From: Dyella marensis
GTDB taxonomy: Bacteria > Pseudomonadota > Gammaproteobacteria > Xanthomonadales > Rhodanobacteraceae
Direction of reading: 5' to 3'
Assembly (NCBI RefSeq): GCF_900112865.1
Contig: NZ_FONH01000008.1
Coordinates: 62,001 to 126,000, forward strand
DNA length: 64,000 nucleotides
Shown here: positions 1 to 64,000 of the stretch, piece after piece
How positions within the stretch are numbered: the stretch's first letter is position 1
Layout of the letters: every line of letters starts with the position of its first letter
Translations under genes and position numbers: made by a program
Notes under the pieces: model-generated
What the model saw: only the letters and a program-made list of their open reading frames with translations
What the model was told of the DNA's origin: nothing
Databases searched by the model: none

Positions 1-24
1 GTGCTGCGGCGGCCTGCCTGACCG

Positions 25-30
25 TATAAT
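25..30 (+). promoter_or_regulatory. Candidate -10 element before the first glycosyltransferase gene
   Basis: A perfect TATAAT hexamer lies about 70 bases before the GTG start at 102. No convincing -35 box is seen at 16-18 bases upstream, and the window begins only 24 bases before the element. It is a weak call made on the hexamer alone. Confidence 0.25.
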
Positions 31-101
31 CCTGCGGCAATTATTCGCGACCCGTTGGAAATGGTTCGCAAGCTTCAGGGGGGCTGACAGGGGACATCCT
101 G

Positions 102-2210
102 GTGGAGAAACAACGATCTTCGGGCGTCGCAGCGACGTGGATGACGCGCCTGCTGTCGCTCGGTGGATGCCTCGCCGTGGCGGCCGGGCTGGCGCTTACG
201 CCGGCGTTGCAGGGGCTGCGTTCCGTCGTCACCGATCACAATCTGGTCCTTTTCGCCGTCGCCCTGGTGGCCGCCGTCGTCATTGCCCGCCTGGCGCGAT
301 GGTCGGTGGCGAGCGCGCTGCTGCTGGTGGCGCTGGTGCTGCTGCTGCGCTTCGTCGGCGCGGGGCCCTTGCTCGCGGCGGCATTGCTGGTGGCTGCCGC
401 CGCCGTCATCGGTGCATCGATATGCCGCTCGGACACCTGGAGCCACCCCGGCATCGCCATCCTGGTCGGCCTGGCGGTGTTGTCGGCGCTTGCCGGTTGG
501 CTATTGCCGTTTCCCGTCCATTACTTCCTGACCTACCTGGCCGTGCTGGCCGCCATCGTCGGCCTGGGGCGGCATCGCCTGCACTGCCTCGTACGGGCGG
601 CGCAGGGCAGTTGGCGCGAGGCCGTGCGGCAGGCGCCGGTGCATGCCGCGTTCGCCATGCTGGTAGTGCTCATGGGCGGGGCGGCGCTGTGCGCGCCGAC
701 GGTGCAGTACGACGATCTGGTCCTGCACGTCACGCTGCCCGCGCAGCTCGTCGCGCTGGGCTATTACAAGATGGACCTGGCCTCGCAGGTGTGGAGCGCG
801 GCGCCCTGGGCGTCGGATGTCATCCAGGCCTATGTCGCGGTCCTCGCCGGGCATGAAGCGCGCGGTGCGGCCAACCTCATCTGGTATGGACTGACCGTCG
901 TCTCGGTCTGGACCCTGGCCAGGGAGCTCGATCTATCGCCGGGCCTGCGCTGGCTCGCCGTGGCCCTCACCGCCTCGGTGCCCCTCATGGTTTCGCTCAA
1001 CGGCAGCATGCAGGCCGATACCGCGATCACCACCGTCACGGTGGCGTTGGCCGCGCTGGTGGTGCGGCTGGTGCGCACGCGCGAAGCAGGCTTGCTGCTT
1101 CCGTTCTTCCTGCTGTCGGCGCTGGCCATTGCCTTGAAGGCCACCCAGGGCTTGCTGGTGTTGCCGCTGGCGGCAGTGGTGCTGGCCTACGTCGGTTGGC
1201 GTCCATTTCTCCGACAGGCGCTGCGCATCGCCATCCCCGTGGTCTTCGTAGCGGGGTCGAGCTATTTCTACGCCTTCTTTGTCACCGGCAATCCGTTCTT
1301 CCCTCTATTCAACGGTGTCTTCAAGTCTTCGTTCGCGCGCCCTGAGGACTTTGCCGATCGCCGTTGGAACCAGGGGCTGCACCTCAATTCGCTGTGGCGC
1401 CTGACCTTCGAGACCGATCGCTATCTGGAGGCCGCCCCGGGAGCCATCGGCTTTTCCATGCTGGCCCTGTGTGGCGGTGCGTTATGGACCTTGCTGTTGC
1501 CGCGCATCCGATGGATCACGCTTGCGTTGCTCGCCGCCAGCATCGGCATGTTTCTTGGCATCCAATACGCTCGATACCTGGTGCCGTTGTTCACGGCGCT
1601 GATCACGCTGGGTCTGCTGGCATGGGAGCGCGCGCGGATGCGCTGGGGCGGGGAGGTCGTGCTCGGCGCGGTGGTATTGGTAAATATCGTCTTCATGCCC
1701 GCGTCGCTCTACATTTTCGGCGACGACCTGTACTGGAGGATGTTCAGCAACGTCAATGGACAACCCAGTGTCGTCAAGCAGGATTTGCAGCGCACCTATG
1801 CCGTCGAGCTGTTATTCGCCCAGTACCTGAGCATGACGCAGCCGAAGGGCTATTCGCTGTACCTGGCGGACACGGATCGTCCCTTCGTCGCTCCCTTCGA
1901 CGGCCAGGCTTTCGGCAGCGGATGGTACGACCCGACCTTCAACGCGATCCTGGCGACCGCCAACCGGGACGAATCGGGAGCGACCTGGTCGGGCATTTTC
2001 GAGCGCACCGGCATGTCGCACGTGCTGGTCACGAGCAATACACCCCAGGCCATCAGGGCCTCGCTGAAGGCGATCAAGGCGGCGCCCGAACTCGTCATCG
2101 GCGACGCCACGCTGTGGAGCCTGTGCAAGGACCGCTGTGCCGGGCGGGTGCACGCGCTGGTGAACGAGCGTGACGTCAGCCGCAACCTGATCCGTTCCCG
2201 TGGTTATTAG
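102..2210 (+). CDS. Multi-spanning membrane glycosyltransferase (GT-C type), 702 aa
   Basis: This is a large integral membrane protein with about twelve hydrophobic segments over residues 15-530 and a soluble C-terminal part (about 540-702). Such architecture is typical of GT-C enzymes that move a sugar from a polyprenyl-phosphate carrier to an acceptor on the periplasmic side. An acidic pair in the first large loop (QYDDLVLH, near residue 205) fits the position of the catalytic Asp of this fold. The start is a GTG. It precedes a GtrA-like flippase and a GT2 lipid-linked sugar synthase on the same strand, which together resemble a three-part Gtr glycosylation system. The sugar and acceptor cannot be told from sequence, and no exact family is recognised. 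Confidence 0.72.
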   Translation: MEKQRSSGVAATWMTRLLSLGGCLAVAAGLALTPALQGLRSVVTDHNLVLFAVALVAAVVIARLARWSVASALLLVALVLLLRFVGAGPLLAAALLVAAAAVIGASICRSDTWSHPGIAILVGLAVLSALAGWLLPFPVHYFLTYLAVLAAIVGLGRHRLHCLVRAAQGSWREAVRQAPVHAAFAMLVVLMGGAALCAPTVQYDDLVLHVTLPAQLVALGYYKMDLASQVWSAAPWASDVIQAYVAVLAGHEARGAANLIWYGLTVVSVWTLARELDLSPGLRWLAVALTASVPLMVSLNGSMQADTAITTVTVALAALVVRLVRTREAGLLLPFFLLSALAIALKATQGLLVLPLAAVVLAYVGWRPFLRQALRIAIPVVFVAGSSYFYAFFVTGNPFFPLFNGVFKSSFARPEDFADRRWNQGLHLNSLWRLTFETDRYLEAAPGAIGFSMLALCGGALWTLLLPRIRWITLALLAASIGMFLGIQYARYLVPLFTALITLGLLAWERARMRWGGEVVLGAVVLVNIVFMPASLYIFGDDLYWRMFSNVNGQPSVVKQDLQRTYAVELLFAQYLSMTQPKGYSLYLADTDRPFVAPFDGQAFGSGWYDPTFNAILATANRDESGATWSGIFERTGMSHVLVTSNTPQAIRASLKAIKAAPELVIGDATLWSLCKDRCAGRVHALVNERDVSRNLIRSRGY

Positions 2211-2269
2211 CCCGCCCTGTCGCCGATCGGGTGACGACCGGACGTGACCCGATCAACGTTGAGGAAAGC

Positions 2270-2653
2270 ATGAAGTTACTTAAGCAAGGATTCGGTTACG
2301 GCGTGGTGGGCGGCGTCCAGTTGGGATTGGACTGGATGATCTTCGTCGCGCTGACCGCCGCCGGCGTCGCCACTGGTGGCGCGAACGTGATCGGACGCGC
2401 CACGGCGGCGATGCTGGGCTTCTGGCTCAACGGCAAGTGGACCTTTGCGGAAAACGGCGGGAAGCCGCTGGGCATGCAGCACTTCGGTCGCTACGTGATC
2501 ACCTGGCTGAGCATGACGGCCTTGAGCACCTGCATCGTCGTCGCCACCAGCCGGGCGCAGGGCATGCACGCCGCGTGGATGGTCAAGCCGGCGGCGGACC
2601 TGGTCCTGGCGGCCCTGGGATTCACTATTTCCAAGTATTGGATTTACCGCTGA
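2270..2653 (+). CDS. GtrA-like small membrane protein (putative lipid-linked sugar flippase)
   Basis: The 127-residue protein has four hydrophobic helices and the features of the GtrA/DPMS3 family: an early glycine-rich GYGVVGGVQ helix, the FWLNGKWTF motif in the middle and FTISKYWIYR at the end. GtrA proteins are thought to flip polyprenyl-phosphate sugars across the inner membrane. The ATG at 2270 is preferred over an in-frame GTG at 2231 because GAGGAAAG lies just before it and homologues start with the first helix. It sits between the GT-C enzyme and the GT2 synthase, so the three are probably co-transcribed and share one lipid-linked sugar. Confidence 0.88.
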   Translation: MKLLKQGFGYGVVGGVQLGLDWMIFVALTAAGVATGGANVIGRATAAMLGFWLNGKWTFAENGGKPLGMQHFGRYVITWLSMTALSTCIVVATSRAQGMHAAWMVKPAADLVLAALGFTISKYWIYR

Positions 2654-2675
2654 CTGTGCCAGCGCCGGATATGCC

Positions 2676-3668
2676 ATGAACACAACTATGGACACGATCG
2701 CCGCCCCCATCGCCGTCGTCATCCCCTGCTACCGCGTCGGCCGCCTGGTGCTCGACGTCATCGCCCGCATTGGCTGCGAGGTCGGCTGGATCTTCGTGGT
2801 GGACGACAAATGCCCGATCGACACGGGCGATATCGTCGAGGCCGAGTGCAAGGACGCGCGCGTCAAGGTGATCCGGCATGAGGAGAACCAGGGCGTGGGC
2901 GGCGCGACCGTCACCGGCTACAAGGCCGCCATGGCGACCCCGGCCAAGGTGGTGGTGAAGATCGACGGCGACGGCCAGATGGATCCGGCGCTGATTCCGC
3001 AGCTGTCGCGCGCGATCCTGCTGGGGCGCGCCGACTACGTGAAGGGCAATCGCTTTCATCGCATCAGCGACGTGCACGGCATGCCGGCGGTGCGGCTGCT
3101 CGGCAATGCGGGCCTGTCCTTTCTCACCAAGCTTTCCAGCGGCTACTGGCAGCTGTTCGATCCGACCAACGGCTTCACCGCGATCCATCGCGAAATCCTG
3201 GCCGAGATCGAACTGGACAAGCTGGCCAGGCGCTACTTCTTCGAATCGGACCTGCTGTACAACCTCAACCAGGTGCGCGCGGTGGTCGCCGAGATGCCGA
3301 TGCGCGCGATGTATGGCGACGAGCCGTCGAGCCTCAGCCCGATGAAAGTGCTGCTGCCGTTCTTCAAGGGCAATATGCGCAACTTCTTCCGGCGCCTGCT
3401 GTACACCTACTTCGTGCGCAATTTCTCCGCCGCCTCGCTGGAACTGCTGCTGTCGATCCCCTTGATCCTGATCGGGCTGGTCTACGGCACGGCGCACTGG
3501 TTCGCCGGCATGGAGACCGGCATTCAATCGGCGCCCGGCGTGGTGATGGCCGCGGCGCTGCCGCTGATCATCGGCACGCAGCTGCTGCTGTCCTGGCTCA
3601 ACTACGATGTGGCGGTGCAGCCGACGCAACCGATCCATGTATCGCTGGAAAAAGCGAGGGAAGGCTGA
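2676..3668 (+). CDS. GT2 polyprenyl-phosphate sugar synthase (GtrB/DPM1-like)
   Basis: The 330-residue protein has a cytoplasmic GT-A domain (about residues 10-235) with VIPCYR, the nucleotide-binding VVDDK at 41-45 and a metal-binding DGDGQMD at 97-103, followed by two C-terminal membrane helices (about 250-320). This matches DPM/GtrB synthases, which transfer a sugar from a nucleotide donor to undecaprenyl phosphate. It follows the GtrA-like gene by 22 bases and overlaps the next gene as TGATG. The donor sugar is unknown. Confidence 0.87.
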   Translation: MNTTMDTIAAPIAVVIPCYRVGRLVLDVIARIGCEVGWIFVVDDKCPIDTGDIVEAECKDARVKVIRHEENQGVGGATVTGYKAAMATPAKVVVKIDGDGQMDPALIPQLSRAILLGRADYVKGNRFHRISDVHGMPAVRLLGNAGLSFLTKLSSGYWQLFDPTNGFTAIHREILAEIELDKLARRYFFESDLLYNLNQVRAVVAEMPMRAMYGDEPSSLSPMKVLLPFFKGNMRNFFRRLLYTYFVRNFSAASLELLLSIPLILIGLVYGTAHWFAGMETGIQSAPGVVMAAALPLIIGTQLLLSWLNYDVAVQPTQPIHVSLEKAREG

Positions 3669-4120
3669 TGGGCAAGCGCGATGCTTTCATCCTGCTGGCC
3701 ATGCTCGCATTGAGTGCGTGCACGGACCGGCAGACGGCGCCGGTTCCCGGCGCGAACCTGATTACCGGCAAGGCCGGCGGTCGGCAGTTGTCCGGTGTCA
3801 CCATGGAGCTCTCGCCCGGCATGCTGCGCACTTGCGAGCACGCCGGCGGCCGCATGGTGGCCAAGGTGAGCTGGAACGCGAAAAGCTCCGGCGCCAAGTC
3901 GGTGACGATCTGGGTCAGCGACAGCACGAGCGAGGAAAAAAGCTGGTACCACGGTGCAGCCGAGGGTTCGGCGGAAACCGGTCCGTGGGTCGGCGACGGG
4001 ACCATGTTCCGCATGGCGGACGGCGACGCCAAGCGGCGCACGCTTGCCGTACGCGAAGTCCGTGCCGTCGATTGCATGACGGCTCAGCCGGAAACGCCTT
4101 CGAATCCGGCGACGCCATAA
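3668..4120 (+). CDS. Small lipoprotein of unknown function
   Basis: The 150-residue protein starts with a short basic stretch, a hydrophobic segment and a lipobox (LSAC, Cys18), so it should be exported and lipidated. The mature part contains GPWVGDGTMF and two further cysteines (about residues 56 and 137) that could form a disulphide. I recognise no family. The start codon overlaps the stop of the GT2 gene (TGATG), so it is translated with the glycosyltransferase cassette and may act in the same envelope process. Confidence 0.8.
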   Translation: MGKRDAFILLAMLALSACTDRQTAPVPGANLITGKAGGRQLSGVTMELSPGMLRTCEHAGGRMVAKVSWNAKSSGAKSVTIWVSDSTSEEKSWYHGAAEGSAETGPWVGDGTMFRMADGDAKRRTLAVREVRAVDCMTAQPETPSNPATP

Positions 4121-4133
4121 GCCCGAGTAAGGC

Positions 4134-5054
4134 TCAGCGCACCATGCTTAGCTGGTCGACCTGCGCCTGCAATCCCAGCGCCCACTGCGCCCGTCGCGTG
4201 GACTCGTCCTGGAAGAAATACGAGCGCGCGGATTCGAACGCGGCGACGTAGAGCAGCGGGCATTCCTTCAGCAGCTGCTGGTTCTCCGGCAGTGCATGAT
4301 AGAAGCGCTGTTCGAACGGGATCGGCGAAAAATCGGGCCGATACTCGACCAGGAAGGCGAAGCTCTTGCCCGGCAGGTCCAGCACGCGGAAGCCGTGCGG
4401 CTCGAAGATGCGCCGCAGCGCCTTGATGCCGTAGGACACGATATGCCCGCGGTGCTTCGGATCGAGGTAGCCCGGATCCTGGTGCCGCACATAGGACGGC
4501 ATGCCGGTGTTGAACAGCCAGGCCGCATTGACATTGCTGACCTTGGCCAGGCCGGCGGCCAGGCCGCCGAGCATGCCCGGCGTCAAGTGTTCGACGACTT
4601 CGATGCACACGCCGGCGTCGAATTTTCCGGCCAGGCTGCCGACGTCGCCGACGATGTAATTCGGATGAGTGCTGCGCTCGTCCGGCGGAAACAGTTCCAC
4701 GGCGTGGAAGGTATCCGGATGCGCCGGATACTTCGCGGCCAGTTCGTCCAGCAGATAGCCGGGGCCGGCGCCCACGTCGAGAAAGCGCCGCACCGGCCGG
4801 CGTGCGTAGATGATCGCCTCGCCCGCGCAGATCAGGCCTTCCGCCTGCGAGCGTTCGCGTGCGGATTGCAGTTCGCTGTTCCAGTAGTCCGCGTCGTACT
4901 CGCGAGTGGTGTGGCCCTCATCGATCCTGGCCAGTACGTCGGGGTTGATGTAGAGCGACTCGCAGCTGCTGCAGGCGTAGTAGTCGTAACCGTCGCGGAC
5001 GCCGAAATGGACCTGTTCGTGGCGGCCGTTGCATATGGGACAAGCGACGTGCAT
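4134..5054 (-). CDS. SAM-dependent methyltransferase with N-terminal zinc-ribbon-like motif
   Basis: The 306-residue protein opens with CPIC and, about 27 residues later, CSSC, a small metal-binding module seen in many class I methyltransferases of surface-sugar loci. The SAM-binding motif I is FLDVGAGPGYLLDEL, followed by an acidic loop (VELF) and IEVVEHL. The ATG at 5054 is chosen because AGGAGC precedes it and the CPIC motif follows at once; a longer frame back to 5261 has no such support. It is convergent with the Gtr-like cassette. The substrate is unknown, and a role in modifying a sugar or lipid is inference from position. Confidence 0.82.
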   Translation of the reverse strand: MHVACPICNGRHEQVHFGVRDGYDYYACSSCESLYINPDVLARIDEGHTTREYDADYWNSELQSARERSQAEGLICAGEAIIYARRPVRRFLDVGAGPGYLLDELAAKYPAHPDTFHAVELFPPDERSTHPNYIVGDVGSLAGKFDAGVCIEVVEHLTPGMLGGLAAGLAKVSNVNAAWLFNTGMPSYVRHQDPGYLDPKHRGHIVSYGIKALRRIFEPHGFRVLDLPGKSFAFLVEYRPDFSPIPFEQRFYHALPENQQLLKECPLLYVAAFESARSYFFQDESTRRAQWALGLQAQVDQLSMVR

Positions 5055-5414
5055 CGAAGCTCCTGCTGGCGGCTGGGCTGGCGGTGACGACTCGTTGCTG
5101 ACGGACCGGTCGCGCGCGCGACCGTTTTCTCCCCGAATCCCGAATCTATCCCCGTACCCGGAACGGAGCAAGGGCAGAAACGCACGCCCATGCGCAGGCC
5201 CTGCATGCGCATGTCGTTGCGTGGCATGGTTCGCGGATTCGCCCTGTACCGCCGCGCGCATGTTGGCCGGCGAGGGTGACTGGCGCGCTACAGCGGTATG
5301 AAACCGGCGCGGAAAACGGCGAGGCCCACTGAACGTGATGCTGCCGTGATGAAACGAAGCGAGCGGAACTTCGCCGCACGGAAAACCGCGCGACGAAGTT
5401 CGTCGTGCCGCCGC
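5055..5414. other. Gene-free spacer between methyltransferase and etfA
   Basis: No supported gene lies in these 360 bases. The part next to etfA holds the inverted pair GAACTTCG (5366-5373) and CGAAGTTC (5394-5401) around a GC-rich core; read on the minus strand it follows the etfA stop and may act as a terminator, though the T-tract is poor. The promoter of the methyltransferase gene should also lie here, but I see no clear hexamers. Confidence 0.5.
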
Positions 5415-6359
5415 TCAGCCCAGCGCCTGCTCGATCTCGGGGATCAGCTTGAACAGGTCGCCGACCAGGCCGATGTCGGCGATCTCGAAGATCGGCGCCT
5501 CGCCGTCCTTGTTGATGGCGACGATGGTGCCGGCGTCCTTGATGCCGGTCAGGTGCTGGATCGCGCCGGAAATGCCGAATGCCATGTACAGCTCCGGCGC
5601 GATGATCTTGCCGGTCTGGCCGACCTGCAGCTCGTTTGGCACATAGCCGGCATCGACCGCCGCGCGCGAAGCGCCGACCGCCGCGCCGATCTTGTCGGCG
5701 AGCTTGTAGATCACCTCGAAGTTTTCCTTCGAGCCGACACCGCGTCCGCCGGACACCACCTTGCCCGCGCCCTGCAGGTCGGGGCGGTCGCTCTTGCCCT
5801 GCTGCAGTTCGACGAAGCGGGTGTGCGCGGGCAGGGCCGCATCGACAGCGAGCGCTTCGACCGCGGCGCTGTCGCCGCGGCTGCCGGCCGCCGGCCAGGA
5901 GGCCGTGCGGATGGTGGCAACCACGGCATGCGCCGGATTCGCCTCGACGGTGACGATCGCGTTGCCGGCGTAGATCGGACGCTTGAAGCTGTGCGCGCCT
6001 TCCACGCTCATCACGTCGCTGACCTGCGACACGCCCAGCAGCGCGGCGACGCGCGGCGCGACGTCCTTGCCGAAGGTGGTGGACGGGAAGAACACGTGCG
6101 AGTAACCGGCAGCTGCCTTGGCCACCTGCGGCGCCAGCACGGCGGCCAGCGGATGGGCGTTCTCGGCGCGCGCGATGGTGAGGACCTTGCCGACGCCGTC
6201 GATCTTCGCCGCTTCGGCGGCGATGGCGTCCACGCTGTCGGCCAGCACCAGCACGTCGATGCTGTCGCCCTTGACGGCGGCGGCGGCGCTGACGGCGCGG
6301 GCGGTGGAGGAATTGAGCTTGCCGTTGAGGTGTTCGGCGACGACCAGAATCTTGCTCAT
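5415..6359 (-). CDS. etfA: Electron transfer flavoprotein alpha subunit
   Basis: The 314-residue protein is the FAD-binding subunit of ETF, which collects electrons from acyl-CoA and other dehydrogenases and passes them to ETF-quinone oxidoreductase. The C-terminal FAD domain shows the family pattern: [23 protein letters not shown], then [20 protein letters not shown] and GAIQHLTGI. Length is normal for the family. It follows etfB by 19 bases on the same strand, and the partner oxidoreductase is encoded 3 kb upstream. Confidence 0.96.
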
Positions 6360-6378
6360 GTCTATCTCCCGGCCCTGC

Positions 6379-7125
6379 TTACAGCAGGCCCTTCTGCTTC
6401 AGCACCGCGACCAGCTCGGCCGCGTCCTTGACCATCACGCCCTTGCTGCGCTTGGGCGGCGCGGCGTAGTGCGTGGTCTTGAGGTGATCGTGCGCCTCCA
6501 CCCCGAGCGAGCCGAACTCGATGCTGTCGATCGGCTTGGACTTGGCCTTCATGATGTCCGGCAGCTTGATGAAGCGCGGCTCGTTGAGGCGCAGGTCGGT
6601 GGTGATCACTGCCGGCAGCTCGGCCTCGATGGTTTCCAGGCCGGCATCCACTTCGCGCGTCACCGTGGCCTTGCCGGCGGCGATCTCGACCTTGCTGGCG
6701 AAGGTGGCCTGGGGGCGATCCCACAGCGCGGCGAGCATCTGGCCGGTCTGGTTGGCGTCGTCGTCGATGGCCTGCTTGCCGAGGATCACCAGCTCCGGCT
6801 GCTCCTTCTCGACCAGCTTCAGCAGCACGCGCGCCGCGGTCAGCGGCTGCACTTCGTCGGCGGTGACCACGTGGATGGCGCGGTTGGCGCCCATGGCCAG
6901 GCCATTGCGCAGGTGCGCGGTCAGGTCGGCGGGGCCGATGCCCACCACCACCACTTCGGTGGCGATGCCCTTCTCGCGCAGGCGCAGGGCTTCTTCCAGG
7001 GCGATATCGTCGAACGGATTGGCCGAAAGCTTGACGCCGTCCGTCATCACGCCGGTGCCGTCAGGCTTCACCTGAATACGGACGTTGAAGTCCACCACCC
7101 GCTTGTAGCCGACAAGAATTTTCAT
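6379..7125 (-). CDS. etfB: Electron transfer flavoprotein beta subunit
   Basis: The 248-residue protein begins MKILVGYKRVVDFNVRI and contains the ETF beta signature region (about residues 150-185, near VTREVDAGLETIEAELPAV). It binds AMP and forms the ETF heterodimer with EtfA. The ATG at 7125 gives the normal family length; a longer frame reading into the upstream region is not supported. A minus-strand promoter candidate lies 50 bases upstream. The gene order etfB-etfA is the common one. Confidence 0.96.
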   Translation of the reverse strand: MKILVGYKRVVDFNVRIQVKPDGTGVMTDGVKLSANPFDDIALEEALRLREKGIATEVVVVGIGPADLTAHLRNGLAMGANRAIHVVTADEVQPLTAARVLLKLVEKEQPELVILGKQAIDDDANQTGQMLAALWDRPQATFASKVEIAAGKATVTREVDAGLETIEAELPAVITTDLRLNEPRFIKLPDIMKAKSKPIDSIEFGSLGVEAHDHLKTTHYAAPPKRSKGVMVKDAAELVAVLKQKGLL

Positions 7126-7173
7126 CTGAGGACCTTTGGTGCGTGGCCGCCTGACGGTGGCCGGAAGCCATCG

Positions 7174-7203
7174 ATTGTACCCGCCGGCAAACAATCGTTT
7201 GAA
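7174..7203 (-). promoter_or_regulatory. Candidate sigma-70 promoter of etfBA
   Basis: Read on the minus strand, TTCAAA (7203-7198) and TACAAT (7179-7174) are separated by 18 bases and lie about 50 bases before the etfB start. The -10 box matches five of six consensus bases and the -35 four of six. Confidence 0.42.
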
Positions 7204-7255
7204 GTGCCGCTCGCTTGAAGTGCCGGCGCGTTTGAAACGCCGGCCGGCGGCCCGT

Positions 7256-9337
7256 TCAGGACAGGGCCGCTTCCAGCGTGGCGCGGGCGATGGCGGGGGA
7301 GAAATGTTCCTGGATGTTGCGCAGGCTGGCCTCGGACAGGCGCAGCCACAGTGCCGGGTCGTCGTACAGGCGCAGCACGGCGGCGACGTAGGCATCGGTG
7401 TCGTCGCCGATCAGCACGTTCTGGTCGTCGACCAGAAACATGCCCTCGGCGGCGATGCTGGTGGCCACCACCGGCAGGCCGTGGCTCATGGCGGTATTGA
7501 CCTTGCCCTTCACGCCGGCGCCGTAGCGCAGCGGGGCCAGGGCGATGCGGCAGCCGTCCATCCAGGGATCGAGATCCTCGACGCGGCCGTGCGCGACCAC
7601 GCCGTTGCCGTCGAGCTCCTGGCGCGTGGCCTCGGGCATCTGGCCGATCAGGTGCAGTTCGATGTCCGGCCGCGCGGCGCGGATCTTCGGGAAGATCTCG
7701 CCGACCAGCCACTGCACGGCATCGACATTCGGCGGATGGCCGAAGCCGCCCACGAAGACCAGGCCGCTGCGCTGCGCGAACGGCTGCTTGCGCCCATGCA
7801 CCTCGTGCATGTTCGGCAGCAGCATCACGCGGGCGTCGGGCACCGCCTTGCGCAGCAGTTCCAGTTCCACCGTGCTGACCACGAAGGTGGCGTGGCAGGC
7901 GCGGATGGTGGCGATCTCGCGCTGCTGCGACACCGCGGCGCGGCGCGCCAGGGTCGGGTTGTTGGTGTGGTCGGCGGCGCGTTGCTCGCGCAGGAAATGC
8001 ACGTCGACAGTGTCGAACAGCAGGCGCGCCTGCGGCGCCATGCGCTGGACCAGCGGCAGGTTGGCGTCGGCCACGTAGTGGCGGCACAGCAGCACCGCGT
8101 CCAGGCCGGCGCCTTCTTCCTTCAGCCAGGCGGCCAGCGAGCTCAGCGTCGGCTTGCACAGCACGCGCACGCCGATCGCGCCCAGCGTGCGCAGGTCGGC
8201 GGCGCTGGCCTGGGCGTTGTCGGCCATGAAGGTGACGCGCCAGCCCATGCCGCGCAGCAGCTGCATGATGTTGTAAAGCTGCAGCGAGCCGGCGTCGCGC
8301 TTCGGGTCCGGGGTCAGCGCGTCCATCACGAAGATATGCCGCTGGCCGGCGTGGATCGCCTTGTTCACCGGCGTGCCGCGCGCGGGCTGGCGCTTCAGCG
8401 CATCGCCCCACTTCTCGATGAACTTGGCGCGGTTGAGCACCTGGTACTGCTTGGTGCCGGCGGTGAGGTCCGTGCCCGAGCTGATGCCCTCGCAGTGGAT
8501 CACCACGCTGGCCGGTTCGTAGACCACGCGGCGGCCGGCGGCACGCACGGCGAAGGCCAGGTCCATGTCTTCGCAGTAGGCCGGTGCGTAGCGCGTATCG
8601 AAACCGCCCAGCTGCATGAACAGCTCGCGCTCGATCAGCAGGGCCGCGCCGGAGACATAGTCGACGTCGCGGCGATACAGATAGCGCGGATCGTCGCGCT
8701 GCTCGAAGCGCCCCACGTTCCAGGCTTCGCCGTCGTCGTAGACCAGCGCGCCGGCTTCCTGCAGGCGGCCGTCCGGATAGACCAGCTGGCTGCCGGCGAT
8801 GCCGCAGTCCGGTTCTTCCAGGTAGGTCTGCAGCAGCCGGTCCAGCCAGCCCGCGGTGACCTGCGTGTCGTTGTTGAGGAACAGCAGGTACGGCGCGCGC
8901 GCCGCCGCGGCGCCGGCATTGCAGCTGCCGATGAAGCCGAGGTTGCGCTCATTGCCGAGCACGCGCAGGCCTTGCACCTGGGCCAGGGTGGCCGCGGTGT
9001 CGTCGGGCGAGGCATCGTCCACCACCAGGATCTCGATCGGCGCCTCGCTGCCGTATTGCGCGATGGAGCGCAGGCAGGCGAGCGTCCAGGCGAGCTTGCC
9101 GTAGACGGGAATGATCACGCTGACGCGCGGCGCGTCGTCATGCGGCACCTCGAACGGCGCGAACGGCTGCTCCAGCGGCAGCAGTTCCAGCGCCAGATCC
9201 TCCGGCGGCAGCGGGCGGAACTCCTGCATCATGCGCGACAGCGTTCCGCGCAAACCACGCTGGGCGATGCTGCCTAGGACGCGCTCGGACAGATAGCGCA
9301 GGCGCTTGACCCGCCATGGCAAGGAACTCAAAGGCAT
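7256..9337 (-). CDS. Two-domain glycosyltransferase (GT2 plus GT4-like), 693 aa
   Basis: The N-terminal half (about residues 68-300) is a GT2 domain: VSVIIPVYGKLAWT, VVDDASPDDT, FLNNDTQVT as the metal-binding region and YCEDMDLAF as the acceptor-side acidic motif. The C-terminal half (about 360-690) is a GT-B domain with VFVGGFGHPPNVDAV and APLRYGAGVKGKV near the nucleotide-sugar site. Fusions of this kind are found in surface polysaccharide and protein glycosylation loci. No membrane segments are seen, so it should be cytoplasmic. It lies between etfB and the ETF-quinone oxidoreductase on the same strand, an odd context with no clear functional link. GAGAGG precedes the ATG. Confidence 0.85.
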   Translation of the reverse strand: MPLSSLPWRVKRLRYLSERVLGSIAQRGLRGTLSRMMQEFRPLPPEDLALELLPLEQPFAPFEVPHDDAPRVSVIIPVYGKLAWTLACLRSIAQYGSEAPIEILVVDDASPDDTAATLAQVQGLRVLGNERNLGFIGSCNAGAAAARAPYLLFLNNDTQVTAGWLDRLLQTYLEEPDCGIAGSQLVYPDGRLQEAGALVYDDGEAWNVGRFEQRDDPRYLYRRDVDYVSGAALLIERELFMQLGGFDTRYAPAYCEDMDLAFAVRAAGRRVVYEPASVVIHCEGISSGTDLTAGTKQYQVLNRAKFIEKWGDALKRQPARGTPVNKAIHAGQRHIFVMDALTPDPKRDAGSLQLYNIMQLLRGMGWRVTFMADNAQASAADLRTLGAIGVRVLCKPTLSSLAAWLKEEGAGLDAVLLCRHYVADANLPLVQRMAPQARLLFDTVDVHFLREQRAADHTNNPTLARRAAVSQQREIATIRACHATFVVSTVELELLRKAVPDARVMLLPNMHEVHGRKQPFAQRSGLVFVGGFGHPPNVDAVQWLVGEIFPKIRAARPDIELHLIGQMPEATRQELDGNGVVAHGRVEDLDPWMDGCRIALAPLRYGAGVKGKVNTAMSHGLPVVATSIAAEGMFLVDDQNVLIGDDTDAYVAAVLRLYDDPALWLRLSEASLRNIQEHFSPAIARATLEAALS

Positions 9338-9403
9338 TCGTACCTCTCGACTGCGGGCGTGCGCGGCACGCCCGCGAAGGACAGCGGCGACCGCACCGGT
9401 GTC

Positions 9404-11005
9404 TTACAGATTCTGATAATTCGGACCCGAGCCGCCTTCCGGCGTCACCCAGTTGATGATCTGGTACGGATCCTTGATGTCGCAGGTCTTGCAGTGCACG
9501 CAGTTGGCGGCGTTGATCTGCAGCCGCTTGCCGGCCTCGTCCTGCACGATCTCGTAGACGTTGGCCGGGCAGAAGCGCTGGCAGGGGTTGCCGTATTCCT
9601 CTGCGCATCTGGTCACGCAGATCGAGGTGTCGGCCACGTGCAGGTGCACCGGCTGGTCCTCGTCGTGCTCGGTGGCGGCGAAGTACACGCCGGCGAGGCG
9701 GTCGCGCGGCGGCAGCTCGCGCTGCACGTAGTCGCGCCTGGGTTCTTCCTGCTGGCCGAGCTTGTGCAGGGACGACCAGTCGGCCTTGTTCTTCAGCGTC
9801 CACGGCGAGGCGCCGGCGGTGACGGTTTCCCAGGCGGCGTTGAGCATGCCGATCCACAGGCCCTTCTTGAACGCGGGCTTGATGTTGCGGACCTTCTTCA
9901 GTTCCGCCATCACCTCCGAGCCGCGCAGCTTCGCGTCGAAGCCGGCCGGGTCCAGCGCGTTGCCGGCCAGGTGCTCGGCGGCGAGCATGCCGCTCCTGAT
10001 CGCCTGGTGGGTGCCCTTGATCTTCGGCACGTTGAGGAGGCCCGCGGTATCGCCGATCAGCAGCGCGCCGGGCATTTCCAGCTTCGGCAGCGACTGCCAG
10101 CCGCCGGTGACGATGGCGCGCGCGCCGGCGGAAAGAATGCTGCCGCCTTCCAGCAGCGGCTTCATCGAGGGATGGTTCTTCCACTGCTGGAAGGCCTCCC
10201 AGGGCTGGTAGTTCGGATCGCTGTAGTCCAGGCCGCTGACATAGCCCAGCGCGACGCGGTCCTTGTCCAGGTGATACAGGAAGCTGCCGCCGTAGGTGTG
10301 GCTGTCGGCCGGCCAGCCGAAGCTGTGCACGATCTTGCCGGGCGTGACGCGGCCGGCGGGCAGCTGCCACAGCTCCTTGATGCCGATCGAATAGCCCTGC
10401 GGGTCGCTGTCCTGGTCCAGCTTGAAGCGCTTGATCAGCTGCTTGCTCAGGCTGCCGCGCGCGCCTTCGGCCAGCACGGTGACCTTGGCCTTGATATCGA
10501 TGCCCTGGGTGTAGCCGCTCTTGTGCGAGCCGTCCTTCGCCACGCCCATGTCGCCGATGCGCACGCCGGCGACGGCGCCGTGCTCGTCATAGATGTTGTC
10601 GGCGGCGGCGAAACCGGGGAATACATCCACGCCCAGCGCCTCGGCCTGCGGCGCCAGCCACGCGCACATGGCGCCCAGCGAGACGATGAAGTTGCCCTTG
10701 TTGTGCATGCCCGGCGGGATCGGCAGGCTGCGATGGCCGGTCTTGCTGAGCAGCCAGAACTCGTCCTCGACGGCCGGCACGCAGATCGGCGGCGGGTTGT
10801 CGCGCCAGCCGGGCAGCAGGGCGTCCAGCGGCTGCGGCTCGATCACCGCGCCGGACAGGATCTGCGCGCCGATGGTCGAAGCCTTCTCGATCACGCACAC
10901 GCTGACGTCGGGCTTGAGCTGCTTGAGCCGGATGGCGAACGACAGGCCGGCGGGGCCCGCGCCCACGACGACGACGTCGTATTCCATGATTTCGCGTTCG
11001 CTCAT
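9404..11005 (-). CDS. Electron transfer flavoprotein-ubiquinone oxidoreductase
   Basis: The 533-residue protein carries an N-terminal FAD site (VVVVGAGPAGLSFAIRL) and a C-terminal ferredoxin-like segment with CVHCKTCDIKDP, plus an earlier Cys in FCPANVYE, together giving the ligands of one [4Fe-4S] cluster. This is the inner-membrane enzyme that moves electrons from ETF to ubiquinone during fatty acid and amino acid oxidation. The ATG at 11005 (MSEREIMEYD) is chosen because GGAG precedes it and the FAD motif follows within ten residues. It works with etfA and etfB nearby and, by inference, with fadE at 42 kb. Confidence 0.95.
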   Translation of the reverse strand: MSEREIMEYDVVVVGAGPAGLSFAIRLKQLKPDVSVCVIEKASTIGAQILSGAVIEPQPLDALLPGWRDNPPPICVPAVEDEFWLLSKTGHRSLPIPPGMHNKGNFIVSLGAMCAWLAPQAEALGVDVFPGFAAADNIYDEHGAVAGVRIGDMGVAKDGSHKSGYTQGIDIKAKVTVLAEGARGSLSKQLIKRFKLDQDSDPQGYSIGIKELWQLPAGRVTPGKIVHSFGWPADSHTYGGSFLYHLDKDRVALGYVSGLDYSDPNYQPWEAFQQWKNHPSMKPLLEGGSILSAGARAIVTGGWQSLPKLEMPGALLIGDTAGLLNVPKIKGTHQAIRSGMLAAEHLAGNALDPAGFDAKLRGSEVMAELKKVRNIKPAFKKGLWIGMLNAAWETVTAGASPWTLKNKADWSSLHKLGQQEEPRRDYVQRELPPRDRLAGVYFAATEHDEDQPVHLHVADTSICVTRCAEEYGNPCQRFCPANVYEIVQDEAGKRLQINAANCVHCKTCDIKDPYQIINWVTPEGGSGPNYQNL

Positions 11006-11196
11006 CGGCTGCTCCGGAAGGTTCTGGCTGGCGGTGGTTCTGGCTCGCGCGAGGCGGCCGCGGCCACCCCAGCTGGCCATTGTCCGGTTTCATGCACCGT
11101 GCGGCAACGCATGGTGCGTGCACGGCATGGTGCGGCACCGCTTGCAAACGCTTAACCGCCCACGTCGATAATCGATCCCGCCACCAGGGAGAGTTC

Positions 11197-12606
11197 ATGA
11201 ATCAGTTGCCGCCGATCTCCGACCGTGACCTGCGTCGCGCCACACTTTGTCAATTGCTGCACTGGCTGGCCGCCGGGCGGGTTCATCCGGAGGGATTGGC
11301 CGAGGTCTACCTGGAAGCCATCGAGCGTCTGAACCCCCAACTCAATGCCTACGTCGGCCTCAGCGCCGGCCTGCTGCGGGAACAGGCCCGCGCTGCGCAG
11401 CACCGTCGCCGCGATGGCGTGCTGGGCCGCCTCGACGGCCTGCCGGTGGCGATCAAGGACAACTTCGACGTGGCCGGCTGGCCCACCCGCGCCGGCCTGC
11501 CCGGCCGCGCGCAGCCGGCACAGGGCGATGCCCATGCGGTGGCCCGGCTGCGCGCCTCGGGCGCGGTGCTGCTGGGCAAGACCAATATGGACGAGGGCGC
11601 GCTGGGCGCGTCCACCGACAATCCGCACACCGGCCCCACCCATAACCCGCACCGCCATGGCTACACCGCCGGCGGCTCCTCGGGCGGCGCGGCCGCGGCG
11701 GTGGCGGCGGGCATGGCGGTGGCGGCGATCGGTTCGGACAGCCTGGGCTCGATCCGCATTCCCGCCAGCTATTGCGGCGTGTATGCGCTGAAACCGACGC
11801 ACGGCGAGATTTCCGCGCGCGGCCTGGTGCCCGCCGCGCGGCGGCTGGACGCGGTCGGCCTGCTCGCGCGCAGCGCCAACGACCTGACCGTGCTGCTGCA
11901 GGTGCTGGCCGGCTATGACGCCGACGATGCGCGCTCGCGCCGCCGCCGCGTGGCCTTCGCGCCGCCGGACTGGGAGCCGGGCAACCTGCGCTGCGGCCTG
12001 CTGCCGGACCTGGCGGCGGTGGGCGTGGAAGCGGCGGTGATCGACGTGTTCGAGGACGCGCTATCGCGGCTGCCGCGCGAGCTGGGCGAGCGGCGCCAGG
12101 TCGACTTCAGCGATTGGGACTTCGCCCGCACGCGCCGCGCCGGCCTGTTCCTGATGGAAGCGGAGATGCTCAGCACCTTCGCCGCCGACCTGGATGACGC
12201 CGAGCATCCGGCCTCCGAGCGCTTCCGCCGCATGCTTTCCTACGCTGCGACCAAGAGCGCGGCCGACTACGCCGTGGCCGACCGCGTGCTGGATGCGGCC
12301 ACGCTGAAGATGCGCCGCCTGTTCGCCCAGATCGACGTGCTGGTGCTCCCCACCACGCCGCAGGGCGCCTTCCCGCTGGGCGGCGCGGTGCCGGATTCGC
12401 AGGCGGACCTGACCAGCTTCGCCAGCCTCGCCGGCTGCCCCGCGGTGAGCATCCCGATGGGCACGCTGCCGGACGGCATGCCGGTGGGCATGCAACTGGT
12501 CGGCGCGCGCGGCTCGGATCTGCGCCTGCTCGAACTGGCCGAGGTCTGCGCGGCCACGCTGGATGCGGAGCCGGTCTATCCGGTGGAGCCGCGTCCGCTG
12601 GCATGA
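11197..12606 (+). CDS. Amidase signature family hydrolase
   Basis: The 469-residue protein has the amidase-signature Ser-cisSer-Lys triad: Lys87 in VAIKDNFD, Ser162 in GGSSGG and the nucleophile Ser185 in SLGSIRIPA. The family hydrolyses carboxamides; relatives include allophanate hydrolase (AtzF), GatA and various aliphatic amidases, and the substrate here cannot be named. The usual sequence before the nucleophile is GTDTGGSIR, here GSDSLGSIR, a modest departure. AGGGAGAG precedes the ATG at 11197, which is therefore favoured over an upstream in-frame start. The next gene is close on the same strand. Confidence 0.88.
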   Translation: MNQLPPISDRDLRRATLCQLLHWLAAGRVHPEGLAEVYLEAIERLNPQLNAYVGLSAGLLREQARAAQHRRRDGVLGRLDGLPVAIKDNFDVAGWPTRAGLPGRAQPAQGDAHAVARLRASGAVLLGKTNMDEGALGASTDNPHTGPTHNPHRHGYTAGGSSGGAAAAVAAGMAVAAIGSDSLGSIRIPASYCGVYALKPTHGEISARGLVPAARRLDAVGLLARSANDLTVLLQVLAGYDADDARSRRRRVAFAPPDWEPGNLRCGLLPDLAAVGVEAAVIDVFEDALSRLPRELGERRQVDFSDWDFARTRRAGLFLMEAEMLSTFAADLDDAEHPASERFRRMLSYAATKSAADYAVADRVLDAATLKMRRLFAQIDVLVLPTTPQGAFPLGGAVPDSQADLTSFASLAGCPAVSIPMGTLPDGMPVGMQLVGARGSDLRLLELAEVCAATLDAEPVYPVEPRPLA

Positions 12607-12616
12607 GTCCGCCCTG

Positions 12617-13234
12617 GTGAGCCTGTTCCCTGCGCAGTGGCAGGCGATTCCGCTGCCGGATGCGGAGCTGCGCCTGCTGCCGCAGTGGCTGGCCGCGGAC
12701 GAGGCCGATGCCTTGTTCGAGGAACTGCAGCGCAGCATCCCCTGGGAGGTGCACCGCATCCGCATCTTCGGGCGCGAAGTGGATTCGCCGCGCCTGAGCT
12801 GCTGGATCGGCGATGCCGACGCGACCTATGTGTACTCGCGCACCCGCTTCGAGCCGCAGCCGTGGACGCAGGCGCTGTCTTCGCTGCGCTGGCGCGTGCA
12901 GCAGGCTTGCGGCGCGCGCTTCAACAGCGTGCTGGCCAATCTCTATCGCGACGGACGCGATGCGATGGGTTGGCACAGCGACGACGAGCCGGAGCTGGGG
13001 CCGCGGCCGGTGATCGCCTCCGTCAGCCTCGGCGCGCAGCGGCGCTTCTGCCTGCGCCGGCGCGAGCAGGGCATGGCCAGGCGCGAAGTGCGCGGCCTGG
13101 AGTTGCCGCACGGCAGCCTGCTGTGCATGGCCGGCGAAACCCAGCGGCACTACCAGCATGCGTTACCCAGGACGAGCGCGGCGACCGGGCCGCGCATCAA
13201 CCTCACCTTCCGCTGGATCGACGCACGCCGCTGA
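12617..13234 (+). CDS. AlkB-like 2-oxoglutarate/Fe(II) dioxygenase
   Basis: The protein (205 residues from the GTG at 12617) has the iron ligands of the AlkB fold: HSDDE (His and Asp, about residue 118) and a distal His in HYQHALP, then RINLTFR with the Arg that binds 2-oxoglutarate. YSR and ANLYRDG are also typical. Members repair alkylated nucleic acid bases by oxidative demethylation; the form here is closest in layout to the ALKBH2/3-like group common in Xanthomonadales. The start is uncertain: an in-frame ATG at 12563 would overlap the amidase gene. It is convergent with the lipoprotein gene of the next operon. Confidence 0.87.
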   Translation: MSLFPAQWQAIPLPDAELRLLPQWLAADEADALFEELQRSIPWEVHRIRIFGREVDSPRLSCWIGDADATYVYSRTRFEPQPWTQALSSLRWRVQQACGARFNSVLANLYRDGRDAMGWHSDDEPELGPRPVIASVSLGAQRRFCLRRREQGMARREVRGLELPHGSLLCMAGETQRHYQHALPRTSAATGPRINLTFRWIDARR

Positions 13235-13240
13235 GCGGAT

Positions 13241-13867
13241 TCAGTCGTGCGCGTCCGCGCGCTGCTGCAGCGTCCAGCCCACTACCTGTGCGGCCAGCGC
13301 ATCGCCGGCCTGGCCGAACGCCGCGACCACCTGCGGCACCGCGGTGCCGTTTACTGCCTGGGTCACTTCGAAGCGGCGTGCGGCAACGATCTTCAAGCCG
13401 CTGTTGCGCACCAGCCGCGCGTCGTAGCGCACGACCACCACCGGATCCTTGCCGCGGTATTCCGACTGGAACGCGGTGAGGTCGGCGTCCAGCACGTAAT
13501 CGGCCTGCAGGCTGGTGTCGTCGCTGCTGAGCGCCGTGATGCGGCCATCGTTGCGGAAGCCTTCGAGCAGGCGGTTGCGCAGCAGCACCGGCACGCGGTC
13601 GCTCCAGCGCGCGCCCTTGTACACGCTGACCGTGTCGCCGGCGGGGAGCACCGCGATGCGCGCGCTGTCGAGCATGCGCTCGGCCTGCGGCGTATCCACC
13701 CGCAGCGACCAGCTCACCGCACCGGCCTGCGCCTGCGGCAGCGATGCGGCGGGCAGGCGGTAGATTTCCGGCGTCTCTGCCTTGGGCAGCACCGAGCAGG
13801 CGGCGGTGGCGAGCAGGGCCGCCAGGAGCGGGGCGCGGCGGGCGGCGGTCGTCATGGCACGCGTCAT
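13241..13867 (-). CDS. ABC-type transport auxiliary lipoprotein (PqiC/ABC_trans_aux family)
   Basis: The 208-residue protein has a signal peptide with lipobox ATAAC (Cys24) and the auxiliary-component pattern: EIYRLPAASLP early, RIAVLPAGDTVSVYKGARWSDRVP in the middle, and a beta-rich C-terminus. Such lipoproteins work with MCE proteins in lipid transport between the membranes. It is the last gene of the operon, and its ATG overlaps the stop of the MCE gene (ATGA). Confidence 0.88.
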   Translation of the reverse strand: MTRAMTTAARRAPLLAALLATAACSVLPKAETPEIYRLPAASLPQAQAGAVSWSLRVDTPQAERMLDSARIAVLPAGDTVSVYKGARWSDRVPVLLRNRLLEGFRNDGRITALSSDDTSLQADYVLDADLTAFQSEYRGKDPVVVVRYDARLVRNSGLKIVAARRFEVTQAVNGTAVPQVVAAFGQAGDALAAQVVGWTLQQRADAHD

Positions 13868-14802
13868 GGCTCGAACTCCTTGCTGCGGTCGCGGCCGAGC
13901 AGGAAGCCGGCCGGGTTGTCGTCGAACTTGCGGGTGATGCCGCGCAGCGAATTGGCGGCGTCGCGCAGTTCGCGCACCGCCGGTCCCAGTTCGCCCAGGC
14001 CCTGCATGCCGCCGTTGAGCGCGGCGCGGTTGTCGTTGAGCAGGCGGTCGATCGCCGCGGTGGAGCGCTCCAGCGAGGCCATCGCATTGCGCGCGCTTTC
14101 CAGCGTGGCGCGGCCCTGCTGGTCGACCAGGCCGTTGGCGCTGCGCGCCAGCTGCTCGGTCTGCGCCAGCGTGGCGTTGGCCTGCTTGCTGGCCTGGGCC
14201 AGCTGGCTGAGCAGGGCGCGGATGTCGTCGCGCTGGTCCGCCACCGCGCCGGTGGCCTTGTCCAGGTGATCCAGGGTGCGGCCGATGCGCGCCACGTTCT
14301 CCTCGGACATCAGCTGGCTGGCACGCGAGACCACGTCGTTGATATTAGTCATCACATCTTCGCCGTTGGACAGCAGTTTGCTGAGCGGCGAGGGGTCGGC
14401 CACGATCACCGGCAAGCCGCCTTCCGGCGAAGTCAGCGCCGGGCTGCCGGGCGAGCCGCCGCTGAGCTGGATCACCGCCATGCCGGTGACGCCGGTGAGC
14501 GCGAGCTTGGCGCGGGTGTCCTGCTTGATCGGCGTGTCGGCGCCGACGCGGATGCGCGCGAGCACGCGGCGCGGATCCTGCGGATCGAGCTTGAGCTGGT
14601 TGACGTCGCCGACCTTGATGCCGTTGTACTGCACCGCGCTGCCCTGCGAGAGGCCGCTGACCGCTTCGTTGAAGACCACCTGGTATTCGGCGAACTGCCG
14701 GTCCGTGCTGGACTTGGCCAGCCACAGCCCGAACAGCAGCGCGGCGGCCACCACGATCACCGTGAACAGGCCGATCAGGACGTGATGGGCGCGGGTTTCC
14801 AT
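13864..14802 (-). CDS. MCE/MlaD-domain protein of a lipid ABC transporter
   Basis: The 312-residue protein has one N-terminal membrane helix (about residues 9-28), an MCE domain (about 40-120, including GSAVQYNGIKVGDV and TGVTGMAVIQLSGG) and a long alpha-helical periplasmic C-terminus rich in Gln, Ala and Leu. MCE proteins form hexameric rings that bind lipids for transfer across the periplasm. The gene starts one base after the ATPase stop and overlaps the lipoprotein gene. Confidence 0.92.
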   Translation of the reverse strand: METRAHHVLIGLFTVIVVAAALLFGLWLAKSSTDRQFAEYQVVFNEAVSGLSQGSAVQYNGIKVGDVNQLKLDPQDPRRVLARIRVGADTPIKQDTRAKLALTGVTGMAVIQLSGGSPGSPALTSPEGGLPVIVADPSPLSKLLSNGEDVMTNINDVVSRASQLMSEENVARIGRTLDHLDKATGAVADQRDDIRALLSQLAQASKQANATLAQTEQLARSANGLVDQQGRATLESARNAMASLERSTAAIDRLLNDNRAALNGGMQGLGELGPAVRELRDAANSLRGITRKFDDNPAGFLLGRDRSKEFEP

Positions 14803-14803
14803 C

Positions 14804-15616
14804 TCATTTCACCTCTCGCGTCTGTTCTGCCGCGTCGAGTGCGGCACGGCCACGCGGGCCATGGAAATACGACTGGACCCAGGGGTCCTCATTCTGCGCG
14901 ACCACGTCCAGCCGATCGCACGCCAGCACCTTCTTCTGCGACAGCACGGCGACGCGGTCGCAGATGGTGTAGAGCGTGTCCAGGTCGTGGGTGACCAGGA
15001 ACACGGTGAGGCCGAGCGCGTCGCGCAGGGTCAGGATCAGCTGGTCGAACGCGGCGGCGCTGATCGGATCGAGGCCCGCCGTGGGTTCGTCCAGGAACAG
15101 GACTTCCGGATCCAGCGCCAGCGCGCGGGCCAGCGCCGCGCGCTTGACCATGCCGCCGGACAGCTCGGACGGGTATTTGTGCTCGGTGCCGGGCGGCAGG
15201 CCGGCCAGGGCCAGCTTCACCGTGCCCAGGGCTTCGGCTTCGGGCCGCTTCAGGCCGGCGTGTTCGATCAGCGGCATGGCGATGTTCTCGACCACGTTCT
15301 GCGAAGAGAACAGCGCGCCGTTCTGGAACAGCACGCCGAAGCGCCGCTCGATGCGCGAGCGTTGTTCCGGCGGCAGGCGCAGCAGGTCCTGCCCGAACAC
15401 CTGCACCTGGCCCGAGGTCGGCCGGCGCAGGCCGACGATGGTGCGCAGCAGGACCGACTTGCCGGTGCCCGAGCCGCCGACCACGCCGAGGATCTCGCCG
15501 CGGCGCACGTCCAGGTCCAGGTGCTCGTGCACGGCCTGCGTCCCGAAGCGGTTGACCAGGTCGCGGACCTGGATCACGTCTTCCTGCGCGGAGTGTTCCT
15601 GCGCGACGGCGTTCAC
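14804..15616 (-). CDS. ATP-binding protein of MCE-type lipid ABC transporter (MlaF-like)
   Basis: The 270-residue protein has a Walker A GGSGTGKS, a Q-loop within LFQNGALFSSQNV, the signature LSGGMVKRAALARALA, Walker B EVLFLDEPTAGLDP and the H-loop VTHD. The LSGGM variant with Met-Val-Lys is typical of MlaF. A GTG start at 15616 is chosen because it overlaps the permease stop, giving tight translational coupling. It powers the permease and MCE protein of the same operon. Confidence 0.94.
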   Translation of the reverse strand: MNAVAQEHSAQEDVIQVRDLVNRFGTQAVHEHLDLDVRRGEILGVVGGSGTGKSVLLRTIVGLRRPTSGQVQVFGQDLLRLPPEQRSRIERRFGVLFQNGALFSSQNVVENIAMPLIEHAGLKRPEAEALGTVKLALAGLPPGTEHKYPSELSGGMVKRAALARALALDPEVLFLDEPTAGLDPISAAAFDQLILTLRDALGLTVFLVTHDLDTLYTICDRVAVLSQKKVLACDRLDVVAQNEDPWVQSYFHGPRGRAALDAAEQTREVK

Positions 15617-16758
15617 CAGTCCATCTCCATGAAGAACAACGCGGCCACGGCGTCCAGCAGGATCACCACGAAGATCGACTGCACCACGCTCGAGGTGGTG
15701 TGCTCGCCCACCGACTGCGCGCTGCCACTGACCTTGAAGCCCTCCAGGCAGCCGATCACCGCGATCAGGAAGGCGAACACCGGTGCCTTGGACAGGCCGA
15801 CCAGGAAATGGCGCACGCCGATGTCGGCCTTGAACAGCGTCAGGAACATGGTCGGCGAGATGTCCAGGGTCAGCGCGCACACCACGGCGCCGCCGAGCAG
15901 GCCGCAGATCATGGCCAGGAAGGTCAGCATCGGCAGCGATACCAGCAGGGCCAGCACGCGCGGCAGCACCAGCAGTTCCAGCGGGTCCAGGCCGAGCGCG
16001 CGGATCGCGTCGATTTCCTCGTTGGCCTTCATCGAGCCGATCTGCGCGGTGAAGGCGCTGGCGGTGCGGCCGGCCATCAGGATGGCGGTGAGCAGCACGC
16101 CGAATTCGCGCAGGAAGGAGAACGCGATCAGGTCCACCGTATAGATGGTGGCGCCGAAGTCGGCCAGCACGGTCGAACCCAGGAAGGCCACCACCGCGCC
16201 GACCATGAAGGTGAGCAGGGCCACGATCGGCACCGCATCCAGGCCGGTCTGCTCCACGTGCGCCACCAGCGAGGTGACGCGCCAGCGGCGCGGGTGCAGG
16301 ATGCCGCGCGCCAGCGCCTCCAGCGTCATGCCGATGAAGCCGAGCAACTGCAGCTGCTGGCGCCACACGCTGTCCATCGCGCGGCCGATGCGCGCCAGCA
16401 CCTCGACCACGGCGGAGCGCCGGCGCCTGGCCTTGGCGGGGATGCGATAGGCATCGAGCGCCTTGCCCACCGTGTCGAGCAGGGCGCGCCGCGCGGGCGG
16501 CAGGCCGTCGGCCTGGGCCAGTTCCGCGATGCGGTCCGGGCCGAGCAGGCGCACCAGCAGCGAGGCGCCGGCGGTGTCGAGCGCCGCCAGTGCGGCCAGG
16601 TCGATCCGCGTGCCCTGCGGCAGCGGCGCGGCGAGGGTCTCCACGCGGCGTTCCAGATCGGCGTAATGTGCGAGAGTCCAATCGCCCGAGATGCGCAGCT
16701 GCGGGGGCTGCGAGCTGGCATCCAGTTCGGCGCTTCCGGTCGCGGTCGATGGGCTCAT
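15613..16758 (-). CDS. MlaE-type permease with fused N-terminal STAS domain
   Basis: The 381-residue protein has a STAS-like domain at about residues 18-105 (LRISGDWTLAHYADLE, IDLAALAALDTAGASLLVRLL) followed by the MlaE permease domain (about 130-381), with FMVGAVVAFLGS, the EFGVLLTAILMAGRTASAFTA region and the EEIDAIRALGLDP coupling motif. In enterobacterial Mla the STAS protein (MlaB) is separate; here the two are one chain. The ATG at 16758 excludes a less likely upstream extension. It is the first gene of a four-gene operon for lipid trafficking at the cell envelope. Confidence 0.93.
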   Translation of the reverse strand: MSPSTATGSAELDASSQPPQLRISGDWTLAHYADLERRVETLAAPLPQGTRIDLAALAALDTAGASLLVRLLGPDRIAELAQADGLPPARRALLDTVGKALDAYRIPAKARRRRSAVVEVLARIGRAMDSVWRQQLQLLGFIGMTLEALARGILHPRRWRVTSLVAHVEQTGLDAVPIVALLTFMVGAVVAFLGSTVLADFGATIYTVDLIAFSFLREFGVLLTAILMAGRTASAFTAQIGSMKANEEIDAIRALGLDPLELLVLPRVLALLVSLPMLTFLAMICGLLGGAVVCALTLDISPTMFLTLFKADIGVRHFLVGLSKAPVFAFLIAVIGCLEGFKVSGSAQSVGEHTTSSVVQSIFVVILLDAVAALFFMEMDW

Positions 16759-16964
16759 GAAAGGCGATCTTATAGGCACCGCCGGGTTTTGTATGCGCGC
16801 TGCCGTGTGGGCGGCGTGCACGGCAGAGAGGGGACAAATGCGATGAGTTCCGCATGCCGCGGCGGCGCGGCGACCGCTCGTGTCGTCCGATTGGCGCCTG
16901 CCGCGTTAGCGGTGCGTTCGGGCGCGGCGCGCCGGCCCGATTTCATTCTTCAAGCGGAATCGAC

Positions 16965-17882
16965 GTGAACGAAAACGCCGTATGGCCCAGCTCCTGGCTC
17001 GACGTCCTGGAGGCGGAAAGCATCCACATCCTGCGCGAGACCATGGCCGCGTTCGCGCGGCCGGTGCTGCTGTATTCGATCGGCAAGGATTCGGCCGTGC
17101 TGCTGCACCTGCTGCGCAAGGCCTGCTATCCGGCGCCGCCGCCGATGCCGCTGCTGCACGTGGACACCACCTGGAAGTTCCGCGAGATGATCGAGAGCCG
17201 CGACCGCCTGGCCGCGCAGCCGGGCATCCGCCTGCTGGTCCACGTCAACCAGGACGGCCTGCGCCAGGGCATCTCGCCGCTGGTGCATGGGCCTTCCGTG
17301 CATACGGACGTGATGAAGACCGCCGCGCTGCGCCAGGCGCTGGACCACTATGGCTTCGATGCCGCGATCGGCGGCGCGCGGCGCGACGAGGAGAAATCGC
17401 GCGCCAAGGAGCGCGTGTTCTCCTTCCGCGGCGGCCAGCACCGCTGGGACCCGCGCCGCCAGCGCCCCGAGCTGTGGGGCAACTACAACACCCGGCTGCA
17501 TCCGGGCGAGAGCGTGCGCGTATTCCCTCTGTCCAACTGGACCGAGCTGGACGTGTGGCGCTACATCCGCCGTGAACAGATCGAGGTGGTGCCGCTGTAT
17601 TTCGCCAAGCCGCGCCCCGTAGTAGAGCGCGACGGCGCGCTGATCATGGCCGACGACGAGCGGCTGGTGCTGCGCGAAGGCGAGCGGCTGCAGACGCGCA
17701 TGGTGCGCTTCCGCACCCTGGGCTGCTATCCGCTGACCGGCGCGATCGAATCCAGCGCGGCGACGCTGGACGACATCATCGAGGAGATGGCCGGCTCGCG
17801 CTGTTCCGAGCGACAAGGGCGGATGATCGACCACGACGGCGCCGCCTCCATGGAGCGGAAGAAGCAGGAGGGGTACTTCTGA
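16965..17882 (+). CDS. cysD: Sulfate adenylyltransferase subunit 2
   Basis: The 305-residue protein is the catalytic PP-loop subunit that forms adenylylsulfate from ATP and sulfate. It has [13 protein letters not shown] (PP-loop), [27 protein letters not shown] and the C-terminal RKKQEGYF typical of CysD. The GTG at 16965 gives the usual family length of about 300; the longer upstream frame is Arg-rich and lacks similarity. Its TGA overlaps the ATG of cysNC as TGATG, so subunits are made together. Confidence 0.95.
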
Positions 17883-19744
17883 TGGCCGTCGCGATGAAAG
17901 ACCTGCCGATGGAGACGCAGCCCGGCCTGCTGCGCTTCATCGCCTGCGGCAGCGTGGACGACGGCAAGAGCACCTTGCTGGGCCGGCTGCTGTACGACGC
18001 CGGCGCGGTGCCGGACGACCAGCTCGACGCGCTGGCGCGCGACAGCCGCGCGGGCCCGCTGGATTTCTCCCTGCTCACCGACGGCCTCGATGCCGAGCGC
18101 CAGCAGGGCATCACCATCGACGTGGCCTACCGCTATTTCCAGACCGCGCGGCGCGCCTTCATCGTGGCCGACTGCCCCGGGCACGAGCAGTACACCCGCA
18201 ACATGGCCACCGGCGCGTCCGGCGCGGACCTGGCGGTGGTGCTGATCGATGCACGCAAGGGTGTGCTGCCGCAGACCCGCCGGCATACCTATATCTGCGC
18301 CCTGCTCGGCGTGCGCGAGGTGGTGCTGGCGGTGAACAAGATGGACCTGGTCGGCGGGCGGCGCGAGGTTTACGACGAGATCGTCGCGGCGTACCGCGAG
18401 CTGGCCGCGTCGCTCGGCATCGCCGCGGTGCGCTGCCTGCCGGTGATCGCGCCGGAGGGTGACAACGTCGGCAGCCGCTCCACGCGGATGCCCTGGTACG
18501 ACGGCCCCAGCCTGCTGGAACTGCTGGAAGCCGCGCAGCCGGCCAGCGCGCGCTTCGCGGATTTCCGCCTGCCCGTGCAGTGGGTCAATCGTCCCGATGA
18601 GTCGTTTCGCGGCTATGCCGGCACGCTTTGCGGCGGCGCGGTGGCGCCGGGCGACGAGATCGTGGTGCAGCCGGGCATGCAGCGCGCCCGCGTGGCGCGC
18701 ATCGTCACCGCCGACGGCGATCTGTCGTGCGCCGTCGAGGGTCAGGCCGTGACCCTGACCCTGGATCGCGAGCTGGACATCATCCGCGGCGACGTGCTGG
18801 CCTGCGCGGCGCGGCCGGCGCCGGTGTCCGACCAGTTCGCCGCGCACCTGCTGTGGCTGGGCGACGAGGCCCTGCTGCCCAACCGCACCTACGAGCTGAA
18901 GCTCGGCACGCGCAGCGTCCATGCGCGGGTGTCGTCGATCAAGCACAAGGTGGACGTGAACAGCCAGGCCGAGCTGGCCGCGCGCCGGCTGGAGCTCAAC
19001 GAGGTCGGTTACTGCAACCTCGACCTGGACCAGCCGGTGCCGTTCGAGCGCTACGCCGACAACCGCACGCTGGGCGGCTTCATCCTGGTCGACCGCCAGA
19101 GCCAGGCCACGGTGGCCTGCGGCATGCTCGACTTCGCCCTGCGCCGCGCCACCAACGTGCACTGGCAGCACCTGGACATCGACAAGCGCACGCGCAGCCT
19201 GGCCAAGGGCCAGGGACCGCGCTGTCTGTGGTTCACCGGCCTGTCCGGAGCCGGCAAGTCGACCATCGCCAACCTGGTCGAGCGCCGCCTGCACGCGCTG
19301 GGGCAGCACACCTACCTGCTCGACGGCGACAACCTGCGGCTGGGCCTCAACAAGGACCTGGGCTTCACGCCCGAGGCGCGCGTGGAGAACGTGCGCCGCG
19401 TGGCCGAGGTGGCGCACCTGATGGTCGACGCCGGGCTGATCGTGCTGGCCTGCGTGATCTCGCCCTACCGCGACGAACGCCGCTTCGCGCGCGAGCGCTT
19501 CGAGGACGGCGAGTTCGTCGAGATCTTCGTCGATACCCCGCTGGAGGAGTGCGAGCGGCGCGACGCCAAGGGGCTGTACCACAAGGCGCGCCTGGGCGAG
19601 ATCCGAAATTTCACCGGGATCGATTCGCCGTACGAGGCACCGGAGACGCCGGAGCTGCATCTGCTCGCCGGGTCGATGCGCGCCGAGGCGCTGGCCGAGC
19701 GGGTGGTGGAATACCTGCTGGCGCAGGAGCGGCACGCGCGCTGA
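17882..19744 (+). CDS. cysNC: Fused sulfate adenylyltransferase subunit 1 / adenylylsulfate kinase
   Basis: The 620-residue protein joins a CysN GTPase and a CysC (APS kinase) domain. The GTPase part has the P-loop GSVDDGKS (residues 23-30), [17 protein letters not shown] and NKMD. The APS kinase part starts near residue 445 with GLSGAGKST, then [15 protein letters not shown] and [14 protein letters not shown] hydrolysis drives APS synthesis by CysD, and the CysC part phosphorylates APS to PAPS. CysNC fusions are common in Xanthomonadales, rhizobia and actinobacteria. No reductase gene for PAPS is in the window. Confidence 0.96.
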
Positions 19745-19831
19745 CGTCTGGATGTCCATGCGGCCACGTATTCAAGGCTGCATGGAATCGATCGGGGCAC
19801 CCCCAGCGCCGCATCGCAGCATGGCCTTGGC

Positions 19832-19861
19832 TTGGAATGCGGCATGGCGCCCGGCGATAAT
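19832..19861 (+). promoter_or_regulatory. Candidate sigma-70 promoter of gcvT
   Basis: TTGGAA (19832-19837) and GATAAT (19856-19861) are 18 bases apart and end 26 bases before the gcvT start. The -10 matches five of six consensus bases. No glycine riboswitch is seen in the leader. Confidence 0.5.
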
Positions 19862-19887
19862 GCGGCTTTTCCCCAGGCGCACTTTCG

Positions 19888-20988
19888 ATGACCGAGAAGA
19901 CCGTACTCAATGCCACCCATCGTGCGCTCGGCGCGCGCATGGTCGACTTCGGCGGCTGGGACATGCCCATCAATTACGGCTCGCAGATCGAGGAGCACCA
20001 TGCCGTGCGCCAGGACGCCGGCATGTTCGACGTCTCGCACATGACCGTGGTCGACCTGCACGGCGAGCGCACCCGGGAGTTCCTGCGCCACCTGCTGGCC
20101 AACAACGTCGACAAGCTGAAGGCGCAGGGCAAGGCGCTGTATTCCTGCATGCTCGACGAGCAGGGCGGGGTGATCGACGACCTCATCGTGTATTTCTTCG
20201 ACGACCGGCACTTCCGCCTGGTGGTCAACGCCGCCACCCGCGCCAAGGACCTGGCCTGGATCGAGCAGCAGGCCAAGGCCTTCGGCGTCGAGGTCAAGGA
20301 GCGGCCGGACTTCTCCATGATCGCCGTGCAGGGCCCCAATGCCCGCGACAAGGTGATCGGGCTGCTGCACGAGGTGGATCGCGAGCGCATCCGCAAGCTC
20401 GGCAAGTTCGTCGCCGCGGCGGCGCAGGGTCCGCACGGCATGCCGCTGTTCATCGCCCGCACCGGCTACACCGGCGAGGACGGCTTCGAAATCATCGTGC
20501 CGGAAGAGCACGCCGTCGCCCTGTGGGAAGCGCTGCTCGCCGCGGGCGTGAAGCCGGCCGGCCTGGGCGCGCGCGACACGCTGCGCCTGGAGGCCGGCAT
20601 GAATCTCTACGGCCAGGACATGGACGAGACCGTCAGCCCCTGGGAAGCCAACCTCGGCTGGACCATCTCGCTGGACGAGGGCCGCGACTTCATCGGCCGC
20701 AAGGTGCTGGAGGCGCAGAAGGCCGCCGGCGTGAAGCGGGTGATGGTCGGCCTGGTGCTGGACGAGAAGGGCGTGCTCCGCCACGGCCAGAAGGTGCTTA
20801 CCGCCAACGGCGAGGGCGAAATCCTGTCCGGCAGCTTCGCGCCGACGCTCAACAAGGCGGTGGCGTTCGCGCGCATTCCGGCCGGCGAGCCGGGCGAGGT
20901 CCGCGTGGACATCCGCGGGCGCGAGGTGCCGGTGCGCGTGGTGAAGTATCCGTTCGTGCGCGACGGCAAGCCCTGCGAAGGCATCTGA
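19888..20988 (+). CDS. gcvT: Aminomethyltransferase (glycine cleavage system T protein)
   Basis: The 366-residue protein takes the aminomethyl group from lipoyl-GcvH to tetrahydrofolate, releasing ammonia and forming 5,10-methylene-THF. It has [11 protein letters not shown] at the N-terminus, MFDVSHM, QGPNARD, the [12 protein letters not shown] motif and a C-terminal [10 protein letters not shown]. Length fits the family. gcvH follows after 87 bases on the same strand; the P protein and lipoamide dehydrogenase are not in the window. Confidence 0.96.
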
Positions 20989-20997
20989 GCTGCAGTG

Positions 20998-21024
20998 TTG
21001 TCGCTGCGGCGAAGCGGCTAGAAT
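20998..21024 (+). promoter_or_regulatory. Candidate promoter between gcvT and gcvH
   Basis: TTGTCG (20998-21003) and TAGAAT (21019-21024) lie 15 bases apart; the -10 matches five of six consensus bases but the spacing is short. It would give gcvH its own transcript in addition to read-through from gcvT. Confidence 0.35.
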
Positions 21025-21075
21025 GCCGCGCATTCTTCCAACCCAACCTCCTTCAACCCAGGACTGGACCCGATC

Positions 21076-21471
21076 ATGAGCGAGATTCCCGGCGATCTGA
21101 AATTCCTCAAGTCCCATGAGTGGGCTCGCGCCGAAGACAACGGCAACGTCCGCGTGGGCATCTCCGACCACGCCCAGGGCCAGCTCGGCGACGTGGTGTA
21201 TGTGGAGCTGCCGGAGATCGGCGCCAGCGTGCAGGTCGGCCACGGCGTGGCGACGGTGGAATCGGTCAAGGCCGCTTCCGACATCTACACGCCGGTGTCC
21301 GGCGAGATCGTCGAGGTCAACGAGGCGCTGGCCGATTCGCCCGAGACCATCAACGAAGACGCCTACGGCGAAGGCTGGCTGTTCGTGGTCAAGCCCAGCG
21401 ATCGCGCCGAGCTCGGCGAACTGCTCGACGCGGATGCCTACGCCGAGCAGCTGGAGAACGAAGACCACTGA
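21076..21471 (+). CDS. gcvH: Glycine cleavage system H protein
   Basis: The 131-residue protein is the lipoyl carrier that shuttles the aminomethyl group between P, T and L proteins. The lipoylated lysine lies in [16 protein letters not shown] (near residue 65). It starts with [15 protein letters not shown] and ends in the acidic helix usual for GcvH. A strong hairpin follows 26 bases after the stop. Confidence 0.97.
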
Positions 21472-21497
21472 TCGCCACGCGCGAAAGTGGATCGAAC

Positions 21498-21524
21498 GAC
21501 GGCCGCGCAAGCGGCCGTCGGTTT
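21498..21524 (+). terminator. Terminator after gcvH
   Basis: A perfect nine-base stem (GACGGCCGC / GCGGCCGTC) closes a GCAA tetraloop and is followed by GGTTTG. The T-run is short, but the stem is very stable and well placed after the gcvH stop. Confidence 0.7.
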
Positions 21525-21827
21525 GTCAGAGGAGCGTCGTCGTCGGCGCGTGGCGAGAGCCGATGCGCGACGCGGGCGGTCCCGTCGTCGCGACCGGTTG
21601 CACGGGCCGAAGACGTCTCCGGGAGGGTCGGACGGGTCGCCGAGGGGCCTTCGGTCGAATTTCGTTCATCCACCCAAAATGGCCATGACGACGGGTCTAA
21701 GTCCTTGCCTGGCAAGGGGTTGCGCGTTCGATGCGATTGGCTCACGCGATTATGAGCGAGTGCGCCGGAATAGCGCGTTTTATGCGGGATTTAAGCGGTT
21801 TTTCGATTTTTTCCGATTTTCTCTTAT

Positions 21828-21851
21828 AGCCGTATGGACGTCCAAACGAAT
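21828..21851 (+). promoter_or_regulatory. Tandem met-box-like octamers upstream of metJ-H1 (candidate MetJ operator)
   Basis: Two adjacent octamers, AGCCGTAT (21828-21835) and GGACGTCC (21836-21843), each match six of eight bases of the known met box AGACGTCT; a third octamer, AAACGAAT, is weaker. MetJ binds two or more tandem eight-base boxes. GGACGTCCAAAC is shared with the metX promoter at 55880-55891, and this copy lies before a MetJ-like gene, so autoregulation is the natural reading. TTATAG at 21824-21829 overlaps and could be a -10 box. Confidence 0.6.
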
Positions 21852-21941
21852 TATCCTCTTCGACCCCGTGGAGCCTTGTGGGACGGGGCTTCCGGGGCGG
21901 ATGGGGCGGGCCGGCCAGATTGAATTCCCGGTTGAAATCAA

Positions 21942-21968
21942 TTGACACCAGAAATAATCGGGAATAGT
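21942..21968 (+). promoter_or_regulatory. Candidate promoter of metJ-H1
   Basis: A consensus TTGACA (21942-21947) lies 52 bases before the ATG. The best -10 candidate is AATAGT (21963-21968, spacing 15), which is short of ideal. The box is clear, the -10 is not. Confidence 0.35.
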
Positions 21969-21998
21969 TTTCGCACCAGATAACGGGGAACAGGCGTT

Positions 21999-22553
21999 AT
22001 GGCACCATCGAAGTTCATCAAGCCGTATGTGGAACACGGCGAGAAGGCCGGAGCGGTACGCAAGATCACGGTCTCTATTCCGGTCCACGTTTTACGGCTG
22101 CTTTCGGACGAACGTACCCGTCGTCAAGTGAACAATTTGAGGCACGCCACCAACAGCGATCTGCTGGTTGAGGCGTTCCTCCACGCTTTTACTGGGCAAC
22201 CACTGCCAACTGATGAGGAGCTGAGACGAACTATGGCCACTGCCAAGAAAGCTGCGAAGAAACCGGCCGCCAAGAAGGCTGCCAAGAAGACCACCGCGAA
22301 GAAGGCCGCTACCAAGCGTCCGGTCGCGAAGAAGCCGGCCGCCAAGAAGGCCGTGAAGAAGACCGCGAAGAAGGCCGCCGCGCGCAAGCGTCCGGCCGCT
22401 GCCAAGAAGGCGTCCGCCAAGAAGGTCGCCGTCAAGAAGGTTGCCAAGAAGGCCGCCAAGAAGGTTGCCAAGAAGCGCACCGTGAAGAAGGCTGCCGCTG
22501 CCAAGGTGGTCAAGGCCACCAAGACGGCCAAGCCCAAGGCTGCCAAGAAGTAA
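21999..22553 (+). CDS. metJ: MetJ methionine repressor fused to a histone H1-like Lys/Ala tail
   Basis: The 184-residue protein has two unlike halves. Residues 1-77 are a MetJ ribbon-helix-helix domain: [10 protein letters not shown], the DNA-contacting strand RKITVSIPV (21-29), [17 protein letters not shown] and [13 protein letters not shown], which forms much of the SAM pocket; compared with E. coli MetJ as I remember it, about 42 of 49 core positions agree. The usual MetJ C-terminus (about 30 residues ending in a Trp-containing helix) is absent. Residues 79-184 instead are repeats of AKKAAKKPA type, as in bacterial histone H1-like and AlgP-like proteins. Met79 (ATG at 22233) could also be an internal start giving a separate H1-like protein; GAGGAG lies 12 bases before it. 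Met-box-like octamers lie upstream and at the metX operon. Expected role: SAM-dependent repression of methionine genes, possibly with non-specific DNA binding by the tail. Confidence 0.88.
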
Positions 22554-22583
22554 GCACGACTAAAAAAGCTTTACCTCGATTTT

Positions 22584-22613
22584 CTCTCCCTGCGGTGCCC
22601 AGCGCAGGGAGAG
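22584..22613 (+). terminator. Hairpin after metJ-H1
   Basis: An 11-base perfect stem (CTCTCCCTGCG / CGCAGGGAGAG) with an eight-base loop lies 30 bases after the stop codon. It is not followed by a T-run, so it may be an RNA 3' stabiliser or act with the second hairpin downstream. The rest of the 311-base gap to the next gene (22554-22864) shows no gene. Confidence 0.5.
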
Positions 22614-22630
22614 GCACTTCGAAAAAGTTT

Positions 22631-22660
22631 CGTCCCGGCCTCCGTGCCGGGACGCTTCGT
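22631..22660 (+). terminator. Second hairpin after metJ-H1
   Basis: A nine-base stem (CGTCCCGGC / GCCGGGACG) with a six-base loop is followed by CTTCGTTTC. It is a more plausible intrinsic terminator than the preceding hairpin. Confidence 0.55.
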
Positions 22661-22864
22661 TTCAGGGGCCCGGAAATCCACTTTTCGCCCGGACCCCGCT
22701 AGCGCATTCCCCCGCCTGGCACCGTGAAATTAAGCGCGATTTGCCGTACTGCTGCATTGCGGTTACCTTTCGCGTATCCGCGCCGCGGCAGGCCGGGGGG
22801 TCCGCCGCTCCTGGGTACACAGGGGGAAAAAGCGCGGGTATCTGATGACACTCAGCGAGAGACC

Positions 22865-23896
22865 ATGGATACCCGATACATACGTCATGCGCGCACGCAC
22901 GCGCGCGGGGCTATCCAGCCCGTTGTCATAGCAGCCCTGGTGGTCGTCGTCGTGTTGGCGGCGGCAGCCTGGTTCCTCATCATCAAGCCGCATCAGGACC
23001 TGATGCAGTCCGATAACGGCGGCCATCCGTCCACGCCGGTATCGGCCGGGCGCGAAGCGGCGCCGCCGCCGGCGAACGTGGAGGCGATGAGCCTCAACCA
23101 GCTGCTGTCCGAAGCGCGCCGCGCGATGAACGAGCAGCGCCTGCTCGCCCCTGCCGGCAACAACGCGTTCGAGTTCTACCTGAAGGTGCTGCAGAAGCAG
23201 CCCGGCAACCAGGTGGCCACCGACGCGCTGCGCGAGACCTTCCCGTTCGCCGCCAATACGGCCGAACAGGCGATCAACCAGCGTGACTTCAACGATGCGC
23301 AGCGCCAGATCGACCTGCTCGCCAAGGCCGACCCGGCCAACTACACGCTGACTATCCTGCGCTCCAAGCTGGACGCCCAGCGCAAGCTGCAGGATCGCGA
23401 GCAGCAGCTGGCGGCGGACAAGGAGAAGCAGGCGCAGCTGGCCGCGCAGAAGGCCGCCGCCGACAAGGTGGAAGCCGATCGCCAGGCCGAGCTGAAGACC
23501 CAGCAGGCCGCCGCCGAGCAGACCCGCCTTGCGCAGCAGGCGCGCCAGGCGCAACAGCAGCAGGCCGAGGCGGCACGCCAGCCGCAGGCGGCGCCGGCCG
23601 CCGCGGCCGCCGGTCCCGCGGACGCGGCAACGCATGCGGCCGTGCTGGTGAAGAACACCGCGCCGCGCTATCCGACCGCGGCGATGCGTTCCAACCAGGA
23701 AGGCTGGGTGGAGCTGTCCTTCACCATCACCCCCAGCGGTGACGTGAGCGACGTCAAGGTGGTCGACGCGCAGCCGCGCCATGTGTTCGATCGCGCGGCA
23801 ATGGACGCGGTGAGCCGCTGGAAGTACCAGCCGGCGACCCAGGACGGCACGCCGGTGGCGTCCACCAAGCGCCAGCGCATCGAGTTCAAGCTGTAA
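22865..23896 (+). CDS. TonB-like energy transducer protein
   Basis: The 343-residue protein has a short cytoplasmic part, one membrane helix (about residues 17-39), a helical periplasmic region with a Gln/Ala-rich coiled coil (about 170-255, DKEKQAQLAAQKAAADK and similar) and a TonB C-terminal domain (about 262-343: APRYPTAAMRSNQEGWVELSFTI, RAAMDAVSRWKYQPA). Instead of a Pro-rich spanner it has a TPR-like then coiled-coil segment. No ExbB/ExbD genes are adjacent, so the partner is unknown. The ATG at 22865 follows GCGAGAGACC; an upstream frame to 22724 is not supported. Confidence 0.87.
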   Translation: MDTRYIRHARTHARGAIQPVVIAALVVVVVLAAAAWFLIIKPHQDLMQSDNGGHPSTPVSAGREAAPPPANVEAMSLNQLLSEARRAMNEQRLLAPAGNNAFEFYLKVLQKQPGNQVATDALRETFPFAANTAEQAINQRDFNDAQRQIDLLAKADPANYTLTILRSKLDAQRKLQDREQQLAADKEKQAQLAAQKAAADKVEADRQAELKTQQAAAEQTRLAQQARQAQQQQAEAARQPQAAPAAAAAGPADAATHAAVLVKNTAPRYPTAAMRSNQEGWVELSFTITPSGDVSDVKVVDAQPRHVFDRAAMDAVSRWKYQPATQDGTPVASTKRQRIEFKL

Positions 23897-23920
23897 GGCG
23901 GCGCTCCGGCAACGCAGACG

Positions 23921-23951
23921 AAAGAGGCGCCGCTATGGCGCCTCTTTTTTT
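23921..23951 (+). terminator. Intrinsic terminator after the TonB-like gene
   Basis: GAGGCGCC / GGCGCCTC form an eight-base stem around GCTAT, extended by A-T pairs (AAA/TTT), and are followed by a run of seven Ts. It starts 25 bases after the stop codon and is a textbook rho-independent terminator. Confidence 0.93.
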
Positions 23952-23968
23952 ACGCGCCGTCCAGCATG

Positions 23969-24095
23969 CTCGTCATTCCGGCGCAGGCCGGAATCCTGTG
24001 GCGAGGCGTGGGATGAAAGCCGTGAACCCGGCGCATGCGCTTGGCGACAATCGGGGTTGACGTCACTGGATTCCGGCCTGCGCCGGAATGACGAG
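23969..24095. repeat. Pair of 28-base inverted repeats (REP-like)
   Basis: A 28-base sequence at 23969-23996 (CTCGTCATTCCGGCGCAGG and on to 23996) recurs perfectly inverted at 24068-24095, with about 70 bases between. Each arm contains its own small palindrome (CCGGCGCAGGCCGG). The unit has the look of dispersed extragenic elements that fill gaps between genes in many proteobacteria. It sits between convergent genes. Confidence 0.8.
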
Positions 24096-24105
24096 CTTTG
24101 ACGGC

Positions 24106-25509
24106 TCAGCGCCGGTGTCCGCGCTTGCTCGACGCCGCCTTGGTGCCGCCGCTCTTGCGCGCCTTGAGCTTGCCCTTGGCGCTGGACTTGGTCGCCGCCA
24201 CCACCGGCGCGTCGCTCTCGACGCCGGCCCAGTCGACGTGCTCCAGGCCCAGCATGCTGTCGAACACCATCGGCATCAGGCCGGACGGCATCGGGCTGGC
24301 GGAGTTCCACATGGTCACCACGCCCGTGCGGTACTTCGGGAAGAAGCCGATCATGGTGCGGTAACCCTCGACCGCGCCGGCATGGAAGATCAGCGTCTCG
24401 CCGCCGTACTGGAACACGCGCCAGCCGAGCGCGTACGACGCCTCGGTCAGCCGCTCGCGCCGCCACGGCGTGGAGCGCAGTTCCACCGGCGTGCTCACTT
24501 CCGGCGCGTGCAGCGTCTCCAGCAGCTTCGGCGGCAGCACGTCCGGACGGCCGCCCATCTGCGCGATCAGCCACTGCTCCATGTCGCGCAGGCTGGCGTT
24601 GACGCCGGCGGCCGGGGCCACGCGGTAGTACGCCTCCTTCGGCTCGAACGGACGCCAGCTGCCGGCGCCGGCGGGACGATGCGGGCGCGCCCAGCTCGCG
24701 CTGGCTTCCAGCGCCTCGCGGCCGTAGCTGGCGGTCTTCATGCCGAGCGGGAAGAAGATGCGCTTGTCGACCTGGCGGTAGAAGAAGTCGCCGGTCATGC
24801 CATAGATCACGTCGCCGATCATGCTGAAGGCCACGTTCTGGTAGCCGTAGCACTGGCCCACGCCGCAGGTCATCTTCACTTCGTCGAGCCGGCGCACCAG
24901 TTCCTCGTAGGGCACGTCGCCCTCGAGCATGTTGTCGTAGGTGTTGCGCGGCAGTCCCAGGCGCTGGCCGAGGATGTCGCGCACGGTGGCCTTCTCCGCC
25001 GCCGCGGCGTCCTTGAGCTTGAAGAACGGCAGCACGTCGGCGAGGCGGGTGTCCCAGCTGAAGCGGCCGTCGTTGACCAGCACGCCGGCCACCGCCGTGG
25101 CGAAAGCCTTGGACAGCGAGGCGAGGCGGAACACCGTCTCCGGCGTGATCGGCTCCGCGGTACTGGCATTGGCATAGCCGAGGGTGTGCTCGTAGACGAC
25201 CTTGTTGTCGACCACCACCGCGGTGGCCAGGCCGGCGACGGCATGGCGCTGGTCAAGCTTGTCCAGCCAGTCCTGGTAGGCGGCGAGCGTGGCCTTGATG
25301 CGTTCGTCCGGCAGGCGCTGCGGCGCCGGATTGGCGCTCTGCATGGATACCTGGGGCTGGGTAGGCGGCGGCACCAGCGGCGGCGCCGAAGCCGGCGCGG
25401 TCTGGGGTGAGGCGGCCTGAGCCGGCGCGGACGCGGCTTCGGCTGGGAGCGGACCGCCGGCGAGGCCGAGCGCGCCGGCGATCAACAGAAAGATAGGGCG
25501 AAACTGCAT
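24106..25509 (-). CDS. Serine beta-lactamase-fold hydrolase (class C/esterase type) with basic tail
   Basis: The 467-residue protein has a signal peptide (about 1-25), a Pro/Ala-rich linker and a beta-lactamase-family domain with the catalytic SLSK (Ser131, Lys134), a YQN motif as the Tyr-x-Asn element and HAG in place of KTG. HxG variants are frequent in esterases and peptidases of this fold rather than true beta-lactamases. The last 25 residues are strongly basic (Lys, Arg and Ser rich), an unusual addition for this family. It is predicted periplasmic. Resistance function is not implied. The ATG at 25509 begins the signal peptide. Confidence 0.85.
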   Translation of the reverse strand: MQFRPIFLLIAGALGLAGGPLPAEAASAPAQAASPQTAPASAPPLVPPPTQPQVSMQSANPAPQRLPDERIKATLAAYQDWLDKLDQRHAVAGLATAVVVDNKVVYEHTLGYANASTAEPITPETVFRLASLSKAFATAVAGVLVNDGRFSWDTRLADVLPFFKLKDAAAAEKATVRDILGQRLGLPRNTYDNMLEGDVPYEELVRRLDEVKMTCGVGQCYGYQNVAFSMIGDVIYGMTGDFFYRQVDKRIFFPLGMKTASYGREALEASASWARPHRPAGAGSWRPFEPKEAYYRVAPAAGVNASLRDMEQWLIAQMGGRPDVLPPKLLETLHAPEVSTPVELRSTPWRRERLTEASYALGWRVFQYGGETLIFHAGAVEGYRTMIGFFPKYRTGVVTMWNSASPMPSGLMPMVFDSMLGLEHVDWAGVESDAPVVAATKSSAKGKLKARKSGGTKAASSKRGHRR

Positions 25510-25699
25510 GCTGCTCTGGCGTCGTGTTGGCGCGGTGCGCCGTAAACGGGGAATACCTGGGCTCCCTGAGGCTATCGGCGGGATCCGTCCCGGTTTTAGA
25601 CCGTCCAATTGTCGTGCACTTCGTGCCGCTCCACAACGGACCGCCGGCGGCGTGAAAAGGCGGCAGTCATGCGCCAGGCGGGCTCGACGATGCCCCCTC

Positions 25700-27301
25700 T
25701 CAGGCATCGCCAAGCATCAGCGCCGCGGCGCGCTCGGCAATCATCAGCGTCGGCGCATTGGTATTGCCGGTCACCAGCGTGGGCATCACCGAGGCATCGG
25801 CCACGCGCAGGCCCGGCAGGCCCCACACGCGCAGCTCGCTGTCCACCACCGCTTCGTGCTCGCGCCCCATGCGGCAGGTGCCGACGGGGTGATAGATGGT
25901 TTCGGCGCGGCGGCGGATGAAATCGGCGTATTCGGTGTCCGTGCGCAGCTCGCCGGCAGGCTGCACCGGCGCGCCGCGGAATGCGTCGAACGGCGCCTGA
26001 GCGAGGATCTCGCGCGACAGGCGGGCGGCTTCGATCATCAGCTTCAGGTCGTGGCCTTGCGCATCCCCGAGGTAGTTGGCGTGAATGGCGATGGGCACCG
26101 CCGGATCCGCCGAGCGCAGGCGCAGCCGGCCGCGGCTGCGCGGATGCAGGTAGCAGGCGTGCACGGTGTAGCCGCGGCCGGGCAGGGCGTGCGCACCGTG
26201 GTCATCCAGCTGCGCCGGGATGAAATGGAACTGGATGTCGCAGCGCTCGTCCGGCGCATGGCGGCTGCGCACGAAGCCGCCGGCCTCGGCCGCGTTCGAG
26301 GTGCCGATGCCGTCGCGATGCCGCGCATAACGCCAGGCCACGGCCAGGTCGTTGAGATGGTCGAAGGTGGCGCGGCTGTGGGTGCCGACCACGCTGCAGA
26401 TGTCCAGGTGATCCTGCAGGTGGGCGCCGACGTGCGGCTGGTCCAGCAGGACCGGCACGCCGTGTTCGCGCAGGTGATCGGCCGGGCCGATGCCGGACAG
26501 CATCAGCAACTGCGGCGTGTTGACCGCGCCGGCCGCGAGGATCACTTCGCCGGCCTCGATGCGCCGGCCGCCGACCTGCACGCCCACCGCGCGGCCCTGC
26601 TCGATCAGCACGCGCTGCACCAGCGCGCCGGTGCGCACCTCCAGATTGGCGCGTTGCAGGGCCGGGCGCAGGTAGGCCACCGCGGCCGAGCAGCGCGCGC
26701 CATCGCGCTGGGTGACCTGGTACAGGCCGAAGCCGTCCTGCCGCGCGCCGTTGAAATCGTCATTGCGGGCGAAGCCGGCCGCGGCGCCGGCGGCGACGAA
26801 GGCATCCGACAGCTCGCTATGGAAGCGCAGGTCGGCCACGCTCAGCGGGCCGCCCGCGCCATGCCAGGGACCTGCGCCGCGCGCATTGTCCTCGCCGCGC
26901 AGGAACCAGGACAGCACCGCGTCCCAGCGCCAGCGTTCGTCGCCGGTGGCCTGCGCCCAGGCCTCGTAGTCGCCAGCGGCGCCGCGGATGTAGCACATCG
27001 CGTTGATCGAACTGGAGCCGCCCAGCGTCTTGCCGCGCGGCCACCACAGGCGGCGGTTCATCAACTGCGCCTGCGGCTCGGTGCGATAGCCCCAGTTGAT
27101 GCGGCCGCTGCCATACAGCCGCGCCAGGCCGCGATGATCGCCGACCAGCTTGGCGATGCCGGCGGGCATGTGGATCAGCGGATTGAGATCGCGCGGTCCG
27201 GCTTCGAGCAACAGCACGCGCTTGCCAGGCTGTGCGCTGAGCCGGTTGGCCAGCACGCAGCCGGCGGAGCCGCCGCCGACGATCACGTAGTCGTAGTCCA
27301 T
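25700..27301 (-). CDS. GMC family FAD-dependent oxidoreductase (choline dehydrogenase-like)
   Basis: The 533-residue protein begins with the FAD motif DYVIVGGGSAGCVLANRL and shows GMC signature 1 (RGKTLGGSSSINAMCYIRG) and a second signature near GAVNTPQLLMLSGIGP. The C-terminal active-site region has YHPVGTCRMG and ends NTNAPTLMIAERAA. The family oxidises alcohols, with choline, alkan-1-ols or sugars as substrates; no betaine aldehyde dehydrogenase or transporter is adjacent, so the betA name is not assigned. GGAG lies 11 bases before the ATG at 27301; a second ATG at 27337 is possible. It is divergent from the transporter gene. Confidence 0.9.
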   Translation of the reverse strand: MDYDYVIVGGGSAGCVLANRLSAQPGKRVLLLEAGPRDLNPLIHMPAGIAKLVGDHRGLARLYGSGRINWGYRTEPQAQLMNRRLWWPRGKTLGGSSSINAMCYIRGAAGDYEAWAQATGDERWRWDAVLSWFLRGEDNARGAGPWHGAGGPLSVADLRFHSELSDAFVAAGAAAGFARNDDFNGARQDGFGLYQVTQRDGARCSAAVAYLRPALQRANLEVRTGALVQRVLIEQGRAVGVQVGGRRIEAGEVILAAGAVNTPQLLMLSGIGPADHLREHGVPVLLDQPHVGAHLQDHLDICSVVGTHSRATFDHLNDLAVAWRYARHRDGIGTSNAAEAGGFVRSRHAPDERCDIQFHFIPAQLDDHGAHALPGRGYTVHACYLHPRSRGRLRLRSADPAVPIAIHANYLGDAQGHDLKLMIEAARLSREILAQAPFDAFRGAPVQPAGELRTDTEYADFIRRRAETIYHPVGTCRMGREHEAVVDSELRVWGLPGLRVADASVMPTLVTGNTNAPTLMIAERAAALMLGDA

Positions 27302-27381
27302 GCGCTCGCTCACTCCCCAGCCCCCTGGATGCGTCATGGTCGCATGCTAGTCTTCGCGCGACCCACGCAGGATGTCCCCTG

Positions 27382-28689
27382 GTGAACTCACCCCGTCCTA
27401 CCGAGACCGGCCAGGTCTACGCGCCCGTGATGTCGGCGCTGGCGTTCTTCTTCGTGATGGCGTCCTACTACATCATCCGGCCGGTGCGCGATCAGCTGAG
27501 CGGCGTGGTGGGCTCGCAATCGCTGTGGTTTTTCTACAGCGTGGTGTTCGTGGTGATGCTCTTGCTTACACCGGTGTTCGGCATGCTGGTGGCGCGCTTC
27601 CCGCGCAAGCGGCTGCTGGCCTGGAGCTACAGCTTCTTCGCGCTGTGCCTGCTCGCCTTCGTACCCGCCTTCGTGGCGCAGGACCGCATCGGCGCGCGCT
27701 CGCTGGGCGTGGTGTTCTACGTCTGGGTCAGCGTGTTCAACCTGTTCGTGGTGTCGCTGTTCTGGAGCTTCATGGCGGACATCTTCAACAGCGCCGGGGC
27801 GCGCAAGGTGTTCTCGCTGATCGCCATGGGCGGCATGGCCGGCGCGATCGTCGGGCCGCTCGCGACCAAGATGCTGGTGCAGGTCATCGGCGTGGCGCCG
27901 CTGCTGGTGGTGTCGGCGGTGGCGTTGCTGGCGGCGCTCGGCCTGCTGCTGTTCCTTTCCGGCAGCCAGGAGCACGGGCGCGGCACCGACGAACCGGTCG
28001 GCGGTTCGATCTGGGCCGGCATCAAGGAGCTGTGGTCGCGCCCCTTCCTGCGCTACATGGCGATCCTGATGCTGCTCGGCGATGGCATCGGCACGCTGGC
28101 GTATGCGCTGATGGCCGACTACACCAAGGCGCACATCGCCGACAAGGTCGCGCGCACCGCTTTCTACAATGACCTTGATCTGTATACCAACGCGATCGGC
28201 GCCGTGCTGCAGCTCACCGTGACGCGCTGGCTGATGATGCGCCACGGCGCAGGCTGGGGCCTGGTCGTGCCGGCACTGGTGAACCTGCTTCTGCTGCTCG
28301 GGCTGGCGCTGGTCGGCAGCGGCCAGGTCGAGATGTTCGGCGTGGCGGTGCCGATGCTGGCGGTGACCATCGTCGGTTCGCGCGCCTTCGCCTACGGCAT
28401 GACCAAGCCGGCGCAGGACGCGCTGTACACCCGCGTGCCGCGCGAGACGCGCTACAAGGGCAAGAACTTCGTGGAGACCGCGGTGTGGCGCTTCGGCGAC
28501 GTGCTGGTCACCAGCGGCGTCAACCTGTTCGGCATGCTGGGCGTGACCCTGTCGGGCATGGCCTCGGTCGGCGTCGGCATTTCCGCGCTGGCGGCGTGGA
28601 TCGCCCGCCGTGCGGGGCACGCGCCGGACCTCGCGCCGGAGGCGCCTGCCTCGCGCGGGACACCGTCCGGGCCCGCGCTCAAGGCCTGA
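27382..28689 (+). CDS. Multi-pass transporter, ATP:ADP antiporter-like or MFS type
   Basis: The 435-residue protein has about twelve membrane helices in an MFS-like arrangement. The opening YYIIRPVRDQLSG and the TRYKGKNFVETAVWRFGD stretch near the C-terminus resemble bacterial members of the NTP/NDP exchange (Tlc) group of the MFS superfamily, which occur in free-living Xanthomonadales; substrates of those are not established. The start is a GTG at 27382. Its stop codon directly abuts the stop of the convergent CBS gene, so no spacer remains for a terminator. Confidence 0.7.
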   Translation: MNSPRPTETGQVYAPVMSALAFFFVMASYYIIRPVRDQLSGVVGSQSLWFFYSVVFVVMLLLTPVFGMLVARFPRKRLLAWSYSFFALCLLAFVPAFVAQDRIGARSLGVVFYVWVSVFNLFVVSLFWSFMADIFNSAGARKVFSLIAMGGMAGAIVGPLATKMLVQVIGVAPLLVVSAVALLAALGLLLFLSGSQEHGRGTDEPVGGSIWAGIKELWSRPFLRYMAILMLLGDGIGTLAYALMADYTKAHIADKVARTAFYNDLDLYTNAIGAVLQLTVTRWLMMRHGAGWGLVVPALVNLLLLLGLALVGSGQVEMFGVAVPMLAVTIVGSRAFAYGMTKPAQDALYTRVPRETRYKGKNFVETAVWRFGDVLVTSGVNLFGMLGVTLSGMASVGVGISALAAWIARRAGHAPDLAPEAPASRGTPSGPALKA

Positions 28690-29121
28690 TCAGCGGCCGG
28701 CGATGTACTGCTCGAGGTGGTCGATCTGCTCGGCCTGCTCCTCGATCACCGCCTTCACCAGGTCGCCGATCGAGATCACGCCGATCACGCGGCTGTCGTG
28801 CACCACCGGCAGGTGGCGGATGCGGCTGTCGGTGCACAGGCGCATGCAGTATTCGACTTCGGTGTCCGGGCCGACGGTGAGCGCGGGACTGCTCATGATC
28901 TCGGCCACCGAGGTCTGCGCCGAAGAGCGCCCCTGCAGGATCACCTTGCGCGCGTAGTCGCGCTCGGAAACCATGCCGACCAGCTGCTCGCCGCGCATCA
29001 CCAGCAGCGCGCCGACCTGGCGTTCGGCCATGTGCTTGATGGCGTCCAGCACCGTCGCGTCTTCCGCGATGCTGAAGACCTGGTGCCCCTTGCTGTCCAG
29101 CAGATGCTTGACCTGACGCAT
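28690..29121 (-). CDS. Two-CBS-domain protein
   Basis: The 143-residue protein consists of a tandem CBS pair (about residues 8-65 and 72-130), with GALLVMRGEQLVGMVSERDYARKV and HLPVVHDSRVIGVISIGDLVK as the two typical strand-turn motifs. Standalone CBS proteins bind adenine nucleotides and often regulate a partner; none is identified here. GGGAGG precedes the ATG. Confidence 0.92.
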   Translation of the reverse strand: MRQVKHLLDSKGHQVFSIAEDATVLDAIKHMAERQVGALLVMRGEQLVGMVSERDYARKVILQGRSSAQTSVAEIMSSPALTVGPDTEVEYCMRLCTDSRIRHLPVVHDSRVIGVISIGDLVKAVIEEQAEQIDHLEQYIAGR

Positions 29122-29232
29122 GCCTTGCCTCCCGGAATGACCGTGGACGAACGACTGCGAAACGGTGCGTATCAGTCTAGCGCCGCCGCGCGGCGGAGGT
29201 GTAGCGCGGACGTGAATCCGTGCCGGCGCCGC

Positions 29233-30168
29233 TCAGCGCCGCCGCTCCTCGATGAAATACAGCGGCCGCTGCTTGCTCTCCGCATAGTTGCGGCCCAGGT
29301 ATTCGCCGATCACCCCCAGCGCCAGCAGCTGCACGCCGCCGAGGAACAGGATCACCAGCATCAGGGTGGGATAGCCGCGCACCGGATCGCCGTAGAGCAT
29401 GACCTTGGCCAGGACCCAGCTGCCGTAGACGAAGGCCAGCAGCGAGGCGCTCAGGCCGATCCAGGTGGCCAGGCGCAGCGGGGCGGTGGAGAACGAAGTG
29501 ATGCCCTCGATCGCCAGCTGGCCCAGACGCCAGTAGTTCCACTTGGTCTGGCCGGCCTGGCGCGGCTCGCGCTGGTAATGCACGGCGGTCTGGCGGTAGC
29601 CGATCCAGGCGAACAGGCCTTTCATGAAGCGCTGGCGCTCGCGCAGCTGGCGCAATGCGTCCAGGGCACGCCGGGAGAGCAGGCGGAAGTCGCCGGTGTC
29701 GCGCGGCACCGGCGTGTCGGACAGCTTTTCCATGGCGCGGTAGAACGCGGCTGAGGTGAAGCGCTTGAAGCCGCTCTCGCCGGCGCGCGCGCTGCGGGTG
29801 GCGTAGACCACGTCGTAGCCGGCGCGCCACTGTTCGACCAGGGCGGGGATCAGCTCGGGCGGATCCTGCAGGTCGGCGTCGATCACCACCACGGCGTCGG
29901 CGTCGGCTTCGTCCAGGCCGGCGGTCATCGCCGCCTCCTTGCCGAAGTTGCGCGAGAGCTTGAGCGCGGCGGCGCGCGGATCGCGCTGCGCGAGCGACTC
30001 GAGGATCTCCCAGCTGCGGTCGGTGCTGCCGTCGTCGACGTACAGCACGCTGGCCTCCAGCGGCAGCTGGTCGAGCACCTGCGACAGGCGCTGGTGGAAG
30101 TGCTCCAGCACCGCCGCTTCGTTGTAGGCGGGCACGATGACGGTCAGCTGCGGCATGCGCGGGTCCAT
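29233..30168 (-). CDS. GT2 glycosyltransferase with two C-terminal membrane helices (GtrB/DPM1-like)
   Basis: The 311-residue protein has TVIVPAYNEAAVLEHFH, LYVDDGSTDRSWEIL, VVIDADLQDPPELIP (metal binding), GDFRLLSRRALDAL and RFMKGLFAWIGY, then two hydrophobic helices (about 230-290) and NYAESKQRPLYFIEE at the end. This is the bactoprenol glucosyl/mannosyl transferase class. It is a second, unlinked copy of this class in the window besides that at 2676. There is no flippase gene beside it. The start could be 30168 or the ATG at 30156. Confidence 0.9.
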   Translation of the reverse strand: MDPRMPQLTVIVPAYNEAAVLEHFHQRLSQVLDQLPLEASVLYVDDGSTDRSWEILESLAQRDPRAAALKLSRNFGKEAAMTAGLDEADADAVVVIDADLQDPPELIPALVEQWRAGYDVVYATRSARAGESGFKRFTSAAFYRAMEKLSDTPVPRDTGDFRLLSRRALDALRQLRERQRFMKGLFAWIGYRQTAVHYQREPRQAGQTKWNYWRLGQLAIEGITSFSTAPLRLATWIGLSASLLAFVYGSWVLAKVMLYGDPVRGYPTLMLVILFLGGVQLLALGVIGEYLGRNYAESKQRPLYFIEERRR

Positions 30169-30206
30169 GCGGGCGATGCGCGCATGCTAGCGGAGCGGCG
30201 CCGGCT

Positions 30207-30947
30207 TCAGCGCGTGCGCCGGACCTGCGCCGGCGTGTCGCCGCGCAGATAGCCGGGGCCGCCGAGCTGGCCCATCTGCTGCTGGATCCACGCCGCGCGG
30301 CCCAGCACGTAGGGACTGGGCTGGGCCACTTTGAAGCGGCGCGGGCTGGGCAGCACCGCGGCCAGGCGCGCGGCCTGCGCCGGCGCCAGGCGGGCCGGCG
30401 GCGTGCGGAAATAAGCGTCGCTGGCGGCGCCCACGCCGTAGACGCCATCGCCCAGCTCGGCGATGTTCATGTACACCTCGAGGATGCGCTGCTTGGGCCA
30501 GGTCAGTTCGATCAGCACGGTGAAATACGCTTCCAGCCCCTTGCGCACGAAACTGCGGCCGTTCCACAGGAACAGGTTCTTCGCGGTCTGCTGGCTGATC
30601 GTGCTGGCGCCGCGCAGGCGCTTGCCGTCCTCGGCGGCGTCCATGGCGTCATGGATGGAATCGAAATCGAAGCCATGGTGGAACGGGAATTTCTGGTCCT
30701 CGCCGGCCACCATCGCCATCGGCACATAGGGCGATACCTGCGACCAGGGCACCCAGCGGTAGCGCAGGTGGAAGTCCTGCTCGCCATGGATCAGTGCGCT
30801 CAGGCGCCGCTCCATCATCACCGCCGAGGTCCACGGCGGCACGAAGCGCAGCACCAGCACCGCGAACCAGCTCAGGGCGAGCCAGGCGACCAGCAGGATC
30901 GCGAGCGGGCGCAGCAGGCGGAAAAGCAGGGGACGGCTGGGCGGCAT
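30207..30947 (-). CDS. mtgA: Monofunctional biosynthetic peptidoglycan transglycosylase
   Basis: The 246-residue protein has one N-terminal membrane anchor (about residues 10-32) and a GT51 domain that polymerises lipid II into glycan strands. Motifs are AGEDQKFPFHHGFD (catalytic Glu), GASTISQQTAKNLFLW, RKGLEAYFTVLIE and ILEVYMNIAELG. Length is normal for MtgA. AAGG precedes the ATG at 30947. The gene is divergent from hslO. Confidence 0.95.
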   Translation of the reverse strand: MPPSRPLLFRLLRPLAILLVAWLALSWFAVLVLRFVPPWTSAVMMERRLSALIHGEQDFHLRYRWVPWSQVSPYVPMAMVAGEDQKFPFHHGFDFDSIHDAMDAAEDGKRLRGASTISQQTAKNLFLWNGRSFVRKGLEAYFTVLIELTWPKQRILEVYMNIAELGDGVYGVGAASDAYFRTPPARLAPAQAARLAAVLPSPRRFKVAQPSPYVLGRAAWIQQQMGQLGGPGYLRGDTPAQVRRTR

Positions 30948-31109
30948 GGCCTTGGGTTCGGAAGGATGGGGTCGGCGGCGACGCGGCAGTATAAGAGGCT
31001 GCCTCGCCGGCTTGGCATACACTCGGGGGCCAGCGGCGCCCCGGCGCGCCGACTTGCATGGCCTTGCGGCGCCCCCATCTCTCCGCGCTTGTCCTCAGAG
31101 GTTCGCATC

Positions 31110-32006
31110 GTGGAAACCGTTCTTGTCGAAGACGTGCTGCACCGCTTCCTGCTCGAGCGCGCCGGCGTGCGCGGCGTGCTGGTGCGGCTGGGCGCCGCCT
31201 GGCGCGAAGTGGCCGGCCGCGCGGATTACCCGCCCGCGCTGAACGCCCTGCTGGGCGAGTCGCTGGCCGCCAGCGCGCTGCTCACCGGCAACATCAAGCT
31301 GGAAGGCAACCTCTCGATCGAACTGAAGAGCAGCGGCCCGCTGCGCCTGCTGTTCACCGAGTGCAGCGACCAGGGCCGGCTGCGCGGCCTCGCGCGCTGG
31401 GATGGCGTGCTGCCCGCGCCGCTGGAACTGGAAGCGCTGCCCGACGCGGTGATGGCCATCACCATCGGCCACGCCGAGCGCGGCCAGCGCTACCAGGGCC
31501 TGGTCGACCTGCGCCATGCGGAACTGGGCGGCGCGCTGGAAGGCTATTTCACCCAGTCCGAGCAGCTGCCGGCGCGGATCCTGCTGGCGGCGGACGGCGA
31601 GCACGCCGTCGGCCTGATGCTGCAGCGCCTGCCCGGCGAGGGCGGCCGCGACGGCGTACAGGACGAGGATGCCTGGCCGCGCATCGGCCATCTGGTCGAT
31701 ACGCTGGGCAAGCAGGAAATGCTCGCCACCGCGCCGGAAGAGCTGCTGTACCGGCTGTTCCATGAGGAATCCGTGCGTTTGTTCGATCCGCGCCCGCTGG
31801 CCTTCGGCTGCAGCTGCACGCGCGAGCGCGTGGAATCGATGCTGCGCTCGCTGGGCCGGGCGGAAGTGGAAGCCGCGCTGGAAGCGCGCGAGGGCGAGAT
31901 CGAGGTGACCTGCGAGTTCTGCGCGCAGCGCTATACGTTCGACCGCATCGACGCCGAGCACCTGCTCAGCCATTCCAGCGTCAGCGCGCCGGGCACGGCG
32001 CAATAA
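31110..32006 (+). CDS. hslO: Hsp33 redox-regulated holdase chaperone
   Basis: The 298-residue cytoplasmic chaperone is switched on by oxidation of four zinc-bound cysteines. The C-terminal CSC (in FGCSCTRERV) and CEFC pairs give the CxC...CxxC switch. The N-terminal domain shows LLGESLAASALLTGNIK and LRGLARWDG. The GTG start at 31110 is preceded by AGAGG at good spacing and fits homologue length. The MITE-like element begins nine bases after the stop codon. Confidence 0.96.
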   Translation: METVLVEDVLHRFLLERAGVRGVLVRLGAAWREVAGRADYPPALNALLGESLAASALLTGNIKLEGNLSIELKSSGPLRLLFTECSDQGRLRGLARWDGVLPAPLELEALPDAVMAITIGHAERGQRYQGLVDLRHAELGGALEGYFTQSEQLPARILLAADGEHAVGLMLQRLPGEGGRDGVQDEDAWPRIGHLVDTLGKQEMLATAPEELLYRLFHEESVRLFDPRPLAFGCSCTRERVESMLRSLGRAEVEAALEAREGEIEVTCEFCAQRYTFDRIDAEHLLSHSSVSAPGTAQ

Positions 32007-32014
32007 AAAGGCTG

Positions 32015-32221
32015 GGGACGCTCTGATCTATTCCACGCGCCCGGCATGGCGTCCAGAAGGCCCGCCGGCGGTGCTGCGTGGCGCAGGGCAGACTGGCCGT
32101 CTGTTCAAGCCGCGCGGCACCGCCGGCGGGCCTTCTGGACGTCACCCCATCATTCAAGTTCAACAGGCGGGGCCGTTCTGCAAGAACGGTGACGGGTGCG
32201 TGGAATAGATCAGAGCGTCCC
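32015..32221. mobile_element. MITE-like non-autonomous element with 29-base terminal inverted repeats
   Basis: The ends 32015-32043 and 32193-32221 are inverted copies agreeing at 28 of 29 positions and beginning GGGACGCTCTGATC. Inside lies a second perfect inverted pair of 24 bases (32051-32074 and 32117-32140). The 207-base unit has no open frame of note and can fold end to end. The terminal sequence looks like an IS end of the IS5 type, but I see no transposase and no clear target duplication. The right end supplies the first base of the stop codon of the neighbouring GGDEF-EAL gene. Confidence 0.75.
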
Positions 32222-35115
32222 TAGGGCAGCGCGAAGTGATATTCGCGCTGCAGCCACACATCCGCCGCATGCGGCGTGGCGAACAGGAAACCCTGGCCGT
32301 AGCGGCAGCCGACGCGCAGCAGCGCGTCGCGCTGGTTCTCCTGCTCGATGCCTTCGGCGATCACCTGCATCTGCAGCGAATCGGCCAGCACCTGGATCGC
32401 GCGCACCACGGCGAGGCTGTGGCCGCCTTCGCGCGGCAGCTCGGTGATGAAGGAACGATCCACCTTCAGGGTGCTGATCGGGTACTGGTGCAGGTAGCTC
32501 AGCGAGGAGTAGCCGGTGCCGAAATCGTCCAGCGCGATGCCCACGTCGTGGTCGCGCAGGTTCTCCAGGATGCGTTTGACCTGCGAAGCGTTTTCCAGCA
32601 GCGCGCGCTCGGTGACCTCGATGCGCAGGCAGCGCGTCGGCAGGCGATGGGCGGCGAGCAGGTCGAGCAGGCGGCGGTCCAGGTCGGGCGAACGGAAGTG
32701 GCGGCCGGAGACGTTGATGCTGACGAAGCCGTCGCTGCCGGTGAGCGCCTCGGCCTGGGCGCAGACCTGTTCGAAGATCTGCCAGTCGATGCTTTCCGAG
32801 CAGCCGCTTTCCTCCGCCACGGCGAGGAAATCGCTGGGCGTGAGCAGGCCGCGGTCCGGGTGGCGCCAGCGCAATAGCGCCTCATAACCGACCGTGCGGC
32901 CGTCCTCCAGCGAGACGATCGGCTGGTAGAACGGCACGAATTCGTTGCGGCTCAGCGCGCGGCGCAGGTCGCCTTCCATCTCCAGCAGCGACAGCGCCTC
33001 GCGGCGCAGGCGGTCGTCGAACACGGCGGCGCGGTGGCGGCCTTCGTCCTTGGCGCGGTACATCGCCGCGTCGGCGTCGCGCAGCAGTTCTTCCGGGCGC
33101 TGGTAGTGCGGGCCGGGCAGGGCGATGCCGATCGAGGCGGAGGTGAAGATCTCCTTGGCGCCCAGGCGGAACGGCGTCTGCAGCTCGGCGATGATGCGCT
33201 CGGCGATCACCAGCGCCATGCGGTAGTCGGTGATGCCTTCGGCCAGCACGGCGAATTCGTCGCCGCCCAGGCGGGCGACCACGTCGCGGGTCTTCAGGCA
33301 GGCGCGGATGCGGCCACCGACCTGGAACAGGAGATCGTCGCCGACCAGGTGGCCGACCGAGTCGTTGATGACCTTGAAACGATCAAGATCGATGAACAGT
33401 ACGGCGAACATATCGTTCGGATTGCCGTGATAGCGCTGCAATGCCTGCTCCAGCCGCTGCAGCAGCAGGGTGCGGTTGGGCAGGCCGGTGAGCGAGTCGT
33501 GCAGGGTTTCGTACTTGAGGCGGCGCTCGACGCGCTCGCGTTCGGCGATCTGTTCGCGCAGGTCGCGGTTGGCCAGGGCCAGCGCGCGGGTGCGCTCGGT
33601 GACGCGGCGCTCCAGGCTGGCGTAGGCCTGCTTCAGCGATTCGGTGGTGTGCTTGCGCTGCAGCGCGTTGGCGACGTGGTAGCTGACGAAGGTGAGCAGC
33701 TCCTGGTCGCGCACGTCGTAGGTGTGCTCGGGCGAATAACTCTGCACCGCCAGCACGCCCATCGCGCGCTCGCCCCAGATCAGCGGCACGCCCAGCCAGC
33801 ACACCGAGCGCGAGCCGTGGTGGCCGATCTCGCCCTGGCGGGCCAGGCGGTCGATGTCGTCCGGCGAGGCCAGCAGCGGCTTGCCGTGGCGCAGCACGTA
33901 CTCGGTGAGGCCGCGGCCGTGCGAGCGCGGCAGGCGCACCGTGTCGAACTCGTCGACCGAATACGGGAAGGTGAGCTGGTTGGGCTCTTCGTCCAGCAGC
34001 GCGATATAGAAGTTGCGTGCGTACAGCAGGCCGCCGATCACGCGGTGCACGGCGGCGTAGAAGTTGTCGAGGCTTTCCGAGGCGTTGGCCAGTTCCGCGA
34101 TGCGGAACAGCGCCGCCTGCAGCCGCTCGCCGCGCTGGCGCTGCAGCACCTGCTGGCGCAGCACGCGGTTGGCTTCGCGCAGCGCGGCGGTGCGGCTGGC
34201 GACGCGGCGTTCCAGTTCGGCGTGCGCCTCGCGGCGTTCCAGTGCGGTCTGCACGTGCTTGGCGACGTAGCTGAGCAGCTCGCGGTCGTGTTCGGTGTAG
34301 TGGGTGTCCTCGCGATAGCTCTGCACCACGATGCCGCCGACCACGCGCCCGTCGCGCTGCAGCGGCACGCCGAGCCAGTCCTCGCAGACCGGCCCGAGCA
34401 GTACGAACTGGCCGGCGAACTGGCGCGACAGCTCTTCCACCGAGCCCATGATCGGCTGGCCGCTCTGCAGCAGGTTCCAGGTGAGGCTGTGGCGCATGTC
34501 CTGCAGCGGCACGCTCTGGTCGGGCAGGGGCGGATCCTTGTCCATGGTGTCGACGTAGTACGGGAAGCGCACGCTGTCGGTGGCCGGGTCGTACAGCGCG
34601 ACGTAGAAGTTCTCCGCGTACATGAGGCTGCCGAGGATGCCGTGCAGCGCGTGCATCATCTCGGCCATGTTGTGTTCGGTGCTGGCCTGGTCGGCGATCG
34701 CGTAGAGCGCGCGCTGCAGGCGCTCGGCCATGGCCAGGCGGGAGATCGCCTCGTACAGGCGCGAGGTCTCGGCCAGCTGGCGCAGGCGCGAGGCGGCCAT
34801 CCGGCCCAGCCAGGCGATTTCCTCGGCGGCGCCGGCCGGCAGCGGGCCTTCGGTGGCCACGGCCAGCAGGCGCTGGCACTGCGGGTCCTCGGCCAGGGCC
34901 AGCTGGCCCGGCAGGAGCGGGTCCGCGGGGGCCTCCAGCTGGCGCCAGACCAGGGAGCCGCGCACCCCGAGGGCGCGGATCATCGTCCCGCAGATTTCCA
35001 TCACGGCGGCCGCGTCACCCGCCCGGAACAGACCCTCGACAGCCGCATGCAACGCCGCGGAGCCGGGCTCCGGGGGCGGGTACATGGGGGCGGCATTGGT
35101 GGGTACTGAACTCAT
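32221..35115 (-). CDS. GAF-GAF-GGDEF-EAL cyclic-di-GMP protein
   Basis: The 964-residue protein has two GAF-like sensor domains (about 120-275 and 310-465), each followed by a coiled coil with RRVxxRT motifs, then a GGDEF domain with an intact LGGDEF site (about 500-660) and an EAL domain with intact EALLRW, DDFGTGYSSL and AEGIE motifs (about 680-935). Both cyclase and phosphodiesterase sites look competent. No membrane segments or signal peptide are seen. The start at 35115 (MSSVPTN) lacks a strong ribosome site, and a longer frame reading to 35649 is not credible. The stop TAG lies exactly at the edge of a MITE-like element, so the native C-terminus may have been changed by its insertion. 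Confidence 0.93.
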   Translation of the reverse strand: MSSVPTNAAPMYPPPEPGSAALHAAVEGLFRAGDAAAVMEICGTMIRALGVRGSLVWRQLEAPADPLLPGQLALAEDPQCQRLLAVATEGPLPAGAAEEIAWLGRMAASRLRQLAETSRLYEAISRLAMAERLQRALYAIADQASTEHNMAEMMHALHGILGSLMYAENFYVALYDPATDSVRFPYYVDTMDKDPPLPDQSVPLQDMRHSLTWNLLQSGQPIMGSVEELSRQFAGQFVLLGPVCEDWLGVPLQRDGRVVGGIVVQSYREDTHYTEHDRELLSYVAKHVQTALERREAHAELERRVASRTAALREANRVLRQQVLQRQRGERLQAALFRIAELANASESLDNFYAAVHRVIGGLLYARNFYIALLDEEPNQLTFPYSVDEFDTVRLPRSHGRGLTEYVLRHGKPLLASPDDIDRLARQGEIGHHGSRSVCWLGVPLIWGERAMGVLAVQSYSPEHTYDVRDQELLTFVSYHVANALQRKHTTESLKQAYASLERRVTERTRALALANRDLREQIAERERVERRLKYETLHDSLTGLPNRTLLLQRLEQALQRYHGNPNDMFAVLFIDLDRFKVINDSVGHLVGDDLLFQVGGRIRACLKTRDVVARLGGDEFAVLAEGITDYRMALVIAERIIAELQTPFRLGAKEIFTSASIGIALPGPHYQRPEELLRDADAAMYRAKDEGRHRAAVFDDRLRREALSLLEMEGDLRRALSRNEFVPFYQPIVSLEDGRTVGYEALLRWRHPDRGLLTPSDFLAVAEESGCSESIDWQIFEQVCAQAEALTGSDGFVSINVSGRHFRSPDLDRRLLDLLAAHRLPTRCLRIEVTERALLENASQVKRILENLRDHDVGIALDDFGTGYSSLSYLHQYPISTLKVDRSFITELPREGGHSLAVVRAIQVLADSLQMQVIAEGIEQENQRDALLRVGCRYGQGFLFATPHAADVWLQREYHFALP

Positions 35116-35371
35116 CCGGCGTGGACCGGTCCATCGCTTAAGGTCACATACGCCTTTATATCGTCTCTGTTCAGCGTTGTCGCTGACGGAACGGGCCGGC
35201 GTAGCCGCTTTTTGGCCGGATGGGACTCCAGAATATTTTGCGGTCTGGATCACCCAATTACCGGGGCAAAATGGATGTAAGTAAAAGTTAAATTGTGGTA
35301 AGCTCCAACCACCCGAGCCCTGGGGAGGGTGTGGGTTCCATCCACGTAGAGCTTTATTCCGGTCGAACTCC

Positions 35372-36283
35372 ATGCGTCGCCTGCTGTTGCCCATGCCATT
35401 TCTGCTGATGCCGCTTGCCGCGGCAGGGCAGTCGCTGGCCGGCGATACGCACGAGCTGGCCAACCGCCTGCTGGCCCAGAAGCCGGACCAGGTGGTGCAG
35501 GTCGGCCCGGATACGGCGGTTCCCCTGTGGCGCGGCAGCGATGGCCGCTGGCTGACGATCAAGGCCGATAGCGGCACGTTCGGCTCTGCCCAGCACAGCG
35601 ACGGCCCGCTCCAGTTCAGCGTGGTCGACGCTTCCCGCGCCGTTTCCACCGACCTGACCTACGGCCTGGGCTCCAATTTCCAGGCGCATGTGGGCGTCAG
35701 CGAGCACAGCTGGATCAACAACCGCGTGCCGCGCGTGATCGGCAGCGAGATCGGTGCCACCTACAGCAGCGGCCGCTACAGCGTGGGCCTGAGCCTGGGC
35801 GCCAACAGCACGCCGAATGCCTCGGTGCTGCCGCGCCTGCTGCCGGGCGCTCCCGCCGGCGTCAACGGCCTGAACGCGTTCGACAGCAGCGCGCAGCTCA
35901 ATGCCCGCGGCCGCGTGGCGCTGGACAACAAGAGCGGCATCGACCTGGGCGCCAGCGTGGGCCGTGTGCGCCTGCTGCCCGGCAACCTGCTGGGCGTCAA
36001 TACGCTGGACCAGAAGGCGCTGAGCTTCGGCGTCGACCGCGGCCCGCTGGCCGTCGGCGTGGCCGGTCGCGTCATGCAGCCGGCGCTGCCGGGCACGGGC
36101 TACAACAGCGACCGCCGCTGGAGCAGCATCGACCTGGGCGTCACCCTGCGCCTGCCCTGGCAGGGCGAGCTGAGCATCGGCGCGCAGAACGTGTGGTCGT
36201 CCGGCAATGCGGTGAATACGCCCGCCGGCCCGGAGCCGGACCAGTCGCGCACGCCGTACGTGCAGTACCACCAGGATCTCTGA
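35372..36283 (+). CDS. Exported protein of unknown function, possibly beta-barrel
   Basis: The 303-residue protein has a signal peptide (about 1-22) and a Gly/Ser/Asn-rich mature part with many alternating strands (GLGSNFQAHVGVSEHS, YSVGLSLGANST, IDLGASVGRVRLL, DLGVTLRLPWQGELSIGAQ), which suggests an outer-membrane barrel or beta-sandwich. The first mature part (residues 45-95) is more globular. I know no family. It stands alone between divergent and convergent neighbours and is followed by 14-base repeats and a strong terminator. Confidence 0.78.
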   Translation: MRRLLLPMPFLLMPLAAAGQSLAGDTHELANRLLAQKPDQVVQVGPDTAVPLWRGSDGRWLTIKADSGTFGSAQHSDGPLQFSVVDASRAVSTDLTYGLGSNFQAHVGVSEHSWINNRVPRVIGSEIGATYSSGRYSVGLSLGANSTPNASVLPRLLPGAPAGVNGLNAFDSSAQLNARGRVALDNKSGIDLGASVGRVRLLPGNLLGVNTLDQKALSFGVDRGPLAVGVAGRVMQPALPGTGYNSDRRWSSIDLGVTLRLPWQGELSIGAQNVWSSGNAVNTPAGPEPDQSRTPYVQYHQDL

Positions 36284-36284
36284 G

Positions 36285-36340
36285 TTCGTCGGCCTGACTT
36301 GATCGGCCTGGGTTGATCGACCTGAATTGATCGGCACGCA
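36285..36340 (+). repeat. Four tandem 14-base units
   Basis: Directly after the stop codon of the exported protein come four imperfect copies of TTGATCGGCCTGGG (36285-36298, 36299-36312, 36313-36326, 36327-36340). The middle two agree at 11 of 14 positions; the outer ones are more decayed. Confidence 0.7.
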
Positions 36341-36361
36341 GTCGAACTCGATGCAAAACAA

Positions 36362-36390
36362 GAAGCCGTCGCTACTGGCGACGGCTTCTT
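36362..36390. terminator. Terminator between convergent genes
   Basis: GAAGCCGTCGC / GCGACGGCTTC form an 11-base stem with a TACTG loop, followed by TTCGTTTCG on the plus strand; on the minus strand it is followed by TTGTTTTGC. It lies between the convergent exported-protein and DUF4097 genes and can serve both. Confidence 0.85.
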
Positions 36391-36417
36391 CGTTTCGGGG
36401 CCCGTCCGAGCCGGCGC

Positions 36418-37323
36418 TCAGTCCTGCCGGCGGATGCGCAGGTCGCCGCTGAACGTCTCCAGCTTGATGGTCGAACCGCCGCTGCCGGCCGTGGTATCCA
36501 GCTCCGTACCCGGGCCGTGTTCCACCTTGCGCGGCGAACCGAAATCGCTGCGCAGGTCGCCACTGAACGTATTGGCGTGAATCTGCGCGGCAAGGTTGCC
36601 TGGCACCTGCACCTGCACATCGCCGCTCATGCTGTCGATGTTCATGTCGCCGCCGCCGGCCATGCCGCCGCCCACCTGCACGTCGCCGGAGACGGTGCTC
36701 AAGTTGAGCCGCTTCCACGGTCCGCCGTTGACGTGGATGCGGCCGGACACGGTCTGCAGTTCGGCCTCGCGTCCCACCGACGGAGCGAGGATGTCGCCGC
36801 TCACCGTCTGCAGGTCCACCTTGTCGGCGTGGCCGGCCAGTTCCAGGCTGCCGCTGACGCTTTCCGCTTCCACCGAGGGCGAGCGCGCGTTGATGCGCAC
36901 CTTGCCGCTCACCGAATTGATCTTGATGCTGCCGCCGTCGATGCCATCGATGCTCGCCGGCGCGCTGACCACTTCCACTTCCAGCGAGGCGGCCTTGGGC
37001 ACGCGCACGTCCAGCGTGGTGTTGCCCATCGCAGTGTCGTTGCTCCAGTTGAACCAGCGCGACTTGCCCGTCGATTCCACTTTCAGCTCGAGGTTGCCGT
37101 TGTCGCCCTCGAACTCCAGCGGCCTGGCGCCTTCGCCCAGGCGGCCGGTGACCTGCACCTGGTTGCGGTCCCAGGCGGTGACGGTGACCGAGCCTTTGAC
37201 GTTGCTGATCTGCAGCTGCACGTTGGGCTTGGCGTCGTGGCTGAGGTTGATCGGCGTATCGGCGTAGGCCTGGCCGATCGCCAGGGCCAGCAGCAGGACA
37301 GGTAGATTGCGTGCGGTTTTCAT
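36418..37323 (-). CDS. DUF4097-type beta-helical exported protein
   Basis: The 301-residue protein has a signal peptide (about 1-22) and a repeated pattern in which short strands alternate with VSG or SGD turns (SVSGKVRINA, SVSGSLELAG, TVSGDILAP, TVSGRIHV, TVSGDVQVG, SMSGDVQVQV, TFSGDLR). This is the repeat layout of DUF4097 proteins, often placed with sigma/anti-sigma pairs. It is the third gene of an ECF sigma operon, 17 bases after the putative anti-sigma gene. Function is unknown; an envelope or cell-surface role is inference. Confidence 0.88.
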   Translation of the reverse strand: MKTARNLPVLLLALAIGQAYADTPINLSHDAKPNVQLQISNVKGSVTVTAWDRNQVQVTGRLGEGARPLEFEGDNGNLELKVESTGKSRWFNWSNDTAMGNTTLDVRVPKAASLEVEVVSAPASIDGIDGGSIKINSVSGKVRINARSPSVEAESVSGSLELAGHADKVDLQTVSGDILAPSVGREAELQTVSGRIHVNGGPWKRLNLSTVSGDVQVGGGMAGGGDMNIDSMSGDVQVQVPGNLAAQIHANTFSGDLRSDFGSPRKVEHGPGTELDTTAGSGGSTIKLETFSGDLRIRRQD

Positions 37324-37340
37324 GATTGTGCTCCGGTGAC

Positions 37341-37769
37341 TCAGCCTGCCTGTTGTTCCATCTGGCGCAGTTGCGACTGGCGTTTGGCGGTGCGGTCCAG
37401 CAGACGCTGCAAGGCGGGGGAATGCGGTGCCTGCTGGATGGCCTGTTGCAGTTCCATGCGTGCGGCGTCCAGTTCCACCGCCGCGCCGGCCAGGCGCGGG
37501 TCGGAGGGTTTCCAGTTCGCCGGCACCTGTACTTCGAGCGTGGCGGGCGCTTCGACCCGCAGCCGATGATTGATCGCGACAGCCAGCAGCGACAGTCCGG
37601 CGAAGCTCGCCGCGAGCATCCAGGCGTGGCTGCGCCGTGCGCGCGGGGTTACCGCGGCGGCGGGCGCTGCGGCATCCAGCTTCGCTTCGATGTCCACCCA
37701 CAGGTCTCGCCGCGGGGACACCGGCTCGCGCAGGGCGCGCATCTGGCGATGCCATTCGAATTCGTTCAT
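37341..37769 (-). CDS. Putative membrane anti-sigma factor (no zinc motif)
   Basis: The 142-residue protein has a short N-terminal cytoplasmic part (about 1-48), one membrane helix (about 49-66) and a periplasmic part with a helical C-terminus. Its ATG overlaps the sigma gene stop (ATGA). Position and topology suggest an anti-sigma factor, but the HxxxCxxC motif of zinc-type anti-sigma domains is absent, so any inhibitory domain is of another kind. An alternative is an accessory membrane protein. Confidence 0.65.
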   Translation of the reverse strand: MNEFEWHRQMRALREPVSPRRDLWVDIEAKLDAAAPAAAVTPRARRSHAWMLAASFAGLSLLAVAINHRLRVEAPATLEVQVPANWKPSDPRLAGAAVELDAARMELQQAIQQAPHSPALQRLLDRTAKRQSQLRQMEQQAG

Positions 37770-38317
37770 GACGCTTCTCCAAGTACCTTGCGCAGCAGTC
37801 CGCGTGCGCGGTGCAGCTGCGCTTTCGACGAGCCGACGGCCATGCCGAGCTCGGCGCTGATTTCCTCGTGCCGCCAGCCTTCCACGTCGTGCAGGACCAG
37901 CACGGCGCGCGCGCGTGGCGGCAGTTTGCCGATCGCACGTTCCAGTTCGTCGCGTTCGGCCGCACAGAACGGAGTCTGGCCGTGATCCGGCAGGTCGTCC
38001 TGGTCCATCGTGCTGACCGGGTCGGCGCCGCGCGAGCGGATGTCCATCAGCGCCACGTTCACCGCCAGGCGATACAGCCAGGTGCCGAACGCGCTTTCGT
38101 GACGGAAGCCGGCGAGTTTCTGCCAGGCGCGCACGAAGGCATCCTGGGTCAGGTCCTCGGCGCGTGCGTGGTCGTAGCCGGCCAGCCGGAGTACCGCGCC
38201 GTAGACGCGATCCGCATGCCGGCGATAGAGCCGCTGGAACGCTGCCCGGTCGCCGTCCGCAGCGGCGCGCACGTCGGCGGCGTCGTCGTCGGGCGCTGCG
38301 ACGATGGCAGGCGGCAT
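37766..38317 (-). CDS. ECF-family RNA polymerase sigma factor
   Basis: The protein (183 residues from the ATG at 38317) has a sigma-70 region 2 (RLYRRHADRVYGAVLRLAG, DLTQDAFVRAWQKLAGFR, YRLAVNVALMDIRSR) and region 4 (LPPRARAVLVLHDVEGWRHEE, GSSKAQLHRARGLLRKVL). It probably directs transcription of its own operon, though no promoter motif is called. CCGGAAA precedes the ATG at 38317; in-frame ATGs at 38350 and 38410 remain possible. Confidence 0.92.
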   Translation of the reverse strand: MPPAIVAAPDDDAADVRAAADGDRAAFQRLYRRHADRVYGAVLRLAGYDHARAEDLTQDAFVRAWQKLAGFRHESAFGTWLYRLAVNVALMDIRSRGADPVSTMDQDDLPDHGQTPFCAAERDELERAIGKLPPRARAVLVLHDVEGWRHEEISAELGMAVGSSKAQLHRARGLLRKVLGEAS

Positions 38318-38470
38318 GGGGTTTCCGGTGGTGGCGCAGGCGCTGATCATCTTGCCAGCTTGGATGCGCCGTGGCGCGGCAAGGTTTAGAGGAGGGGGCT
38401 CATCGGCCATCGGTCATGGCCGCGATGCGGAAGGCGGCGGCCGGGCCTTGCGCCACGGCCGCCGCGAACG

Positions 38471-40246
38471 TCAGGAAGCGACCGCGGAAGCCCGCGGCGC
38501 GCCGGCAAGCGCGCCGGCGACGCGCTGCAGTTCGTCATGCAGGCGCTGCGGCATGCGCTGGCCGAACTCGCTCAGGTAGCCGCCGATGGCGGCGGCCTCG
38601 GCCTGCCAGCCGGCTTCGTCGACGTGCAGCAGCTCGTCCAGCGCGGCGGCGTCGAGGGCCAGGCCTTCGGTACGCAGCTCGCCCCGGGCCGGCAGCGTGC
38701 CGATCGGCGTATCGACACCGGCGGCCTTGCCTTCGACGCGGGCGATCATCCATTCCAGCACGCGCAGGTTGTCGCCGAAGCCCGGCCACAGGAACTTGCC
38801 GTCCTTGCCTTTGCGGAACCAGTTGACGTGGAAGATCTTCGGCAGTTGCGCGCCCGGCTGGTCGAACGACAGCCAGTGCTTGAAATAGTCGCCGTAGTGG
38901 TAGCCGCAGAACGGCTTCATCGCCATCGAATCGCGGCGCAGCACGCCGACCGCGCCGGTGGCCGCGGCGGTGGTTTCCGAGCCCATCGCGCCGCCGACCA
39001 GCACACCGTGCGCCCAATCGCGCGCCTCGAACACCAGCGGCACCAGGGAGGGGCGGCGGCCGCCGAATACGATCGCGCTGATCGGCACGCCCTGCGCGTC
39101 CTCGGCCTTGGGCGACCAGGTCGGGCACTGCTTCGCGCTTACCGTGAAACGCGCATTGGGATGCGCGGCCGGTCCGTTGGCCGGGTCATAGGCGCGGCCC
39201 TGCCAGTCGAGCGCCGGCTCGCCCGGCAGGCCTTCCCACCACGGCTGGTTGTCGGCGGTGACGGCGACATTGGTGAAGATGGTGTCGCGCGCGATGCTGG
39301 CGAGCGCATTGGGATTGCTGCCCGCGCTGGTGCCCGGCGCCACACCGAAGAAGCCGGCCTCGGGATTGATCGCGTACAGGCGGCCGTCCGCGCCGGGGCG
39401 CATCCAGCAGATGTCGTCGCCGACGGTCCACACCTTCCAGCCGTCGCGGCGATAGCCTTCCGGCGGAATCAGCATGGCCAGGTTGGTCTTGCCGCAGGCC
39501 GAGGGGAATGCGGCGGCAATGTAATGCGTCTGCCCCTGCGGATTCTCGATGCCGACGATCAGCATGTGCTCGGCCAGCCAGCCCTCGGACTTGGCCTGCC
39601 AGCTGGCGATGCGCAGCGCGTGGCACTTCTTGCCCAGCAGCGCGTTGCCGCCGTAGCCGGAGCCGTAGGACTTGATCGCCAGGTCCTCGGGGAAATGCAT
39701 GATGAAGCGGCGCTCCGGGTCCAGCTCGCCGGTGGAGTGCAGCCCCTTCACAAAGGTCTCTTCGCGCTCGATGCGCGCCAGCGCCGCGGCGCCCATGCGC
39801 GTCATGGTGCGCATGTTGGCGACCACGTAGGGGCTGTCGGTGATCTCCACGCCGCAGCGGGCCAGCGGGGAGTCGATCGGGCCCATGCAGTACGGGATGA
39901 CGTACATGGTGCGGCCTTCCATGCAGCCGTCGAACAGGCCGTCCATCTTGGCGTGGGCCTCGGCCGGGTCCATCCAGTGGTTGTTCGGGCCGGCGTCCTC
40001 GCGCTCCTTGGTGCAGACGAAGGTGAGGTGTTCGACGCGGGCCACGTCGGAAGGGCTCGAGCGGTGCAGGTAGCAGCCCGGATGGGTCTGCTGGTTCAGT
40101 TCGACCAGGTCGCCGGTCTGCAGCATCTGCTGCACCAGCGCCTGGTATTCGGCGTCAGAGCCATCGCACCAATGGATGCGGGCGGGGCGGGTCAGCGCCG
40201 CCGCCTCGTCGACCCAGCGCTGCAGCGCCTCCAGCTTGCTCGCCAT
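38471..40246 (-). CDS. pckG: Phosphoenolpyruvate carboxykinase (GTP)
   Basis: The 591-residue enzyme converts oxaloacetate and GTP to phosphoenolpyruvate in gluconeogenesis. The GTP-type signature FPSACGKTNLAMLIPP (P-loop with the reactive Cys) and the metal and guanine sites around GDDICWMRPG and WFRKGKDGKFLWPGFGDNLRVLEW are intact. GAGAGGAA precedes the ATG at 40246. It is a single gene between the sigma operon and a TetR gene. Confidence 0.96.
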   Translation of the reverse strand: MASKLEALQRWVDEAAALTRPARIHWCDGSDAEYQALVQQMLQTGDLVELNQQTHPGCYLHRSSPSDVARVEHLTFVCTKEREDAGPNNHWMDPAEAHAKMDGLFDGCMEGRTMYVIPYCMGPIDSPLARCGVEITDSPYVVANMRTMTRMGAAALARIEREETFVKGLHSTGELDPERRFIMHFPEDLAIKSYGSGYGGNALLGKKCHALRIASWQAKSEGWLAEHMLIVGIENPQGQTHYIAAAFPSACGKTNLAMLIPPEGYRRDGWKVWTVGDDICWMRPGADGRLYAINPEAGFFGVAPGTSAGSNPNALASIARDTIFTNVAVTADNQPWWEGLPGEPALDWQGRAYDPANGPAAHPNARFTVSAKQCPTWSPKAEDAQGVPISAIVFGGRRPSLVPLVFEARDWAHGVLVGGAMGSETTAAATGAVGVLRRDSMAMKPFCGYHYGDYFKHWLSFDQPGAQLPKIFHVNWFRKGKDGKFLWPGFGDNLRVLEWMIARVEGKAAGVDTPIGTLPARGELRTEGLALDAAALDELLHVDEAGWQAEAAAIGGYLSEFGQRMPQRLHDELQRVAGALAGAPRASAVAS

Positions 40247-40372
40247 GCGTTCCTCTCTCTGGTCTTAGAACAAAAAAGAGCAGAAACGGTAGTTTGCGTG
40301 TACTGGCATTGCAAGGCGGAGTGCAGCAAAGCGGCCCTGCAGTGCCGCCAAGCCGCTGATGCGGCTGGTCTT

Positions 40373-40951
40373 TCAGCCAGGCGTGAGCGTCTTGATCATG
40401 TGCTCGACGTAGGCATCGAACTCTTCATGGCTGATGCGCGGTAGACCCAGCGTGAAGTTGAGCTGGAGGAAGCCCACGTAGGCCGCATAGGTGAGGCGCG
40501 CGCGATTCAGTGCCTCGTCCGGCGCCAGGCCGGCCTCGCGGTAGATGTTGGTGAGGAATTCCATGCGCCGCTGCGAGACGCGGGCCATCACCGGCACCAC
40601 CTGCGGGTGGTCCAGCGCCTTGAGCAGGGCGGCATAGACGCGGTGCGGGGCGATCTCGTGGGCGACGCGGCGGAACAGTTCCGGCAGGCGGGCGCGCGGG
40701 TCGGGCATGGCCTCGATCTGGCTGATCACTTCGCGCTCGCCGTACTGTTCCCAGCGCTCCAGCGCCGCCTGCAGCAGGGCCTCGCGGGTGCGGAAGTGCC
40801 AGTAGAAGCTGCCCTTGGTGACCCCGAGCTGGCGGGCCAGGGCTTCCACGGCCAGGGCGCCTACGCCCTGGTCGGCAATCAGCTTGAGGGCGGCATCTTC
40901 CCAATCTTCGGCGGAAAGACGGGTGCGTTCGGGTTTGGCGCTGGCATTCAT
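40373..40951 (-). CDS. TetR-family transcriptional regulator
   Basis: The 192-residue protein has a TetR N-terminal helix-turn-helix (about residues 14-60; VEALARQLGVTKGSFYWHFRTRE) and a helical ligand domain. It is divergent from an alpha/beta hydrolase gene and near fadE, and a CCATAC-N6-GTATGG palindrome that could be its operator lies over the hydrolase promoter. A fatty-acid or CoA-ester ligand is plausible from context but unproven. Confidence 0.9.
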   Translation of the reverse strand: MNASAKPERTRLSAEDWEDAALKLIADQGVGALAVEALARQLGVTKGSFYWHFRTREALLQAALERWEQYGEREVISQIEAMPDPRARLPELFRRVAHEIAPHRVYAALLKALDHPQVVPVMARVSQRRMEFLTNIYREAGLAPDEALNRARLTYAAYVGFLQLNFTLGLPRISHEEFDAYVEHMIKTLTPG

Positions 40952-41000
40952 TCCAGCATGGTAGCCCCAGTCCTAGGCTTTGCAATCCGAACGGGCATGG

Positions 41001-41041
41001 TTGACGGCGGCTTGGAGGGCAATCCATACTCGTCCGTATGG
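41001..41041 (+). promoter_or_regulatory. Promoter and palindromic operator of the alpha/beta hydrolase gene
   Basis: TTGACG (41001-41006) and CATACT (41025-41030) form a sigma-70-like promoter with 18-base spacing. The perfect palindrome CCATAC-N6-GTATGG (41024-41041) covers the -10 box and the start codon of the hydrolase (41038). It has the size expected of a TetR operator. A transcript from this promoter would begin at about 41037, so the mRNA would be leaderless. Confidence 0.55.
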
Positions 41042-41916
41042 TTACTGTCGCGTCCATTGCCGATTCGTCCTCGCGCTTCACCGCCGCCGATGGCGTGCGG
41101 CTGGCGATCGACGTGCGCCAGCCGGAGGGCCGGCCGCCCCTGCTGTTTGCCCACGGCTTCGGCCAGACCCGCCACGCCTGGACCGCCACCGCGGATGCGC
41201 TGGCCGGCGAGGGTTGCCGTTGCGTCAGCTTCGACAGCCGCGGCCATGGCGAAAGCGAGCGCGTGCCCGGCGGCGATTACCACATGGAACAGTTCGTGGC
41301 CGACCTGGTCGGGCTGGCCCGCGCGCAGCCGGAACCGCCGGTGCTGGTCGGCGCCTCGATGGGCGGCCTGCTCGGCCTGGTGGTGGCCGGCGAGATCGAA
41401 CCCACGCTGTTCCGCGCCCTGGTGCTGGTGGATATCACCCCGCGCTGGGAGACCGCCGGCGTCGAGCGCATCCTCGCCTTCATGCAGGCGCATCCGGACG
41501 GTTTCGCCGACTACGCCGAAGCGGCCGAGCAGATCGCCGCCTACCTGCCGCACCGGCCTGGCCGCAAGAGCGAAGACCAACTGCGCCCGCTGCTGCGCGA
41601 AGGCGCCGACGGCCGCCTGCGCTGGCACTGGGACCCGGCCCTGCTCGGCGGCGACCTGGTGCGCGAGAGCGAGCGCTACCAGCCGCGCCTGATGAGCGCC
41701 GCGGCTAACGTGCGCGCGCCGCTGCTGCTGCTCTCCGGCGGACGCAGCGACGTGGTCTCGCGCGACACGGTCGACGAATTCCTGCGCCTGGCCCCGCATG
41801 CCGAGCACGTGGAACTGCCGCGCGCCACGCATATGGTGGCCGGCGACGCCAACGACGCTTTCACCCGTGAGATCGCACGCTTCCTGCGGACTCTGGATGG
41901 TGAAGCCACGCATTGA
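41038..41916 (+). CDS. Alpha/beta-fold hydrolase
   Basis: The 292-residue protein has the alpha/beta hydrolase layout: oxyanion region FAHGFGQTRHAW, SFDSRGHGES, nucleophile elbow GASMGG, acid in SGGRSDVVS and a catalytic His in ATHMVAGD. No signal peptide is seen. The substrate is unknown; fadE downstream and the TetR gene upstream suggest ester or acyl metabolism. No ribosome site precedes the ATG at 41038, which fits a leaderless mRNA or a later start. Confidence 0.88.
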   Translation: MVTVASIADSSSRFTAADGVRLAIDVRQPEGRPPLLFAHGFGQTRHAWTATADALAGEGCRCVSFDSRGHGESERVPGGDYHMEQFVADLVGLARAQPEPPVLVGASMGGLLGLVVAGEIEPTLFRALVLVDITPRWETAGVERILAFMQAHPDGFADYAEAAEQIAAYLPHRPGRKSEDQLRPLLREGADGRLRWHWDPALLGGDLVRESERYQPRLMSAAANVRAPLLLLSGGRSDVVSRDTVDEFLRLAPHAEHVELPRATHMVAGDANDAFTREIARFLRTLDGEATH

Positions 41917-41997
41917 ATGCCGCACGGACGCGGAACCTGATCGAGTAGTTCTTATGCCTGTCCATCGCAACAACGCCATTCGCGACGAGGTGCTTCC

Positions 41998-44466
41998 ATG
42001 TCCGTGATCCTCACCCTGCTGGCGGCGCTCATCGCTACCGGCGCCTGTGCCTACCATCGCAGCAGCCTGCGGACCTGGGCGGTCGTCACGCTCGGCGCCA
42101 CGGTGATCGTGGGCCTGATCGCGGGCGCGCCGGTCACCACCGTCGTGCTGCTGGTCATCGAGCTGCTGGTCGCGGTGCCGCTGCTGATGCTGGACTTCCG
42201 CCGCAAGAAGATCAGCGCGCCGCTGCTGAAGCTGTTCGCCAAGGTCACGCCGAAGCTGTCGGAGACCGAGCAGACCGCGCTGGAGGCCGGCACCGTCGGC
42301 TTCGAAGGCCAGCTGTTCTCCGGCAAGCCGGACTGGCACGAGCTGATCAAGCAGCCCAAGCCGGAGCTGAGCACCGAAGAGCAGGCCTACATGGACGGCC
42401 CGGTCGAGCAGCTCTGCGGCATGCTCAACGACTGGCAGATCACCCACGAGCTGGCCGACCTGCCGCCGGAGGTCTGGGCCTTCGTCAAGAAGCACAAGTT
42501 CTTCGGCATGATCATCCCGAAGCAGTACGGCGGCCTGGGCTTCTCGGCGCTGGCGCATTCGGCCGTGCTGCAGAAGCTGGCGACCATGTCGGCCACGGTC
42601 GCCTCCACCGTCGCGGTGCCCAACTCGCTCGGCCCGGCGGAGCTGCTGCTGCACTACGGCAGCGACGAGCAGAAGAACTACTACCTGCCGCGCCTGGCGG
42701 TGGGCGAGGAGATTCCCTGCTTCGCCCTCACCGGCCCGTACGCCGGCTCCGACGCCACCTCGATCACCGACTACGGCATCGTGTGCAAGCAAGTGGTCGA
42801 TGGCGTCGAGACGCTCGGCATCCGCCTGACCTTCGACAAGCGCTACATCACGCTGGCGCCGATCGCCACCGTGGTCGGCCTGGCTTTCCGCATGTACGAC
42901 CCGGACCAGCTGCTGGGCGACAAGGACGACCTCGGCATCACCCTGGCGCTGATCCCGCGCTCGACCCCGGGCCTGGAGATCGGCCGCCGCCACTTCCCGC
43001 TCAACATCCCGTTCCAGAACGGCCCGGTGCACGGCAAGGACATCTTCGTGCCGATGTCGGTGCTGATCGGCGGCCCGGGCATGGCCGGCCACGGCTGGCG
43101 CATGCTGGTGGAATGCCTGTCGGTCGGCCGCGCCATCTCGCTGCCGTCCAATGCCACCGGCGGCGTGCGTTCCGCGGTTGCCGCGACCGGCGCCTATGCG
43201 CGCATGCGCAAGCAGTTCGGCCTGTCCATCGCGCGTTTCGAAGGCGTGGAAGAGGCGCTGGCGCGCATCGGCGGCCTCACCTACGCCACCGCCGCGCTGT
43301 CGCGTGCCACGGCCGCCGCGGTGGACCGCGGCGAGAAGCCGGCGGTGCCCTCGGCGATCGCCAAGTACCACGCCACCGAATGGGGCCGCATCATCGCCGG
43401 CGACGCCATGGACGTGCACGGCGGCAAGGCCGTGCAGCTGGGTCCGAAGAACTACGCCGGCCGCGCCTGGCAGGGCGTGCCGATCGCCATCACGGTGGAA
43501 GGCGCGAACATCATGACGCGCAGCCTGATGATCTTCGGCCAGGGCGCGATCCGCTGCCATCCCTACGTGCTGAAGGAAATGCAGGCGCTGTCGATCAACG
43601 ACTACGGCGACCGCCTGAAGACTTTCGACCGCCTGCTGTTCAGCCATATCGGCTTCGGCATCTCCAACGCGGTGCGCGCCTTCACCTTCGGCATCACCGG
43701 CTCGCGCATCGGCGAAACGGCGGGCGATGCCTACACCCGCCGCTACTACCGCAAGCTCGACCGCTACTCGGCCGCGCTGGCGCTGTGCGCGGACACCTTC
43801 ATGGGTGTGCTCGGCGGCAAGCTGAAGTTCAAGGAAAAGCTGTCCGCGCGCCTGGGCGACGTGCTGAGCTACCTGTACATCGCCAGCGCCATGCTCAAGC
43901 GCTACGAGGACACCGGCCGTCCGGAAGCGGACCGCCCGCTGCTGGCCTGGGCTTTCCACGAATGCATGTGGCGTACGCAGATGGCGCTGGACGGCGCGAT
44001 CCGCAACTTCCCGGTGCGCCCGGTCTCCTGGCTGCTGCGCGCGCTGGTGTTTCCGTTCGGCCGCCGCGAAGTGCCGCCGTCCGATCGCCTCGGCCGCCGC
44101 GTCGCAGCGATCATCACCGCACCGGGCGAAGCCCGCGACCGCCTGCTGGAATGGGTCTATCTCACCCCGACGGCGAACAACACGGTCGGCCGTATGAATG
44201 CGCTGCTGCCGGACGTGATCGCCGCCGAGCCGGTGGAGCGCAAGTTCCTCAAGGCGCAGAAGGCCGGCCAGTTCAAGTCGCACGACTACCTCGGCCAGCT
44301 GGCCGAGGCCGAGAAGGCCGGCCTGATCGACAGCGCCGAGGCCGCCCTGCTCAAGCGCGTGCGCGAGGGCGTGTTCGAGTTCATCTCGGTGGACGATTTC
44401 GATCCGGCCGAGCTGGGCGCGGCCAAGGCCAAGGACGAAACGAAGAAGCTGGCCGACGCGGCTTAA
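41998..44466 (+). CDS. fadE: Acyl-CoA dehydrogenase of the FadE type
   Basis: The 822-residue protein is the long bacterial acyl-CoA dehydrogenase that performs the first step of fatty acid beta-oxidation. It begins with two hydrophobic helices (about 1-22 and 26-62), followed by an acyl-CoA dehydrogenase domain (ALTGPYAGSDATSITDYGIV, RHFPLNIPFQNGPVHGKDIFVP, DVHGGKAVQLGPKNY) and the C-terminal FadE extension. Length is close to that of E. coli FadE. GAGG precedes the ATG. Electrons would go to ETF, encoded at 5.4-7.1 kb. Confidence 0.96.
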   Translation: MSVILTLLAALIATGACAYHRSSLRTWAVVTLGATVIVGLIAGAPVTTVVLLVIELLVAVPLLMLDFRRKKISAPLLKLFAKVTPKLSETEQTALEAGTVGFEGQLFSGKPDWHELIKQPKPELSTEEQAYMDGPVEQLCGMLNDWQITHELADLPPEVWAFVKKHKFFGMIIPKQYGGLGFSALAHSAVLQKLATMSATVASTVAVPNSLGPAELLLHYGSDEQKNYYLPRLAVGEEIPCFALTGPYAGSDATSITDYGIVCKQVVDGVETLGIRLTFDKRYITLAPIATVVGLAFRMYDPDQLLGDKDDLGITLALIPRSTPGLEIGRRHFPLNIPFQNGPVHGKDIFVPMSVLIGGPGMAGHGWRMLVECLSVGRAISLPSNATGGVRSAVAATGAYARMRKQFGLSIARFEGVEEALARIGGLTYATAALSRATAAAVDRGEKPAVPSAIAKYHATEWGRIIAGDAMDVHGGKAVQLGPKNYAGRAWQGVPIAITVEGANIMTRSLMIFGQGAIRCHPYVLKEMQALSINDYGDRLKTFDRLLFSHIGFGISNAVRAFTFGITGSRIGETAGDAYTRRYYRKLDRYSAALALCADTFMGVLGGKLKFKEKLSARLGDVLSYLYIASAMLKRYEDTGRPEADRPLLAWAFHECMWRTQMALDGAIRNFPVRPVSWLLRALVFPFGRREVPPSDRLGRRVAAIITAPGEARDRLLEWVYLTPTANNTVGRMNALLPDVIAAEPVERKFLKAQKAGQFKSHDYLGQLAEAEKAGLIDSAEAALLKRVREGVFEFISVDDFDPAELGAAKAKDETKKLADAA

Positions 44467-44492
44467 ACCAGCGATTTAAACCAGCGGCATGC

Positions 44493-44531
44493 AACGGCGG
44501 GATCCGGCGTATCCGGCTCCCGCCGTTTTTT
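44493..44531 (+). terminator. Terminator after fadE
   Basis: AACGGCGGGA (44493-44502) pairs with TCCCGCCGTT (44518-44527), with a smaller stem in the loop, and is followed by six Ts. It reaches the stop codon of the convergent GGDEF gene. Confidence 0.9.
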
Positions 44532-45525
44532 ATGGCGCCATCACGCAACGGTTCTTGCCGTCTTCCTTGGCCTTGTACAGCGCGCGGTCCGCGGCCTGGA
44601 TCAGGTCCTCGTCGTTGCGCGCATCGCCGGCCCACAGCGCGATGCCCTGGCTGGCGCTCACCTGCGCGATGAACGGCCCGCGGCGTCCTTCGAGCGGGTA
44701 GGGCGCGGCCAGTTCGCCGCCCAGTTCGCGGCAGCGATGCAGCAGGCCGTCGACGTCGGAGACATCCTCCAGGACCAGCGCGAACTCGTCGCCGCCCAGG
44801 CGCGCCACGGTGTCGCTGGCGCGCAGCGCCGCGTTCAGGCGTCCGGCGATGGCGCGCAGCAGATCGTCGCCGGCCGGATGGCCGTGCTGGTCGTTGACGC
44901 CCTTGAAGCCGTCGATGTCCAGCAGCACCAGCGCGAACGCACTGCCATGCCGCGGCGCGCGCTGCATCGCGGTGCGCAGCCGGTCGTGGAACAGCACGCG
45001 GTTGGGCAGGCCGGTGAGCATGTCATGCGTGGCCTGGTGGCGGATCGCCGCCTCGGCCCGCTCGCGCTCGGCCATCTCGATGCCGAGCTGGTGGTTGCGT
45101 TCGGACAGCTCGCTCAAGGTCGCGCGCAGCTGCGCGCGCGCCTCGTACAGCTCCAGGAACACGCGCACCTTCGATTGCAGGATGGTGTCGTTCACCGGCT
45201 TGGCGATGTAGTCCACCGCACCGAAGCGGTAGCCCTTCAGCCGGTGGATGTCGTCCGCATAGGCCGCGGTGACGAAGATGATCGGCGTCTCGTGCAGCTG
45301 GCCGGATTCGCCCATCAGCGAGGCCACCTCGTAGCCGTCCATGTCCGGCATGTTCACGTCGAGCAGGATCAGCGCGAACTCGTGGTCCAGGCACAAGGTC
45401 AGCGCCTCGTTGCCGCTGCTCGCCTCCAGCAGATCGGCGCCGCAATTGGCCAATAGCCGCCGCATCGCCACCAGGTTGGCGTGGGTGTCGTCGACGACCA
45501 GGATCTTCGGGCGGGCGATGTTCAT
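44530..45525 (-). CDS. Response regulator with REC and GGDEF domains (diguanylate cyclase)
   Basis: The 331-residue protein has a receiver domain (about 6-125, phospho-acceptor Asp in LILLDVNMPDMDG, then TAAYADD and YIAKPV), a short coiled coil and a GGDEF domain (about 165-325) with an intact RLGGDEFA site. It would make cyclic di-GMP on phosphorylation. It is the last gene of an operon with a hybrid kinase, CheR and CheB; the ATG overlaps the cheB stop (ATGA). Confidence 0.95.
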   Translation of the reverse strand: MNIARPKILVVDDTHANLVAMRRLLANCGADLLEASSGNEALTLCLDHEFALILLDVNMPDMDGYEVASLMGESGQLHETPIIFVTAAYADDIHRLKGYRFGAVDYIAKPVNDTILQSKVRVFLELYEARAQLRATLSELSERNHQLGIEMAERERAEAAIRHQATHDMLTGLPNRVLFHDRLRTAMQRAPRHGSAFALVLLDIDGFKGVNDQHGHPAGDDLLRAIAGRLNAALRASDTVARLGGDEFALVLEDVSDVDGLLHRCRELGGELAAPYPLEGRRGPFIAQVSASQGIALWAGDARNDEDLIQAADRALYKAKEDGKNRCVMAP

Positions 45526-46088
45526 GCGAGACAGAGCCGGTTGAGTAGCGAGGGAATATCCGCCAGCGGCAGGCAATGATCGGCGCCGGCGCGTTCCAGC
45601 GCGGCCTGCGGCATGGTGGGGCTTTCCGCATCGCCGGGCTCCTGCACGATGGCGATGCCGCCGTGGCCGCGGATCGTCGCCAGTCCTTGGGCGCCGTCGC
45701 TGTTGGCGCCGGTGAGCACCACGCCGACCAGGGCGTCGCGATAGGCCTCGGCGGCGGAATCGAATAATACGTCGATCGAAGGGCGGGCGTAGCTGACGCG
45801 CGGATCCACGCTCAGCGCGAAGCGGCGGTCGTGTTCGATCAGCAGGTGATAACCGCTGGGCGCCACGTGCACCGTGCCGGCCTGCGGCAGCTCGCGCTCG
45901 CGCGCTTCGGTCACGCGCAGGCGGGTATGCCGCGCCAGCAGCTCGCACATCAGCTCGACCGTGGCCGAGCCGGTGTGGCAGCACACCAGCAGCGGCTGCG
46001 GCAGGCGCGGATCCACTTGCGCCAGCAAGCGTTCCAGGGCGGTGAGGCCGCCGGCCGAGCACCCGATCGCGATGGCTTCGGGCGCCAC
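45522..46088 (-). CDS. CheB-type methylesterase domain protein without receiver
   Basis: The 188-residue protein is a lone CheB catalytic domain: GCSAGG (Ser11), CCHTG (His) and GVVLTGANSDGAQGL (Asp) give the triad. Normal CheB has an N-terminal receiver that controls activity; here that part is missing, so control must come from elsewhere, perhaps from the three receivers of the kinase in the same operon. The start is a GTG one base after the cheR stop. Confidence 0.93.
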   Translation of the reverse strand: MAPEAIAIGCSAGGLTALERLLAQVDPRLPQPLLVCCHTGSATVELMCELLARHTRLRVTEARERELPQAGTVHVAPSGYHLLIEHDRRFALSVDPRVSYARPSIDVLFDSAAEAYRDALVGVVLTGANSDGAQGLATIRGHGGIAIVQEPGDAESPTMPQAALERAGADHCLPLADIPSLLNRLCLA

Positions 46089-46089
46089 C

Positions 46090-46949
46090 TCAGCCTGCCC
46101 TGGGCGCTTTGGCGCCGAGCCGGTAGATGCGCAGGCCGGCGTCGACCGGCACGAAGTCCGCCGCGGCCGGCGCGAAGTCCAGGCTTTCGCGCGTGCCCAG
46201 GCAGAGGAAGCCGCCGCGCACCAGGCTGTCGCGGAACAGGCCCAGGGTGCGGTCCTGCAGCGGGTCGGAGAAATAGATCAGCACATTGCGGCACAGCACC
46301 AGGTGCGCTTCGCAGAACACTTCGTCGGTGACCAGGTTGTGGTTGGCGAAGATCACGTTGCGGCGCAGCCGGCTGTCCAGCTTCAGCAGTTCGTAGCGCG
46401 CGCTGTAGTAGTCGGCGAGCGTATGGCTGCCGCCGGCCGCCAGATAATTGCGCGACCACAGCTGCGCTTCGCGCGCCGGGTAGATGCCTTCCTGGGCGTG
46501 GCGCAGCGCGGCCGGATTGAAATCGGTGGCATAGATCTGCGTGCGTTCGTACAGGCCCGCTTCCTCCAGCAGGATGGCCAGCGAATAGACCTCCTGCCCA
46601 TGCGCGCAGCCGGCCTGCCAGATGTTGATCTGCGGATACGAGGCCAGTAGCGGGAGCACCTGCTCGCGCAGCGCGCTGAACACTTCCGGGTCGCGGAACA
46701 TCTCCGACACCGGCACCGACAGTCCCTCCAGCACGGTGGTCAGGAAATCCGCCTCGTGCAGCAGGCGGCCGGTGAGCGCGCTGATGGTGCCGGTGCCATG
46801 GGCGTGGACCAGCTGCTGCACGCGCCGCTTGAGCGAGGCAGGCGCGTACTGGCTGAAGTCGTAGCCGTGGCGCGCCTGCAGCGCGCGCACGAACAGCTCC
46901 ACCTCGATGTCCTCGAGTTCGCCGTCCGTCCTGCCGGCGCTGTGCTCCT

Positions 46950-46953
<4 letters not shown>
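46090..46953 (-). CDS. CheR-type protein-glutamate methyltransferase
   Basis: The 287-residue protein has the CheR N-terminal helical region (SQYAPASLKRRVQQLV) and the SAM domain with WQAGCAHGQEVYSLAI, YATDFNPAAL and CRNVLIYFSDP. It methylates receptor glutamates in chemotaxis systems; here no receptor or CheA/CheW gene is nearby. The ATG at 46953 overlaps the end of the kinase gene (ATGA), so the two are translationally coupled. Confidence 0.93.
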
Positions 46954-50627
<3,674 letters not shown>

Positions 50628-50695
50628 GCGGGTTCCCTGTATCGTCTGGCCGGGGCTGTCCGGCCTGCGGTGCGCGCAGGGTAGCGCAGCCGGCG

Positions 50696-51631
50696 TCAGG
50701 CCGGCGTGGTCGGCGGGCGGCGCTTCCAGGACGGGGGCACGATCGAGCCGCGGCGCAGGGCAATGGCCAGCAGCAGGGCGCTCAGGCTGCTGCAGACCAG
50801 CAGGGCGACCACCGAGGCCTCGGCGCCGAAGCCGCCGCCGCTGAGCCAGGTCGGGCCAGTCAGGCTGGCGACCAGGAAGCCGTGCGCCGGAAGGCCGGAT
50901 ACGGCGATGCCGAACACGGTGCCCTGCATGACGTTCCAGGCCAGGTGCATGCCCACGCAGATCCACAGCGAGCGGGTCACGTGGTAAAGCAACCCCAGCA
51001 GGATGCCGGCCTCGATGGCGATCGCCGCCGAGCTCCAGGCGGTCGCCCCGGGGTTGCCCAGGTGCGCGGCGCCGAAGAACAGCGCCGAAATCGCCAGCGC
51101 CCACCAGGTGCCGAGGCCTTCCTCGACGATGCGGAACAACACGCCACGCGACAGGATTTCCTCGCCCAGCCCCGCGCCCAGGCCGACCACCAGTACGGCC
51201 GGCACCCAGTCGGCGGCGGGGTCGGTACGCAGCACGTGGTAGCTGCCGAGCAGCCACAGCGCGGCCACCGTGATGCTCATCAAGGCGATGCCGATCAGCA
51301 GGCCCAGGCCGCCTTGCGCCGGCAGGCGGCGCAGCGACAGCTCCGCGACAGGACGGCGCTCGACGCCACGCACAAGCGCCAGGTAGGCGATCAGCGCGGG
51401 CAGGACCTGCTCAAGCAGCATGGCCAGCGCGCGCAGCGCCGGATCGGCGTCCTTGGCGGTCCAGCCCAGCAGGTGGAGTAGGGAGCCGAGCAGGAAACCG
51501 GCCGCGATCATCGTCACCACGAAGCTGACGATGCGCGCCACCGGCGAGAACACCAGCCGGCGCTGCCACCTGGTGGCATTCGCGGGGGTGACGAAGGCGA
51601 GCTGGGTTCCGATTGCGTCCATGCGGTCCAC
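50696..51631 (-). CDS. CPBP-family intramembrane glutamic endopeptidase
   Basis: The 311-residue membrane protein has about eight helices and the CPBP/Rce1-type motifs: EEILSRG (catalytic Glu pair), FFGAAH and HLAWN. In bacteria such proteins process membrane or peptide substrates; the target is unknown. It lies four bases downstream of prfC on the same strand, so the two are probably co-transcribed. An alternative ATG is at 51622. Confidence 0.88.
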   Translation of the reverse strand: MDRMDAIGTQLAFVTPANATRWQRRLVFSPVARIVSFVVTMIAAGFLLGSLLHLLGWTAKDADPALRALAMLLEQVLPALIAYLALVRGVERRPVAELSLRRLPAQGGLGLLIGIALMSITVAALWLLGSYHVLRTDPAADWVPAVLVVGLGAGLGEEILSRGVLFRIVEEGLGTWWALAISALFFGAAHLGNPGATAWSSAAIAIEAGILLGLLYHVTRSLWICVGMHLAWNVMQGTVFGIAVSGLPAHGFLVASLTGPTWLSGGGFGAEASVVALLVCSSLSALLLAIALRRGSIVPPSWKRRPPTTPA

Positions 51632-51634
51632 GGG

Positions 51635-53236
51635 TCAGACGTCCAACGAGGCGGCGTGCTCGCGCGTGGCCGAGAAGCGTACCTGCGGCCAGCGCTCCTG
51701 CGCCAGCTGCAGGTTGACCCGCGACGGCGCCAGGTAGACCAGCTCGCCGGCGGCGTCCACCGCCAGGTTCATCGCGTTCTTCTCGCGGAATTCTTCCAGC
51801 TTCTTCTCGTCGCCGCAGTGCACCCAGCGCGCCGTGGCCACGCCGACCGGCTCGAACGCGGCATCGACGCCATATTCGTCCTTCAGGCGGTACGCCACCA
51901 CGTCGAACTGCAGCACGCCGACCGCGCCCAGCACCAGGTCGTTGCTCATCAGCGGGCGGAAGAACTGCGTGGCGCCTTCTTCCGACAGCTGGGCCAGGCC
52001 CTTCTGCAGCGCCTTCATCTTCAGCGGATCGCGCAGGCGCGCGCGGCGGAACAGCTCCGGCGCGAAGTTGGGGATGCCGGTGAACGAGACCGGCTCGCCC
52101 TCGGTGAAGGTGTCGCCGATGCTGATGGTGCCGTGGTTGTGCAGGCCGATCACGTCGCCGGGGTAGGCGCTCTCGACGATCTCGCGGTCGCTGGCCATGA
52201 AGGTCAGCGCATTGGCGATGCGGACCTCCTTGCCTGTGCGCGTCTGGATCATCTTCATGCCGGCGGTGTAGGTGCCCGAGCACACGCGCATGAAGGCCAC
52301 GCGGTCGCGGTGCGCCGGGTCCATGTTGGCCTGGATCTTGAACACGAAGCCGGTGAGTTTCTCCTCGTCCGGCTCGATCTCGCGGCTGAGCGTGGCGCGC
52401 GGCTTGGGCGAGGGCGCGTGCTCGACGAAGAAATCCAGCAGCAGCTGCACGCCGAAGTTGTTCACCGCCGAACCGAAGAACACCGGCGTGAGCTTGCCGG
52501 CCTGGTACTGCGCCAGGTCGAACGGATGCGAGGCGCCCTGCACCAGTTCCAGCTCGTCGCGCAGCTCCGCCAGCGCCTCGGCGCCGATAGCGGCTTCGAG
52601 GCCCGGCGCGTCGAGGCCCTTGAAGATGGTCGAATCCTGGCGCGTGAAGTTCTTGCCCGGCTCGAACACGTGCACTTCGTCCAGCAGCAGGTGGTACACG
52701 CCTTTCAGGCGCTTGCCCATGCCGATCGGCCAGGTCAGCGGCGCGCAGGCGATGCCCAGCACCGCTTCCACTTCGTCCAGCAGGTCGATCGGCGAGCGGC
52801 CCTCGCGGTCGAGCTTGTTGATGAAGGTCATGATCGGCGTGTCGCGCAGGCGGCACACCTCCATCAGCTTGATGGTGCGTTCCTCCACGCCCTTGGCGCA
52901 GTCGATCACCATCAGTGCGGAGTCCACCGCGGTGAGCACGCGGTAGGTGTCTTCCGAGAAGTCCGCGTGGCCGGGCGTATCCAGCAGATTGACGATCTTG
53001 CCTTCGTAGGGGAACTGCATCACCGACGAGGTGACCGAGATGCCGCGCTCCTTTTCCAGCGCCATCCAGTCCGAGGTCGCATGGCGCGCGGCCTTGCGGC
53101 CCTTGACCGAGCCGGCCATCTGGATCGCGCCGCCGAACAGCAGCAGTTTTTCCGTGAGCGTGGTCTTGCCGGCGTCGGGATGACTGACGATGGCGAAGGT
53201 GCGGCGGCGGAGGGTTTCGTCGAGGTGGGTGGGCAT
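51635..53236 (-). CDS. prfC: Peptide chain release factor 3
   Basis: The 533-residue GTPase removes RF1/RF2 from ribosomes after peptide release. It has [15 protein letters not shown], the [12 protein letters not shown] switch, [22 protein letters not shown], and the C-terminal RF3 domain ending SARWP-type sequence near [14 protein letters not shown]. Length is normal. It opens a probable two-gene transcript with the CPBP protease. Confidence 0.96.
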
Positions 53237-53271
53237 GCGCGGTGATCGGGCGGTGAGGCGAACCCGATATT

Positions 53272-53775
53272 CTACCGTGCCGGGGCGTTGCCTGACCCTT
53301 CAAGGGCAATCCGCCGCCGCTCCAGGCTTTCCTCCGACCACACCTCGCTGCGCCGGTAGAGCTCCGCCACCGCCCGCGCGCCCTCCGGGATCACCACCCA
53401 CGGCTGCTTGCTGGCGGTGAAGACGTGGATGTCCGGCGGCAGGCGGTCGGGGTCGTCCAGCGTGCCGACGCGGACGAAGGCGAAGGTGGCGCCGCCGCCG
53501 GCGTAGTGGCTCCACAGCGCGACCATGCAGTCGGGGCAGCGGGCGACCTGCTGGCCCTTGCCGCTGAAGCTGGGGACGGTTTCGACCAGGGGCCGGCCGC
53601 GCAGCAGTTTCAGGCGGTCGGTTTCGATCACGGCGTTCAGCGCGAAGGCGGCGCCGCTTTCGCGCTGGCACCAGCGGCAATGGCAACAATGGACGATCAG
53701 GGGGCCGCTGGTGAGGCGGTAGCGGACGTCGCCGCAGCTGCAGCCGCCATCCAGGGGCAGGAACTCGACGGTCAT
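53272..53775 (-). CDS. GFA-family zinc protein
   Basis: The 167-residue protein has the GFA/CENP-V zinc-binding pattern: [23 protein letters not shown] and RCPDCM, which hold two zinc ions. The family was named for glutathione-dependent formaldehyde-activating enzyme, but that activity is doubtful and not implied here. The C-terminus ([11 protein letters not shown]) is variable. It is compact and probably cytoplasmic. Confidence 0.9.
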
Positions 53776-53810
53776 CGGGAAGGCTCCCGGCGCGGTTCGG
53801 ACGGCCCAGC

Positions 53811-54473
53811 CTAACCGACCAGCAGGTCCTCGTAGAAGGCGCCGTAGGGCTCGCTGGGGTGGGCGATCTGGATTTCCAGGATCCACAGGCCGCTGGAGGG
53901 CGCCTGTTCCAGCGTGCCCAGGTCGCCGGCCTTGTGGATCGCGTGCGGGAAGTCGCCCACGCGGTGGCCCTTGATGGCGTGGTTGAGGCGCCAGCCCATG
54001 GCCTGGGCCCGCTCGCCGGCGAAGGCGTACAGCGCCTCGCCGCTCAGGCCCCGCGTGCGCCAGGCCGCGGCGACCTCGTCGAACAGCGTGCGCGCGGCCT
54101 CGGCGCAGGCCTGCCTGGCGGGGTCGGCGCCGGTGGTGAAGGTGTCGCCGACGTCGCCCTCGTGGCCTTCGAAGACCAGGCCCAGGTCGATGAAGTAGAT
54201 GTCGTCCTCGCCCAGGCGCAGGTCGGGGTTGGAGCGCTCGCGGAAGCTCAGCGTGGTGTTCGCGCCGATGCGGATCACCACCGGGTGCCACAGCCGTTCC
54301 AGCCCATGGGCGCGGAACACCTCGGCGGCCTCGGTCCTGGCCTCGTCTTCACTGATGCCGGGACGCATCCGCTCGCGGATGCCCTGCAGCACCGCCCAAC
54401 TGCGTTCGCGGGCGCGCAGCATCAGGGCGGGGTCGTAGGCCTGGCCGACTGCTTCGCGCGGCGTCGTGGTCAT
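53811..54473 (-). CDS. M24-family metallopeptidase-like protein (Xaa-Pro aminopeptidase fold)
   Basis: The 220-residue protein has the pita-bread fold pattern: HPVVIRIGANT, YFIDLGLVFEGHEGDVGDTF (two Asp ligands), NHAIKGHRVGDFPH (His) and WILEIQI (Glu). The final Glu ligand of the family is not obvious because the protein ends early, shortly after YGAFYEDLLVG. It may be an atypical or inactive member. It is followed four bases later by the DUF1304 gene. Confidence 0.85.
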   Translation of the reverse strand: MTTTPREAVGQAYDPALMLRARERSWAVLQGIRERMRPGISEDEARTEAAEVFRAHGLERLWHPVVIRIGANTTLSFRERSNPDLRLGEDDIYFIDLGLVFEGHEGDVGDTFTTGADPARQACAEAARTLFDEVAAAWRTRGLSGEALYAFAGERAQAMGWRLNHAIKGHRVGDFPHAIHKAGDLGTLEQAPSSGLWILEIQIAHPSEPYGAFYEDLLVG

Positions 54474-54477
54474 GGGA

Positions 54478-54831
54478 TCAGACCCAGCTCAGGGCCAGGC
54501 CCACCGCGGCGGGCACGGCCTGGAACAGCAGGATGCGGCGCGATGCGGTGAAGCCGCCATACAGCCCGGCCACCAGCACGCAGCCCAGGAAGAAGCGCGC
54601 CACGGCGACGCCGTCCGCCCCCAGCCACAGCGACCACAGCAGGCCGGCGGCGAGGAAGCCGTTGTACAGGCCCTGGTTCGCGGCCAGCACCTTGGACTGC
54701 GCGGCGAATTCCGCGGTGGTGCCGAAGGCCCTGCGGCCGGCCGGCTTGTCCCACAGGAACATTTCCAGCGCCAGGAACCAGATGTGCAGCAGGGCGACCA
54801 GGGCGATGACGATGTGGGCGGCGATGGACAC
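54478..54831 (-). CDS. DUF1304-type small membrane protein
   Basis: The 117-residue protein has four hydrophobic helices and the DUF1304 pattern (HIWFLALEMFLW, NQGLYNGFLAAGLLW). The GTG at 54831 is chosen because AAGGAG sits six bases before it. Function is unknown. It precedes the M24 gene by four bases and is likely co-transcribed with it. Confidence 0.88.
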   Translation of the reverse strand: MSIAAHIVIALVALLHIWFLALEMFLWDKPAGRRAFGTTAEFAAQSKVLAANQGLYNGFLAAGLLWSLWLGADGVAVARFFLGCVLVAGLYGGFTASRRILLFQAVPAAVGLALSWV

Positions 54832-54857
54832 GGCGGCTCCTTGGTTGATCCCGCATT

Positions 54858-54968
54858 GTAGGTTGGGGTGAGCCGCCGGCGAACCCCAACGGGCGCAAGG
54901 CTTCATGTCGGATGTGGGCGCACGATCGGATGCCTGTTGGGGTTCGCCTGCGGCTCACCCCGACCTAC
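54858..54968. repeat. REP-like element, copy 1
   Basis: The ends are inverted copies of GTAGGTTGGGGTGAGCC (one mismatch), with an inner inverted pair GGCGAACCCCAAC / GTTGGGGTTCGCC. A second copy lies at 59500-59590. The right end supplies the TAG stop of the 2OG-Fe oxygenase gene on the minus strand. Similar short palindromic elements are widespread in extragenic DNA of gammaproteobacteria. Confidence 0.9.
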
Positions 54969-55708
54969 GTCTGGCGGAACGTCACCACCAGCACGTCGCG
55001 GTGCGCGGGGCGGCCCGGGTCGCGTGGGGTCACCGGCGTCACCCCGTGGAACACCCGCCCGTCGTCCACCAGCGCCGCGTCCAGCGGATGGGTGAGGGTG
55101 AAGCTGCCCAGTTCGGTACCGTCCGCGGTATGGATGGTGGTGGTGCCGCTTTCGATGTTCGCGCGGTCCACCAGCAGCACCAGTACGTAATCCACGCCGT
55201 CGCGGTGCACGCCCTCGGGCGTGGGCTCGCCGGCCAGCCCGGCGCGGGCCTCGATGCGGAACTGGTGCACCTCGACGTGCCAGCGCGCGACCTGCGGCGC
55301 CAGCGGACTGAAGAACTCGCGGGCGAAGCCGAGGATGCGCTGCAGGCTGGATCCCGCGGCGATGGCCGGCTGCACCGGCTCGAACCAGCGCTCGATGCCG
55401 CCCTGCAGGTTGTTGTAGTCCAGGCTCTGGTAGTGCGGCTGCCGCGGGCGCAGCTCGAACGGCCCGGTTGTCCCCGCCGCGAACACTGCATGGCGCCGCC
55501 GCCGGTGGCGGCCCTTGGCGGCGAGGTAGTCGTCCGGCCCCAGGTCGTTCCAGCTGCCGGCGAACGCGGCCCAGTCCGCCATGGCCTGGCCGGACCCGTC
55601 GTCCAGCAGGTGTTCCATGGCCAGGTGGGTGGCGAAGGCGAAGCCGTCGCGCCGGAGCAGCTCGCGCAGGCTCCCGGGCGAGGTGGCCTGGTGGTCGGAG
55701 GCGGTCAT
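54965..55708 (-). CDS. 2OG-Fe(II) dioxygenase family protein (PF10014-like)
   Basis: The 247-residue protein has the metal triad VHRDGVDY (His, Asp) and FHGVTPV (His), followed by HRDVLVVTFR with the 2-oxoglutarate Arg. This matches the 2OG-Fe dioxygenase group that includes amino acid hydroxylases such as isoleucine dioxygenase. The substrate is unknown. The gene's TAG stop lies inside a REP-like repeat, so the repeat appears to have set its C-terminus. The ATG at 55708 is clear. Confidence 0.86.
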   Translation of the reverse strand: MTASDHQATSPGSLRELLRRDGFAFATHLAMEHLLDDGSGQAMADWAAFAGSWNDLGPDDYLAAKGRHRRRRHAVFAAGTTGPFELRPRQPHYQSLDYNNLQGGIERWFEPVQPAIAAGSSLQRILGFAREFFSPLAPQVARWHVEVHQFRIEARAGLAGEPTPEGVHRDGVDYVLVLLVDRANIESGTTTIHTADGTELGSFTLTHPLDAALVDDGRVFHGVTPVTPRDPGRPAHRDVLVVTFRQT

Positions 55709-55863
55709 GGGCGTCCCTGGGGAGTGGGAAAGCGGCCAAGCATAGCGCCGACGCGGGCGCGGCGTATGGCCGGGCGATGCACGCCGGCCAAGGCGTCGCA
55801 GGCCTTGCTGGTGCTGCGTTTGGGGTGCTTTCGCCCGCTTCGGAGAGGGCATTTGGATTTTAT

Positions 55864-55895
55864 GGATGTTTAGACGTTTGGACGTCCAAACAGTT
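55864..55895 (+). promoter_or_regulatory. Tandem met-box-like octamers (candidate MetJ operator) at the metX promoter
   Basis: Four consecutive octamers at eight-base spacing, GGATGTTT, AGACGTTT, GGACGTCC and AAACAGTT, match the met box AGACGTCT at five, seven, six and four of eight positions. The last overlaps the -35 box. GTTTGGACGTCCAAAC (55876-55891) is also a perfect 16-base palindrome. The array directly before a methionine biosynthesis operon, together with a MetJ-like gene at 22 kb, makes repression by MetJ the best reading. Confidence 0.75.
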
Positions 55896-55923
55896 GACAC
55901 CGCCGCTCGCGCGCCGATACAGT
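55894..55923 (+). promoter_or_regulatory. Sigma-70 promoter of metX-metB-hom
   Basis: Consensus TTGACA (55894-55899) and TACAGT (55918-55923) are 18 bases apart and lie just before the SAM riboswitch, so the leader would begin near 55930. The -35 overlaps the last met-box-like octamer. Confidence 0.7.
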
Positions 55924-55931
55924 TCGCGTCA

Positions 55932-56043
55932 CTCATCGAGACCGGCTGAGGGACAGGCCCTTTGAAGCCGGGGCAACCTGCGGGATAGCCCGCCACGGTG
56001 CCAACTCCTGCGGAGGCGCAATCAGGCGCCGCCGAGAGATGGG
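55932..56043 (+). ncRNA. SAM-I (S-box) riboswitch in the metX leader
   Basis: The 112-base element has the S-box core: P1 arms CTCATC (55932-55937) and GATGGG (56038-56043), the conserved GAGGGACAGGCCC, GAAGCCGGGGCAACC and CGGTGCCAACTCC segments, and paired P2-P4 regions. It binds S-adenosylmethionine. Downstream, 56044-56123 lacks a clear intrinsic terminator with a T-run, so control could be at translation or by Rho. Confidence 0.94.
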
Positions 56044-56123
56044 CGAGCTTCGTGCCGGCACTGCGCCGGCTCCGTGGCGACCTCTCTCCGATCCGCAGGG
56101 CGATGCCCGAACCGGAGAGCGAG

Positions 56124-57143
56124 ATGTCCAGCCAGCCCCAGCCCGTCACCAGCGCAAGCGCCCCCTGTACCGTGGCGGGTGCTGTCCGCGTGGACCTCAC
56201 GACGCAGCGCAGCTCCCGCCGCATCCGTCTCTCGCCCAAGTACGGCAGCCGTCCCTGCGAAGTGGACGTGCGCTACCTGTGGTGCGGCGCGCCCGACGCG
56301 CCCACCGTGATCGTGCAGGGCGGCATCTCCGCCAACCGCGAAGTGGTCGCCCTGGACGACGAAGCCACGCCCGGCTGGTGGCAGGAAGCGGTCGGCGCGG
56401 GCCGCCCGATCGACCTCGACCGCTACCGCGTGCTGTGCATCGACTGGCTCACCCCGGCCGAGCTCGACGGCGCCACCGCCGTCTCCAGCGAGGATCAGGC
56501 CGACGCCCTGGCCGCCCTGGTCGAGGCGCTGGGCATCGCCCGCGTGCATGCCTTCATCGGTTCGTCCTACGGCGCCATGGCCGGCCTGGCCTTCGCCGCG
56601 CGCCATCCCTACGCGCTGGACCGCCTGGTGCTGCTGGCCGGCGCGCACCGTCCGCATCCGCTGGCCACCGCGCAGCGCGCCGTGCAGCGCGGCATCGTGC
56701 GGCTGGGCGTGGAGACCGGCCAGCCGGAGCAGGCGCTGTCGCTGGCACGCCAATTGGCCATGACCACCTACCGCGGCAGCGAGGAGTTCTCGCGCCGCTT
56801 CACCGCCGCGCCGGAATTCCGCGAAGGGCGCTTCCATTTCCCGGTCGAGGATTACCTGGTGCACCAGGGCCGCCGCTTCGTCGAGCGTTTCGACGTGGAG
56901 CGCTTCCTGGCGCTGTCCGAATCGATCGACCTGCACGACGTGACGCCGGAGCGCATCGCCGCGCCCGCCACGCTGATCGGCTTCCCGTCCGACCGCCTGG
57001 TGCCGCTGTCCGACCTGTGCGAGCTGCAGCGCCGCCTGCATGGCCCGGCCACGCTCGAAGTGCTCGAGTCGCCGTACGGCCACGACGCCTTCCTCAAGGA
57101 AACCCATCGCCTCGCGCCGCTGCTGCGCGACGCGCTGGCCTGA
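56124..57143 (+). CDS. metX: Homoserine O-succinyl/acetyltransferase MetX
   Basis: The 339-residue alpha/beta-fold enzyme acylates homoserine as the first committed step of methionine synthesis. It has QGGISANREVV, the nucleophile elbow FIGSSYGAMAGLAFA, the acid in FPSDRLVPLSD and the catalytic His in YGHDAFLKE. Xanthomonadales MetX proteins of this length are reported to use succinyl-CoA; acetyl-CoA cannot be ruled out here. The ATG at 56124 follows GGAGAG; an in-frame ATG at 56103 is less likely. The SAM-I riboswitch and met boxes lie upstream. metB and hom follow. Confidence 0.93.
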   Translation: MSSQPQPVTSASAPCTVAGAVRVDLTTQRSSRRIRLSPKYGSRPCEVDVRYLWCGAPDAPTVIVQGGISANREVVALDDEATPGWWQEAVGAGRPIDLDRYRVLCIDWLTPAELDGATAVSSEDQADALAALVEALGIARVHAFIGSSYGAMAGLAFAARHPYALDRLVLLAGAHRPHPLATAQRAVQRGIVRLGVETGQPEQALSLARQLAMTTYRGSEEFSRRFTAAPEFREGRFHFPVEDYLVHQGRRFVERFDVERFLALSESIDLHDVTPERIAAPATLIGFPSDRLVPLSDLCELQRRLHGPATLEVLESPYGHDAFLKETHRLAPLLRDALA

Positions 57144-57204
57144 AGAATCCATTCGTCCCATTCGTCCCCACGCGCACCAAGCAACAAAGCAACGGAGATC
57201 CACC

Positions 57205-58404
57205 ATGAGCGACACCACCGCCCCCTGTAGCACCAGCACCTGCGCGGTGCGCGCCGGCATCGAGTCCGATACCCAGCACGGCGCGGTGGTGCCGCCGCTG
57301 CATCTGTCGACCAACTATGCGTTCGAGGGCCTCGGCGGCAAGCGCGCCTACGACTACTCGCGCAGCGGCAACCCCACCCGCGACCTGCTGGGCAATGCGC
57401 TGGCGGAGCTGGAGCAGGGCGCGGGCGCGGTGGTGACGGCCAGCGGCATGGCGGCGGTGGCGCTGGCGCTGGAACTGGTGCCGGCGGGCGGCCGCGTGCT
57501 GGCGGCGCACGATTGCTACGGCGGCACCTGGCGCCTGCTTGACGCCTGGGCGAAGAAGGGTCGCTTCACGCTGGAGTTCGCCGACCTCACCGACCGCGTC
57601 GCGCTCGCCGCCGGCCTGGCCAGCAAGCCCTCGCTGGTGTGGGTGGAGACGCCGTCCAACCCGCTGCTGCGCATCACCGACGTCCGCCACGTGGCGCAGG
57701 CCGCGCATGCTGCCGGCGCGCTGGTGGTGGTGGACAACACTTTCCTGTCGCCCGCACTGCAGCAGCCGCTGGTGCTGGGCGCCGACGTGGTGGTGCACTC
57801 CACCACCAAGTACATCAACGGCCATAGCGACGTGGTGGGCGGCGCGGTGGTCGCGCGCGACCAGGCGGTGGCCGACCAGCTGAAGTGGTGGGGCAACTGC
57901 AACGGCCTCACCGGCGCGCCGTTCGACAGCTTCCTCACCCTGCGCGGGCTGCGCACCTTGAGCGTGCGCCTGCGCCAGCACCAGGAGAACGCGCAGCGCA
58001 TCGCCACGCTGCTGGACGGCCATGCCGCCGTGCGCAAGGTCTATTACCCCGGCCTGGAAAGCCACCCGGGCCATGCATTGGCCGCGCGCCAGCAGGCCGG
58101 CTTCGGCGCCATGCTCAGCTTCGAGCTGGAAGGCGACGTGGCGCAGATCGAAGCCTTCGTCAACGAGCTGAAGTACTTCTCGCTGGCCGAGTCGCTGGGC
58201 GGCGTCGAAAGCCTGGTCGCGCACCCGGCCTCCATGACCCACGCCTCGATGGCGCCGGAAGCGCGCCGCACCGCCGGCATCGCCGACAGCCTGCTGCGCA
58301 TCTCGGTGGGCATCGAGGACGGCGACGACCTGGTGCGCGACGTCGACGCCGGCCTGGCGCGCGTGTTCGCCTCGCTGGCCAACAAACGCCGGGTGACCGC
58401 GTGA
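57205..58404 (+). CDS. metB: Cystathionine gamma-synthase / O-acylhomoserine sulfhydrylase (PLP enzyme)
   Basis: The 399-residue PLP enzyme belongs to the Cys/Met-metabolism family, with YDYSRSGNPTRDLLGNALAELE, VVVDNTFLSP and the PLP lysine in HSTTKYINGHSDVVGG. It joins acylhomoserine with cysteine (cystathionine) or sulfide (homocysteine); sequence alone does not decide between them. GGAG precedes the ATG. The stop overlaps the GTG of hom (GTGA). Confidence 0.93.
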   Translation: MSDTTAPCSTSTCAVRAGIESDTQHGAVVPPLHLSTNYAFEGLGGKRAYDYSRSGNPTRDLLGNALAELEQGAGAVVTASGMAAVALALELVPAGGRVLAAHDCYGGTWRLLDAWAKKGRFTLEFADLTDRVALAAGLASKPSLVWVETPSNPLLRITDVRHVAQAAHAAGALVVVDNTFLSPALQQPLVLGADVVVHSTTKYINGHSDVVGGAVVARDQAVADQLKWWGNCNGLTGAPFDSFLTLRGLRTLSVRLRQHQENAQRIATLLDGHAAVRKVYYPGLESHPGHALAARQQAGFGAMLSFELEGDVAQIEAFVNELKYFSLAESLGGVESLVAHPASMTHASMAPEARRTAGIADSLLRISVGIEDGDDLVRDVDAGLARVFASLANKRRVTA

Positions 58405-59489
58405 GCGCGGTACTGGCGGAAGCGGACGTCCAGACGGCCGGCGCCAACGCGGCCGCCAGCGGCACCGCCATCGTGCTGTTCGGCACCGGCGTGGTCGGCG
58501 GCGCCCTGCTCAAGCTGCTCAACACGCCGGCTGCCGCATCGCTGCGGCTGGTCGGCGCGGCCAATTCGCGCCGCCAGCAGACCTCGGCGGAGCAGCTCGC
58601 CGACCGCGCGCTGCGCGAGAAACTCAAGAGCCATGGCGATCCGCGCGACGACGCGACGCTGCTGCGCGCGCTCGATACCAGCGGCGCGGCGGTGAAGGTG
58701 ATCATCGACGCCACCGCCAACGCGAATCTCGCCGCGCGCCACGCCGACTGGCTGGCGCGCGGCTACCACGTGGTCACCGCCAACAAGGCGCTGGCCGGCG
58801 GCGAGCTGCCCGGCTGGCGCGCGCTGCAGGCGGCGGTGGCCCAAGGCGGCCGCTACGGCGATGCCGCCACGGTCGGCGCCGGCCTGCCGGTGCTCTCCAC
58901 CCTGCGCCGGCTGCGTGCCTGCGGCGATGCGCTGCTCACGCTGGAAGGCGTGTTCTCCGGCTCGCTGTCCTACCTGTTCAACCAGTACGACGGCAGCCAG
59001 CCGTTCTCCGGCCTGCTGCGCGAGGCGCGCAAGCTCGGCTATACCGAACCGGACCCGCGCTCCGATCTGTCCGGCGAGGATGTCGCGCGCAAGCTGTTGA
59101 TCATCGCGCGCAATGCAGGCTTTGCCCTCGGCACCGACGAAGTGGAAGTGGAAAGCCTGGTGCCCGAGGCGCTGCGCAGCGTGGATACCGACAGCTTCCT
59201 CGCGCGCCTGGAGGAACTGGACGAACCGCTGGCGCGCCGCCACGCCGAGGCGAAGGCCCGCGGCGGTGTGCTGCGCTTCCTGGCGCGCCTCAACCAGCGC
59301 GGCAAGGCGCGCGTCGGCCTGGTCGAAGTGCCGGCGACGCATCCGGCGGCGCGCCTGTATGGCACCGACAACCAGTTTGCGCTGACCACCACGCGCTACC
59401 ACTCGCAGCCGCTGGTGATCCAGGGGCCGGGGGCGGGGCCGGAGGTGACGGCGCAGGCCTTGTTGGGCGATGTGCTGGCGCTGACCTGA
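58401..59489 (+). CDS. hom: Homoserine dehydrogenase
   Basis: The 362-residue enzyme reduces aspartate semialdehyde to homoserine. It has a Rossmann motif FGTGVVGGALLKLL, TANKALAGGELPG, GVFSGSLSYLFNQY and EARKLGYTEPDPRSDLSGEDVARKL. Unlike many homoserine dehydrogenases it has no C-terminal ACT domain, so feedback by threonine of the usual kind is not expected. The GTG start overlaps the metB stop, giving a tight metX-metB-hom operon that makes and commits homoserine to methionine. Confidence 0.95.
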   Translation: MSAVLAEADVQTAGANAAASGTAIVLFGTGVVGGALLKLLNTPAAASLRLVGAANSRRQQTSAEQLADRALREKLKSHGDPRDDATLLRALDTSGAAVKVIIDATANANLAARHADWLARGYHVVTANKALAGGELPGWRALQAAVAQGGRYGDAATVGAGLPVLSTLRRLRACGDALLTLEGVFSGSLSYLFNQYDGSQPFSGLLREARKLGYTEPDPRSDLSGEDVARKLLIIARNAGFALGTDEVEVESLVPEALRSVDTDSFLARLEELDEPLARRHAEAKARGGVLRFLARLNQRGKARVGLVEVPATHPAARLYGTDNQFALTTTRYHSQPLVIQGPGAGPEVTAQALLGDVLALT

Positions 59490-59499
59490 CATCCACTCG

Positions 59500-59590
59500 T
59501 AGGTTGGGGTGAGCCGAAGGCGAACCCCAACAGGCGCCGAGGCATTTCGGGACGTTTGTTGGGGTTCGCCTGCGGCTCACCCCAACCTAC
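59500..59590. repeat. REP-like element, copy 2
   Basis: The ends are perfect inverted copies of GTAGGTTGGGGTGAGCC, with the same inner inverted pair as the copy at 54858-54968 but a shorter loop region. It begins 11 bases after the hom stop codon and could fold as a terminator-like structure, though no T-run follows. Confidence 0.9.
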
Positions 59591-59600
59591 GCCTCAGGTG

Positions 59601-59870
59601 TCACGCCTCGGGGCTCTCTTCTTCCTCAACCACCGGCGCCCGCACCACCGGATACGCCCATTGCGCAATCATCGGCGCGAACTTGATCAGCACCAGGCCG
59701 ATGACCAGGTGCGCAACCAGCTGGTTGAAGTAGGCCCTGGCAACGTATACGTCGGCCTCGCCCAGGCCACGCAGGGCATTGAAGCCCGTCACGCCCAGTT
59801 CCAGGCCGGTGACGATGACCCATACGCCGATCGCACGCAGCGCCACGCCGAACCACAGGAAAGGGGTCAT
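59601..59870 (-). CDS. Small two-helix membrane protein
   Basis: The 89-residue protein has two hydrophobic helices (about 9-30 and 45-70) and an acidic C-terminus (VEEEESPEA). AAGGAGG at ideal spacing precedes the ATG, which supports a real gene. I recognise no family with confidence. It is convergent with hom, separated by the REP-like element. Confidence 0.78.
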   Translation of the reverse strand: MTPFLWFGVALRAIGVWVIVTGLELGVTGFNALRGLGEADVYVARAYFNQLVAHLVIGLVLIKFAPMIAQWAYPVVRAPVVEEEESPEA

Positions 59871-59955
59871 TGCATCCTCCTTGATGATGTATTGCCGGCC
59901 GGCCGGCCGGATTCGGCGCGAATGCTAGCGCATTCGCTGCGCAATCGAATGACAT

Positions 59956-59987
59956 AAAAAAAGCGCGGCTTTCGCCGCGCTTTTTTT
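59956..59987. terminator. Strong terminator upstream of the small membrane protein gene
   Basis: GCGCGGC / GCCGCGC form a seven-base stem with a TTTC loop, flanked by seven As and seven Ts, a bidirectional intrinsic terminator. On the minus strand it ends the APC permease transcript, whose stop codon lies 17 bases before it. Confidence 0.93.
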
Positions 59988-60003
59988 CCGGAAGCAAGGG
60001 GGA

Positions 60004-61668
60004 TCAATGCCCCGTCATGCGCTCCGACTCCAGCTCATCCGGAGGCACCAGCGGCGCACCCGGATGCGCCTGCGCCTCCAGCTCGGCCGCTTCCACCGAC
60101 GGCGTGCGCCAGCCGGACTTGACGCCCCACAGGTAGAACACCAGGCCGACCACCGCGACGACCGCGAGGTCCATGCCGTAGCTCAGATAGCCCTTGCCGC
60201 CGAACATGGTGCTGCCCGCCCACGACACCAGGGCCAGGGTGGGCAGGTAGAAGATCAGCCACCACGCACCCTTAAGCTGGCGGCCGAAATCGTGCCAGCC
60301 GGCTTTGAACTGATAGAAGAAGTACACCGGCAGTGCTACCACCATCAGCAGGATGATTTCGCCGGTCAGCGGCCACTTGGCCCAGTACAGCAGCTCGGTC
60401 GCCATGATGAAGGCGATGCCAGCCAGGATCGGCAGGCCTGCGATGCGCAGCGGGCGATGCAGATTGGGGGCGGTGCGGCGCAGGGTCATCGCGCTGACCG
60501 GACCGGTGAGGTAGGAAATGATCGTCGCCACCGAGATCACCGCCGCCAGCGTGCCCCAGCCGCGGAACTTGAACAGGAACAGATAGGACACCGCCAGGTT
60601 GAACCACATGGCCGGACGCGGGATGCCCCACTTCGGATGGATGCGGCCCAGGATCTTCGGCAGCGTGCCGTTGCGCTCCATGCCGTAGATCATGCGCGCC
60701 GTGGTGGCGGTGTAGGTGATGCCGGTGCCGCTGGGGCTGATGAAGGCATCGACGTACAGCAGCATGGCCAGCCAGTGCAGGTTGACGATGATCGCCAGCT
60801 CCGCGAACGGCGAGCGGAAATCGATGCCGTGCCAGCCAGCCTTGGCCAGAAGATCCGGCGGCACCGAGCCGAGGTAGGCAAGCTGCAGGATCACGTACAC
60901 GATGGTGGCCAGCACGATCGATCCGATCACCGCGAAGGGAATGCTCTTGCCCGGGTTGTGCGCCTCGCCGGCGAGATTCACCGGGCTCTGGAAGCCATTG
61001 AAGCTGAAGACGATGCCTGCGGTGGCCACTGCGGTGAGCACGGCAGCGAGGTCGATCGCATGCGCGTCGCCGTGCACGCCCACCGAGAAGTTCTCGCTGT
61101 GGAAGCCGCTGGCGATCAGCGCGATGCCTGTCGCGGCCGGCACGATCAACTTGAAGATGGTGATGGCGGTGTTGGAGCGGGCGAACAGCTTCACGCTCCA
61201 GAAGTTGAGCAGGAAGTACACGATCACCAGCACTGCGGCGATGCCCAGGCCGGGCTCGCTGAGTTCGCCATGTCCATCGGGCATGTGCATGTACAGGTCC
61301 TGCGCCCATTTCCACGGCCAGGACGCCATGTACTGCACCGAAGCCTCCGCTTCCACCGGGATCACCGACACGATGGCGATCCAGTTGGCCCACGCGCCGA
61401 TGAAGCCCACCAGCGAGCCGTGCGAATAGTGGCTGTAGCGCACCATGCCGCCCGACTCGGGGAACATCGCGCCCAGCTCCGCGTACGTCAGCGCGATGGT
61501 CATGATGATGGCCGCGCCGAGCACCCAGGCCCAGATGGCGCCAGGGCCGGCCAGGCCTGCAGCGCGCCACGCGCCGAACAACCAGCCGGAGCCGATGATG
61601 GAGCCCAGGCCGGTAAGCATGAGCGCAAAAGGACCGACGTCGCGCCGGATGGGGCTGGAAGAGGACAT
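60004..61668 (-). CDS. APC-family amino acid permease
   Basis: The 554-residue protein has about twelve to fourteen membrane helices and the APC-superfamily opening motif (LTGLGSIIGSGWLFGAW), with FNGFQSPVNLAGEAHNPGKSIP in the middle. It probably imports an amino acid or related compound by proton symport or exchange; the substrate cannot be assigned. It is a single gene with a strong terminator after it. Confidence 0.92.
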   Translation of the reverse strand: MSSSSPIRRDVGPFALMLTGLGSIIGSGWLFGAWRAAGLAGPGAIWAWVLGAAIIMTIALTYAELGAMFPESGGMVRYSHYSHGSLVGFIGAWANWIAIVSVIPVEAEASVQYMASWPWKWAQDLYMHMPDGHGELSEPGLGIAAVLVIVYFLLNFWSVKLFARSNTAITIFKLIVPAATGIALIASGFHSENFSVGVHGDAHAIDLAAVLTAVATAGIVFSFNGFQSPVNLAGEAHNPGKSIPFAVIGSIVLATIVYVILQLAYLGSVPPDLLAKAGWHGIDFRSPFAELAIIVNLHWLAMLLYVDAFISPSGTGITYTATTARMIYGMERNGTLPKILGRIHPKWGIPRPAMWFNLAVSYLFLFKFRGWGTLAAVISVATIISYLTGPVSAMTLRRTAPNLHRPLRIAGLPILAGIAFIMATELLYWAKWPLTGEIILLMVVALPVYFFYQFKAGWHDFGRQLKGAWWLIFYLPTLALVSWAGSTMFGGKGYLSYGMDLAVVAVVGLVFYLWGVKSGWRTPSVEAAELEAQAHPGAPLVPPDELESERMTGH

Positions 61669-61943
61669 GCAAACTCCCGGATCTGGATCTCGAAGGCCGC
61701 CCCCTCGGACGGCACAAGGGCCGGATCATGACAGCCCCTGGCGCGGCTGTCAGCCCGGCGCGGGCGCACTTCGAAAGTTTCTGCGACGCGGGCAAATGCA
61801 TGGCGCGGCGCAGCATTTGCCGTCAGGGCAAGGGGTTTGCGGCAGCTTCGGGGCGTATGGGGGGGGCAGGCCGAGAGGGCACGCGCCGGTTGGCCGGCGC
61901 GCCCTTGAACCTGGCCATCGACGGCGATGGCCGATATCGCTGC

Positions 61944-64000
61944 TCACGCAGTCTCGTGGCGCTCCAGCCAGTCGGCGGCGTTCTCCAGCGCTTGCGCTCC
62001 CTGCGCGTTGGCATTCCGATCGCCGGCGGTATCGCTGCGCTGCTGCTGTGCGATCGCACGCAGATCATTGGCCAGCACAACCTTGTTGTGCGCGCTGCCC
62101 AGCCCGTACCAAGTCGGATTGCCGAGCACCTTCATCACCTCGGAGACGCTGACGGCCGGCGTCTTGGATCCCGCTTCGGCGGCCTTGAGCATGTCGTACA
62201 CGTCCTGGCCGCTGAGGCCCGCGCCCTTCAGCCAATCGATCGATGGGCCGCCGGAGCTGTCGCTCTGCAGCAGCTGCGGCTGGAGCCGCGCCAGTTCCTG
62301 CAGTTCCTCGGGCGCGATGCCGGTCGCCAGCCAGCCCCGGACCTGGCCCGGATCACTGCCGGACATCAGCTTGACGTCGGCCGGATCCAGGTTCGCGCCG
62401 CCGGGGCCGAGGTATTTCTCGACGTCCTTGTGCAGTTGTTCCGCATCGGAATCGCCGCCGAACAGCGTGCCGGCGAACTGGAACGATCCGGAGATGAAGG
62501 CGCCGACCCCATTGATGAAGGCGCCTGGCACTTCACCGGCGAGGGTAGTCTCCATCCAGCTGCCCATCATCGAGAAGACATCGCCGATGACCGCGCCGGC
62601 ATAGAGCGGATTGTCGCCGGCGCTGTTGATGTCCGAAACGAAGGCGGAGGTACTGGCGATCACCGACAGACCCGGAATGAGGCGCGAGCTGAAGTTGGTG
62701 AAGGACTGGGCTGACTCGGTGTAGCGCCCGAGTTCGCCGGCGTCCGCCAGGGACTGCACGGCACCGGTGGCGAGCGTGACGCTGCCGCCGAGGGCGGAGG
62801 CATAGGAGTTGATCATGCTGCTCATATTGTCCGCCTCGGTGCCGTTGAAGAGGCTGATGACGATGGCAGCCTTCGCCAGCATTTTGTCGCCCGGGCCGAG
62901 CTCCTCGAATTCCTTCTTCAGCTGCTCCGGGCTGAAGGCGCGATCTTCGTTATTGGCGAGCCGCTCATAGTTGGTCTTGGTCGCCGCCCAGCCGTCCTTG
63001 GCCTGGAGCAGGGGTTCGGCCAACTGGGTCAGGCCGTATACGGCGGCCGTGGGGTCTCCGCCCGACTTCACCAGCAGTTGCGCCTGCGCGGAGGCGAGCG
63101 CATCGGGCAGGAAGCTGTCCTCATAGCCGGACAAGCCATCGAAGATCTTCAAGGTGTCCGGATCTGCCTGAATCGCATTGGCGAACTGCACGGCCGTCAC
63201 GCCCTGGCCGGACTGCACCGCGTCCTTCATGCACTGGTACAGCTGCGCGGCCGCATCGGGATCGACCTTGGCGGCGGACAGCAGATCGTCCTTGTGCGCG
63301 TTCATATAGGACGTCAGGTTCTGCGCGGCGTTGGCATAGGTCTGGTAGACCTTTGCGTTGTCCGGATCCGCCATGTACGCCTTGCTGAAATTCGCCTGTT
63401 GCGTGGCGGTGAGCGGGCCGGCGTTTTGCAGCAACTGGCGCAGGCGCTGATCCTTGGCTTGTTTGGCGGTCTGTGCGTCCTCGTAAGCCTGGCGCGGATT
63501 GCCTTTGCCGAACGCGAGATAGCGCTGCAGGCCCTGCACGGCGGCGACATTGATGCCATCGGCCTGGTTCTGCTTGCCGTCCTGCTGCAGGCCATTCGCC
63601 AGAGCCTTGGCTAGCGCGGGATCGACGCCGCCGGAGATCGCGTTCTGGATGGAGTCGAACGCCTGGCCGCTCCAGCGTTCGGCCTGCGGCAGGTAGGCGC
63701 TGGCAATCTGCGCGGTGAGCTTCGACGCGTCCGCATCATTGCCCAGCGCGCCGACCACGCGCTGCATGGTGCCGAACGCCTGCTCGCCCGGCCCATTCAT
63801 CGAGACCTGCGCGAATTTCCGGATCGTCGGCATGCTCTGGCGCACCACCGCGGCGGCCAGCGGAGGCGGCAGATCCTGCACGGTATCGAGCAGCGCATGC
63901 GCCGCAGCGGCAGCGGAAGCGGGGTTGTCGTCGTGATAGGTCTGGCCGATCTGGTCGGCGGCATCCTCGATCCAGCCTTGCACACGCGGGTCGGCGAGCA
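61944..64000 (-). CDS. Large protein of unknown function, 5' end beyond the window
   Basis: The coding frame stays open to the right edge of the window, so the true start lies outside; at least 685 residues are present. The protein is helical, rich in Ala, Gln, Asp and Gly, with few cysteines. It has a Gln/Ala-rich N-terminal part with helical repeats of about 40-60 residues, and a Gly/Ala/Ser-rich, weakly hydrophobic middle (about residues 385-500 counted from the edge). I recognise no family. Composition and lack of enzyme motifs recall secreted effector-like proteins, but this is a guess. Confidence 0.72.
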   Translation of the reverse strand, partial: LADPRVQGWIEDAADQIGQTYHDDNPASAAAAAHALLDTVQDLPPPLAAAVVRQSMPTIRKFAQVSMNGPGEQAFGTMQRVVGALGNDADASKLTAQIASAYLPQAERWSGQAFDSIQNAISGGVDPALAKALANGLQQDGKQNQADGINVAAVQGLQRYLAFGKGNPRQAYEDAQTAKQAKDQRLRQLLQNAGPLTATQQANFSKAYMADPDNAKVYQTYANAAQNLTSYMNAHKDDLLSAAKVDPDAAAQLYQCMKDAVQSGQGVTAVQFANAIQADPDTLKIFDGLSGYEDSFLPDALASAQAQLLVKSGGDPTAAVYGLTQLAEPLLQAKDGWAATKTNYERLANNEDRAFSPEQLKKEFEELGPGDKMLAKAAIVISLFNGTEADNMSSMINSYASALGGSVTLATGAVQSLADAGELGRYTESAQSFTNFSSRLIPGLSVIASTSAFVSDINSAGDNPLYAGAVIGDVFSMMGSWMETTLAGEVPGAFINGVGAFISGSFQFAGTLFGGDSDAEQLHKDVEKYLGPGGANLDPADVKLMSGSDPGQVRGWLATGIAPEELQELARLQPQLLQSDSSGGPSIDWLKGAGLSGQDVYDMLKAAEAGSKTPAVSVSEVMKVLGNPTWYGLGSAHNKVVLANDLRAIAQQQRSDTAGDRNANAQGAQALENAADWLERHETA

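Follow-up and report, generated by a model that had tools for sequence, protein, structure and literature searches.

The Dyella marensis window, the whole 64,000-nucleotide stretch of DNA that was analyzed, carries an open reading frame at positions 21999 to 22553 (forward strand) in which a MetJ repressor core is joined to a histone H1-like tail. This one frame likely yields two proteins: MetJ with an H1-like arm, and a free H1-like protein that begins at Met79. In the same reading, the leader of free H1-like genes in sister families is a remnant of metJ. What the sequence itself shows is the fusion, the silent-site constraint before the joint, the conserved ATG and Shine-Dalgarno (SD) sequence, the homology of the leaders, the shared synteny, and the presence of Met boxes.

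The frame encodes 184 amino acids and is kept across the Rhodanobacteraceae. Codons 1-78 (21999 to 22232, forward strand) form the MetJ core, the ribbon-helix-helix repressor part. Residues 5-82 match the Pfam MetJ family PF01340 (E 3.2e-37, 126.8 bits against a cut-off of 25), and the protein exceeds the NCBIfam MetJ cut-off as well (131.7 against 110 bits). Sequence comparison with PDB chains of E. coli MetJ gives E 3.7e-32. The alignment to E. coli 1CMA stops at residue 84; the E. coli protein is 104 residues long in its PDB entry. The fused gene is the sole MetJ match in the D. marensis genome, so the separate MetJ that the preliminary description had proposed to look for does not accompany it. 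That description was right about an uninterrupted MetJ-tail frame, which is borne out by the open frame, the profile matches, and 142 complete loci. The fusion it described stands, while its boundary after residue 77 moves by one codon, with the joint at Met79 and the core at 1-78.

The 106 residues of the tail (79-184) are 39% lysine and 35% alanine, with a pI of 12.0. The fused protein scores below cut-off against the HC2 profile PF07382 (22.7 bits, cut-off 40) and against NF038053 (17 bits, cut-off 80); the H1-like label is based on composition and orthology, not on a profile score. The AlphaFold model of the fusion, with a mean pLDDT of 53.7, is uninformative. A second Lys/Ala-rich protein of 183 amino acids is encoded elsewhere in the D. 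marensis genome (G000:C43:4300-4851, also L268:1301-1852). Its N-terminus differs (MSIDTDFD...), and similar genes are found in the family members L270-L272.

Named relatives of the MetJ core are in Dyella, Luteibacter, Rhodanobacter, Frateuria, Dokdonella, and Tahibacter, all Rhodanobacteraceae. A MetJ match (E of 0.001 or lower) is present in 227 of 233 genomes of this family and in 26 of 26 genera; 226 pass the curated cut-off, and the six genomes without a match are 79-93% complete. Eight genomes were examined in this connection, and they showed no intact joint, only tail pieces or contig edges. The MetJ-tail junction is complete in 142 family loci, some of them from genomes present in two collections. 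Every one of these loci has a Lys/Ala-rich tail (35-310 amino acids, median 99), with a K+A fraction of at least 0.51 (median 0.74), and the frame between core and tail is unbroken in all 142. One family locus, L144 from a metagenome-assembled genome, is interrupted at position 42 by a nonsense codon. The junction recurs in 125 distinct core sequences, which rules out the frameshift or assembly join near 22230 that had been raised as a caveat. The conservation across Xanthomonadales that was to be checked is thus found in this family, in its 227 MetJ-bearing genomes and 142 complete tailed loci.

Among 299 genomes sampled at the level of the order, 96 have MetJ: 76 from Rhodanobacteraceae and 20 from the families numbered f12, f9, and f8. 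The 20 proteins from outside Rhodanobacteraceae are tailless and 79-97 amino acids long, with start codons chosen by the analyst. A class-level sample of 369 genomes added three with MetJ outside the order, with frames of 112-118 amino acids. Since the tail is found in the family loci and MetJ is tailless elsewhere, the fusion is a Rhodanobacteraceae trait. The tailless MetJ proteins of the order are also short, so a short C-terminus is not peculiar to the fusion, and the C-terminal segment of E. coli MetJ does not define the MetJ family. The C-terminal MetJ helix is missing, as the preliminary description had it, but for the same reason the tail did not take its place.

In 44 divergent sequences of the family, pN over core codons 1-59 is 0.13 and pS is 0.66, a pN/pS of 0.20. 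By this measure the MetJ half is under purifying selection, and it looks functional as a MetJ. The fused protein resembles E. coli MetJ (PF01340; 1CMA) in its core sequence, its ribbon-helix-helix region, and the invariant Lys22 and Thr24; a further likeness is that both metX and metJ have tandem operators of the AGACGTCT type. The fused protein differs in carrying an H1-like tail of 35-310 amino acids in place of a short C-terminus, and in the proposed second start. Rhodanobacter-type cores (L120, L127, L143, and others) have DLRTHRQ, DLRTYRQ, or DLRTERQ in place of DERTRRQ; the changed residue is one that in E. coli MetJ presumably lies close to the SAM site.

Both sets of operator boxes named in the preliminary description are genuine. 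Three tandem 8-bp Met boxes (AGCCGTAT GGACGTCC AAACGAAT) lie upstream of metJ at 21828 to 21851 (forward strand). A tandem box scoring at least 11 of 16 is found within 400 nt 5' of metJ in 108 of 124 loci, mostly near -170, where shuffles lead one to expect 5.6. The boxes are weak, scoring only 8-9, in four Luteibacter-type loci (L070-L073) and in L121. A TTGACA-N17-TAGTTT sequence at 21942-21970, just 5' of metJ, was read by eye and falls below the rule of the promoter scan.

The other set belongs to the promoter of metX and precedes a SAM-I riboswitch. Three tandem Met boxes at 55864 to 55887 (forward strand) end 6 nt 5' of a TTGACA (55894-55899). The SAM-I aptamer (RF00162, 80.1 bits, cut-off 44.4) follows at 55930 to 56045 on the same strand, between the boxes and metX. 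MetX (55998 to 57143, forward strand; start codon provisional) would be the first product of the target operon and matches NF006449 with 371.7 bits (cut-off 296). The metX boxes score 13-16 of 16 in 21 of 21 family genomes, out of 23 searched, and mostly adjoin TTGACA; none of 100 shuffles per genome scores as high. Nothing above chance was found at metX in nine genomes of other families (0/9). The riboswitch was present in all 11 metX loci scanned, 8 in the family and 3 outside, and so only the Met boxes track the presence of MetJ. Two SAM sensors, the boxes and then the riboswitch, thus stand in series before metX in the window and family-wide.

Across the D. marensis genome, two-box matches with up to three mismatches number 17; the reversed pattern yields 10, and the excess is weak. 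Four loci have two mismatches. One of these precedes the gene of a TonB-dependent receptor whose nearest resemblance, below cut-off, is to B12 receptors; another precedes a cysJ-like gene. Strong tandem boxes are seen at G000:C28:556390-556413 and G000:C33:6761-6776.

Turning to the joint, a nested frame from ATG79 (22233 to 22553, forward strand) encodes the 106-residue H1-like protein that would be the short product. An ATG is present here in 148 of 149 readable loci: in the same place in 130, and one codon earlier, after a deletion, in 18. The sole exception, L028 in genome G011, has GTC GTG at the joint and ordinary codons. The tail of L028 is poorer in lysine, and a 457-residue Lys/Ala-rich frame lies elsewhere in that genome (L310). 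Loss of the nested start through the presence of another H1-like gene was considered for G011 and is unsupported, as other members also have extra Lys/Ala-rich genes.

The 48 nt before this ATG (codons 63-78, 22185 to 22232, forward strand) form the proposed initiation region, an element conserved at the nucleotide level. The silent-site difference pS falls from 0.66 upstream to 0.22 over codons 63-77 and to 0.08 over codons 64-68. In 70 divergent sequences, the codons ACT, GGG, CCA, CCA, GAG, GAG, and AGA before ATG79 are near-invariant. Six genes of the window seldom use several of the codons in this element, with shares of 0.002 for AGA, 0.027 for GCT, and 0.031 for ACT and CCA within their codon families. 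This codon choice is not found in the tailless MetJ of other families, including the GC-rich f12.

Within the element, GAGGAG (22215 to 22220, forward strand) is the proposed internal SD, located 12 nt 5' of ATG79 when counted from AGGAG. Its anti-SD energy is -7.8 kcal/mol, compared with -5.4 kcal/mol at the metJ start, and the internal site is the stronger in 67 of 68 sequences. Only 0.9% of control windows elsewhere in the core reach the internal median. The spacing of 12 nt compares with 6-8 nt in most free H1-like genes. The mRNA around ATG79 has a folding energy of -6.2 kcal/mol, compared with -12.5 kcal/mol for synonymous shuffles, and so is less structured than they are; this is a weak point, since folding is similarly weak against shuffles at codons 31, 41, 75, 83, and 87. 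A scan detected no internal sigma-70 promoter for a short product at the joint, and no Rfam family scored above cut-off there. A CTGATGAG..CGAA string, which we take to resemble a hammerhead core, was rejected as a ribozyme because it has no stem II and is absent from the free genes. Taken from sequence, the tail is probably also made as a separate protein starting at Met79. The preliminary description had raised the case in which a protein from Met79 is the only one made; a start at Met79 is indeed favored, but together with the long product rather than as the sole one.

In addition to the fusions, a search of the junction DNA against the 299 genomes of the order found matches in families without MetJ, namely f3 (E ~1e-18), f2 (probably Xanthomonadaceae), and f6. 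The matches extend 5' past the ATG, which in these families is the start of a free H1-like protein. A set of 53 distinct leaders was assembled (49 from f2, 3 from f3, and 1 from f6). It leaves out the Rhodanobacteraceae sequences, one spurious frame, and the H1-like loci L193 and L259 (f4) and L246 (f8), the last three of which have neither leader block. The first block, CTGGGC, occurs in 52 of 53 leaders (52 of 56 if the dropped loci are counted); shuffles give ~0.05 per leader, and the block frequently lies outside the match used to fetch the leader. The second, the GAGGAG block of the type GACGAGGAG, occurs in 53 of 53 (53 of 56 on the wider count), a count that is partly selected because the leaders were collected by searching with the element. 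Spacing between CTGGGC and GACGAGGAG varies among the free genes. When compared with the f1 leader, 28 of the 53 leaders beat all 500 shuffles and 25 do not; four are weak, with 27-62 of 500 shuffles equally good.

To judge from their sequences, the leaders are mostly untranslated in the H1-like frame. An in-frame stop lies within 100 nt in 30 of 53, and the second block is in frame with the H1-like ATG in 15 of 53. A common RNA fold is unsupported in the six leaders compared (covariation term -0.03). Many f2 leaders (L181-L255) have a GC-rich inverted repeat just 5' of CTGGGC, ~40-100 nt before the ATG, which is possibly a 5' hairpin.

Synteny likewise connects the fused gene with the free ones. 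In the window, gcvH (21076 to 21471, forward strand; NCBIfam GcvH above cut-off) lies upstream of the fused gene, as it does in 131 of 152 family loci. Upstream of free H1-like genes, it is found on the same strand in 11 of the 13 loci with at least 1.2 kb of upstream sequence, and in all three f3 loci. In genome G059 (f4), the H1-like gene of L193 begins 472 nt after gcvH and is without the MetJ-derived leader. Since L193 has the pair and not the leader, the pair is perhaps older than the fusion, and the gcvH-H1 neighborhood may predate it.

In a few sister-family leaders the end of MetJ, TGQ..PTDEEL, can still be read. The L181 leader encodes TGQSEPTDEELT before its ATG, and PTDEELT is kept in L183, L187, and L188. 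The corresponding peptide is present in the fused MetJ and in the tailless MetJ of f12, and a close version is found in E. coli MetJ. As the peptide is old in MetJ, the most likely source of the sister-family leader is the coding sequence of metJ. The leaders begin to show their resemblance at about codon 63, which is also where the frozen stretch has its 5' limit. A protein-level search with the remnant alone was not significant (best E 0.17), and outside the leader, the sequence between gcvH and the H1-like gene in the sister families gave nothing convincing as a MetJ remnant.

From these features we infer that both proteins are produced, that the arm binds DNA, and that events took the following order. 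In an ancestor of Rhodanobacteraceae and its sister families, metJ would have been joined in frame to the H1-like gene beside gcvH. The sister families would then have lost MetJ, with the last metJ codons staying on as an untranslated leader in front of the free H1-like gene. In Rhodanobacteraceae, ribosomes starting at 21999 would make a SAM-dependent repressor of methionine genes with a basic H1-like arm, and those starting at ATG79 (22233), by way of the element at 22185-22232 inside metJ, would make the H1-like protein alone. The arm putatively adds non-specific DNA binding to MetJ, as suggested by its composition and by H1-like domains such as that of AlgP. The effects that the preliminary description attached to such an arm, namely higher MetJ affinity, DNA bridging, or a link between methionine state and nucleoid structure, are hypothetical. 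If both products come from the metJ mRNA, the Met boxes would, speculatively, put the H1-like protein under SAM control. A further proposal is tentative and, in our judgment, somewhat doubtful: that the choice of start sets the ratio of repressor to nucleoid protein, with SAM controlling both, and that after the loss of MetJ the end of its coding sequence became a working leader.

Other readings account for parts of these data. The fusion may be the only product, the tail being an arm of MetJ and the joint being conserved as, e.g., a translational pause for folding of the core. The frame, never broken in the 142 complete loci, would fit this, and rare codons are what a pause site should have. 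A pause, however, requires no ATG, no SD, and no fixed silent sequence. Homologous nucleotides stay in the sister-family leaders, with in-frame stops in 30 of 53 and the in-frame position in 15 of 53, and we consider a fusion-only gene unlikely. That the short H1-like protein alone matters, with the MetJ part either an upstream frame in decay or a leader with a regulatory role, is very improbable. The stronger internal SD (67 of 68 sequences) and the loss of MetJ in the sister families point that way, but a decaying frame does not agree with a core pN/pS of 0.20 or with metX Met boxes that follow the presence of MetJ (21/21 vs. 0/9).

The element could also be a regulatory site in DNA or RNA, such as a promoter, a protein-binding site, or an RNA switch, that does not mainly bind ribosomes. 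Its ~48 constrained nucleotides are more than an SD requires, and its two blocks, CTGGGC and GACGAGGAG, are spaced variably in the free genes. Against this are the lack of any Rfam family at cut-off, of a sigma-70 match, and of a supported fold in the six leaders, and we regard such a site as quite improbable; the nested gene would follow from it all the same. The least probable reading, in our view hardly credible, reverses the history, so that the leader belonged to an ancient H1-like gene onto which metJ was later fused. The f4 genome with an H1-like gene near gcvH and no such leader (L193) is in its favor. The leader peptide, however, is old MetJ sequence, close in E. coli and the same in tailless MetJ, and for a leader to spell it by chance is implausible. 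The two-protein reading, with the leader as a metJ remnant, is the one preferred here.

The free H1-like proteins (HC2, PF07382; 'Histone H1' of Xanthomonas) share with the fused tail a Lys/Ala-rich composition, the position near gcvH, and the same start. Their genes differ from the fused gene in that the leader of the latter is metJ coding sequence, with no untranslated counterpart. The available text of PMC8578834 describes Xanthomonas XC_1234 as a 156-residue 'Histone H1'; as a guess, it is the ortholog. For Pseudomonas aeruginosa, the available part of PMC9239181 presents AlgP (AlgR3) as a protein of regulator type whose C-terminal domain consists of H1-like repeats. Its N-terminus is given there as a predicted helical domain, unlike MetJ, and that part of the paper makes no mention of a nested start.

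According to the accessible portion of Leyn et al. 2014 (PMC4239095), the four Xanthomonadales genomes studied have SamR and no MetJ, and SamR was proposed as the regulator in this order. Replacement of MetJ by SamR, as that portion presents it, fits the loss of MetJ in the sister families. MetJ is not reported from the order there, whereas both tailed and tailless MetJ are found here. No paper on a MetJ-H1 protein was found in the open-access literature among the matches listed. The domains and the type of gene overlap are known, and the combination and its history were not found described.

For Xanthomonadales, the picture of methionine control is corrected to one in which MetJ and its operators are present in some families and absent from others. 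If the two-protein reading is true, Rhodanobacteraceae would possess a natural one-component repressor fused, family-wide, to a histone-like arm that is also supplied free. It would make testable the idea that SAM, and with it the metabolic state, acts directly on nucleoid proteins. It would also make testable the idea that a stretch of coding DNA can persist as a regulatory leader after the protein it encoded is gone.
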